Shown piece by piece: positions 1 to 43,340 of a stretch of DNA of 43,340 bases. The stretch is from contig NZ_LXIE01000021.1 of the NCBI RefSeq assembly GCF_001641085.1, positions 1 through 43,340 of the forward strand, given 5' to 3'. The notes under the pieces were generated by a model. That model was not told the origin of the DNA, searched no databases, and saw only the letters and a list, made by a program, of their open reading frames with translations. Each line of letters starts with the position of its first letter. Position 1 is the first letter of the stretch. This DNA comes from Aequorivita soesokkakensis (GTDB lineage Bacteria; Bacteroidota; Bacteroidia; Flavobacteriales; Flavobacteriaceae). The position numbers were made by a program, and so were the translations under genes.

Positions 1-2247
1 GCTCTGCAGGCCGCAGAAATCATCGTTCACCGCAAGCTCGTTCAGAAGGTCGCAGTCATCAAAAACGCGGAGCAATGAATCATAGTCCGTAGCAGCACAA
101 AGGGAAATGGTAACCAATTGTGGCGTACCAGTACCCGTGAACTTATAGAAAACGTCCGGAGCGGCGTTCCCGCCAGAATCCGTAGCCGTCAACGTCTCGC
201 CCGTAACACTGTCCCCGCAAGCCAAAGCTATGGCACCGGAACAATCGTCATAAGTAACAACAGGACCGCCACAGCTAGCTGTACCAACACCTGTAATTGT
301 ATTTGTAAAAGCACCAAAGTCACCAGCGGCAAATCCAGTAGTAATCAAATAATATTCAGTACCTACAGTAAGGTTAATATCCAAAATCTGTGATGTTCCA
401 ATACCTCCTGGTCCATCATCATCTCCAGCTACAAAATTAGTAGTTTGGTCTAGTGGGTCAAAACAGGTTTCGTATAAAAAGATATAACCATCCCAGTTGC
501 CTCCGTCTTGATCACTATCTATAGTATAAAGTCCAGTAACATCTACAGTAAATGGACCGTAAACATCATAAGAAACAGGACCTAATCCAGAACAGCAAGT
601 ACCATCAGCAAACGGTCTGTCCCAAACATCTGGGCTAGTTGCATCATCTGGTGTAACATCACTCAAGTTACAGTCACTAACTATAGAACAACCACCGCCG
701 GTACCACCATCGCCTTCAATAGCAACAATAGTCAATTCAGCACAGTCTGCATTTACAGTTCCTAATTGAGTTACAGCTCCTGTTGTTGTATCTACAGAAC
801 AGAACTGATTAACTCCACCTCCAACATATGCACCCATGTACAAAATTCCTGTTGCTGGGTCAAAATCTGCATCTTGTGCAAAGTTAATTGCAATACCTAA
901 CGCACCAACCAATGAAGAAGTTGCTGTTGTAAGATCTACTGAATATAAATTATCATCAAGATCTGCCATAAAAGCATTTCCACTATTATCAATAGCTAAC
1001 CATATTCCTGAAGGATTTGAAGCCGCACCAATAAGAGTTAAAGTTCCTGTTGTAAGATCTACAGTATAGATATTTGTTCCAGAACCTCCTCCAAAACTTG
1101 AAGCATACATTGTTCCATTTGCCTCATTCCACGCTAAGCCAGTAGGAGTATCTCCTGTGGCTAAATTTGTTAAAGGCCCTATAACTGTTTCAGCACCTGT
1201 TGCAGTATCTATTGAAACCAATGAAACATTATCATTGTTAAGGCCAAATAAAGTGCCTGATCCATCAAAATCTCCAGCAAAAACAGCTGAAGGCACATTA
1301 TTACCAGGAGCAATTGTGTAAGGTCCATCTACAGGGAAAGAACCAAAATCTCCACTAGTACAAAAACCACCATCCTTTGCATATACAATAGAGACACCGC
1401 CTCCGCCACCTCCGGCTCCTTCTTCAATTGTAAGAGTATCTATACCTATATAATCCGAGTTGTTCCCGAAAGGCCCCGCATCGGTAACCCAATATCTAAA
1501 AGCAACTCTTGTATCTACAGCTCCGGCAAGACCAGTTACAGTGGCGGTAAACTCAGTCCATACATCCGGATAACCTCCAACCACTAAAGTTGGGTTAATT
1601 TCAAGCAATAATTCAGTATAAGAACCAACACTTGCAGGCCCACTAGGGTCTGTATTGGCACCTGTAGGGTCAATACGAACTTCTAATCTATCAGGGAAAG
1701 TACTTGCATCTGGAGACCTTGTCCAAAAAGTAATCTCATCACCATTCTCTAAGTTGAGTATTGGTGTAATCATAAAGTTATTAATGATTGTCCCCCCAGT
1801 GTTGTTGAAATTGGCTCCTATATATGAAGTTGGTCCTCCAGACTGTGCTGGGAAAACCGTTTCATTTCCTTGAAACCAATCAGTAAGGCCAACGGCATCA
1901 CTTACATTCACAAAGCTATAACCAGCTCCAGGCAAAGTGGTGATGTCATCAAATCCTTCTGTAAGAAGAGTTGCTTGTGGAGCTCTGTTTCCACCGTTCT
2001 GCCCTCTAAAATAAGCACTCAATACTTGTCTTTCAGCAGCAGTAAATTGTTGTAAATCTAAGCCAGCTTGGTTTTCATTACTGTTAATTCTTAACAATAA
2101 TTGTTCTAAAGAAACCGTAGGCTCTTGTCTGTTTTCAACACCTAAACTCCTTGAACTATAAATAGAAGTGTTAGGTTGAATAAATTGCGCTTCCATTGTA
2201 GCGATAATACTACAGAAAGCAAAAATTAGTAATGTAAATTTTTTCAT
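1..2247 (-). CDS. Large secreted multidomain adhesin-like protein, partial (runs off left edge)
   Basis: An open frame of 749 codons starts at the ATG at 2247 and is still open at base 1, so the C-terminus is missing. The first ~20 residues form a signal peptide (MKK, hydrophobic core, MEAQ end). About residues 93-272 look like a choice-of-anchor J / cleaved-adhesin domain (starts TLLTEGFDD). A glycine run follows, then a beta-propeller-like part at about 283-516 with repeated VDLTTGT-type strands. From about 520 come cysteine-bearing modules (CSIVSDCNLSDV, then DCSGAIALACGDSV). This layout is typical of type IX secretion cargo, but the expected C-terminal sorting domain would lie outside the window, so export by T9SS is inferred. 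DNA for the last ~80 codons is visibly richer in G+C than the rest. The ligand is unknown. Confidence 0.8.
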   Translation of the reverse strand, partial: MKKFTLLIFAFCSIIATMEAQFIQPNTSIYSSRSLGVENRQEPTVSLEQLLLRINSNENQAGLDLQQFTAAERQVLSAYFRGQNGGNRAPQATLLTEGFDDITTLPGAGYSFVNVSDAVGLTDWFQGNETVFPAQSGGPTSYIGANFNNTGGTIINNFMITPILNLENGDEITFWTRSPDASTFPDRLEVRIDPTGANTDPSGPASVGSYTELLLEINPTLVVGGYPDVWTEFTATVTGLAGAVDTRVAFRYWVTDAGPFGNNSDYIGIDTLTIEEGAGGGGGGVSIVYAKDGGFCTSGDFGSFPVDGPYTIAPGNNVPSAVFAGDFDGSGTLFGLNNDNVSLVSIDTATGAETVIGPLTNLATGDTPTGLAWNEANGTMYASSFGGGSGTNIYTVDLTTGTLTLIGAASNPSGIWLAIDNSGNAFMADLDDNLYSVDLTTATSSLVGALGIAINFAQDADFDPATGILYMGAYVGGGVNQFCSVDTTTGAVTQLGTVNADCAELTIVAIEGDGGTGGGCSIVSDCNLSDVTPDDATSPDVWDRPFADGTCCSGLGPVSYDVYGPFTVDVTGLYTIDSDQDGGNWDGYIFLYETCFDPLDQTTNFVAGDDDGPGGIGTSQILDINLTVGTEYYLITTGFAAGDFGAFTNTITGVGTASCGGPVVTYDDCSGAIALACGDSVTGETLTATDSGGNAAPDVFYKFTGTGTPQLVTISLCAATDYDSLLRVFDDCDLLNELAVNDDFCGLQS

Positions 2248-2274
2248 GAAAATATAATTTAGTTAATATGCCCC

Positions 2275-2305
2275 TAAAAGTATCTAAAAAAATGTTAACG
2301 ACAAA
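2275..2305 (-). promoter_or_regulatory. Promoter of the adhesin-like gene
   Basis: Read on the minus strand, TTTG (2305-2302) is followed after 19 bases by TACTTTTA (2282-2275), one base off the Bacteroidota TAnnTTTG box. The predicted start of transcription is near 2270, leaving a leader of about 22 bases. Confidence 0.5.
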
Positions 2306-2336
2306 AAATTAATCAACCCCACTTAATCATATTTCA

Positions 2337-2369
2337 TAAAAAAATCCCGCTCAAAATATGAGCGGGATT
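2337..2369 (-). terminator. Rho-independent terminator after fabI
   Basis: An 11-bp perfect stem (2343-2353 with 2359-2369) and 5-base loop is followed on the minus strand by a run of seven T. It lies 23 bases past the fabI stop. Confidence 0.85.
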
Positions 2370-2391
2370 CAGTATTAAAGTATCTAAAAAA

Positions 2392-3210
2392 TTACTTTCC
2401 TTCTACAAATGCTTCCATTACGGCATCACTTACACCCATATTGGAAAATCCGCCATCGTTATATAAATTTTGAAGTGTAACCCTTTTGGTCAAATCACTA
2501 AACATAGCAACGGTATAGTTTGCACAATCTAAAGCGGTTGCATTACCTAATGGCGACATTTTATCAGCGTAACTAATAAAACCATCAAATCCTTTAACCC
2601 CTTGTCCGGCAGTGGTTGGTGTGGGCGATTGTGAAATAGTGTTTACGCGTACTTTTTTATCCCTTCCAAAGAAATACCCAAAACTGCGCGCAATACTCTC
2701 CAAATATGCCTTATTGTCTGCCATATCATTATAGTCAGGGAAGACGCGCTGTGCAGCCATATATGTGAGCGCAATAATGCTCCCCCATTCGTTCATAGCG
2801 TCTTTTTGATAAAGCACTTGCATTGTTTTATGAAAAGAGCCTGCGGAAACGTCCCAACCTTTATGGGTAAAGTCATAATTCTGACTTGTGTAATGGTTTC
2901 CTTTTCTAACATTGATTGACATCCCAATAGAGTGAAGCACGAAATCCAATTTGCCTCCTAAAATTTCTGTTGCTTTTTCCACCAAGTTTTCAAGATCTTC
3001 CATGCTTGTTGCATCGGCAGGAATAATTTCAGAATTGGTTTTTTCAGCAAGTTCCTTTATCTGCCCCATTCGCATGGCAATGGGCGCGTTGGTCAGCACA
3101 AACTTACCTCCTTCTTCGTGCACGCGTTCTGCTGTTTTCCATGCAATTGAATTTTCATCCAATGCTCCAAAAATGATTCCCCGTTTTCCTTTTAATAAAT
3201 TATACGACAT
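2392..3210 (-). CDS. fabI: Enoyl-[acyl-carrier-protein] reductase (NADH), FabI
   Basis: The 272-residue protein is a short-chain dehydrogenase of the FabI type. It reduces the trans-2-enoyl-ACP double bond in the last step of each fatty-acid elongation cycle in the cytoplasm. The N-terminus has the FabI cofactor-binding start (GKRGIIFGALDENSIAW). The catalytic pair is Tyr160 and Lys167 (Y-X6-K in YNDMADNK), with a second Tyr at 150, the same 10-residue spacing as in E. coli FabI. VLHSIGMS matches the family's substrate-side strand. It lies 72 bases downstream of recN and ends in a clear terminator, so it is probably the last gene of that leftward group. A TATCTTTA box about 60 bases before the start may give it its own promoter. 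Confidence 0.95.
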   Translation of the reverse strand: MSYNLLKGKRGIIFGALDENSIAWKTAERVHEEGGKFVLTNAPIAMRMGQIKELAEKTNSEIIPADATSMEDLENLVEKATEILGGKLDFVLHSIGMSINVRKGNHYTSQNYDFTHKGWDVSAGSFHKTMQVLYQKDAMNEWGSIIALTYMAAQRVFPDYNDMADNKAYLESIARSFGYFFGRDKKVRVNTISQSPTPTTAGQGVKGFDGFISYADKMSPLGNATALDCANYTVAMFSDLTKRVTLQNLYNDGGFSNMGVSDAVMEAFVEGK

Positions 3211-3282
3211 GGTATTTGATGTTTTATGGTTGAATAGTTTCTCGTATTTTCAAACTTGAATTTAAAAAAGTAAAGATACATT

Positions 3283-4935
3283 TTAATTCAATAATTCTTT
3301 TGCATTAGCTATTGCAGCTTCCGAAAGATTTTTTCCTCCCAGCATTTGTGCTATTTCTACAATGCGTTCGTCTTCATTTAAAATTTTTAAGTGAGTGGCA
3401 GTCACCTCATTATTATCTTCTTTATAAACTTTTATGTGATGGTCGCCTTTGGCGGCAATCTGCGGCAAATGTGTAATGCTTAAAAGCTGCATCTTTAAAC
3501 TCATCTTTTGCAGAATATCGGCCATTTTATTTGCAATCTCGCCAGAAACACCGGTATCTATTTCGTCAAAAACAATGGTCGGCAATTTTTTATATTCTGC
3601 TAAAACCGATTTTATCGACAACATTATCCGGCTCATTTCTCCGCCGGAAGCCACCTTCTTTAAAGGCCCAAAAGCCAAGCCTTTATTGGCGGTGAACAAT
3701 AGTTGCAGCACATCGGTGCCATTGCTTTTAAACTCTTGCGAAGGAGAAAGCTCAAATTGAAACCGCGCATTCGGTAAACCCAAAGGCACTAATGTTTCCT
3801 CCAATTTTTTCTTAAGCGTAGGAATAGCTTCTTCCCTTTTTTTATGAAGCAAATCAGCTGTATTTAATGCCGTTTTTTTAAGTTCAACTTTCTGTTTCTC
3901 CAGACTTTCAATTTTATCGTCCAAGCCCAAAGTAGTATTCACTTTTTCTTCAAGTTGCTGCTCTATTTCAATCAATTCCGAAACGCTGGAAACGGAATGT
4001 TTTTGCTGTAATTTATAAAGTGTCTGCAATTTTTCATTTACCTGAAAAAGCATTTCGGGATCTGCCTCAATTTTTTCGGCGGAATTATTCACTTCCGCAG
4101 AAATATCTTCCAACTCAATAATCGCGCTGTTTAAACGCTGCCAAAAATCCTCGAATGTTTTTGAAAATTCTTTTATGCGCCCCAAAACAATACGCGCTTC
4201 TTTTGCGCTTTGCAAAGTGCCAATCTGTTCGGCGTCTAAAAGTTGGTTTACATTGGCAAGTGCTTCTTGAATTGCCTCCGCATTGTTCAATGTCTCGTAT
4301 GATTCTTCAAGCTCTTGCTGGTTTATTTTTTTTAAAACTGCCAGTTGCAATTCATTGTACAGAAAAGTGTTGTAATCCAATTCTTTGGAAGCATTTTCCT
4401 TTTGAAGTTTCAAAGCGGAAAGTGCTTCGGAAGTCTTTTTGAAATCCTCAAATTGCTCTTTGTATGATTTCAAAAGTGAGCCATTCCCGGCCAATGCATC
4501 AATCACTTCCATTTGAAAATTTTCCGAAACCACTTCCAAAGTTTCGTGCTGGCTGTGAACGTCTATTAAATATGGGGAAAGCGCCTGCAACTGCGTTAGC
4601 GCAACCGGCGTGTCATTTACAAAAGCGCGGGATTTGCCGCCGGGCAGGATTTCACGGCGAATGATGGTTTGCTGTTCATAATCCAAGTCGTTTTCTTCGA
4701 AAACGTTTTCCAAACCATAATTCCCAATGGAAAAATGCCCTTCAACAATACATTTTTTTGACGCATCCTTCACGCTTCCCAAATCGGCACGTTTTCCCAA
4801 CAAAAGCGCCAATGCCCCTAAAAGTATGGATTTTCCAGCGCCCGTTTCACCAGTAATAATAGTTAGGCCCTCATTAAAATCCACGCGAATGTCTTCAATA
4901 AGCGCATAGTTTTTTATGGCGAGAGTAGTTATCAC
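3283..4935 (-). CDS. recN: DNA repair protein RecN
   Basis: The 550-residue SMC-like ATPase acts early in double-strand break repair by recombination. Walker A is near the N-terminus (GETGAGKS, about residues 29-36) after the family opening MITTLAIKNYALIED. The middle (about 150-370) is charged and heptad-like, the coiled-coil arms. The C-terminal half carries the ABC signature (ASGGEMSR) and Walker B with D-loop (TIVFDEIDTGVSG), then the H-loop (SITHLPQIAA). Length is normal for RecN. It follows the DUF4835 gene by about 100 bases, an arrangement common in Flavobacteriaceae. Confidence 0.96.
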   Translation of the reverse strand: MITTLAIKNYALIEDIRVDFNEGLTIITGETGAGKSILLGALALLLGKRADLGSVKDASKKCIVEGHFSIGNYGLENVFEENDLDYEQQTIIRREILPGGKSRAFVNDTPVALTQLQALSPYLIDVHSQHETLEVVSENFQMEVIDALAGNGSLLKSYKEQFEDFKKTSEALSALKLQKENASKELDYNTFLYNELQLAVLKKINQQELEESYETLNNAEAIQEALANVNQLLDAEQIGTLQSAKEARIVLGRIKEFSKTFEDFWQRLNSAIIELEDISAEVNNSAEKIEADPEMLFQVNEKLQTLYKLQQKHSVSSVSELIEIEQQLEEKVNTTLGLDDKIESLEKQKVELKKTALNTADLLHKKREEAIPTLKKKLEETLVPLGLPNARFQFELSPSQEFKSNGTDVLQLLFTANKGLAFGPLKKVASGGEMSRIMLSIKSVLAEYKKLPTIVFDEIDTGVSGEIANKMADILQKMSLKMQLLSITHLPQIAAKGDHHIKVYKEDNNEVTATHLKILNEDERIVEIAQMLGGKNLSEAAIANAKELLN

Positions 4936-5040
4936 TAAATTGGGTTTTGAAACTTAAAAATAATGAAAAGATGTTATATAAAAGTCAATAACATTAAATG
5001 AAAAGCGATAAATAAAAGGAGGAAAAGTTCCTTTAAATAA

Positions 5041-5931
5041 TTAAAACTTTATCTCAGCCCAATTGGTTTGCTTAGTAGGCGCCATTCTGTTCAGGTTTTC
5101 AACCAACTTGGTAATATCAACCTGCGGCCCGCCACTGAAAATAGCCTGAATTTCATCACTTTTTGCATCAAAAAAGGTACGGACCAAAAAGGAGTTTGGG
5201 CGTCTGTCATTAATGCCTTTCAGTTTGTTGATGGCCTCTGCAATTTTCTGTTTTGCATCTTTTGGGTTTGTGGACATAATATCCAAGCCCTCACGGTGAT
5301 ATTGGTACATTGCATCGTGAAATTCTTTATAAACAGATGAAAGCAAGGCATCATTATAACGGAACCTTGATTGGGTACCATCATTTGCTTTCCATCCTTG
5401 AAAGTTGCTTGAAGCTGCCGTGTTTGTTATTTGTTTTGCAATTTCAAAATATTGCTCGCCTCCATTTGGCATATAAGTATCTGCATCCAAACCTAAAACG
5501 GTATATATGTGAAATGCCACCACGGAAACCAAGTTTGAACCAAAACTGTTCATATTGAAATTCAACGGTTCGTATTCCTTATAATTAAAGCTTACTTGCT
5601 TATCGTAATAATTATAAACTGGGCTATCATAGGTAGAATCAAAAACAGGTCGCGAAGATTGCACTTGAAGTGTAGCTGTAAAAGTATCGCCATCATATTG
5701 GCTTATCACCAAAGTCATATTGCAATCTATACGTTCTTGGTTTTTGTATTCCTTGTCAGTCCATTTTGTTTTGTTTACAAATTCCAGCAATTGGGTTTCA
5801 AGTGTTCGGAATATTTGCAAATTAGGTTGGCCGGTTTGTTCGGCGTCAATGTTTACGGTACAGTTAAGTTCTTGGGCGTTTACTGAAAACACAGCAACAC
5901 TAAATAATAAGAAAAGTAAAATTTTACGCAT
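5041..5931 (-). CDS. DUF4835 family secreted protein
   Basis: The 296-residue protein has a signal peptide (MRKILLFLLFSVAVFSVNAQ, probable cleavage after NAQ) and so acts in the periplasm or at the outer membrane. The mature part begins with ELNCTVNIDAEQTGQ and matches my memory of DUF4835, a Bacteroidota family of unknown function usually encoded right after coaBC. No catalytic motif is evident. Its start overlaps the end of coaBC by 8 bases, so the two are almost certainly cotranscribed. The tight linkage to coaBC and recN is conserved but does not reveal its role. Confidence 0.88.
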   Translation of the reverse strand: MRKILLFLLFSVAVFSVNAQELNCTVNIDAEQTGQPNLQIFRTLETQLLEFVNKTKWTDKEYKNQERIDCNMTLVISQYDGDTFTATLQVQSSRPVFDSTYDSPVYNYYDKQVSFNYKEYEPLNFNMNSFGSNLVSVVAFHIYTVLGLDADTYMPNGGEQYFEIAKQITNTAASSNFQGWKANDGTQSRFRYNDALLSSVYKEFHDAMYQYHREGLDIMSTNPKDAKQKIAEAINKLKGINDRRPNSFLVRTFFDAKSDEIQAIFSGGPQVDITKLVENLNRMAPTKQTNWAEIKF

Positions 5932-7150
5932 TTGTCTGTTCTATAATATATTCTAAAATATCTTTTGCTACTTCTTTTTTAGGTTTAACAGGAAAAGGAA
6001 GCACTTTATTGTCTTTGGTTATCAAAGTAATTTTATTGGTGTCTGTTTGAAAACCCGCGCCTTTGTCCCGAAGCGAATTTAACACAATTAAATCTAAATT
6101 CTTTTTTTTCAGTTTCAATTTTGCGTTTTCCTCCTCGTTTTCTGTCTCTAGCGCAAAACCGACCAAGAATTGATTTTTCTTTATTTCGCCAAGCGAAGCA
6201 AGAATATCCTTGGTTTTTGAAAGACGAAGTGTTAATTCCGTGTCTTTCTTTTTAATTTTTTCCGAAGCAACTTCCGATGGACGATAATCTGCAACGGCAG
6301 CGCTTAAAATGGCTACATCAATTTTTCCGAAATATTCATGCGCAGCTTTATACATCTCTTCGGCTGAAGTAACGTGAATGATTTTTACGAAATCATTTTC
6401 AAGTTTTAAAGCCGTAGGTCCTGAAATCAAAACAACCTCAGCGCCAAGCTGTGCAGCGGTTTCAGCAATTGCATAACCCATCTTTCCGCTGGAATGGTTT
6501 CCGATGAAACGGACTGGGTCAATAGCTTCATACGTTGGTCCGGCGGTTATCAAAAATTTCTTGCCGCGAAGAGGAAGTTTTTTCAGAATATCATTTTCTA
6601 AAAAAGAAACAATTTCCTCAGGTTCGGCCATTCTGCCCTGCCCTACCAAACCGCTGGCAAGTTCGCCAAAAGCAGCCGGAATTTGAATATTTCCGAAGCT
6701 GTTCAATTTCTCAAAAGTTACTGCGGTTGTTGGATGCGCATACATATCCAAATCCATCGCTGGAGCAAAATAAACTGGGCATTTCGCTGAAAGATAACAA
6801 GCCAGCAACAAATTGTCGCTGGTGCCATTCGCCATTTTGGAAAGTGTGTTTGCGGTAGCTGGAGCCACTAAAAACAAATCTGCCCAAAGAGCCAATTCCA
6901 CATGATTGTTCCATCGGAGCTCCCGATGGCTATCGGAATCGTTTTCTTCATTTGTAAAAGAAGAAAACACTTCGTTTTTTGAAAGAGTTGAAAGCGTGAG
7001 CGGAGTAACGAATTCTTTAGCAGAAGATGTCATCACAACTTTTACATTGGCTCCTTTTTTCACTAAAAGCCTAACTAAAAAAGCTGCTTTGTACGCGGCA
7101 ATCCCGCCGGTAACGCCAAGCAAGATATTTTTCCCGTTCAAAACAGACAT
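5924..7150 (-). CDS. coaBC: Bifunctional phosphopantothenoylcysteine decarboxylase / phosphopantothenate-cysteine ligase
   Basis: The 408-residue fusion enzyme carries out two successive steps of coenzyme A synthesis. The ligase half (CoaB) joins cysteine to 4'-phosphopantothenate, and the FMN-dependent half (CoaC) decarboxylates the product. The CoaC domain covers about residues 1-180, with the flavin-binding start GVTGGIAAYKA and the conserved His83 (NNHVELALWADL). GQGRMAEPEEI is the substrate flap. The CoaB domain starts near residue 190 (KKFLITAGPTYEAIDPVR) and includes NHSSGKMG and the lysine-rich KLKKKNLDLIVLN stretch. It is 69 bases downstream of rpoZ and overlaps the DUF4835 start. 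Confidence 0.96.
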   Translation of the reverse strand: MSVLNGKNILLGVTGGIAAYKAAFLVRLLVKKGANVKVVMTSSAKEFVTPLTLSTLSKNEVFSSFTNEENDSDSHRELRWNNHVELALWADLFLVAPATANTLSKMANGTSDNLLLACYLSAKCPVYFAPAMDLDMYAHPTTAVTFEKLNSFGNIQIPAAFGELASGLVGQGRMAEPEEIVSFLENDILKKLPLRGKKFLITAGPTYEAIDPVRFIGNHSSGKMGYAIAETAAQLGAEVVLISGPTALKLENDFVKIIHVTSAEEMYKAAHEYFGKIDVAILSAAVADYRPSEVASEKIKKKDTELTLRLSKTKDILASLGEIKKNQFLVGFALETENEEENAKLKLKKKNLDLIVLNSLRDKGAGFQTDTNKITLITKDNKVLPFPVKPKKEVAKDILEYIIEQTNA

Positions 7151-7219
7151 TTCTTATGTTTTGGTTTATAGTTTACAGTTAAAGCCAAATAGACTATTAA
7201 CTTTTAACGAATAAGTTTA

Positions 7220-7549
7220 CTACTCTACTACTTCGTCAGCAGTATTTCTGTAGTAGATTTTGTTTTCCAACCACTCTTGTACGGCTAAAGCGTGTGGTTT
7301 TGGAAGTTTTTCATAAAATTTTGAAACCTCAATTTGTTCCTTATTTTCAAAAATTTCTTCCAAACTGTCGTTGTAAGTGGCGAACTCATCAAGCTTTTCA
7401 AGAAGTTCTTTTTTAATGTCACCGTTTATTTGTGAAGCTCTTTTCGAGATAATCGAAATTGCTTCATAAATATTATTTGTTGGTTCATCAATCCTGTTTT
7501 TGTCTAATGTAACGGTATTGATTGGTGCATCTGAATTTTTAATATCCAT
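7220..7549 (-). CDS. rpoZ: RNA polymerase omega subunit (Rpb6-like, Bacteroidota type)
   Basis: The 109-residue acidic protein resembles the Bacteroidota form of omega. It has an NNIYEAISIISKRASQIN segment where omega/Rpb6 proteins contact the beta-prime subunit, followed by a long helical tail. Omega helps assemble and stabilise RNA polymerase. The call rests mainly on that segment and on position, since this family sits between bamD and coaBC across Flavobacteriaceae. It starts 12 bases after the bamD stop, so it is in the same transcript. It is too divergent from proteobacterial RpoZ for a motif-by-motif match by eye. Confidence 0.85.
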   Translation of the reverse strand: MDIKNSDAPINTVTLDKNRIDEPTNNIYEAISIISKRASQINGDIKKELLEKLDEFATYNDSLEEIFENKEQIEVSKFYEKLPKPHALAVQEWLENKIYYRNTADEVVE

Positions 7550-7561
7550 AATAAAAATTAA

Positions 7562-8374
7562 TTAAATAGTGGGTTCTGTTTCTGGGGCTACAATTCTGCT
7601 CTCTATATCCTGATAGATCTCTGTTGCTTCAGGCCCTAAATCTGTATCCTTGTAATATTTTATAAAACTGTTGTAATATCCTTTTGCGGTAATAAGTCGT
7701 TCTTGAACTAAACTTGGCACACTGTTTATTGCAAGTTTATAAGCTGCTAAAAATCTGCCGTAAAAAGCATCTTTTCTATACTTGGAACCGGGATGATCTG
7801 TAATAAAGTTATCAAACGCATCAATGGCCGCTTTTAGACCATCGTCAAGTTTAAGATATTGCATGGCAACTTCATAATCCTTCTTTTCCAATTTTTCCCT
7901 CAGCTCGGCAACCAATGTGTTAGCCTCCATTCTTTTATCTGAATTGGGATATTTGTTAATGAATTCCTGCAATTTTTCAAGTCCTTTATCAGTATCCTTT
8001 TGATCCAAAGAATATCTTGGCGAAAGCTGATAAAAACTTTTTGCCGCCTTAAATGAAGCTACCTCAGCGCTATCACTTTGTGGATATGCCTGCGTGAAAC
8101 GCTCAAACTGATACCCCGAAAGATAATAGTCCTCTAGATTGTAATAAGTGTTGGCATAGATGAACATCAGTTTTTCACCCTGTGGTTTTCCCCTGTAAGC
8201 AGGCACAATCTGCTCCATCAACTTTAGTGCTTTTTTGTATTTGCCTTTTTTGTAAAGGGAATCTGCAAAGGTGTATTTTTTGCCCATATCATCCTTCCGA
8301 AGCACCCGTTGGTATTGGCTACAAGAGGAAAGAAGGATAGTAAGACAAAGTATAATAAAAAGTGGTAATCGCAT
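7562..8374 (-). CDS. bamD: Outer membrane assembly lipoprotein BamD
   Basis: This TPR-rich lipoprotein of the BAM complex helps insert beta-barrel proteins into the outer membrane. I chose the ATG at 8374 (270 residues), giving the lipoprotein signal MRLPLFIILCLTILLSSC with the lipidated Cys at 18. An upstream in-frame ATG at 8389 would add MFFKP, but the promoter box (8401-8394) puts transcription start about there, which argues for the inner Met. Helical repeats such as ADSLYKKGKYKKALKLME and FITDHPGSKYRKDAF are typical of BamD/YfiO. The gene heads the bamD-rpoZ-coaBC group. Confidence 0.92.
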   Translation of the reverse strand: MRLPLFIILCLTILLSSCSQYQRVLRKDDMGKKYTFADSLYKKGKYKKALKLMEQIVPAYRGKPQGEKLMFIYANTYYNLEDYYLSGYQFERFTQAYPQSDSAEVASFKAAKSFYQLSPRYSLDQKDTDKGLEKLQEFINKYPNSDKRMEANTLVAELREKLEKKDYEVAMQYLKLDDGLKAAIDAFDNFITDHPGSKYRKDAFYGRFLAAYKLAINSVPSLVQERLITAKGYYNSFIKYYKDTDLGPEATEIYQDIESRIVAPETEPTI

Positions 8375-8393
8375 GGGCTTAAAAAACATCGTG

Positions 8394-8425
8394 CAAAAAT
8401 AGGAAATTAAACATGATTGAACAAA
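8394..8425 (-). promoter_or_regulatory. Promoter of the bamD-rpoZ-coaBC group
   Basis: On the minus strand TTTG (8425-8422), then 20 bases, then TATTTTTG (8401-8394), a perfect TAnnTTTG box. Expected transcription start is about 8388-8391. This decides the bamD start: the ATG at 8389 would lie at the very 5' end, while the ATG at 8374 leaves a short leader. Confidence 0.7.
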
Positions 8426-8511
8426 CTTATTCTTTGGCTAAAATATTGCTCTGAAGCCTATTATTTGCAAGCCTTTTGAAATATTTAACGCATAAGTGGA
8501 AAAGAACGGTT

Positions 8512-9387
8512 TTAGAAATTTTTGGTAAAAGAATCTATTTTGGTTCTCAAACTGTCGCTAACCCCCACTAAAGGAAGCCTTACGGTATCGCCACAAATTC
8601 CTAATGATTTAAAAACAGACTTAATCCCCGCAGGGTTTCCCTCAGCGAAAATATAGTCAATTGCCGGAGCTATTTTATAATGAATTTCATAAGCTTTATC
8701 AACTTTTCTATCCAAGCCTAATTTCACCATTTTTGAAAATTCCTTTGGAAAACCTTCGCCAATAACCGAGATCACTCCGGCCCCGCCAGCAAGAATCATT
8801 GGCAGCGTTACCATATCATCGCCTGAAATTACCAAGAAATCTTTTGGGCAACCGGAAATCAATTTCATTGCCTGTACAATATCGCCCGCGGCTTCTTTTA
8901 TGGCAACAATCTTTTCAAAATCATTTGCCAATCTAATTACCGTTTCTGGAAGCATGTTTGAAGCTGTCCTACCTGGAACATTATATAAAATTATCGGTAA
9001 GGGAGCCTGTTTAGCAATCGCTGCAAAGTGTTGGTATATCCCTTCCTGCGTAGGTTTATTATAATATGGCGAAACCGAAAGAATTGCCGTGAAAGCTGAA
9101 AGGTCACGGGTATTCATTTCAGAAATAACCTCTTGGGTATTGTTGCCACCAATTCCTAAAACCAAAGGCAACCGCCCATTGTTTGCAGTAATTATTGTAT
9201 CGATAACAACTTGCTTTTCTTCTTTTGAAAGTGTTGCGCTTTCGGCAGTGGTTCCCAAAACCACCAAATAGTCAATTCCGTTTTCAATATTGAAATTCAC
9301 CACATTTTTAAGCCCTTCCACATCTACTGAAAAATCACTTTTAAAAGGTGTGATGAGTGCTACGCCCGTTCCTACTAATTCTTTCAT
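8512..9387 (-). CDS. dapA: 4-hydroxy-tetrahydrodipicolinate synthase
   Basis: The 291-residue TIM-barrel enzyme condenses pyruvate with aspartate semialdehyde, the committed step to diaminopimelate and lysine. The Schiff-base lysine is Lys164 (VAIKEAAGD). Thr46/Thr47 (LGTTAES), Tyr108/Tyr109 ([11 protein letters not shown]) and Tyr135 (ILYNVPGRT) match the catalytic Thr-Tyr-Tyr set of the E. coli enzyme. Length is normal. It starts one base after the DUF6913 stop, so the two are cotranscribed. The product pathway links to dapF at 24718-25491, where the last step before the wall precursor is encoded. Confidence 0.97.
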
Positions 9388-9388
9388 A

Positions 9389-9907
9389 TCAATCTATTTT
9401 TTTAAATATTTTCAAATATTTTTTTACCTCACTTTTAAAAACTTCCGGTTGCTGCAGGTCAACAGTTATAAGTAAATCGAAAAGCCGCTCATCAGCATCA
9501 TTAAAACCTACTTTAAATTTCGCTTTGCTCTGTGCAACCATTGCACTCAAAAATCTGTGCTTTTCTTTATAGAAGCCAATCAAAACATCAAACGGAAAAT
9601 CGAGAAATTCCTGTGCGTTTTGGTTGTGAATTTCACCGCGCCACGTAAATTCCTTATTGGTTATTTGGTTTTGCCGAAGCGATGGAATTTTTCTTCTCGT
9701 TTCCACAAAAGTGAAAAGTTTCACATCTTTCCGCTGCAAACCAAGTTCTCTTCCAAATTCATAAAGCATTTCAAAATCGTCAAAAAAAGCTTCGTCCACC
9801 AAAAAACCCAAATACTTTAAAGATGTATTCCTTTGTGAAATATCACGCTCGGTCAAGTTTTTTTCGGTGTGTTTTTTTAAGGAATGATGTTTTACTTTTT
9901 TCAACAT
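9389..9907 (-). CDS. DUF6913 family protein
   Basis: The 172-residue basic protein has no signal peptide or membrane segment and is probably cytoplasmic. It resembles the flavobacterial family now called DUF6913, which is usually encoded just upstream of dapA, as here (one base between the genes). The first ~25 residues are very basic ([15 protein letters not shown]). A conserved-looking centre reads [20 protein letters not shown] and [22 protein letters not shown] forms the end. I cannot assign a reaction. The tight pairing with dapA suggests shared expression rather than a known joint function. Confidence 0.75.
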
Positions 9908-9929
9908 GGAACGCCCAATTCTTGTGTGG

Positions 9930-9937
9930 CAAAAATA
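9930..9937 (-). promoter_or_regulatory. -7 box of the DUF6913-dapA pair
   Basis: TATTTTTG on the minus strand, a perfect TAnnTTTG match, lies 22 bases before the ATG. No good -33 TTTG stands at the usual distance. Confidence 0.5.
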
Positions 9938-9965
9938 GTTTTTTTCAACGCTTTTCTGCTTTCAA

Positions 9966-12011
<2,046 letters not shown>

Positions 12012-12042
12012 ATTAATGAAATTTTCAACAAATTATTAGCAA

Positions 12043-12753
12043 TTAATCATCCAAAAATATATTGCGAACCAAGGCTGCGCAAAGTCCGCCAGCAATTGGC
12101 GCAACGATGAAAAGCCAAAGCTGCTGAAGTGCCATTCCGCCAGCAAAAAGCGCTGGGCCCAAACTACGCGCGGGATTCACGGAGGTACCCGTAATTGGAA
12201 TAACAACCATATGTATCAATGCCAAGGAAATACCAATGGCAAGCCCTGCCATCATTGGCGAAGTATGTTTGGAAGCAGTTGCTCCGAAAATCACCATTAA
12301 GAAAAGGAAGGTGAATGCAAATTCTGCAATTAGCGCAGACTTCATATCGTATTCCCCGAGATAACCAGGACCCCAGCCGTTAGCGCCTAAGCCCCATTCA
12401 GGCATTGAAAAGCCAGCACTTCCGGTAGCCAAAACATACAGTAAACCTGCCGCTGCAATGGCTCCTATACATTGCGAAATTATATACCCAACGGTATCTT
12501 TTGCGGAGAGTTTTCCCGCAGCTAGCATAGCTATTGAAATTGCTGGGTTAATGTGACAGCCCGAAATGGGGCCAATGGTATAAACCATTACCAAAACTGC
12601 AAAACCAAATGCGAGGGAAATACCCAAAAGCCCAATTCCGGCAGGACCAGAATGGGTTACGCTAGCAATAGTTGCAGCGCCACAGCCAAATAAAACTAAT
12701 GCAAAGGTGCCGAGTGCTTCGGCAAAATACTTTTTTGATGAATTCATTTTCAA
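12043..12753 (-). CDS. aqpZ: Aquaporin Z-type water channel (MIP family)
   Basis: The 236-residue inner-membrane channel has six membrane segments. The two pore loops carry NPA motifs (SGCHINPAIS and GTSVNPARSLGP). The arginine after the second NPA, His in ALIHMVVIP, and the Phe in LAFGFAVLV correspond to the narrow water-selective filter of AqpZ, so water rather than glycerol is the expected substrate. The N-terminus (KKYFAEALGTFALVLFGCGAA) is typical of the family. It has its own spacer on both sides and ends in a hairpin, so it is probably a single-gene unit. Confidence 0.92.
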   Translation of the reverse strand: MKMNSSKKYFAEALGTFALVLFGCGAATIASVTHSGPAGIGLLGISLAFGFAVLVMVYTIGPISGCHINPAISIAMLAAGKLSAKDTVGYIISQCIGAIAAAGLLYVLATGSAGFSMPEWGLGANGWGPGYLGEYDMKSALIAEFAFTFLFLMVIFGATASKHTSPMMAGLAIGISLALIHMVVIPITGTSVNPARSLGPALFAGGMALQQLWLFIVAPIAGGLCAALVRNIFLDD

Positions 12754-12843
12754 TTATTTAAGAGGTTAGACAACTTAAATTTAGGAAAATGAGTCTATTA
12801 AAAGAAATTTGTTAAAAAGGAAGGTTAAAATGTTGATAATACG

Positions 12844-13434
12844 TTATGTTCTGTCAGAATTCAGCCACTTTGGAAGCTGCGGTGTCTTGAATTCCTCCAT
12901 TTTTTTAAGAAGTCCTTTTGGGCTGGAATCTACCAAAAGCAGATTGTAGTTGTCCATGGAAAGGAAGCCTTTGCGCACCATGGTTTCGAGCATTCTTATA
13001 AGATCATTGTAGAAACCGTTTATATTCAGTAACCCGATTGGCTTTTGATGTAGCCCTAACTGAAGCCAAGTTATAATTTCGAAAAGCTCTTCCAGCGTGC
13101 CCATTCCACCTGGAAGCGCGATAAAACCATCGCTTGCTTCCTGCATTTTTAGTTTGCGTTCGTGCATATTTTCAGTAGTGATGAGCTCCGTAAGCCCAAG
13201 ATGCACAACTTCTTTCTTCTTTAAAAAATTGGGGATAATGCCGATAACCTTTCCATTGTTATCCAAAACACTTTTGGCAATGGTGCCCATTACTCCTATT
13301 TTCGCGGCACCGTAAACAAGACTGATATTACGCTCAGCGAAGATTTCACCAAGTTTTTTAGCAGCATCTGTTATCGCGAGGTCGTTGCCGTCGCTACTGC
13401 CGCAGAAAACGCATATTTTTTCAAGTTTGTTCAT
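12844..13434 (-). CDS. LOG family protein (TIGR00730), probable nucleotide phosphoribohydrolase
   Basis: The 196-residue cytoplasmic protein has the LOG/lysine-decarboxylase-like Rossmann fold. It begins with ICVFCGSSDG and carries the signature PGGMGTLEELFE together with a YGAAKIGVMG phosphate-binding loop. Characterised members cleave nucleoside 5'-monophosphates, including cytokinin ribotides, into base and ribose phosphate. The natural substrate here is unknown, and older annotations as lysine decarboxylase are not supported by the motif. The 93 bases before it are repeat DNA rather than an obvious promoter. Confidence 0.9.
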   Translation of the reverse strand: MNKLEKICVFCGSSDGNDLAITDAAKKLGEIFAERNISLVYGAAKIGVMGTIAKSVLDNNGKVIGIIPNFLKKKEVVHLGLTELITTENMHERKLKMQEASDGFIALPGGMGTLEELFEIITWLQLGLHQKPIGLLNINGFYNDLIRMLETMVRKGFLSMDNYNLLLVDSSPKGLLKKMEEFKTPQLPKWLNSDRT

Positions 13435-13436
13435 CT

Positions 13437-13526
13437 TTCTCTGAGTAACTCTGCGGTTCTCTGAGCAACTCTGCGTTATAGCTATTTCACGGAGCTACAC
13501 AGAGAAAACACGAAGTTTCGCAGAGG
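13437..13526. repeat. Dispersed-type repeat: tandem 20-bp unit plus degenerate inverted copies
   Basis: Two adjacent 20-bp units (13437-13456 and 13457-13476) differ at two positions; the first reads TTCTCTGAGTAACTCTGCGG. The following bases contain related words in the opposite sense (CACGGAGCTACACAGAG, CGAAGTTTCGCAGAGG). Similar CTCTGCG/CTCTGTG/CTCCGTG strings are, from memory, scattered in many Bacteroidota genomes. The repeat fills nearly all of the gap between prmC and the LOG gene. Confidence 0.7.
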
Positions 13527-13527
13527 T

Positions 13528-14376
13528 TTATATATTACATTTCAACATTCGGTCTTTTCCGAAGATGTCCTTTTTTATTTCAATATTTTGAAATCCTTCG
13601 ATTTTTAAAAGCTCGGTCAATTCATCAGCAAGGTACTCATTAATCTCGAAAAATAATTTTCCATTGGCCTTCAAATGGTTTTTTGCCAATTGGGAAATGA
13701 CTCGATAAAAAAGTAATGGGTCTTTATCTTTAACATATAAGGCTGAATCAGGCTCATACTTCAAAACGTTTTGTTGCATTTGCTTTTTTTCCAGTTCGCG
13801 AACGTATGGCGGATTGGAAACGATAACATCGTATTGCTTCGGAAGCGTTTTAGTTTTTAAAATATCGGCTTGAATGAAATCAACTTTTACTTCATTTAGT
13901 TCTGAATTTTGCTGTGCAACTTTTAAAGCTTGTTCGGAAATATCCAATGCGAAAATTTTGGAATCAGGAAGGTTTTTAGCAAGTGAAATAGCAATGCAAC
14001 CGGAACCAGTGCCAATGTCTAAAAATTCTGAATTCTGAATTCTGAATTCTGAATTATTTAAAATCCATTCAACCAATTCCTCCGTTTCTGGGCGGGGAAT
14101 TAAGGTGTGTTGGTTTACTTTGAAAGGAAGGCTGAAAAATTCTGTTTCTCCTAATATATATTGAATGGGCTCGTAATTTTTTAGGCGAAGCAATGCTGCC
14201 TGAAATTTTTCGGCATCTTCTTTTGAGATTTCCTTTTCGGGATTCAACGCAATTTCTATTCTCGAAAGATTTAAATATTTTTCAGAAAGTATGTTGAAAA
14301 ACGATTGTATTTCTTCCGAAGGATAAATTCCTGAAAGAGTTGTGGTGAAGTTTTTTTTTAGTTCTGCTAAATTCAA
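13528..14376 (-). CDS. prmC: Release factor glutamine N5-methyltransferase PrmC
   Basis: The 282-residue enzyme methylates the GGQ glutamine of release factors RF1 and RF2, which speeds peptide release. The N-terminal helical domain (about 1-85) recognises the factor and ends in PIQYILGETEF. The SAM domain has motif I (DIGTGSGCIAISLAK) and the catalytic NPPY (VSNPPYVRE). Oddly, the linker just before motif I contains a 7-residue echo, NSEFRIQ then NSEF, encoded by four perfect copies of a 7-bp unit (14026-14053). This lies in a loop before strand 1 and should be tolerated. The gene is flanked on both sides by other short repeats. Confidence 0.95.
   Translation of the reverse strand: MNLAELKKNFTTTLSGIYPSEEIQSFFNILSEKYLNLSRIEIALNPEKEISKEDAEKFQAALLRLKNYEPIQYILGETEFFSLPFKVNQHTLIPRPETEELVEWILNNSEFRIQNSEFLDIGTGSGCIAISLAKNLPDSKIFALDISEQALKVAQQNSELNEVKVDFIQADILKTKTLPKQYDVIVSNPPYVRELEKKQMQQNVLKYEPDSALYVKDKDPLLFYRVISQLAKNHLKANGKLFFEINEYLADELTELLKIEGFQNIEIKKDIFGKDRMLKCNI
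14026..14053. repeat. Four perfect tandem copies of heptamer TTCTGAA inside prmC
   Basis: Bases 14026-14032, 14033-14039, 14040-14046 and 14047-14053 are identical. Three units (21 bp) equal seven codons, which produces the NSEFRIQ/NSEF echo in PrmC. A gain or loss of one unit would shift the reading frame. Confidence 0.95.
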
Positions 14377-14393
14377 AATTATTTTTTCGAAAG

Positions 14394-14443
14394 CACTTCG
14401 ACTGCCCTTCGACTACGCTCAGGACGGGCTACTCAATGTGACA
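14394..14443. repeat. REP-like dispersed repeat between prmC and the GNAT gene
   Basis: The segment carries TTCGACTACGCTCAGGAC flanked by GCCC and GGGC, which can pair, and then GGCTACTCAATGTGACA. From memory, near-identical CTTCGACTACGCTCAG strings occur many times in Bacteroidota and some other genomes. Copy number cannot be judged here. Confidence 0.65.
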
Positions 14444-14472
14444 TTTGTTTCTAATATTTGGGGTTTGATTTT

Positions 14473-14958
14473 TTAAAGTGTTTTAATCATATGCACCGGG
14501 CAGGAATAATGGCCCGTGTCGCCCATTGCGCAATCTATATATTCAAAACCAGCTTGTTTGTATAGTTTTTGGGCGTGGGTCATATATTCCATGGTTTCAA
14601 GATATATTTTTTCGAAACCAAACTCACTCGCTTTTGCCAAACAAAATTCCATCATTTGCGCTCCAACTCCCCTGCCTCTAGCTTCGGGAAGAAAATACAT
14701 TTTTTGGAGCTCGCAGATATTGCCTTCAAAATTATCAAGTTGGGCAATACCAGCGCCGCCTATTATTTTGTCGTTTTCTTCAACCACAAAATAAACGGCC
14801 TTGGGTTTTTGATAGGTTTCAAACATACAATCCAAAGATTTATCGGCATAAGCAGTACCCACTTTCGGCACGTTGAAATCTTCCAAAACGCTGCGTATCA
14901 CTTTGGCAATTTGTGGATTGTCCTTCTTTTCAATAAGACGGATTATTGGTGTGTTCAT
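14473..14958 (-). CDS. GNAT family N-acetyltransferase
   Basis: The 161-residue protein has the GNAT fold. The acetyl-CoA pyrophosphate loop is visible as FLPEARGRGVGAQMMEFCL (the Q/RxxGxG/A motif), preceded by the strand ICELQKMY and followed by GFEKIYLETMEYMTHAQKLYKQAGF. These identify the fold, but not the acceptor. The end CAMGDTGHYSCPVHMIK resembles small-molecule or amino-acid acetyltransferases. It is transcribed away from ribD with only 28 bases between the two starts, so the two promoters must overlap or be very compact. Confidence 0.88.
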   Translation of the reverse strand: MNTPIIRLIEKKDNPQIAKVIRSVLEDFNVPKVGTAYADKSLDCMFETYQKPKAVYFVVEENDKIIGGAGIAQLDNFEGNICELQKMYFLPEARGRGVGAQMMEFCLAKASEFGFEKIYLETMEYMTHAQKLYKQAGFEYIDCAMGDTGHYSCPVHMIKTL

Positions 14959-14986
14959 TCTAATTAAATCCTTGTATTTTTACGCT

Positions 14987-16036
14987 GTGAAGATACACGA
15001 AAAATATATGTTGCGTTGCACACAACTGGCCAAAAATGGGCTGGGAACTACCTATCCAAATCCGTTGGTGGGAAGCGTGATTGTTCATAATGACAGAATT
15101 ATTGGCGAAGGTTGGCACTATAAAGCAGGACAACCGCATGCGGAAGTTAACGCCATCGCGAACGTGAGCGAAGCGAACTTATTGAAAGGGGCAACTATTT
15201 ACGTGAGTTTGGAACCGTGCAGCCATTTTGGGAAAACACCTCCCTGCGCCAATTTGATTATTGAATGCGGCATTAAAAAAGTAGTGGTAGGCAGTTTGGA
15301 TCCAAATCCAAAAGTTGCAGGGCGCGGCATTAAAAAACTAATGGAGGCTGGTTGCGAAGTAATTGTAGGCATTTTGGAAAATGAATGTGATGAGCTGAAC
15401 AAACGTTTTTTCACCTTTCACCAAAAAAAGAGGCCTTATATTTTTCTGAAATGGGCTGAAACTGCTGATGGCTTTATTTCCCCCAAAAATGAATCCCGAA
15501 ACGAAATAAAACCCATTTGGATTACAAATGAATTTTCGCGGCAATTGGTTCATAAAATGCGCGCGGATGAACAGGCTATTTTAGTTGGTACGAATACTGT
15601 TTTGCAGGATAATCCATCGCTAACGGTTCGCGAATGGGCTGGAGAAAATCCTGTGCGAATTGTTATTGACAGAAGTTTAAAACTTTCTCAAGATTTTTCA
15701 GTTTTTGATGGAACTGCTAAAACCATTGTTTTCAATGAAAAGGAAACAAAAATTTCAGAAAATTTAGATTTGGAAAAGATTGATTTTCCCAAAGAAATTC
15801 CGCAGCAAATCTGCCAAGCGCTTTTCAAAAGAGAAATTCAGTCCGTTATAATTGAAGGCGGCGCGAAGACATCGCAATCTTTTATTGACGCAAATCTTTG
15901 GGACGAAGCGTTTGTTTTTATGGGAACTGCTAATTTCAGCGAAGGAACAAAAGCCCCGACTTTTAAAGGAATTATGGTTTCCGAAGAAAAAATAAAAGAA
16001 GATACTTTCCGAACTTATAAAAACACAACTACTTGA
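14987..16036 (+). CDS. ribD: Bifunctional riboflavin biosynthesis deaminase/reductase RibD
   Basis: The protein deaminates the pyrimidine intermediate and then reduces its ribosyl side chain, the second and third steps of riboflavin synthesis. I place the start at GTG 14987 (349 residues) because the family begins with IHEKYMxRC. The longer frame from 14873 overlaps the divergent GNAT gene and adds unrelated sequence. The deaminase domain binds zinc through HAEVNAI and PCSHFGKTPPC. The reductase domain starts near residue 150 (KRPYIFLKWAETADGFIS) and contains VGTNTVLQDNPSLTVR and the VIIEGGAKT loop. The stop overlaps the next gene by four bases. Confidence 0.93.
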   Translation: MKIHEKYMLRCTQLAKNGLGTTYPNPLVGSVIVHNDRIIGEGWHYKAGQPHAEVNAIANVSEANLLKGATIYVSLEPCSHFGKTPPCANLIIECGIKKVVVGSLDPNPKVAGRGIKKLMEAGCEVIVGILENECDELNKRFFTFHQKKRPYIFLKWAETADGFISPKNESRNEIKPIWITNEFSRQLVHKMRADEQAILVGTNTVLQDNPSLTVREWAGENPVRIVIDRSLKLSQDFSVFDGTAKTIVFNEKETKISENLDLEKIDFPKEIPQQICQALFKREIQSVIIEGGAKTSQSFIDANLWDEAFVFMGTANFSEGTKAPTFKGIMVSEEKIKEDTFRTYKNTTT

Positions 16037-16905
16037 TAGCACTAGCGCTTAGCATACTTTCTTCCACGATAATTTTTGTGGCTTTCAAGCTTTTTTCAAA
16101 GTTTAAAATCAACACTTTGCACGCTATTGTTGTAAATTATTTGGTGGCTTGTTGTTGCGGGTTACTTTTTCAGGAGAATGAAATAAATATTGCCGCAATT
16201 GCACAACATTCCTGGTTTCCCTTTGCGTTAGGTTTGGGCGCTTTATTTATAACGGTTTTCAATTTAATGGCGCTTACCACACAACGCAGCGGACTTTCGG
16301 TAGTTTCGGTGGCTACAAAAATGAGCGTTGTGATTCCGGTGGTTTTCGGGTTGCTTTACTATAAAGAGAGTTTAGGGATTTTAAAATTTCTCGGAATTGT
16401 TTTAGCGTTGATGGCTGTTTATCTCGCTTCCATCAAAACAAAGGATGGATTAAAAATAAAAACGTCCAATTTCATCTTTCCCATATTGGTTTTTTTGGGC
16501 AGCGGAATTATTGACACTGCCATAAAATATTTGGAAGGGGAACATGTAGCCAAGAATGACACACCTATTTTCTCTGCCACCATCTTTGCTTCCGCAGCAA
16601 TCCTGGGAATTCTACTTTTGTGTTTTCACGCAGTTCAGGGGAAGTTTAAATTTCAGTTTAAAAACGTTTTGGGCGGAATTGGACTCGGTATCCCCAATTA
16701 CTTTTCCGTCTATTTTTTGGTACAAGCACTGCGAAGCGATATTTTGGAAAGCTCAGGAATTTTTACGGTTAACAATGTTGCGATTGTAATGTTTTCGACC
16801 CTGGTCGGAATTTTACTTTTCAAAGAAAAATTATTGCCGAAAAATTGGATAGGGATTGGGCTGGCTATTCTTGGGATTTTGTTTATTGCCTTGGAAAAAT
16901 GGTAG
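16033..16905 (+). CDS. EamA/DMT-superfamily transporter
   Basis: The 290-residue integral membrane protein has about ten hydrophobic segments arranged as two EamA repeats. The second half contains the helix pair GIFTVNNVAIVMFSTLVGILLFKEKLLPKNWIG-like pattern usual for this superfamily. Such proteins export metabolites or take up small molecules, but the substrate cannot be read from sequence. The start is TTG at 16033, inside the ribD stop (TTGA, 4-base overlap), so translation is probably coupled to ribD. A link to flavin transport is possible but unproven. Confidence 0.85.
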   Translation: MIALALSILSSTIIFVAFKLFSKFKINTLHAIVVNYLVACCCGLLFQENEINIAAIAQHSWFPFALGLGALFITVFNLMALTTQRSGLSVVSVATKMSVVIPVVFGLLYYKESLGILKFLGIVLALMAVYLASIKTKDGLKIKTSNFIFPILVFLGSGIIDTAIKYLEGEHVAKNDTPIFSATIFASAAILGILLLCFHAVQGKFKFQFKNVLGGIGLGIPNYFSVYFLVQALRSDILESSGIFTVNNVAIVMFSTLVGILLFKEKLLPKNWIGIGLAILGILFIALEKW

Positions 16906-16941
16906 GGTGCGGGATGACTGCTGAAAAAATAGAAGAAAATA

Positions 16942-17574
16942 TTGAATACGGAGAAAGACACATATAAAACAATTTTAAAACCTTCAAAAGAAGTTCTTTT
17001 TAAGGAGAAAGGAAGTAAATTCTTTGGCTATGCTTTCCCAGTTTTTTCAGATGAAAATGTAAAAGAACACATCGAAAAACTTAAAAAGCAGCATCATTCC
17101 GCACGGCACTTTTGCTATGCTTGGCAGCTCGGAAAAAGCTACGAGCATTACCGCGCCAACGATGATGGCGAACCTTCAAACAGTGCTGGAATGCCTATTT
17201 ATGGACAATTGTTATCTTTTGAAATAACGAATGTTTTGGTTGCTGTGGTGCGATATTTTGGCGGTACGAAACTAGGCGTGGGTGGCTTGATCCAAGCCTA
17301 TAAAACAACCGCCCAAATGGCTTTGGAAAATTGTAAAATAGTAGAAAGAACTATCGATGAAACCTTTCTTTTAAAATTTGAATATCCCGAAATGAATACC
17401 GTAATGCGGATAATCAAAGACGAAGACCTCAACCTCGTCAATCAAAAAATGGAACTGGATTGCGAATTTGAAATTGCCGTTCGTAAAAAAGAAGCCGACC
17501 GCATTTTTGAGTTGTTTGAAAATACCCACAAAATAGAAATCACAATAAAACAAATCCCAAATTCCAAAATTTAA
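16942..17574 (+). CDS. YigZ / IMPACT family protein
   Basis: The 210-residue protein has the N-terminal IMPACT domain (about residues 10-120) with its signature DDGEPSNSAGMPIYGQL and VAVVRYFGGTKLGVGGL, and a ferredoxin-like C-terminal domain (DUF1949). The family is related to eukaryotic regulators of the GCN2 kinase, while its bacterial function is unclear. The start is TTG 16942, because family members begin only a few residues before DTYKTI and no ATG is available. The last eight codons lie inside a heptamer repeat that forms the downstream hairpin. Confidence 0.88.
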   Translation: MNTEKDTYKTILKPSKEVLFKEKGSKFFGYAFPVFSDENVKEHIEKLKKQHHSARHFCYAWQLGKSYEHYRANDDGEPSNSAGMPIYGQLLSFEITNVLVAVVRYFGGTKLGVGGLIQAYKTTAQMALENCKIVERTIDETFLLKFEYPEMNTVMRIIKDEDLNLVNQKMELDCEFEIAVRKKEADRIFELFENTHKIEITIKQIPNSKI

Positions 17575-17612
17575 AAATTTTATTATTTGGGATTTGGGAT
17601 TTGGGATTTTTT
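17552..17612. terminator. Heptamer-repeat hairpin, bidirectional terminator between convergent genes
   Basis: Left arm 17552-17568 (AAATCCC, AAATTCC, AAA) pairs with TTTGGGA units starting at 17586, a 17-bp stem with one mismatch. A run of six T follows at 17607-17612. Three perfect TTTGGGA units occupy 17586-17606. The left arm encodes the end of the YigZ protein. It separates YigZ from the leftward thioesterase. Confidence 0.7.
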
Positions 17613-17623
17613 AAGGTCTTTTT

Positions 17624-18019
17624 TTATGAAAGTTTTTCCAATAAATACTGTGGTGCCTTCATCAACTTTTTTGTGGTGCTGTTCACAAAAACCAAAACAG
17701 TGGTCGCAGTGATTAAAAGTTGTTTGGACTCATTATAAATTTCATAGTAAAATTCAATTTTTACAGTTGGCAATTGCTTCAAAGTTGTCTTTACAGTAAG
17801 CAAATCATCATAAAAAGCAGGCAATTTATAATCAATACTTAAATGCACAACAGGCAGGTGTACATCGTTGGCTTCCATCCATTTATATGAAAAACCGAGC
17901 TCGCGGAGCCATTCGGTTCTACCTTGCTCCAAGTACTGTGCATAGTTACCGTAATAAACAATACCCATCTGGTCTGTCTCGCCATAGCGAACCCTAATCT
18001 GTGTAAGTGTATTCTTCAA
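17624..18019 (-). CDS. Acyl-CoA thioesterase, YbgC / 4-hydroxybenzoyl-CoA thioesterase family
   Basis: The 131-residue single hot-dog fold protein hydrolyses acyl-CoA thioesters. The family motif with its catalytic aspartate is at the N-terminus (YGETDQMGIVYYGNYAQYLEQGRTEWLRE; D in ETDQMG), and the long helix after it is typical. Length is normal. It is convergent with YigZ across a hairpin and divergent from dnaA. The chain length or acyl group it prefers cannot be told from sequence. Confidence 0.9.
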   Translation of the reverse strand: MKNTLTQIRVRYGETDQMGIVYYGNYAQYLEQGRTEWLRELGFSYKWMEANDVHLPVVHLSIDYKLPAFYDDLLTVKTTLKQLPTVKIEFYYEIYNESKQLLITATTVLVFVNSTTKKLMKAPQYLLEKLS

Positions 18020-18224
18020 AATTTTGTGTTAATTACAAAAAGTTTTTTTGTAGTTTTATCGAAAGGGAAGTATGGGAAAAAAAAACTAAAAATTCAACCC
18101 TATTGTAGTTTTTTTTATAACTTTTTTGTTCACATATTTGCACTGTTAGGAAATAGCCCGGAAACACTCCATCCCCTATTTTTTGACCACACCTTTTAAA
18201 AAACAAAAAACACAACTTTTAACT

Positions 18225-19652
18225 ATGAGCAAAACTGCGGAATCGGTTTGGAACAATTGTTTGGCTTTTATCGAAGATAACATAACTTCGCAAGCATACA
18301 AAACTTGGTTCGAGCCCATTAAAGCGGTAAAGTTAACAGACAATGCTCTTAGTATTCAAGTTCCTAGCAAGTTTTTTTACGAATGGCTTGAGGAACACTA
18401 CGTTAAGATTCTAAAAGTTGCACTTACGAAGGAATTGGGCCAAACTGCCAAACTTGTTTACATCATAAAGATGGAAAATACATACGGCAACAAGCAACCT
18501 TTCACCGAAAAAATACCAAGTTCAAACCGAAGCAACCTGCAATCACAGGAAGTTGATGTGCCTTTGAAAAACAAAAGCCCGGAACTGAAAAATCCGTTTG
18601 TAATTCCTGGTATTCGCAACGTAAAAATTGAGTCGCAACTAAATCCCAATTATAATTTTGAAAGTTTTCTTGAAGGTGAATCAAATAGATTGGCACGTTC
18701 TGCAGGTTTAGCTGTGGCCAACAAACCCGGTGGAACTTCTTTCAACCCATTGCTTATTTTTGGCGGTGTCGGTTTGGGAAAAACACATTTGGGCCATGCT
18801 ATCGGAGTTGATATAAAAGATAAATACCCAGAAAAAACCGTGCTGTATATTTCCGCGGAAAAGTTTACGCAGCAATATATTGAATCGGTTAAAAAGAACA
18901 ATCGCAACGATTTTATTCACTTCTATCAAATTATTGATGTATTGATTGTTGATGACATTCAACTGCTTTCCGGAAAGGCTGGAACACAGGATGTTTTCTT
19001 CCATATTTTTAATCATTTACACCAAAATGGCAAGCAGGTTATTTTAACCAGTGACAAAGCACCGGTTGATATGATTGACATTGAACAACGATTGCTTTCC
19101 CGTTTCAAATGGGGACTTTCTGCAGAATTGAACCATCCTGATTACGACACCCGCGTTGCAATCATAAAAAACAAGCTGTACCGCGATGGCGTGGAAATGC
19201 CTGAGGATATAGTGGAATTTTTGGCAAACAACATCAAAACAAACATTCGCGAACTGGAAGGCGCCATTATATCATTGATCGCCCATTCCTCTTTTAACAA
19301 AAAGGAAATCACCATTGATCTTGCGCGCAAGATTGTTGACAATTATGTGAAACATACCAAACGTGAAGTTTCCATAGACTACATCCAAAAAGTGGTGAGT
19401 GATTATTTCCAGATGGATGTAGATACACTTCAATCAAAGACCCGTAAAAGGCACATCGTGCAGGCACGCCAATTAGCAATGTTTTTTGCTAAGAAATTCA
19501 CCAAAGCATCCCTTGCCTCCATCGGTTCACAAATTGGGCAACGCGATCACGCAACCGTACTTCACGCTTGCAAAACGGTTGACAATCTTTCAACTACCGA
19601 TAAGCAATTCCGCAAGTATGTGGAAGACCTTAACAAAAAGTTGACGCTTTAG
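18225..19652 (+). CDS. dnaA: Chromosomal replication initiator DnaA
   Basis: The 475-residue AAA+ initiator binds DnaA boxes and opens the origin. Domain I starts at ESVWNNCLAFIEDNI, so I use ATG 18225 rather than an in-frame ATG 42 bases upstream. Walker A is FGGVGLGKTH and Walker B is IDVLIVDDIQLL. The arginine-finger region reads LSRFKWGLSAE, and domain IV holds the DNA-binding signature IGQRDHATVLHACKTV. I found no cluster of TTATNCACA boxes in the 205 bases upstream, so the origin may lie elsewhere. CATATTTG (18133-18140) is a one-mismatch promoter box. Confidence 0.96.
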   Translation: MSKTAESVWNNCLAFIEDNITSQAYKTWFEPIKAVKLTDNALSIQVPSKFFYEWLEEHYVKILKVALTKELGQTAKLVYIIKMENTYGNKQPFTEKIPSSNRSNLQSQEVDVPLKNKSPELKNPFVIPGIRNVKIESQLNPNYNFESFLEGESNRLARSAGLAVANKPGGTSFNPLLIFGGVGLGKTHLGHAIGVDIKDKYPEKTVLYISAEKFTQQYIESVKKNNRNDFIHFYQIIDVLIVDDIQLLSGKAGTQDVFFHIFNHLHQNGKQVILTSDKAPVDMIDIEQRLLSRFKWGLSAELNHPDYDTRVAIIKNKLYRDGVEMPEDIVEFLANNIKTNIRELEGAIISLIAHSSFNKKEITIDLARKIVDNYVKHTKREVSIDYIQKVVSDYFQMDVDTLQSKTRKRHIVQARQLAMFFAKKFTKASLASIGSQIGQRDHATVLHACKTVDNLSTTDKQFRKYVEDLNKKLTL

Positions 19653-19706
19653 TCATTTTAGATTCCTTACTTTTATTCGGAATAAAAATCATTTATTTTT
19701 CCAAAA

Positions 19707-20159
19707 ATGCAAACTCGAATTTTAATGGTCTGCCTTGGCAATATTTGCCGTTCCCCTTTGGCGGAAGGCATTTTAAAATCCAAGATTGACACTTCAAAAG
19801 TGGTTGTGGATTCTGCTGGAACGGGTCATTGGCACGTGGGCGATTTACCCGATAAACGCAGTATTGCCGTTGGAAGAAAATACAATATAGATATCACCAA
19901 TCAACGTGGAAGACAGTTCAGCGCAAAGGATTTTGATGATTTTGATATTATTTATGTGATGGATAATTCCAACAAAGAAAATGTTTTGGCAATGGCCCAA
20001 ACCGATTCGCAAAGAGAAAAAGTAAAACTGATTCTCGATGAAATTTTCCCCGGGGAAAACGTGGATGTTCCCGACCCCTATTTTGGTGGAGATAGTGGTT
20101 TTGAAAACGTTTTCAGCATGCTGGACGAAGCCTGCGAACAAATTGCAAATCGACTTTAA
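19707..20159 (+). CDS. Low-molecular-weight protein-tyrosine phosphatase
   Basis: The 150-residue cytoplasmic enzyme has the LMW-PTP P-loop at the extreme N-terminus, C9-LGNIC-R15-S (the CX5R motif), and the general-acid aspartate in VPDPYFGG (Asp123). Length and order fit the family. It starts 54 bases after dnaA, with an AT-rich TTTTATT/AATAAAA hairpin between. Substrates are unknown. Bacterial relatives act on tyrosine kinases of polysaccharide export or on arginine phosphate, but no such partner gene lies in this window. Confidence 0.9.
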   Translation: MQTRILMVCLGNICRSPLAEGILKSKIDTSKVVVDSAGTGHWHVGDLPDKRSIAVGRKYNIDITNQRGRQFSAKDFDDFDIIYVMDNSNKENVLAMAQTDSQREKVKLILDEIFPGENVDVPDPYFGGDSGFENVFSMLDEACEQIANRL

Positions 20160-20212
20160 CGAATATATCCGGCTGATTTGCTTATTTTAGTACTTTCCCT
20201 AAAAAATTTACT

Positions 20213-21592
20213 ATGAAAAAATTTCTCCTCGCTTTTTTATTTCTTTCTTCCACCTCTATTTTTTCCCAAAATGTGGATATTGAACTTTTCAAAGATGGTT
20301 TTTCCGATCCCCTAAATTTGCAACACGTTAATGATGACCGCCTTTTTGTAGTTGAGCAGGGAGGAAAAATTAAAATTATACAGGGTGACGGGACAGTAAA
20401 TCCAGTTCCCTATCTTGACATTTCCAGCATTATTTCAAGTGGTAACGAACGTGGACTTCTTGGGCTTGCATTTCACCCAGATTATGCCAATAATGGCTAT
20501 TTTTATGTGAATTACACAAAACCCAATGGCGATACACAAGTCTCACGGTTTTCTGTGGATTCCGGAAATCCAGATTTGGCTGACGAAAATTCCGAACTGC
20601 CAATTATAGGGTACGCACAACCATTTTCAAACCACAATGGCGGTAATTTGGCTTTTGGGCCTGATGGCTATCTTTATATTTCATCAGGAGATGGCGGAAG
20701 CGGTGGTGATCCCGGAAATAGAGCCCAAAATATTTTTGAACTTTTGGGGAAATTATTGCGCATTGATATTGATAACCCTTCAGGGGGAAACAATTACGGA
20801 ATTCCGGCCGACAATCCGTATGCGGGAAATCCAGATCCGGGAATAAAAAAGGAAATCTGGGCCTATGGTTTGCGAAATCCTTGGCGTTTCTCTTTTGATT
20901 TTACAGAAAACAATCTTTGGATTGCAGATGTAGGGCAAAACAATTGGGAAGAAATAAACCGTGTTGCTGGGTCCGAAGCGGGACTAAATTACGGATGGCG
21001 CTGTTATGAGGGCAACCACCCTTTCAATACGGCAAATTGCCCGCCACAGTCTGAGTTAACATTTCCAATTGCAGAATATTCCCATTCAAATGGTTGTTCC
21101 ATTACGGGAGGCTATGTTTATAGAGGCTCGGCGCATCCTGAAATTGAAGGTCTTTATTTTTTTGCAGATTACTGCAGCGGGCTTATTGGCTCTGTGGATA
21201 GTTCTGGAAGTTTAGTTGATTATGGAGATTTTTCCGGCAATTGGGTTTCTTTTGGGGAAGATGCAAATAAAGAACTTTATATAATTGACATAGGAGGGGC
21301 TATATATAAAATAGTAGCGGAACCAATTATAGGAACTGAAGATTTTTCGATGGAAAACGCTTTAACGATGCTTCCAAATCCAACTTCAACAAATGTCTCT
21401 TTCACTTTAAACGGTGGTAAAATTCAAAATATTCAACTTTATGATATCGGGGCACGTATAGTAATTTCCGAAGAAAATCTTTCAACTAACGAAAAGACAA
21501 TCTCCGTTTCAAGTTTGAATTCCGGTATTTATTTTGTGAAAATAACTTCGGAAAAAGGACAAACGGCAGTTAAAAAATTAATGGTCCAATAG
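20213..21592 (+). CDS. Secreted PQQ-dependent sugar dehydrogenase-like protein with T9SS sorting domain
   Basis: The 459-residue protein has a signal peptide (MKKFLLAFLFLSSTSIFSQ) and a six-bladed GSDH/sorbosone dehydrogenase propeller, about residues 22-365 (VVEQGGKIKII, GNERGLLGLAFHPDY, HNGGNLAFGPDGYLYISSGDG, EIWAYGLRNPWRFSFD). The last ~75 residues are a type A T9SS C-terminal sorting domain (MLPNPTSTNVSF, then SGIYFVKI and VKKLMVQ). So it should reach the cell surface or medium through type IX secretion. The GSDH family includes true PQQ enzymes and proteins without redox activity. The actual sugar is unknown. Confidence 0.9.
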   Translation: MKKFLLAFLFLSSTSIFSQNVDIELFKDGFSDPLNLQHVNDDRLFVVEQGGKIKIIQGDGTVNPVPYLDISSIISSGNERGLLGLAFHPDYANNGYFYVNYTKPNGDTQVSRFSVDSGNPDLADENSELPIIGYAQPFSNHNGGNLAFGPDGYLYISSGDGGSGGDPGNRAQNIFELLGKLLRIDIDNPSGGNNYGIPADNPYAGNPDPGIKKEIWAYGLRNPWRFSFDFTENNLWIADVGQNNWEEINRVAGSEAGLNYGWRCYEGNHPFNTANCPPQSELTFPIAEYSHSNGCSITGGYVYRGSAHPEIEGLYFFADYCSGLIGSVDSSGSLVDYGDFSGNWVSFGEDANKELYIIDIGGAIYKIVAEPIIGTEDFSMENALTMLPNPTSTNVSFTLNGGKIQNIQLYDIGARIVISEENLSTNEKTISVSSLNSGIYFVKITSEKGQTAVKKLMVQ

Positions 21593-21599
21593 TTTCTGA

Positions 21600-22313
21600 A
21601 TGACCACAAAAAAAGGAAATCTATATTTAATTCCATGCCCAATGGGAGATATACCCCCTTTGGCCGTGCTTCCCGTTTCAGTAAAAAAATCAATTGAACA
21701 AATTGATCATTATATTGTGGAACACGAAAAAAATGCGCGTCGTTTCATAAAAAGCATTGTTCCGGAAAAGCAACAGTCTTCTCTGAAAATTCAGGAAATA
21801 AATAAGTTCACAAAACCGGAAGAAATTTCCCCTATGCTAAATCCCTGCTTGGAGGGTTTTGACGTTGGGGTTATAAGTGATGCCGGTTGTCCAGGAATTG
21901 CAGATCCCGGAGCAAGGGCCGTACATTACGCTCACGAAAAAGGCATAAAAGTAGTACCGTTAGTTGGACCGTCTTCTATATTACTTGCAATGATGGCCAG
22001 CGGCTTTAACGGGCAGAATTTTGCATTTAATGGTTATTTGCCCATTGATAAAGGTGAAAGAAAAGCGGAGCTCAAACGTTTGGAAAAGCTTTCAAAAGAT
22101 TTTGACCAATCACAACTCTTCATTGAAACGCCTTACCGCAACAACCAAATGCTACAAAGCCTGATTGAAAACCTCAACCCACAAACAAGAATTTGTGTGG
22201 CCTGCGACATTACTTTGCCTTCTGAATACATAAAAACTGCGCCGGCGAGTCTGTGGAAAAAAATAAAGGTGGACCTTCATAAAAGACCCACCTTGTTTAT
22301 CATTCATGGATAA
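21600..22313 (+). CDS. Tetrapyrrole-methylase-fold SAM methyltransferase, RsmI-like
   Basis: The 237-residue protein has the tetrapyrrole methylase fold with the RsmI-type opening GNLYLIPCPMGD and the loop SDAGCPGIADPGARAV. RsmI 2'-O-methylates C1402 of 16S rRNA. This protein lacks the C-terminal extension of full-length RsmI and has a divergent N-terminal part (LAVLPVSVKKSIEQIDHYIVE), matching the shorter second copy that Bacteroidota often carry. The target could be rRNA or something else. It starts seven bases after the sugar dehydrogenase stop, so the two are likely read through together although unrelated in role. Confidence 0.82.
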   Translation: MTTKKGNLYLIPCPMGDIPPLAVLPVSVKKSIEQIDHYIVEHEKNARRFIKSIVPEKQQSSLKIQEINKFTKPEEISPMLNPCLEGFDVGVISDAGCPGIADPGARAVHYAHEKGIKVVPLVGPSSILLAMMASGFNGQNFAFNGYLPIDKGERKAELKRLEKLSKDFDQSQLFIETPYRNNQMLQSLIENLNPQTRICVACDITLPSEYIKTAPASLWKKIKVDLHKRPTLFIIHG

Positions 22314-22316
22314 AGT

Positions 22317-22967
22317 TTACATTACCCTTGGTTTCTTGTTTGGCACAATGTGCGAAGTATCATAACCTGAAAACATTCTTAGATAATAACGAATTGAAGC
22401 ACCGTTTGCGTCTTCAAACCCATTAGCGCCACCGCTTCTTAAAAATTTTTGAACATTCCCTGCGCCCGCAAGATGCGCAGCTGCCAAAATTCCTGATTCG
22501 GTAATTTTTACACCACCTATGGTTTTTCCCACGGAACGTTTAATATCATTCCGAAGTACCCATTTATTCAAAGAAGTATAAGCCAAGAAAGCTGCTTCCT
22601 GTTGGCGAGTATCATATAGAAAATTATCAGTGTTCTTTACTCCCATCATTCTTAAGGTAGCTCGGGAAAATTGGTATTTCCCCATATAGCCGTAATCATT
22701 CACAATTTGGTAATCTCCTCTTGATTCCTTAAAACCAAGCGCTTCTTTAAATCCTACATAAGATTTCCCCAAAAACAAATAGAATTTTGGAGTCACAGGA
22801 GCAATAAGTGGGGTAAACTCTGCTTCTGTGGGAACATTATAATTTAACTCCAATCCTTCTGTACTAAAAACGGAAAAATCGTAGCCATCTTTTGAAATGA
22901 AACCTGTCCCTACTAGTACGGTAACAACAAGTAATACTGCAATTAGATATATTCTTTTTTTCATCAA
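22317..22967 (-). CDS. Membrane-anchored lysozyme-fold protein, probable peptidoglycan lytic transglycosylase
   Basis: The 216-residue protein has an N-terminal membrane anchor or signal (residues 4-24). At about residues 75-105 it reads FKEALGFKESRGDYQ then YGYMGKYQFSRATLRMMG, the pattern of lysozyme-like transglycosylases: a catalytic Glu in ESRGDY followed by an aromatic/Gln GxxQF motif. Later ESGILAAAHLAGAGNVQKFL resembles the AAHLGG helix of phage-type members. It is the last gene after mltG, another wall-cleaving enzyme, but has its own promoter and a palindrome in the leader. I infer cleavage of glycan strands; activity is not proven by sequence. Confidence 0.7.
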   Translation of the reverse strand: MMKKRIYLIAVLLVVTVLVGTGFISKDGYDFSVFSTEGLELNYNVPTEAEFTPLIAPVTPKFYLFLGKSYVGFKEALGFKESRGDYQIVNDYGYMGKYQFSRATLRMMGVKNTDNFLYDTRQQEAAFLAYTSLNKWVLRNDIKRSVGKTIGGVKITESGILAAAHLAGAGNVQKFLRSGGANGFEDANGASIRYYLRMFSGYDTSHIVPNKKPRVM

Positions 22968-22980
22968 ATTTTAAAATTCA

Positions 22981-23018
22981 GATGTAAAATTACATCCTAG
23001 TTTCAGCGGGCAAAGATA
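22981..23018 (-). promoter_or_regulatory. Promoter plus palindromic leader site of the lysozyme-fold gene
   Basis: TATCTTTG (23018-23011, minus) is a perfect TAnnTTTG box. Transcription should start near 23006. Between that point and the ATG lies the 16-bp palindrome GATGTAAAATTACATC (22981-22996), 7-bp arms around AA, which could be a repressor site or a small hairpin. Confidence 0.5.
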
Positions 23019-23114
23019 ATCCTTTTTTTAAAAATCTGATTTATAGGCTGTTAAAGTAATGTGAAAAGAAAAATTACCCCCGTTTTTAAAGGGATTGCAG
23101 AAGAATTAAAAAAA

Positions 23115-24158
23115 TCAACGATTCAACCCTTGACTATTTACCCAACGCACATATTCCACTTTATTTACATTGTGCTGCGCAAGGGTTTTTGCGAATTTAT
23201 GGTAACCGAAATTGGTAACATCTGCCACAAAGTAGTAATAATCGTGCTTTTCGGGATTCAATACTGCATCAATAGAAGAAATGTCCGGCATTGTGATAGG
23301 TCCCGGTGGAACCCCTGCATATTTATAGGTATTGTATGGCGAATCCAGTTCCAAATCGGCATAAAGTACTCTTTTAATGATTTGGTTATAGTCGTCACTT
23401 TCCTTTTTCAGGGCGTAAATAACAGTTGGATCGGCTTGGAGCAACATCCCAACTTTCAATCTATTCACATAAACACCTGCAACTCGTGATCTTTCATCCA
23501 CTTTTGCGGTTTCCTTTTGAACAATTGCGGCCAACGCCATTACTTGTTCTTTTGAAAGATTTAGATTTTTTGCTTTTTGGGTTCTCGATTCATTCCAAAA
23601 TCGTTCATATTCGGTTTTCATTCGATTGCGAAAAGTTTCTGCTGAACTATTCCAATAAAACTCATAGGTATTCGGAATATAAAGACACAGGGCGGTTTCC
23701 TCGCTTAAACCTTCTTCCTTCAAAAATTGTGGATCTCGCATAGATTTCAACAATGAAATACTATCTGCTTCAATTTGTTTTGAAATATGCCCTGCAAGAT
23801 CCTCCAATCGCTCTTGGTTGTTGAATTTGATATTTATTGGAATATTTGTGCTGCGCAAAACATTCACAATATCGTTATTGGTCATTCCCTTTGTTAAGAT
23901 GAAATGGCCTGGTTTTACATTTCCTGAATATTTTTTTTGATCCGCAACTGCATAAAAAGATTCGGTATCTCTTAAAAGCGGCTCCAATTCTGCAACCACA
24001 TCATCAATTGTTGCATTTGTGGGAATAAATACGTGCGCTTCCTTATTGTTGAAAGCTGTATTTCCGGAAAAAGCAGTGTTGTAAACATACCAAGCAAAAG
24101 CGCCCATTCCAACGGCGCCAAGCAACACAATAATCAGCAATATTTTTTTTATATACAT
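23115..24158 (-). CDS. mltG: Endolytic murein transglycosylase MltG
   Basis: The 347-residue inner-membrane protein has one N-terminal membrane segment (residues 5-27) and a periplasmic YceG domain. MltG cuts nascent glycan strands and so sets their length. The catalytic glutamate motif is AAIVQKETAKVDERSRVAGVYVNRL, followed by LQADPTVIYAL and the conserved SPYNTYKYAGVPPGPI. The LysM-like subdomain covers about residues 40-110. It follows the GNAT gene by 26 bases in the dapF transcript. Confidence 0.95.
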   Translation of the reverse strand: MYIKKILLIIVLLGAVGMGAFAWYVYNTAFSGNTAFNNKEAHVFIPTNATIDDVVAELEPLLRDTESFYAVADQKKYSGNVKPGHFILTKGMTNNDIVNVLRSTNIPINIKFNNQERLEDLAGHISKQIEADSISLLKSMRDPQFLKEEGLSEETALCLYIPNTYEFYWNSSAETFRNRMKTEYERFWNESRTQKAKNLNLSKEQVMALAAIVQKETAKVDERSRVAGVYVNRLKVGMLLQADPTVIYALKKESDDYNQIIKRVLYADLELDSPYNTYKYAGVPPGPITMPDISSIDAVLNPEKHDYYYFVADVTNFGYHKFAKTLAQHNVNKVEYVRWVNSQGLNR

Positions 24159-24184
24159 TCTAAAATTTTCAATTAGCGAATCTG

Positions 24185-24721
24185 CTAATTAGCGAATTGG
24201 CTAATCAACTGATATAAATATTCATCTTTATATTTTCCTTCGGAAAAAATCCAGTCTTTTTTAACGCCCGTTTTTTCAAAACCAGTCTTTTCAAAAAGCA
24301 GAATGCTTCCTTTATTTTCTTCCGTAATTCCTGCGAAAACCTGATGCACGTTTAAATGTGAAAAAGCATAATCACAAGTAAGTTTTAATGCTTCCGAAGC
24401 AAAGCCTTTTCGTTTATCTTCTTCTGAAAAAATAACGATGCCAACCCCTACTCTGTTGTGTTTTGGATCAAAATCGAATAAATCTATAAATCCAACAACT
24501 GCTTCATTTTCAGTTTTACAGATCACCAACCGCAATTGTTTTACGTCGTAAATATCGCGATGACTGTTTTCAAGATATTGGTTCAGAATATATTTTGAAT
24601 ACGGAGTTGTGGTGTTGCTCACTTCCCAAAGCGATTCATCGTTCTCCAAATTATAGAGAAAATCCAAATCGGAAAGTTCGAGAGCCCGCAAAAATATATG
24701 CTCGCCTTTTAGTGTTTTCAT
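24185..24721 (-). CDS. GNAT family N-acetyltransferase (RimJ/RimL-like)
   Basis: The 178-residue protein begins LKGEHIFLRALELSDLDFLYNLEND, the usual start of RimJ/RimL-type acetyltransferases. It has the acetyl-CoA loop EEDKRKGFASEALKLTCDYAF and the later NKGSILLFEKTGFEKTG motif. Related enzymes acetylate protein N-termini, aminoglycosides, spermidine or amino acids, and the acceptor here is unknown. Its ATG overlaps the dapF stop by four bases (ATGA), which implies coupled translation with dapF. Confidence 0.88.
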   Translation of the reverse strand: MKTLKGEHIFLRALELSDLDFLYNLENDESLWEVSNTTTPYSKYILNQYLENSHRDIYDVKQLRLVICKTENEAVVGFIDLFDFDPKHNRVGVGIVIFSEEDKRKGFASEALKLTCDYAFSHLNVHQVFAGITEENKGSILLFEKTGFEKTGVKKDWIFSEGKYKDEYLYQLISQFAN

Positions 24722-25491
24722 TTCCAGATTCCTTTAAAAACTTGTATTGCCGAACCTTCCAAATATACATTTTCATAACCTGAACCAATTTTTTCAAAAC
24801 GAACCTGTAATTCTCCGCCGGGCGTTTTTAATGTCACTTTATTTTCTGAAGTTTTGCCAGTTTCAAACATTGCAATTGCAACAGCTGTAACTCCAGTGCC
24901 ACAAGAAAGCGTTTCGTCCTCCACGCCTCTTTCATAGGTTCTGACTGAAAAAATCGCGTGATCATTTTGTTCGACAAAATTTACATTCGAACCTTCTTTT
25001 CCATAGGTTTTATTTCGAATGTTTCTTCCGTTTGTAAAAACATCAAAATCCTGAAGTTCCGTAACAATTTCAACGTGGTGTGGCGAGCCTGTGTTCAAGA
25101 AAGTAAAGTTTTCAGAAACATTTACTTTTTCAACATTGTTCATTTTAAGGGAAACCCAATCGTTTTTAACCGTAGCTTCGTGCATTCCGTCCACTGCTTC
25201 AAAGGTGGTTTTTTCAGAAATGATACCGAGGAATTTTGCGAAATGAGAAATACACCGTCCGCCATTTCCGCACATAGAACTTAGGTTGCCATCGCTATTA
25301 TAATAAACCATTCTGAAATCTGCATCAGGATGGTTTTCCAATAAAAGCAGGCCATCAGCGCCAACCCCAAAACGGCGGTCGCAGATTTTGGCTACAAGTT
25401 CGGTATTCTTTTTCGGAAAAAAATCTTCCCGATTGTCGATAATAACGAAATCGTTGCCCGTGCCTTGGTATTTATAAAAGGTGAATTCCAT
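24718..25491 (-). CDS. dapF: Diaminopimelate epimerase
   Basis: The 257-residue enzyme converts LL- to meso-diaminopimelate, the precursor of lysine and of the peptidoglycan cross-link. The two catalytic cysteines are Cys74 (SSMCGNGGRC) and the one in TLSCGTGVTA. FYKYQGTGNDFVIID is the family start, so I use ATG 25491 rather than 25533. A perfect promoter box lies only seven bases before this ATG, and the alternative start would sit upstream of it. An 11-bp inverted repeat surrounds the -33 element. The GNAT and mltG genes follow in the same transcript. Confidence 0.96.
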   Translation of the reverse strand: MEFTFYKYQGTGNDFVIIDNREDFFPKKNTELVAKICDRRFGVGADGLLLLENHPDADFRMVYYNSDGNLSSMCGNGGRCISHFAKFLGIISEKTTFEAVDGMHEATVKNDWVSLKMNNVEKVNVSENFTFLNTGSPHHVEIVTELQDFDVFTNGRNIRNKTYGKEGSNVNFVEQNDHAIFSVRTYERGVEDETLSCGTGVTAVAIAMFETGKTSENKVTLKTPGGELQVRFEKIGSGYENVYLEGSAIQVFKGIWK

Positions 25492-25498
25492 AACTGCG

Positions 25499-25527
25499 CA
25501 AAGATAACAAACTACCTCGTGGACAAA
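25499..25527 (-). promoter_or_regulatory. dapF promoter
   Basis: On the minus strand TTTG (25527-25524), 17 bases, then TATCTTTG (25506-25499), a perfect TAnnTTTG. Transcription should begin about 2-5 bases before the ATG. This argues strongly for the start at 25491. Confidence 0.65.
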
Positions 25528-25540
25528 GCCCACGAGATAG
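25512..25540. repeat. Inverted repeat around the dapF -33 element
   Basis: Arms 25512-25522 and 25530-25540 pair over 11 positions with one mismatch (CTCGTGG with CCACGAG at the core), loop ACAAAGC. The loop contains the TTTG of the dapF promoter. It could be an operator, a cruciform or a dispersed repeat; no T-run follows on either strand. Confidence 0.6.
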
Positions 25541-25867
25541 TAAAATCACAAAAAAAACAAATTCCAAATTCCAAAAAAAAGATAAGACGCTACTGTGAGA
25601 GTTTTTATCCATATAAAATATTATGCCCAACTGGGTTTTCAGAAAAATTTTCACGTTAAATAGAAGTTAAATACCGCTTTGTGGCATACTTTTTTCGTTC
25701 CATCGTTGTTAAATTTGTGGGAGTGTTTAAAAAAATGTTTCTTCAAAAAGGGTTTCCCTCCTCCGTTCTTCTCAGGACTGAAACCTTTAAAACAGTTTAA
25801 AAATGCAAAACTTGAACATTAAGTTTTTGAATTATTTTAAATCAGTATTAATTAAAATTTTATTACA
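25541..25867 (+). promoter_or_regulatory. htrA upstream region with -7 box at 25710-25717
   Basis: This gene-free stretch of 327 bases between dapF and htrA starts with about 2.5 copies of heptamer AAATTCC (25559-25575). TAAATTTG at 25710-25717 is a perfect TAnnTTTG box for htrA and would give a leader of about 145 bases. No conserved frame is visible. The leader holds CTCCTCCG / CTCAGGAC words but no hairpin I can support. Confidence 0.45.
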
Positions 25868-27256
25868 ATGAAACAAACAATCCGTTTATTTCTTGTAGCG
25901 CTATTCGCAGGTGCAATCACACTTGGCGGCTACAAATTCTTCGAAAAAAAGGAAACTATTTCCTTCGCTCCACAACAAACTTCAAACTACATTCCCACAA
26001 ACTTTTCCTCGACGGCCGAGGGTATGAATACAGATTTCACCGAAGCCGCTGATAAAACCGTGCATGCCGTTGTTCACGTAAAAAACACAACGGTGAGCCG
26101 GCAGCCCACAAATATTATGGAGTATTTTCAGGGTGGCGGCCAACCGCGCGCAATGGTAGGTAGCGGTAGTGGTGTGATTATTTCGCCGGACGGTTACATT
26201 GTTACCAATAATCACGTAATCGCTAACGCTTCAAATCTTGAGGTTACGCTGAATAACAACAAAACATACACGGCAAAACTTATTGGCACCGATCCAAACA
26301 CAGACATCGCTTTGATAAAAGTTGACGGCGACGATGATTTTCCATTTATTCCTTTCGGCGATTCCAATAATGTGAAAATTGGCGAATGGGTGCTTGCCGT
26401 GGGAAATCCTTTCAACCTGACCTCAACCGTTACTGCTGGAATAATTAGTGCGAAAGCGCGTGATTTAAACCAATTTGACGGTAATCCACAGTCTTTTATT
26501 CAAACAGATGCCGCGGTGAATCGCGGAAACAGCGGTGGTGCCTTGGTAAACACCCGTGGCGAATTGATTGGGATTAATACTGCCATTACTTCTGAAACGG
26601 GAAGTTATGTGGGGTATTCCTTTGCAGTTCCTTCAAATAACGCCCGAAAAGTGATTGAGGATATTTTGGAATACGGAAACGTACAGCGCGGAATTTTGGG
26701 AATACAAGTAGGGAATTTGAATTCCGATTTAGCGAAAAAACTAGGCGTTGACGAAACCCAAGGTGTTTACGTTGGTGGTATTGAAAAAGGTAGTGGCGCC
26801 GATAAGGGTGGAATTAAAGAAGGCGATATAATTAAAAAACTTGATGGCGTAACGGTTAATAAATTTGCCGATTTGGCTGGGTATCTCGGTTCAAAAAGAC
26901 CGAATGATGTTGTTGAAGTAACGGTTGTGCGCAACGGAAACGAAAAAACAATTCCCGTAACGCTTGTGAAATTAGAAACTTTTTCAATTGACGATTTGGG
27001 CTTGGAAGTCAAAAACACTACTTCAGCTGAACTTAAAGCCCGCGGATTGAAAAACGGAGTGACAGTAACCCGAGCTTTAACCCCTGATGTTGCCCAATAT
27101 AAATTGGAAGGAATTATAATCACCCAATTAAATGACGAAGTAGTGAATAACATAAATGACGTAAAACGAATTATGAGCCAGCGCGATTACCGAACACCCA
27201 TAAAAATGACTTTTATGGACACTGCCGGCAATATAAATTCTTTTATTTTTAGATAA
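25868..27256 (+). CDS. Do/DegP-type periplasmic serine protease HtrA
   Basis: The 462-residue trypsin-fold protease and chaperone deals with misfolded envelope proteins. The catalytic triad is His116 (VTNNHVIAN), Asp146 (NTDIALIKVD) and Ser222 (NRGNSGGALVN), close to DegP spacing. Residues 1-25 are a signal or anchor. Two PDZ domains follow: about 275-365 (GILGIQVGNLNSDLAKKLG, GSGADKGGIKEGDIIKKLDG) and a weaker one at about 375-455. The PDZ regions should sense unfolded C-termini. It has its own long leader and a strong terminator, so it is a single-gene unit. Confidence 0.95.
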   Translation: MKQTIRLFLVALFAGAITLGGYKFFEKKETISFAPQQTSNYIPTNFSSTAEGMNTDFTEAADKTVHAVVHVKNTTVSRQPTNIMEYFQGGGQPRAMVGSGSGVIISPDGYIVTNNHVIANASNLEVTLNNNKTYTAKLIGTDPNTDIALIKVDGDDDFPFIPFGDSNNVKIGEWVLAVGNPFNLTSTVTAGIISAKARDLNQFDGNPQSFIQTDAAVNRGNSGGALVNTRGELIGINTAITSETGSYVGYSFAVPSNNARKVIEDILEYGNVQRGILGIQVGNLNSDLAKKLGVDETQGVYVGGIEKGSGADKGGIKEGDIIKKLDGVTVNKFADLAGYLGSKRPNDVVEVTVVRNGNEKTIPVTLVKLETFSIDDLGLEVKNTTSAELKARGLKNGVTVTRALTPDVAQYKLEGIIITQLNDEVVNNINDVKRIMSQRDYRTPIKMTFMDTAGNINSFIFR

Positions 27257-27277
27257 AATATAATTAGAAATCACTCA

Positions 27278-27318
27278 AAACACCGCTGAAAATCAAAACT
27301 TTCAGCGGTGTTTTTATT
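27278..27318 (+). terminator. Rho-independent terminator after htrA
   Basis: A 14-bp perfect stem (27278-27291 with 27300-27313) and 8-base loop is followed by TTATTTT. Confidence 0.9.
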
Positions 27319-27353
27319 TTTGGTTTTTATTTCTCCACAACGATTGAAATAAG

Positions 27354-27361
27354 TATTTTTG
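27354..27361 (+). promoter_or_regulatory. -7 box of the GAPDH gene
   Basis: TATTTTTG, a perfect TAnnTTTG match, with predicted transcription start near 27366 and a leader of about 29 bases. No clear TTTG at the -33 distance. Confidence 0.5.
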
Positions 27362-27394
27362 CACCAAATTTAAACCCTTAAAAAATCCTTCCTT

Positions 27395-28843
27395 ATGAGT
27401 TTTGATGACGTTTATGAAAAAGAACTGTCTTTTCAAACTGACCGCCGAAAAGCTTCAGTAGAATTTATTAAAATCATTAGTGACCTTTGGTACGACAAGT
27501 CCATTGAATTGGTACTTTTCCGCAACCAACTTATCGACCGCAACGTGAGTGAAATCTTAAACCTTCACGAATATGCGGGCGAATTCGTTCAAAAGCCAAT
27601 ATCAATTTTCGACTCTGTTGAAATTGCGCAGGCCATCAAAACTTTGGATCTTCCACCGGCAAAATTGGACATCGGCAAACTTACCTATGAATTCCATTTG
27701 GAAGACGATAAATATTCAAACGCTTTGGCATTCGTTTCAGATAAATTGAAAAACGCCAAAGAAACCAAAAATATCGTTCCAAAAGACGTTGTTCTTTACG
27801 GTTTTGGACGTATCGGACGTTTATTGGCACGTGAGCTTATGACGAGAACTGGCCAAGGAAACCAACTTCGCCTTCGCGCCATTGTGGTTCGTGGAAAAAT
27901 GGACCAAACTGTTTTGGACAAAAGAGCTTCGTTGCTTCAGTATGATTCCGTTCATGGAGATTTCCCAGGAACTGTACGCACAGATCTTGAAAACAGTGCG
28001 TTGATCATCAACGGAACTACCGTTCATATCATTTCAGCAAACAACCCTGAGGATATTGATTACACACAATATGGAATTGAAGATGCTTTGGTTATCGACA
28101 ATACCGGTGCTTTCCGTGATGACAAGGAATTAAGCAGACACTTAAAATCTAAAGGCGCTTCAAAAGTATTGCTTACCGCTCCCGGAAAAGGGGTGCCGAA
28201 CATTGTTCACGGTGTAAATCAAAACGAATACGACCCAAATACAGTTGATATTTTTTCAGCAGCTTCATGTACCACAAACGCCATCACCCCTATTTTGAAA
28301 GCCGTTGAGGATTCTTTTGGAGTGGTTCGTGGACATTTGGAAACCATTCACGCATATACAAACGACCAGAATTTGGTTGACAATATGCACAGCAAATACC
28401 GCCGTGGCCGTGCTGCAGCGCTAAATATGGTAATAACCGAAACTGGCGCTGGAAGTGCAGTTGCAAAAGCATTGCCCGTTTTGGCTGGTAAACTTACAAG
28501 TAATGCAATTCGCGTTCCAGTTCCAAACGGTTCTTTGGTGGTTTTGAATCTTGAATTGGGCACTCCTACTTCTATAGACGGCATTAATTCCACAATGAAA
28601 AAATATGCTTTGGAGGGCGATTTGGTAGAGCAAATAAAATACTCTTTAAGCAATGAGCTTGTTTCAAGCGATATTGTTGGTTCTTCTGCTCCGGCTATTT
28701 ATGATAGCAATGCAACAATCGTTACAGAAGACGGTAAAAACGTGGTGCTTTATGTTTGGTATGACAACGAATACGGTTATAGCCACCAAGTTATTCGTTT
28801 GGCAAAGTATATTGCGCAGGTTAGGAGATATACTTACTATTAA
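27395..28843 (+). CDS. Glyceraldehyde-3-phosphate dehydrogenase, long form
   Basis: The 482-residue protein has a typical GAPDH core from about residue 130 (VVLYGFGRIGRLLAREL, the nucleotide-binding glycine motif) with the catalytic Cys292 (SAASCTTNAI) and the HAYTNDQNLVDN substrate segment. About 125 residues precede the core (FDDVYEKELSFQTDRRKASVEF) and have no counterpart in standard ~335-residue GAPDH. Bacteroidota commonly carry such a long second GAPDH beside a normal one. Whether it works in glycolysis or in gluconeogenesis, and with NAD or NADP, cannot be settled by eye. It is framed by its own promoter box and terminator. Confidence 0.92.
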   Translation: MSFDDVYEKELSFQTDRRKASVEFIKIISDLWYDKSIELVLFRNQLIDRNVSEILNLHEYAGEFVQKPISIFDSVEIAQAIKTLDLPPAKLDIGKLTYEFHLEDDKYSNALAFVSDKLKNAKETKNIVPKDVVLYGFGRIGRLLARELMTRTGQGNQLRLRAIVVRGKMDQTVLDKRASLLQYDSVHGDFPGTVRTDLENSALIINGTTVHIISANNPEDIDYTQYGIEDALVIDNTGAFRDDKELSRHLKSKGASKVLLTAPGKGVPNIVHGVNQNEYDPNTVDIFSAASCTTNAITPILKAVEDSFGVVRGHLETIHAYTNDQNLVDNMHSKYRRGRAAALNMVITETGAGSAVAKALPVLAGKLTSNAIRVPVPNGSLVVLNLELGTPTSIDGINSTMKKYALEGDLVEQIKYSLSNELVSSDIVGSSAPAIYDSNATIVTEDGKNVVLYVWYDNEYGYSHQVIRLAKYIAQVRRYTYY

Positions 28844-28865
28844 TAAAAAATACCTATAAATAAAA

Positions 28866-28897
28866 AATCTCGCTATGCTTGTAGCGGGATTTTTTTA
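28866..28897 (+). terminator. Rho-independent terminator after GAPDH gene
   Basis: A 10-bp stem (28866-28875 with 28882-28891, one G-T pair), 6-base loop, then a T-run. Confidence 0.88.
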
Positions 28898-28932
28898 TAT
28901 TCGAATACTTAATTTTTAACATTTCTTTAATA

Positions 28933-30291
28933 ATGCGAATCTTACCGAATAATCGTTTTTCAATTTTGTTTCTTTTTTCAATTTCCATATTTTCTTACTG
29001 TTCAAAAGATAACGATAATCCAAACCCTTCGGAAATAACAGTAACAACTTCAGATTTTTCAAAAACAATGGATGAAAACCCTGCAAATGGGCAAGTAATT
29101 GGAGTTGTTTCTGGAAGCACAAATGAAGGCTCAATTACTTTTTCAATTACAGAACAAGATCCGGCTGGGGCATTTTCTATTGATGCATCTTCAGGTGAAT
29201 TGAAAGTTGCTAATAGAACGCTTTTCGATTTTGAAACAAATCCAACGATCACTTCTACAATAAGGGTTTCGAATGGAGTTATTTTTAAAAATGCGCAGGT
29301 AATAATATCTTTAAATGATGTTAATGAAGAAAACATCTACGACGGAAACGTTAAATTATCAACGCAAGCAGAAGTTGATGAATTTGGATCACACAACTAT
29401 ATTGGAATTACGGGATACTTGATTGTTGGTTACAACTTGGGTTCAATTTATTCAAATATTACGGATTTATCACCATTGCAGCCACTAACATTTGTAGGTG
29501 GAGAAGTTGTCATTTCATACAATGGAGAATTACAAACCCTCATAGGTCTTGGAAACCTTTCGGAGATAGGTAGTAGCCTTAATATTTACGAAAATCCTGT
29601 TTTATCTACATTAGAAAGTCTAAGCAGTTTAACTGTTATTCATAGAACTTTAGGAATCATAGGGAACATTTCTTTGTCAAATTTTAATGGCTTGCATAAT
29701 ATTACATCAGTGGAAAGAGATTTAATAGTTCAATCAATGAGCGTTTCAAATTTGGAAGGGTTGCACAATATAAGATTTGCAGGAAGTTTAAATGTTTCTT
29801 TCAACAACAGCCTGCAAAATATTGATGCCTTATCCGCACTTACAGAACTGAGTGGATATATTGTTATTCAGAAAAATCCACTTTTGAATAATCTAGATGC
29901 TCTCCAAAATATAAATAGTAACATTAATCAGATTCGTATTTTAGAGAACGATTTATTAACTAATTTAAATGGTTTAAGAAATATTGGAGCAAGCGTTTAT
30001 TTAGAGATTTCTGAAAATACTTCTTTAACAAATTTATCGGGATTAGAAAGCATTAATAATATCAATTCCCAAATATTTATACAAAATAATGAAAGCCTTC
30101 AAAGTTTAAATGGGTTAGACAACCTTATGGAGGTATTGGAGCAATTCGTAGTTTGGCAAAATCCAAATCTATCAGATTTCTGCGCGCTAACAGATTTATG
30201 TGTTTCAGGTAATCTTCCTTCTTTTATAACTGAAAGTAACGCCTACAACCCAACAAAACAAGACATTAAAGACGGTAATTGTAGTCTATAA
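28933..30291 (+). CDS. Surface lipoprotein with cadherin-like domain and LRR / receptor L-like repeats
   Basis: The 452-residue protein has a lipoprotein signal ending in FSYC-SKDND. About residues 35-115 form a cadherin-like repeat (MDENPANGQVIG, then GAFSIDASSGELKVANRTLFDFE). From about 150 onward it is a series of leucine-rich units of the type LxGLxNIxxxxxxLxIxxNxxLxNL, close to receptor L-domain-like repeats. The end is cysteine-bearing (DFCALTDLCVSGN). It should sit at the outer membrane and bind proteins or glycans, with the partner unknown. Its codons are AT-richer than neighbours'. It is a single-gene unit between two terminators. Confidence 0.82.
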   Translation: MRILPNNRFSILFLFSISIFSYCSKDNDNPNPSEITVTTSDFSKTMDENPANGQVIGVVSGSTNEGSITFSITEQDPAGAFSIDASSGELKVANRTLFDFETNPTITSTIRVSNGVIFKNAQVIISLNDVNEENIYDGNVKLSTQAEVDEFGSHNYIGITGYLIVGYNLGSIYSNITDLSPLQPLTFVGGEVVISYNGELQTLIGLGNLSEIGSSLNIYENPVLSTLESLSSLTVIHRTLGIIGNISLSNFNGLHNITSVERDLIVQSMSVSNLEGLHNIRFAGSLNVSFNNSLQNIDALSALTELSGYIVIQKNPLLNNLDALQNINSNINQIRILENDLLTNLNGLRNIGASVYLEISENTSLTNLSGLESINNINSQIFIQNNESLQSLNGLDNLMEVLEQFVVWQNPNLSDFCALTDLCVSGNLPSFITESNAYNPTKQDIKDGNCSL

Positions 30292-30319
30292 AAGTTTCAG
30301 TCGTAATTAAAATTAATAC

Positions 30320-30348
30320 AAATTCCCGCCAAGACGGGAATTTTTTTA
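30320..30348 (+). terminator. Rho-independent terminator after the LRR-like lipoprotein gene
   Basis: A 9-bp stem AAATTCCCG (30320-30328) with CGGGAATTT (30335-30343), then a T-run. Confidence 0.88.
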
Positions 30349-30414
30349 TGACTTCATTAACTGAAAATTTCCATAGTTTCAATCAAATTTGTTAAAATTA
30401 TTTAATTCAGAAAT

Positions 30415-31590
30415 ATGTCAGAAACGACAATAAGAAGAGGCTTTAAAAAGAAACGATATACTGTTCCAATTATAATCCTAATTCTACTAATTGCCTTTCG
30501 CCTTTACCTTCCCACGCTTGTAAAAAACAACATCAATAAAGTATTGGCAGACATTCCCGGCTATTATGGGCAAGTTGAAGATGTAGACATTGCCCTTATT
30601 CGCGGGGCTTATGTAATAAACGGAATGTACCTAAGCAAAGGCACCGCAGAATCGCAGGTTCCATTTTTGAATTTTCCCAAAAGCGATATTTCCATTGAGT
30701 GGAAATCACTTTTTAAAGGTAAAATTGTAAGCGAAATAATAATGACCAGCCCAGAAGTGATTTATGTTTTTGAGGACCAAAAGGAAGAAAGTGGCGATGC
30801 AGATGTTGATGATTGGACCAAAGCGCTTACAGATATAGTTCCCATAGATATTAACCATTTTGAAGTGCACGACGGCAAAGTGGCTTTTGTGCAACTTTCT
30901 GCAGAACCAAATATAGATCTTCAAATAGACAAACTTGAACTCACCGCCGATAACCTGCGCAATGTGGTAGAAAAGGAGCGCATTCTCCCCTCGCCCATCC
31001 GCGCCAGTGGCGTTTCAATAGGTAAGGGAAAAGTTTCATTGGAAGGAAATATGAATTTGGTAAAGGAAATTCCAGATATGGATCTTTCCTTTTCCTTGGA
31101 AAATGCAGAAGCAACGGCACTCAACGATTTTACAAACTATTATGCGGGCATCGATTTTGACAAAGGGACATTTGGGGTTTACAGCGAAGTCGCCATTGCA
31201 GATGGACACCTTATTGGCTATGTAAAACCGCTCTTAACAGATACCAAACTAATTGGCGAGGGCGATGGTTTTCTTGAAATTTTGTGGGAAGGTTTCGTTG
31301 GGTTCTTCAAATTTATTCTGAAAAACCAAGGTACCGATACTTTAGCAACCAAAGTTCCTTTTGAGGGAGATTTAAACAATGTGGAGGCAGGTGTCTGGCC
31401 CACTGTTTTCAATATATTTAAGAATGCGTGGATCAAGGCATTTACCGGAGAGGTAGATGACGATATTAACTTTAAGGACGCCTTTAAGGATGGTGAAATT
31501 ACCCGTGAACAAAAACGGGAGCTCCGCAAAAAGGAAAGAGAGGAAAAACGTGAGCAAAGAAAGAAAGAACGAGAAGCTAAAAAAGGATAG
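30415..31590 (+). CDS. DUF748 / AsmA-like membrane-anchored protein
   Basis: The 391-residue protein has a basic N-terminus, one membrane segment (about residues 17-36) and a long extracytoplasmic part. The phrases SDISIEWKSLFKGKIVSEI, FEVHDGKVAFVQ and MDLSFSLENAEATALNDF are typical of the flavobacterial DUF748 family. DUF748 is AsmA-related, and AsmA-type proteins are linked to lipid transfer between membranes, so that is a tentative role. The last ~35 residues are almost all K, R and E (a charged helix). It ends 45 bases before the TPR gene start. Confidence 0.82.
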   Translation: MSETTIRRGFKKKRYTVPIIILILLIAFRLYLPTLVKNNINKVLADIPGYYGQVEDVDIALIRGAYVINGMYLSKGTAESQVPFLNFPKSDISIEWKSLFKGKIVSEIIMTSPEVIYVFEDQKEESGDADVDDWTKALTDIVPIDINHFEVHDGKVAFVQLSAEPNIDLQIDKLELTADNLRNVVEKERILPSPIRASGVSIGKGKVSLEGNMNLVKEIPDMDLSFSLENAEATALNDFTNYYAGIDFDKGTFGVYSEVAIADGHLIGYVKPLLTDTKLIGEGDGFLEILWEGFVGFFKFILKNQGTDTLATKVPFEGDLNNVEAGVWPTVFNIFKNAWIKAFTGEVDDDINFKDAFKDGEITREQKRELRKKEREEKREQRKKEREAKKG

Positions 31591-31607
31591 TTTCAGCAGG
31601 AATTACC

Positions 31608-31615
31608 TATTTTTG
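31608..31615 (+). promoter_or_regulatory. -7 box of the TPR-trmD pair
   Basis: TATTTTTG, a perfect TAnnTTTG match, 20 bases before the TPR ATG. Predicted leader about 17 bases. The -33 element is weak. Confidence 0.5.
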
Positions 31616-31635
31616 TAACTCTAAATTTTCTAAAA

Positions 31636-32130
31636 ATGGACCATCTAACCAAACTTGAGGAACTGCTTAATCAAGCCAATACAGACATTAAAGAAGGTTT
31701 TTTCGACGAAGCCACAAACAAGCTTGAAAAAATAATTGATATGGACCCAAACTTTGGGAAAGCCTATAACCATTTAGGCTATCTGTATGAAGTAAAATTC
31801 AAGGAATTTGAAAAAGGCGAAACCCTCTACAAACTCTGTTTGGAAAAAAGCCCTATGTATCCGCCCGTATATTACAACTATTCCGTACTTCTCTCCACTT
31901 TGGGAAAATATGACGAATTGAAAGAATTGCTGGACACTGCCATAAATATTCCCGGGATTACAAAATCCACCATTTACAACGAATACGCAATTATGTTTGA
32001 ACAGCAGGGAAAATTGGACGAAGCGATAGATTACTATAAAAAATGCGCCATGGACACCTTGGACAAAGGTGTTTTGGAACGCGCCAAAGGTTCCATAGAC
32101 CGCTGCAAGATGAAAAAAGAATTCCTATAA
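31636..32130 (+). CDS. Tetratricopeptide repeat protein
   Basis: The 164-residue cytoplasmic protein has no signal peptide and consists of three to four TPR units ([29 protein letters not shown], then [21 protein letters not shown], then [26 protein letters not shown]). TPRs mediate protein contacts; the partner is unknown. Its stop overlaps the trmD start by one base (TAATG), so translation is coupled and a role near tRNA modification or ribosome assembly is possible, though unproven. Confidence 0.88.
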
Positions 32131-32804
32131 TGCGAATTGACATAATTACCGTTCTTCCAGAGTTGCTTCAAAGTCCGTTTGAGGTTTCAATTTTAAAACG
32201 CGCCATTGAAAAAGGGCTCGTGGAAATAAATACCCACAACCTTCGCGATTGGTCCACCAACGCCTATAAACAAATTGACGATTACCAATTTGGCGGTGGC
32301 GCCGGAATGGTTATGATGATTGAACCTATTGATAAATGTATTTCAGAACTAAAGGCCGAAAGGGATTATGACGAAATAATATATATGACGCCCGATGGTA
32401 AAACTTTTAACCAACACACAGCCAACGAACTTTCGCTAAAGGAAAATATTATTATTCTGTGCGGGCATTACAAAGGCGTGGACCAACGTGTGCGTGATCA
32501 TTTTATTACCCGTGAAATCTCTGTGGGCGACTTCGTTTTAAGCGGTGGCGAACTTGCCGCGGCTTTAGTTTGTGATGCCGTGATACGTTTGATTCCAGGC
32601 GTTTTGGGAAATGAAACCAGCGCACTGACAGATTCCTTCCAAGACGATTTATTAGCGCCACCCGTTTATACACGCCCTGCGGAATACAAAGGATGGGCAG
32701 TTCCAGAAATCCTCACCAGCGGCAATACCGGAAAAATTGAAGAATGGCGCGAAAAGCAGGCTTATAAGCGCACTAAGGAGCGTAGGCCGGATTTATTAGA
32801 ATAG
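32130..32804 (+). CDS. trmD: tRNA (guanine-37-N1)-methyltransferase TrmD
   Basis: The 224-residue SPOUT enzyme methylates G37 next to the anticodon, which prevents +1 frameshifting. The deep trefoil-knot signatures are present: [36 protein letters not shown], plus [11 protein letters not shown] and the C-terminal tRNA-binding domain. I use ATG 32130, since the family starts MRIDIIT and the in-frame ATG at 32043 lies inside the TPR gene. In many bacteria rplS follows directly; here a PH-domain gene and a DUF885 gene lie between. Confidence 0.96.
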
Positions 32805-32843
32805 TTGCTAAAAAATCAAACACCACAAATTAAAAAGTAAATC

Positions 32844-33305
32844 TTGAAGAGTAAGTTTGATAAATATTTGAAAGAAGAAGAAACAGTTTTGTGGACTGGT
32901 CAACCTGAAAAAAATAAATCAAATAAAACACATATTTTTCTTCTTGTATTCTCCGGACTTCTTTCTTTAATTTTTGCTTTAATTTGGAATATCGTTGTTT
33001 GGACAAACAATACACCTACTTTTTTTAAAATTTTTGGAATAATCTTTTTATTAGCAAGCGCATTTGGCGGAATTATCCATCTAATTTTACACCGATACAG
33101 AAGGTCAAAAACATATTATGCTATTTCAACCGAACGTATATATGTCGAGTATCTATTTTTTGGTAAACACATAAAAAGTTATAGAATAAAATCACTACCT
33201 GAACCAATTCTGAAAAAATATTCCAATGATGTTGGTACAATCTTAATAAATTATGAAAAACCCTTTTCGTTTAAGTTATTTACTTTAGCAATTGAATATC
33301 ATTAG
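32844..33305 (+). CDS. PH-domain-like membrane protein, cut short by an in-frame stop (probable pseudogene)
   Basis: The 153-residue frame starts at TTG 32844 with LKEEETVLWTGQPEK, the usual opening of small bacterial PH-domain (DUF304-like) proteins. Two membrane segments (about residues 30-50 and 60-80) precede a PH core (TYYAISTERIYVEYLFFGKHIKSYRIKSL, then NDVGTILI). It ends at TAG 33303-33305. The same frame then continues for 28 more sense codons that look like the missing C-terminal helix of the family, so one nonsense change probably broke the gene. Base composition is markedly AT-rich compared with trmD and the DUF885 gene. Confidence 0.72.
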   Translation: MKSKFDKYLKEEETVLWTGQPEKNKSNKTHIFLLVFSGLLSLIFALIWNIVVWTNNTPTFFKIFGIIFLLASAFGGIIHLILHRYRRSKTYYAISTERIYVEYLFFGKHIKSYRIKSLPEPILKKYSNDVGTILINYEKPFSFKLFTLAIEYH

Positions 33306-33392
33306 TATGACCAAAATAGGAGATTAGAATTTATAAAAAATGCGCAAGAAGTTTTTAATTTAATCATTGAACGAAGAAATAATTTTACATAG
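33306..33392 (+). pseudogene. Detached C-terminal part of the PH-domain gene
   Basis: In the same frame after TAG the sequence reads YDQNRRLEFIKNAQEVF and so on for 28 codons to a second TAG (33390-33392). LEFIKNAQEVFNLI is the kind of terminal helix (PxLEFIxxAxxVYxLI) that ends related PH-domain proteins. No start codon or promoter serves this piece separately. Confidence 0.65.
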
Positions 33393-33424
33393 AAATACAT
33401 TAAACTAACCAAAACCAATATATA

Positions 33425-35224
33425 ATGAAAACCAACCATGTTATAATAATACTACTCGCAGTCGTTCTTTTCACTGCCTGTAAAAACGAATCAAAAGAAA
33501 AAGAGAACACAAAAACCAACACTAACGTGAGCGCAGATTTCAACAAAATACTCGACAATTATTACCAAGAAGGATTAAAATTAAATCCGTTAAACGCAAC
33601 ATTTTCGGGTGATACACGCTACAACGACAGTTTCCCAAATTTCCTTTCAGATGAATATACTTCTGAATTGAAAAAATATTATACCCACTACAAGGAAGAA
33701 GCATCAAAATTTAACGATGCAGATTTAAGCGAAACCGAAAAGATGAGCAAGGATATTTTGCTGTGGGAATGCAACATAAACCTTGAAGCGCTCACTTTCA
33801 AAAACAGCACCTATTTTCCTATTGACCAAATGTGGTCCGTTAATTTGATGATGGGGCAATTGGCTAGCGGCAGCAGCGCGCAACCTTTCAAAACCGTGGA
33901 AGATTACAACAATTGGCTAAAGCGTTTGGATGGGTATGTGGTTTGGTTAAATTCTGCAGAAAGCCGAATGAAGGAAGGAATGGCGGCAGGTTATGTGCTT
34001 CCAAAGTCGTTAATTGTAAAAGTGGTTCCTCAGTTAAAAGCAATGACAGAACCCAATTTGGAAAAAAATCTATTTTATTCACCTGTAAAAAACTTTCCTG
34101 AAAACTTTTCTGCAGAAGACCAAAAACAACTTACCGAAGCCTATTCAAAAATGGTTTCCGAAAAAATTGTTCCCACTTATCAAAGCCTTCACGATTTTAT
34201 GGCCGGAGATTATTTAAAAGCAGGAAGAGCTACCACTGGAATTGCAGAAACACCAAATGGAGAAGCATATTACAAACACCAAATAAAACTGTACACAACC
34301 ACAGAAATGACCGCCGATGAAATCCACCAATTGGGTTTAAGCGAAGTGGCGCGTATCTCTTCAGAAATGGAAAAAGTGAAGGAACAGATTGGCTTTAAAG
34401 GTGATTTAAAAGCGTTCTTCAATTTTGTGCGTACCAATAAAGAATTGATGCCGTACAAAGAACCGCAGCAAATTATTGATCATTTCTATGCTATTTACGA
34501 TACAATGAAACCAAAGCTGGAAGTACTTTTCGACAAAAAACCGAAAACTGCTTTTGAAGTGAAACAGACCGAAAAGTTCCGTGAAAATTCTGCAAGTGCC
34601 GAGTACAACCCCGGCAGTTTGGACGGTACGCGTCCTGGAATTTTTTATGTTCCAATTCCAAATGCTTCAGAATATAATGTGTACAGTGATGAATCTTTGT
34701 TTTTGCACGAAGCCATTCCAGGGCATCACTATCAAATTTCATTAACACAGGAAAATGACGACTTGCCAATGTTCCGCAAAACTCTTTTCTACAGCGGTTA
34801 CGGCGAAGGTTGGGCGCTTTATAGCGAGTCACTCGGAAAAGAATTAGGTCTTTACACAGATCCCTATCAATACTTCGGAATGTTGGGCGCAGAAATGCAC
34901 CGTGCCGTGCGTTTGGTTGTTGATACAGGAATGCACTCCAAAGGCTGGACACGCGAACAAGCCATTCAATATTGTTTGGAAAACGAAGCCGAGCCAGAAG
35001 CTGGAATAGTTTCCGAAATAGAAAGATATATGGCAAATCCTGGACAGGCACTGGCTTATAAAATTGGGCAATTAAAGATTTTGGAACTTCGCCATAAAGC
35101 TGAAAAGGAATTGGGCGACAAATTCAAAATAGGCGAATTCCACAACCAAGTTTTGGAAACGGGTTGTGTTCCTTTGGAATTGCTTGAAAACAAGATTGAC
35201 AAATGGATTACGGATTCCAAATAA
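33425..35224 (+). CDS. DUF885 family lipoprotein, probable zinc peptidase
   Basis: The 599-residue lipoprotein (signal MKTNHVIIILLAVVLFTAC, lipidated Cys19) has the DUF885 domain over most of its length. The motif LHEAIPGHHYQISL is an HExxxGHH variant of a zinc-binding site, followed by YSGYGEGWALYSESLGKELG, whose Glu could be the third ligand. DUF885 proteins are grouped with M3/M32-type metallopeptidases, but few have been tested. It probably sits in the periplasm or at the outer membrane and degrades peptides. It lies between the broken PH gene and rplS. Confidence 0.86.
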   Translation: MKTNHVIIILLAVVLFTACKNESKEKENTKTNTNVSADFNKILDNYYQEGLKLNPLNATFSGDTRYNDSFPNFLSDEYTSELKKYYTHYKEEASKFNDADLSETEKMSKDILLWECNINLEALTFKNSTYFPIDQMWSVNLMMGQLASGSSAQPFKTVEDYNNWLKRLDGYVVWLNSAESRMKEGMAAGYVLPKSLIVKVVPQLKAMTEPNLEKNLFYSPVKNFPENFSAEDQKQLTEAYSKMVSEKIVPTYQSLHDFMAGDYLKAGRATTGIAETPNGEAYYKHQIKLYTTTEMTADEIHQLGLSEVARISSEMEKVKEQIGFKGDLKAFFNFVRTNKELMPYKEPQQIIDHFYAIYDTMKPKLEVLFDKKPKTAFEVKQTEKFRENSASAEYNPGSLDGTRPGIFYVPIPNASEYNVYSDESLFLHEAIPGHHYQISLTQENDDLPMFRKTLFYSGYGEGWALYSESLGKELGLYTDPYQYFGMLGAEMHRAVRLVVDTGMHSKGWTREQAIQYCLENEAEPEAGIVSEIERYMANPGQALAYKIGQLKILELRHKAEKELGDKFKIGEFHNQVLETGCVPLELLENKIDKWITDSK

Positions 35225-35260
35225 ACCTAAAGCTTTAAGAAGCAAAAAAAGAAACAAAAC

Positions 35261-35291
35261 CTTGCTTCATAAGATTAATTGATTAATTTTG
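35261..35291 (+). promoter_or_regulatory. rplS promoter
   Basis: CTTG (35261-35264), 19 bases, then TAATTTTG (35284-35291), a perfect TAnnTTTG. Predicted transcription start is about 35295, so the rplS leader is about 67 bases. Confidence 0.7.
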
Positions 35292-35300
35292 CACCCACTT

Positions 35301-35335
35301 AATCCAACCTCTGGCGAGAACCGCGAACGTTGTTT
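35301..35335 (+). promoter_or_regulatory. Probable structured L19 leader upstream of rplS
   Basis: Within the 67-base leader, CAAC (35305-35308) can pair with GTTG (35329-35332), and GCG (35314-35316) with CGC (35322-35324) over the loop AGAAC, with an internal loop CUCUG/GAAC between. Ribosomal-protein genes often regulate themselves through such leaders, and I recall a published flavobacterial L19 leader candidate but cannot compare to it here. Confidence 0.45.
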
Positions 35336-35362
35336 TAATTTAAACCTTATCAAATTAACAAA

Positions 35363-35713
35363 ATGGAAGCGTTAATAAAATTTGTACAAGACGAATTTGT
35401 AACAAAGAAAGAATTTCCTGAATTCGGAGCTGGTGATACTATTACAGTTTACTATGAAATCCGTGAAGGTGAAAAAACAAGAACCCAGTTCTTTAGAGGT
35501 GTTGTAATCCAAGTTAAAGGAACAGGTATTACCAAAACTTTTACAATTCGTAAAATGAGCGGTACAGTTGGTGTGGAACGTATCTTCCCACTTAACATGC
35601 CAGCCCTTCAAAAAATTGAGATCAACAAAAAAGGTAGCGTGCGTAGAGCTCGTATTTACTACTTTAGAGGTCTTACAGGTAAAAAAGCTCGTATCAAAGA
35701 AAAACGTATGTAG
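35363..35713 (+). CDS. rplS: Large-subunit ribosomal protein L19 (bL19)
   Basis: The 116-residue protein of the 50S subunit lies at the subunit interface. It has the family core FGAGDTITVYYEIREGEKTRTQFFRGVVIQ and the signature GVERIFPLNMPALQKIEINKKGSVRRARIYYFRGLTGKKARIKE. Length is normal. It has its own promoter and leader with a small predicted hairpin, and ends in a strong terminator, so here it is a single-gene unit separated from trmD by two unrelated genes. Confidence 0.97.
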   Translation: MEALIKFVQDEFVTKKEFPEFGAGDTITVYYEIREGEKTRTQFFRGVVIQVKGTGITKTFTIRKMSGTVGVERIFPLNMPALQKIEINKKGSVRRARIYYFRGLTGKKARIKEKRM

Positions 35714-35738
35714 TTTATTCTTTGTTGAAAACTATCAA

Positions 35739-35766
35739 AAGCCCTGTTTTTACAGGGCTTTTTTTA
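35739..35766 (+). terminator. Rho-independent terminator after rplS
   Basis: A 9-bp stem AAGCCCTGT (35739-35747) with ACAGGGCTT (35752-35760), 4-base loop, then a T-run to 35766. Confidence 0.92.
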
Positions 35767-35825
35767 TGAACAATTGTTCACAACGCTTGTTTGTAAACTG
35801 TGGATTTTTAAAGACTTACAAAATA

Positions 35826-35855
35826 TTGCATATCAAATTTTCCGTTCTATATTAG
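35826..35855 (+). promoter_or_regulatory. Promoter of the candidate structured RNA
   Basis: TTG (35826-35828), 19 bases, then TATATTAG (35848-35855), one base off TAnnTTTG. It points into a gene-free region, with predicted start near 35860. Confidence 0.45.
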
Positions 35856-35859
35856 CACT

Positions 35860-36008
35860 ATCAAAACGGCATAACAACCAAGATGATAAAATAAAGTAAC
35901 GTTCTTTTACACCATTTTTTCAAATCGCTTATGAAGCTAACGCTCGCAAGACGGTTAGCCTCTAAAAGTTTGAAAAAATAAAAAGAAAACACTTTACAGG
36001 CTTTTTTT
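35860..36008 (+). ncRNA. Candidate small RNA forming one long rod, 6S-like in shape
   Basis: Nested arms are GTAA (35896-35899) with TTAC (35994-35997), TTCTTTT (35902-35908) with AAAAGAA (35981-35987), 11 bp at 35914-35924 with 35969-35979, and GA+GCTAAC (35933-35941) with GTTAGC+TC (35954-35962). Between the 11-bp arm and the tip is an asymmetric open bubble (8 and 6 bases). A run of seven T follows at 36002-36008. One long stem with a central bubble and a ~150-base length is how 6S RNA, the RNA polymerase decoy, looks. I infer possible kinship with flavobacterial 6S RNA from shape alone. It could instead be an inverted-repeat element. Confidence 0.45.
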
Positions 36009-36041
36009 GATTGCTTGAGGTACTCACGATCTTTAGATTAT

Positions 36042-36262
36042 TAGTATTGAGATTGAAAAAAGTTTTTGGGTCAGTTTTTTGAAAATGGCATTAACCTCAC
36101 GGAAGATGCAAATTACAAAATTTTGAACCCGTGTAAGTAAGCAACGATCGCAAGGGTATAATAAACTTGCCCAGAATTCGCTCCGGTGAATTGGTCGGTA
36201 AAAGTTTACTTTACAAGGAGCCATATCACAATGTATTTATACAGTGATATGGCTTTTCTTGT
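36042..36262 (+). ncRNA. Candidate second small RNA: four consecutive hairpins ending in a strong terminator
   Basis: A weak box TAGTATTG (36042-36049) precedes about 200 bases without a convincing reading frame. Hairpins stand in a row: GCAAG/CTTGC (36150-36170), CC+AATTC/GAATT+GG (36171-36194), GTAAA/TTTAC (36198-36214) and a terminator (36220-36253). No tmRNA, RNase P, SRP or tRNA signature is present. The terminator needs a transcript, and none of the known genes reaches it. Confidence 0.4.
36220..36262 (+). terminator. Strong terminator with no annotated gene upstream
   Basis: A 10-bp perfect stem GCCATATCAC (36220-36229) with GTGATATGGC (36244-36253), extended inward by TGTA/TACA after a two-base bulge, then TTTTCTTGTTTT. 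Confidence 0.85.
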
Positions 36263-36283
36263 TTTAGATACTTTTCATTCGAT

Positions 36284-36390
36284 GAGTTGAGGGGTTGAGA
36301 AGTTTAGAGTTGAACTAATGACTTATTTTTTTAATTTCCCTCAACTCCTCAACCCCCTCAACTTTTAAACTCCTAAACTTATAAACTCCT
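36284..36390. repeat. Inverted array of degenerate 8-bp repeats upstream of icd
   Basis: The left arm (36284-36313) contains GAGTTGAGGGGTTGAG. The right arm (36338-36390) reads as tandem octamers TCAACTCC, TCAACCCC(C), TCAACTTT, TAAACTCC, TAAACTTA, TAAACTCC, complementary to the left. The spacer is 24 bases and AT-rich. It lies just before the icd promoter. Confidence 0.75.
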
Positions 36391-36420
36391 TTCAGAAGCT
36401 CTTCCAAATCGCTATATTTG
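36390..36420 (+). promoter_or_regulatory. icd promoter
   Basis: TTTC (36390-36393), 19 bases, then TATATTTG (36413-36420), a perfect TAnnTTTG. Leader of about 38 bases. Confidence 0.65.
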
Positions 36421-36430
36421 CATTCCTTAA

Positions 36431-38692
<2,262 letters not shown>

Positions 38693-38707
38693 TAATCTAA
38701 CCGTTTT

Positions 38708-38738
38708 AAAACCTTCAGTACAGCTGGAGGTTTTTTTA
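38708..38738 (+). terminator. Rho-independent terminator after icd
   Basis: Stem 38709-38718 with 38724-38733 (one G-T pair) and loop TACAG, then a T-run. Confidence 0.88.
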
Positions 38739-38756
38739 TATATAACAATCAAACAT

Positions 38757-41117
38757 TTGAAAAAAATACTAACTTTTCTACTTTTTCTCGGAAGCTTTAC
38801 AACCTTCGCTCAGGAAAAATTTACTATCAGCGGCACAATTTCTGAAGCGGATACAGGCGAAACTTTGATTGGTGTAAATGTTATCATCCCTTCCCTGCAA
38901 ACGGGGACAGTAACCAATCAGTACGGTTATTATTCCATTACACTTCCCAAAGGTGATTATGAAATTGTTTATAGCAGCATTGGTTTTGCTTCACAAAAAA
39001 TTCAAATTTCCCTGGCCGAAAACATAAAAAAAGATTTGGAATTGGCCACCGACACTGAAAGTCTGGATGAAGTGGTGATAGAAACCGATAACGAAAGACT
39101 AGATGTGCGAAGTTCGCAAATGAGCGCCAACACACTTTCCACCACAACCATTAAAAAAATTCCTGTGGTTTTGGGTGAAGTTGATGTTATCAAAGCAATA
39201 ACGCTGCTTCCCGGAGTTACGAGTGCGGGCGAGGGCGCCAGCGGTTTTAACGTCCGCGGTGGCGCTGCTGATCAAAATTTAATTTTGTTGGATGAAGCTA
39301 CACTCTACAATTCTTCGCATTTGTTCGGTTTCTTTTCGGTTTTTAATCCAGATGCCATTAAAGATTTGACGCTTTACAAAGGCGGAATTCCGGCCCGTTA
39401 TGGTGGAAGAATTTCTTCAGTTTTGGATATTTACCAAAAAGACGGAAACAAGCGGGAATATCATGCCAGCGGCGGGATTGGATTGGTCGCCAGCCGTTTG
39501 CTTTTGGAAGGCCCCATAAAAAAGGACGAAGCATCGTTTTTGATTGGAGGAAGAAGTAGCTATGCGCACTTGTTTTTGCCTCTTTTCGACAATGATAATG
39601 TAGCATACTTTTATGATTTGAATGCCAAGCTTAGTTATAACCTAAACGATAATAATCGCCTTTATTTGTCCGGTTATTTTGGAAGAGATGTTTTTGAAAT
39701 CTCTGATAGCTTCGCGAATAGCTTTGGAAATACAACCCTAAACCTACGCTGGAACCATCTTTTTTCAGATAAATTGTTTTCGAATCTATCTTTGATTTAT
39801 TCAGATTATTATTACGGTTTGGAACTAAAATTTGTGGAATTCGATTTTGATAGCGGCATTCGAAACTTTAATTTGAAGTATGATTTTTCGCATTACATTT
39901 CAAACAACGTAGATTTGCGCTACGGAATCAACAGTATTTATTACAAATTCAATCCAGGTGATGTAACGCCAACTACGGAAGATTCTGGAATCAATTCTTT
40001 TAAACTTACTGATAAATACGCTTGGGAAAACGCAGCTTACGTTGATGCCGAAATAGATCTTTCAGATAAAATCTCGGTACAGGCTGGGCTTCGTTTATCT
40101 ACTTTCAACCGTTTGGGGCAAGACCAACTGTTTTTATACGAAAACGACAACCCGATAATTTACAATCCAAGTTTGGATATTTATCAAAAAGCAACGCCCA
40201 TAGATACCGTTTCGTTCAGCAGAAGTGAAACAATAAAATCTTTTGCCAATTTGGAGCCGCGCTTTGCAATTTCCTATTTGCTGAATGACGATTCTTCCAT
40301 AAAAGCGAGCTATAACAGGATGATCCAATACATTCATTTAATCAGCAACACCACTTCCCCGACGCCTTTTGATATTTATGCGCCGAGCGGAAAATATATT
40401 GAACCACAGTTGGGAGATCAAGTGGCATTGGGGTATTTCAGAAATTTCAAAAATTATTCCCTCGAAGTGGAAACTTTTTACAAAAAGGTAAAAAATCGTT
40501 TGGATTATGTGGACGATGCCGATTTAATTGCAAACGACGCGGTGGAACAAATTCTGCTGAAAAGTGAAGCAAGAGCTTACGGACTTGAAGTTCTTTTCAA
40601 GAAAAACACAGGAAAATTGCAAGGTTGGATTGCTTATACCCTTTCAAAAAGTGAACAAAAAACACCTGGAAGAACACCTATAGAAACTGGAATAAACAAT
40701 GGTGAATGGTACAATTCGGCCTGGGACAAAACGCACGATATTTCTGTAACTGGACAATATGAACTTACCAATAAATGGTCTTTTGGCGCAAATTTCATTT
40801 TCCAAACAGGAATACCAACAACTTATCCGGAAGGGCAATATGAATACAACGGTGTGGTTGTTCCGGTTTACGAAGCCCGAAACAGCAGTCGCCTTTCTGC
40901 TTTTCACCGTATGGATCTTTCCGCAACTTGGACACCAAAACCAGAAAGCACAAAACGCTGGAAAGGTGAATGGGTTTTCAGCATTTACAATGCCTACAAT
41001 CGTAAAAATGCGGCTTCCGTATCGTTTCGCGAAAACACTGATATTAATCAAAATGAAGCCGTTCGGCTTTCCATTTTTGGGATAATCCCTTCGGTAACCT
41101 ATAATTTTAAATTTTAA
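38757..41117 (+). CDS. TonB-dependent receptor with N-terminal carboxypeptidase-regulatory-like domain
   Basis: The 786-residue outer-membrane protein starts at TTG 38757 with a signal peptide (MKKILTFLLFLGSFTTFAQ). Residues about 22-100 form a CarboxypepD_reg-like domain (FTISGTISEADTGETLIGVNV). The plug follows (GASGFNVRGGAADQNLILLDEATLYN) and then a ~550-residue beta-barrel ending in an aromatic residue (SVTYNFKF). It imports a large or rare ligand using TonB energy. It is shorter than a SusC and its partner is a DUF4249 lipoprotein (four bases away), not a SusD, so the ligand need not be a glycan. Confidence 0.93.
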   Translation: MKKILTFLLFLGSFTTFAQEKFTISGTISEADTGETLIGVNVIIPSLQTGTVTNQYGYYSITLPKGDYEIVYSSIGFASQKIQISLAENIKKDLELATDTESLDEVVIETDNERLDVRSSQMSANTLSTTTIKKIPVVLGEVDVIKAITLLPGVTSAGEGASGFNVRGGAADQNLILLDEATLYNSSHLFGFFSVFNPDAIKDLTLYKGGIPARYGGRISSVLDIYQKDGNKREYHASGGIGLVASRLLLEGPIKKDEASFLIGGRSSYAHLFLPLFDNDNVAYFYDLNAKLSYNLNDNNRLYLSGYFGRDVFEISDSFANSFGNTTLNLRWNHLFSDKLFSNLSLIYSDYYYGLELKFVEFDFDSGIRNFNLKYDFSHYISNNVDLRYGINSIYYKFNPGDVTPTTEDSGINSFKLTDKYAWENAAYVDAEIDLSDKISVQAGLRLSTFNRLGQDQLFLYENDNPIIYNPSLDIYQKATPIDTVSFSRSETIKSFANLEPRFAISYLLNDDSSIKASYNRMIQYIHLISNTTSPTPFDIYAPSGKYIEPQLGDQVALGYFRNFKNYSLEVETFYKKVKNRLDYVDDADLIANDAVEQILLKSEARAYGLEVLFKKNTGKLQGWIAYTLSKSEQKTPGRTPIETGINNGEWYNSAWDKTHDISVTGQYELTNKWSFGANFIFQTGIPTTYPEGQYEYNGVVVPVYEARNSSRLSAFHRMDLSATWTPKPESTKRWKGEWVFSIYNAYNRKNAASVSFRENTDINQNEAVRLSIFGIIPSVTYNFKF

Positions 41118-41121
41118 GAGT

Positions 41122-41919
41122 ATGAAGAAGTTATTTTTATTGGTGATTTTCTTCGGAATAGTTACTTCCTGTGAAGATGTAATTGATGTTGAGCTTAATG
41201 ATGCACCACCGAGGTTGGTAGTAGAAGCAAATTTGAATGTTTGGGAAGATGGCAGTAATAGTGCAGCAGTCAGGTTAACCACTACTGCGCCTTTTTTTGA
41301 TAATGATGTTCCTTTTGTTACTGATGCATCAATCACCGTCACGGACGAAAATGGTATTGTTTATCCTTTTAATTATACCCAAGACGGCGTTTACGTGTCA
41401 AGCATTGCGCTTCAATTGAACATAGAATATAAATTGACTATACTTTATAAAGAAGAAACCTATACAGCCACGGAAACGCTTTACACTGTTTCCCCTTTGG
41501 AATTTGTTGAACAGCGTGATGATGGTGGTTTTACAGGGGAAGATATTGAGCTAAAAGCATTTTTCACCGATCCAGCAGGCGAACAAAACTTTTATTTTTT
41601 TGAAGGACTCTCAGAAAGAGGTGACGTTTTAGACGTTTATAAAGATGAGTTTTTTGATGGAAATACCATCTTTGGATATTATTTGGTTGAAGATTTAGCG
41701 CCCGCTGACGAAGTACAGTTCAATATTTACGGCGTAAGTGAAGCGTATTATAACTTTATGTTTATCCTTTTACAACAAACTGGAGGCGGTGGTGGTCCTT
41801 TTGAAACACAGCCAGCAACCGTTCGTGGCAACATTATAAACGAAACAAATCCTGATAATTATCCGTTGGGCTATTTTAGGGTTTCAGAAGTCTCTACACT
41901 TAATTATACTGTTCAATAA
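41122..41919 (+). CDS. DUF4249 family lipoprotein, partner of the TonB receptor
   Basis: The 265-residue lipoprotein has the signal MKKLFLLVIFFGIVTSC with the lipidated Cys at 17. The mature N-terminus EDVIDVELNDAPPRLVVEANL is characteristic of DUF4249. The protein is made of beta-strands with an acidic surface and should sit at the outer membrane. DUF4249 genes nearly always follow a TonB receptor with a regulatory-like domain, as here with a 4-base gap, so it probably works as the receptor's surface or periplasmic partner. The ligand is unknown. Confidence 0.9.
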   Translation: MKKLFLLVIFFGIVTSCEDVIDVELNDAPPRLVVEANLNVWEDGSNSAAVRLTTTAPFFDNDVPFVTDASITVTDENGIVYPFNYTQDGVYVSSIALQLNIEYKLTILYKEETYTATETLYTVSPLEFVEQRDDGGFTGEDIELKAFFTDPAGEQNFYFFEGLSERGDVLDVYKDEFFDGNTIFGYYLVEDLAPADEVQFNIYGVSEAYYNFMFILLQQTGGGGGPFETQPATVRGNIINETNPDNYPLGYFRVSEVSTLNYTVQ

Positions 41920-41934
41920 CCATTTTTTTAATCG

Positions 41935-41942
41935 TAAATTTG
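41935..41942 (+). promoter_or_regulatory. -7 box abutting the murQ start codon
   Basis: TAAATTTG, a perfect TAnnTTTG, followed by AAT and then the murQ ATG. GTTC (41911-41914) stands 20 bases upstream as a weak -33 element. If used, the murQ mRNA would be leaderless. Confidence 0.4.
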
Positions 41943-41945
41943 AAT

Positions 41946-42761
41946 ATGTCTTTTATTAAAACAACGGAATCCGATTCAAAATACAATCATTTGGAAAAAA
42001 TGAGCGTTTCCGAATTGCTTCAAAACATCAACAACGAAGACAAAACCGTTGCATTTTCTGTTGAAAAATCACTTCCCCAGATTGAAAAACTTACCGAAAA
42101 AGTAGTTGAAAAATTAAAGGATGGAGGAAGGTTGTTTTACATAGGCGCAGGAACGAGTGGCCGTTTGGGAATTGTAGATGCCAGTGAATGTCCGCCAACT
42201 TTTGGTGTTCCGTACGATTTAGTTATCGGTTTGATAGCAGGTGGCGACACCGCCATTCGTAAAGCCGTAGAGTTTGCTGAAGATTCCGAAAACCAAGGTT
42301 GGCAAGATCTTCAGAAAGAAAACATTTCAAAAAAAGATATTGTTATTGGCATTGCAGCTTCGGGAACAACTCCTTACGTAATTGGAGCACTTAAGAAATG
42401 TAATGAAAACAATATTTTCACAGGTTGTATAACTTGCAATGAAGGAAGCCCTTTGGCGGTTACAGCAAAGTTTCCAATCGTTGTTACGGTTGGACCCGAA
42501 TTTGTTACTGGAAGTTCGCGAATGAAAGCTGGAACGGCTCAAAAATTAGTTTTGAATATGATATCAACCACTGCGATGATTCAACTGGGAAGAGTAAAAG
42601 GAAACAAAATGGTTGATATGCAATTGAGCAACAACAAACTTGTGGATCGCGGTGTACGAATGATTATGGAAGAATTGAATGTTTCAGAAAGAGAAGCGCA
42701 AGTACTTTTAGAAAAACATAAAAATGTTCGCAACGCAATAAACAATTTTCAAAATGGGTAA
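41946..42761 (+). CDS. murQ: N-acetylmuramic acid 6-phosphate etherase
   Basis: The 271-residue SIS-domain enzyme removes lactate from MurNAc-6-phosphate to give GlcNAc-6-phosphate, a step of peptidoglycan recycling. The opening TESDSKYNHLEKMSV fixes the start at ATG 41946. Motifs GAGTSGRLGIVDASECPPTFG (with the catalytic Glu), IAGGDTAIRKAVEFAED and TGSSRMKAGTAQKLVLNM are all present. It lies 26 bases after the DUF4249 gene and overlaps the DUF6095 gene by eight bases. The company of a TonB receptor suggests, but does not show, uptake of wall fragments. Confidence 0.95.
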   Translation: MSFIKTTESDSKYNHLEKMSVSELLQNINNEDKTVAFSVEKSLPQIEKLTEKVVEKLKDGGRLFYIGAGTSGRLGIVDASECPPTFGVPYDLVIGLIAGGDTAIRKAVEFAEDSENQGWQDLQKENISKKDIVIGIAASGTTPYVIGALKKCNENNIFTGCITCNEGSPLAVTAKFPIVVTVGPEFVTGSSRMKAGTAQKLVLNMISTTAMIQLGRVKGNKMVDMQLSNNKLVDRGVRMIMEELNVSEREAQVLLEKHKNVRNAINNFQNG

Positions 42762-42978
42762 AGAACACACAGATTTTGATTTATTGAAGAAGGGTTTAAA
42801 ATTTATGGCATTCGCATTGCCTTTGCTCTTTTTGAGCCCATATCTATTAACTCTTTCATTTTTGAATAAAGAAACGTTTATGTTTTATGTGTTTCTTTTC
42901 TTTGGAATTATAGCTGGTGCAGGTGCTATTTATCTTTGTTTTAAAGGGATAAATACTATTTTGAAGTCCATCTTTTAA
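42754..42978 (+). CDS. DUF6095 family small membrane protein
   Basis: The 74-residue protein has two membrane helices (about residues 16-35 and 44-67) separated by a short LNKETF turn. From memory it resembles the flavobacterial DUF6095 family, often encoded just after murQ. Function unknown. Its start overlaps the murQ end by eight bases, so it is translated from the same mRNA. Confidence 0.8.
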   Translation: MGKEHTDFDLLKKGLKFMAFALPLLFLSPYLLTLSFLNKETFMFYVFLFFGIIAGAGAIYLCFKGINTILKSIF

Positions 42979-43036
42979 CTTTCCCGTATACTTTCCCTAC
43001 CCGTTTAGACTAATTAGAAAATTTCTCTTTATCCCA

Positions 43037-43074
43037 TAAAAAAAAGCCTTCACCAAATAAATGGTGAAGGCTTT
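43037..43074 (-). terminator. Terminator of the rRNA operon
   Basis: A 12-bp perfect stem (43043-43054 with 43063-43074) and 8-base loop is followed on the minus strand by a T-run. It lies just past the 5S rRNA 3' end and may also stop rightward transcripts from DUF6095. Confidence 0.92.
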
Positions 43075-43079
43075 AAAGG

Positions 43080-43185
43080 AAGGCGGCGACCTACTCTCCC
43101 ACGAGATGCAGTACCATCGGCGCAAACGGGCTTAACTTCTCTGTTCGGAAAGGTAAGAGGTGAGCCCCGTCGCTATAACCACCTT
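43080..43185 (-). rRNA. rrf: 5S ribosomal RNA
   Basis: On the minus strand the sequence runs from AAGGTGGTTATAGCGACGGG through the conserved CCGAACAGAGAAGTTAAGCC to GGGAGAGTAGGTCGCCGCCTT. The two ends pair as helix I. It is about 106 bases, short but usual for this group. It is the last gene of an rRNA operon whose 23S and 16S lie to the right, outside the window. Ends are placed by pairing and may be off by a few bases. Confidence 0.96.
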
Positions 43186-43340
43186 AGTTATCGGTATTAG
43201 GGATCAGGTTGTAGGGATTAGTCTGTACTAATCCAAGTTCCTAATCTACTAATGCCCCCCAGCATCCGCCGGGAAAATATCTTGACATAGGGAAACAAAC
43301 AATAGGGGAAAAGCTGAACCTTGCTTAAAAAAAGAGTTTG
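43186..43340 (-). other. 23S-5S internal transcribed spacer (partial)
   Basis: The 155 bases upstream of the 5S on its own strand show no tRNA and no recognisable 23S 3' end. There is a perfect 8-bp hairpin GGATTAGT / ACTAATCC (43215-43234). Toward the right edge the bases around TTTCCCTATGTCAAGATATTTT look like rRNA-operon antitermination or processing sequence. The 23S end must lie beyond the window. Confidence 0.65.

Follow-up and report, generated by a model that had tools for sequence, protein, structure and literature searches.

A putative large structured RNA gene downstream of rplS in Aequorivita and other Flavobacteriaceae

Downstream of rplS in Aequorivita soesokkakensis, we found a conserved and elaborately folded element (35861–36265, plus strand, ∼405 nt, with a 5′ end inferred from the promoter) that is very probably an independent structured RNA gene. 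The window, i.e., the whole stretch of DNA analyzed here, is the complete contig NZ_LXIE01000021.1 (43,340 nt). The element appears to be a large RNA with multiple domains, and the piece singled out in the initial annotation, which placed the RNA at 35860–36008, is its first third. Support for an RNA gene comes from the presence of its own conserved promoter, a conserved fold, and a conserved terminator, together with the lack of a conserved ORF. We infer that the gene is transcribed and that its product, a stable structured RNA, has a function in trans, and we lean, by a small measure, toward the fuller reading of an independent gene for a large, multi-domain noncoding RNA of ∼405 nt with a function in trans.

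The RNA lies between rplS (ribosomal protein L19, TIGR01024, 35363–35713) and icd, which encodes a monomeric NADP isocitrate dehydrogenase (TIGR00178, 36464–38692). The host rplS is 97% identical to rplS of Aequorivita aurantiaca and A. todarodis. A second RNA element of the rplS locus is the L19-Flavobacteria leader (Rfam RF03130, 35305–35332), but this leader spans just 29 positions, lies 5′ of rplS, and is separate from the new RNA. A 5S rRNA gene is found on the minus strand (43078–43186) close to the contig end, and in several draft congeners the contig breaks off ∼7 kb from the new RNA, for which an rRNA operon may be the reason.

The extent of the RNA was delineated from an alignment of 27 congeners and from its predicted fold. 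Inside the RNA, 219 of 404 columns are conserved at 90% or more as compared to 0 of 64 columns just downstream, and the mean majority base is 85 to 87% across the RNA and 50% in those 64 columns. Since the region upstream (the rplS terminator, the repeats, and the promoter) is equally well conserved, with a mean majority base of 82 to 92%, the border is sharp at the 3′ side only. The full-length RNA folds with a z score of −5.44 and none of 100 shuffles was as stable, so the span originally given is too short. No ORF of at least 12 codons is conserved on either strand, with no stop position common to more than 17 of the 27 sequences, and a small protein encoded inside the RNA was rejected on this basis.

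Covariation is located mainly in the 3′ half of the RNA. The 3′ branched domain (36132–36215, plus strand) consists of a closing helix and two hairpins, one of which carries a UAAUAA loop. In the alignment of 27 congeners (A2), double-sided changes affect 15 of its 29 pairs and 78 cells, as compared to 2 to 6 pairs and 2 to 13 cells in controls with slid partners. Across genera, a comparison of 15 sequences of the 3′ part, of which nine are from Aequorivita and the other six from elsewhere, showed 20 of 37 pairs to be compensatory versus 2 to 7 in the slid controls. The domain is followed by a terminator hairpin (36219–36265, plus strand) with the arms AGCCATATCAC and GTGATATGGCT and the T-tract TTTTCTTGTTTT, the sequence of which is conserved across the family. 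An alignment (A1) of 55 of the 57 hairpins identified, leaving out those of two further Aequorivita loci (L035 and L036), revealed that 98.9% of 540 cells in the stem are paired and that 6 of 10 pairs are compensatory (slid, 0–3). We also applied a phylogenetic null using a home-made script, not R-scape, in which substitutions from a Fitch reconstruction on a FastTree tree were moved to random columns. Significant consensus pairs numbered 4 of 132 in the 27 Aequorivita sequences, 7 of 145 in the Formosa/Flaviramulus group (15 loci), 5 of 126 in the Olleya/Lacinutrix/Winogradskyella group (8 loci), and 1 of 107 in the Maribacter/Cellulophaga group (7 loci), while slid partners gave 0 to 1.

The initial annotation took seven T residues (36002–36008) to be the 3′ end of the RNA. 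Instead, these residues belong to the 5′ strand of a hairpin with 22 pairs (36001–36062, plus strand), in which they pair with 36055–36061. In the 27 congeners, this hairpin is formed in 98.1% of 585 cells and is kept by compensatory changes, with 20 cells changed on both sides versus 0 to 3 with slid partners. Because the T run sits within a covarying hairpin, it is not a terminator, and what had been described is the first part of a longer RNA. A terminator scan likewise returned nothing at the T run; since the same scan misses the hairpin at 36219, this negative result weighs little. A fast-changing middle arm (36067–36131, plus strand), as predicted by the consensus fold, lies between this hairpin and the 3′ domain.

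The four nested pairing segments originally reported were recovered. They form a rod (35893–35995, plus strand) within the minimum-energy fold of 35855–36010 (−29.6 kcal/mol, z −3.11, an energy reached by 1 of 200 shuffles), including the asymmetric interior loop, and within the genus the rod is formed in 93.2% of cells. Its covariation in A2 amounts to double changes at 6 of 33 pairs and in 9 cells, values reached by 3 and 0 of 500 shuffles, respectively. However, slid controls gave 1 to 6 pairs and 1 to 8 cells and thus match the double changes of the rod, the covariation of which we therefore count as weak. Overall, covariation is strong in the 3′ domain and the terminator and weak in the rod itself. 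The rod was not seen in the other genera examined; there, this 5′ segment can adopt a short local hairpin. This segment contains the motif UAAAG-UAACGUU-CUUU(U) (35892–35908, plus strand), which takes the form AUAAAG-loop-CUUUAU in other genera. By eye, AACGTT is present in 31 of 39 loci that had been picked because their 5′ motif contains ACGTT. It should be noted that ACGTT is invariant in the alignment of these loci (A4) as a consequence of this selection and that some of its rows (L088, L100, and L109) look misplaced.

The promoter proposed in the initial annotation is present (35826–35855, plus strand) and consists of TTG at 35826–35828 and, after 19 nt, the −7 box TATATTAG at 35848–35855. 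The Bacteroidetes promoter consensus provides the background for this reading. All 27 Aequorivita loci have the −7 box, and in 23 of them TTG precedes it at a spacing of exactly 19 nt. Among the 57 loci of the family that bear the terminator hairpin, drawn from 80 named loci that are the best 80 of 581 rplS relatives, a TAnnTTwR box occurs in the expected stretch in 54 (shuffled mean, 26.0) and is preceded by TTG at 17 to 23 nt in 43 (shuffled mean, 4.5). Between the rplS terminator and the promoter are AT-rich, GTTnATAA-like repeats (35768–35815, plus strand) with a mean majority identity of 87% in the 27 congeners. Similar repeats, as judged by eye, occur in many other genera, and they are a possible regulatory region or regulator site of the RNA gene.

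The resemblance of these repeats to DnaA boxes and the presence of dnaA in the window (18183–19652) prompted a reading of the locus as oriC, which was dropped. There are no DnaA boxes with up to one mismatch within 35.7–36.3 kb, no GC-skew minimum coincides with the RNA in 400 kb of one congener, and the distance from dnaA to the RNA ranges from ∼17 kb to more than 1 Mb in five congeners, which counts against this reading. Within the window, GC skew is mostly negative up to ∼26 kb (mixed at 14–22 kb) and positive beyond. Based on this change and the presence of dnaA, a replication origin could be nearby.

To follow the RNA across genomes, we relied on its position and on a covariance model. 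Within the genus, the RNA is present in 27 of 28 Aequorivita genomes (the one studied here included), and the single miss is a genome that is 69% complete. Among the best 80 of 581 rplS loci, the terminator hairpin was found in 52 with a strict pattern and in 57 with a looser one; the looser finder starts 230 nt after rplS, so the strict pattern, which covered the whole stretch, was used for loci with short gaps. Downstream icd was found in 59 of these best 80 loci. The measured rplS-icd gap is at least 537 nt in 49 of the 59, and 48 of these 49 have the hairpin; the exception (L089) has a variant hairpin by eye, and at another locus (L091) the late start of the icd match makes the gap look longer than it is. 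In the remaining 10 of the 59, five of which are from Psychroflexus, the gap is at most 262 nt and the hairpin is found in none. Carriers include Marinirhabdus, Marixanthomonas, Maribacter, Cellulophaga, Formosa, Olleya, Winogradskyella, Lacinutrix, Kordia, Salegentibacter, and Galbibacter. The RNA was not found after rplS in, among others, Psychroflexus, Gillisia, Muriicola, Hyunsoonleella, and two of three Mesonia.

The covariance model (R1) covers 124 positions of the 3′ domain and terminator. When run against 81 loci outside its training set, which included loci expected to lack the RNA, R1 matched 47 on the rplS strand at E ≤0.01, with the best at 89.8 bits (L040). One carrier recognized by eye (L185) gave no match. 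Run against whole genomes at the same threshold, R1 matched 78 of 120 genomes of the family (77 of 119 genera), 75 of them in one place only and three (G018, G157, and G161) with a second, weak place. Many second matches are the same hairpin read on the opposite strand, and many hits under ∼45 bits rest on the near-palindromic hairpin and turn up on the opposite strand as well. A mobile or repeated element, for which many copies of the inverted repeat had been named as the sign, is ruled out by these single places and by the single place in the genome studied here. Of 30 loci fetched for the best R1 places, a set that includes the present genome and may include genomes behind the training loci, 29 contain rplS and 26 contain icd.

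Beyond the family, R1 matched 4 of 295 genomes in a class-wide sample at E 0.001. Two of these belong to the family; the two outside it (L224 and L226) have the same GCCATATCA stem by eye at loci without rplS. In six genomes of other families, with one locus incomplete, the RNA was seen in none. Within the family, none of 5 loci from the most sampled genus (g146) showed the RNA after rplS, and R1 matched none of them at E ≤1. Terminator patterns were less informative at the genome scale. A wide pattern matched 153 of 199 family genomes with chance matches included, and the distribution therefore rests on the model and on position, while a strict pattern matched 9 of 30 genomes of the family and 0 of 166 of other families but is too strict, as it missed a carrier (G180). 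Judging from the genomes searched, the RNA appears so far confined to Flavobacteriaceae and kept next to rplS.

A comparison with known RNAs bears on the identity first proposed, that of 6S RNA. Neither in the window nor at 20 related loci does the RNA match any Rfam family at gathering score; the matches that do pass at these loci are the L19 leader (19 of the 20 related loci) and the 5S rRNA of the window. It is highly improbable that the molecule is 6S RNA, or an additional 6S, that uses the central bubble of the rod (35893–35995) to bind RNA polymerase. The rod with its asymmetric interior loop in the minimum-energy fold fits such a role, and 6S-Flavo (RF01685) is likewise a Bacteroidetes RNA gene without coding function and with a rod-like arm. 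However, 6S-Flavo has 108 positions and is matched over its full length at another locus of the same genome (G000:C20:17316–17423, 104.4 bits, cut-off 85), no 6S family is among the 41 Rfam matches at E ≤10 in 35700–36470, and the rod, which lacks clear covariation, makes up a single arm of a longer RNA. Also ruled out at the locus were tmRNA and RNase P RNA, which have matches over their cut-offs elsewhere, at C50:178832–179230 and C1:203668–203998, respectively. The fallback of the initial annotation, a new structured RNA, is supported, albeit for a molecule that is larger and ends elsewhere at its 3′ side. A 2010 motif survey lists 6S-flavo and Flavo-1 for Bacteroidetes (PMC2864571), and neither reaches its gathering score at the locus. 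In a transcriptome study of Flavobacterium psychrophilum, a member of the same family, 85 new independent transcripts were described, with a median length of 176 bp for the Rfp RNAs, some of which are strongly folded and conserved (PMC9723704); these are unannotated independent transcripts, as proposed for the new RNA. In the open-license literature, we recognized no description of an RNA located 3′ of rplS in this group of bacteria. In length and elaborate fold, the new RNA resembles large orphan bacterial RNAs such as OLE, GOLLD, and ROOL, the roles of which are unclear or indirectly inferred, but it has no Rfam match at gathering score.

Three further readings accept an RNA at this place but differ in its extent or role. 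It is improbable that there are two RNAs, a short one to ∼36008 and a second with the 3′ domain: each half folds better than shuffles (z −3.11 and −4.93) and clear sharing between genera is limited to the 3′ part, but the T run belongs to a covarying hairpin and the scan, for the little it weighs, placed no terminator there. Similarly, a cis-regulatory leader of icd, with a start at 35861, the 36219 hairpin as an attenuator, and occasional read-through into icd, is quite unlikely. The two are on the same strand, and of the 57 loci with the hairpin, from the best 80 of 581, 48 have icd after rplS. Against this, no monomeric icd was found within 1.2 to 1.5 kb after the hairpin in 8 of the 57 (the stretch of a ninth is too short). 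The opposite strand carries the first ORF in L047 and L068, and a different ORF precedes in L054, L057, L070, L076, L102, and L104; in addition, a TATATTTG box lies ∼45 nt ahead of icd, and icd is often present where the RNA is not (10 loci). The RNA is not strictly tied to icd. At two loci (L062 and L064), a different isocitrate dehydrogenase, of the dimeric type by eye, follows rplS in place of the monomeric one. A base-pairing regulatory RNA with the 5′ loop ACGUUCUU as its seed, like many bacterial sRNAs, is unlikely, although the 5′ motif, where found, keeps ACGUU(CUU) beside a stem (in loci chosen for ACGTT). Typical sRNAs are far smaller and less structured than this RNA, and a word count of the complement of the loop in 400 kb of one congener gave nothing notable.

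Our preferred reading, a single large RNA acting in trans, would assign distinct roles to its parts. The RNA would probably be stable and act in complex with a protein, for which the branched domain at the 3′ side, along with the terminator hairpin and its conserved sequence, would form the binding and stabilizing core, while the fast-evolving middle may serve as a scaffold. The 5′ loop UAACGUU would then be the contact site for a second RNA copy or for target RNAs; its AACGUU is self-complementary and lies in a predicted loop, so that it could support a kissing dimer or act as a seed. More tentatively, the RNA could represent a new class of large RNA machine of Flavobacteriaceae, 300 to 600 nt in length, with self-pairing of the AACGUU loop, a family-specific protein on the 3′ domain and terminator hairpin, and a global role. 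Such a role, if true, would explain retention at one locus in most sampled genera.

To our knowledge, it is uncommon for a large structured RNA to be retained throughout a bacterial family. The jobs of RNase P, tmRNA, and 6S were found later and proved central. The locus described here is fixed and easily found, and it is present in most sampled genera of a family that is important in the sea. The RNA is absent from the locus in several lineages, so its function is testable by deletion and by comparison of carriers and non-carriers, and it would add a family missing from Rfam 15.

Two minor features of the 3′ region were also observed. At one locus (L077), R1 matches twice in a row (2704–2829 and 2981–3094) with sequence that is repeated by eye, possibly a tandem duplication of the 3′ part of the RNA. 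In the window, an imperfect inverted repeat (36264–36376, GAGTTGAGGGGTTGAG... / ...CTCAACTCCTCAACCCCCTCAAC) directly 3′ of the RNA attracts chance matches to miRNA families, and a stretch resembling it occurs in some congeners only (L012 and L013).
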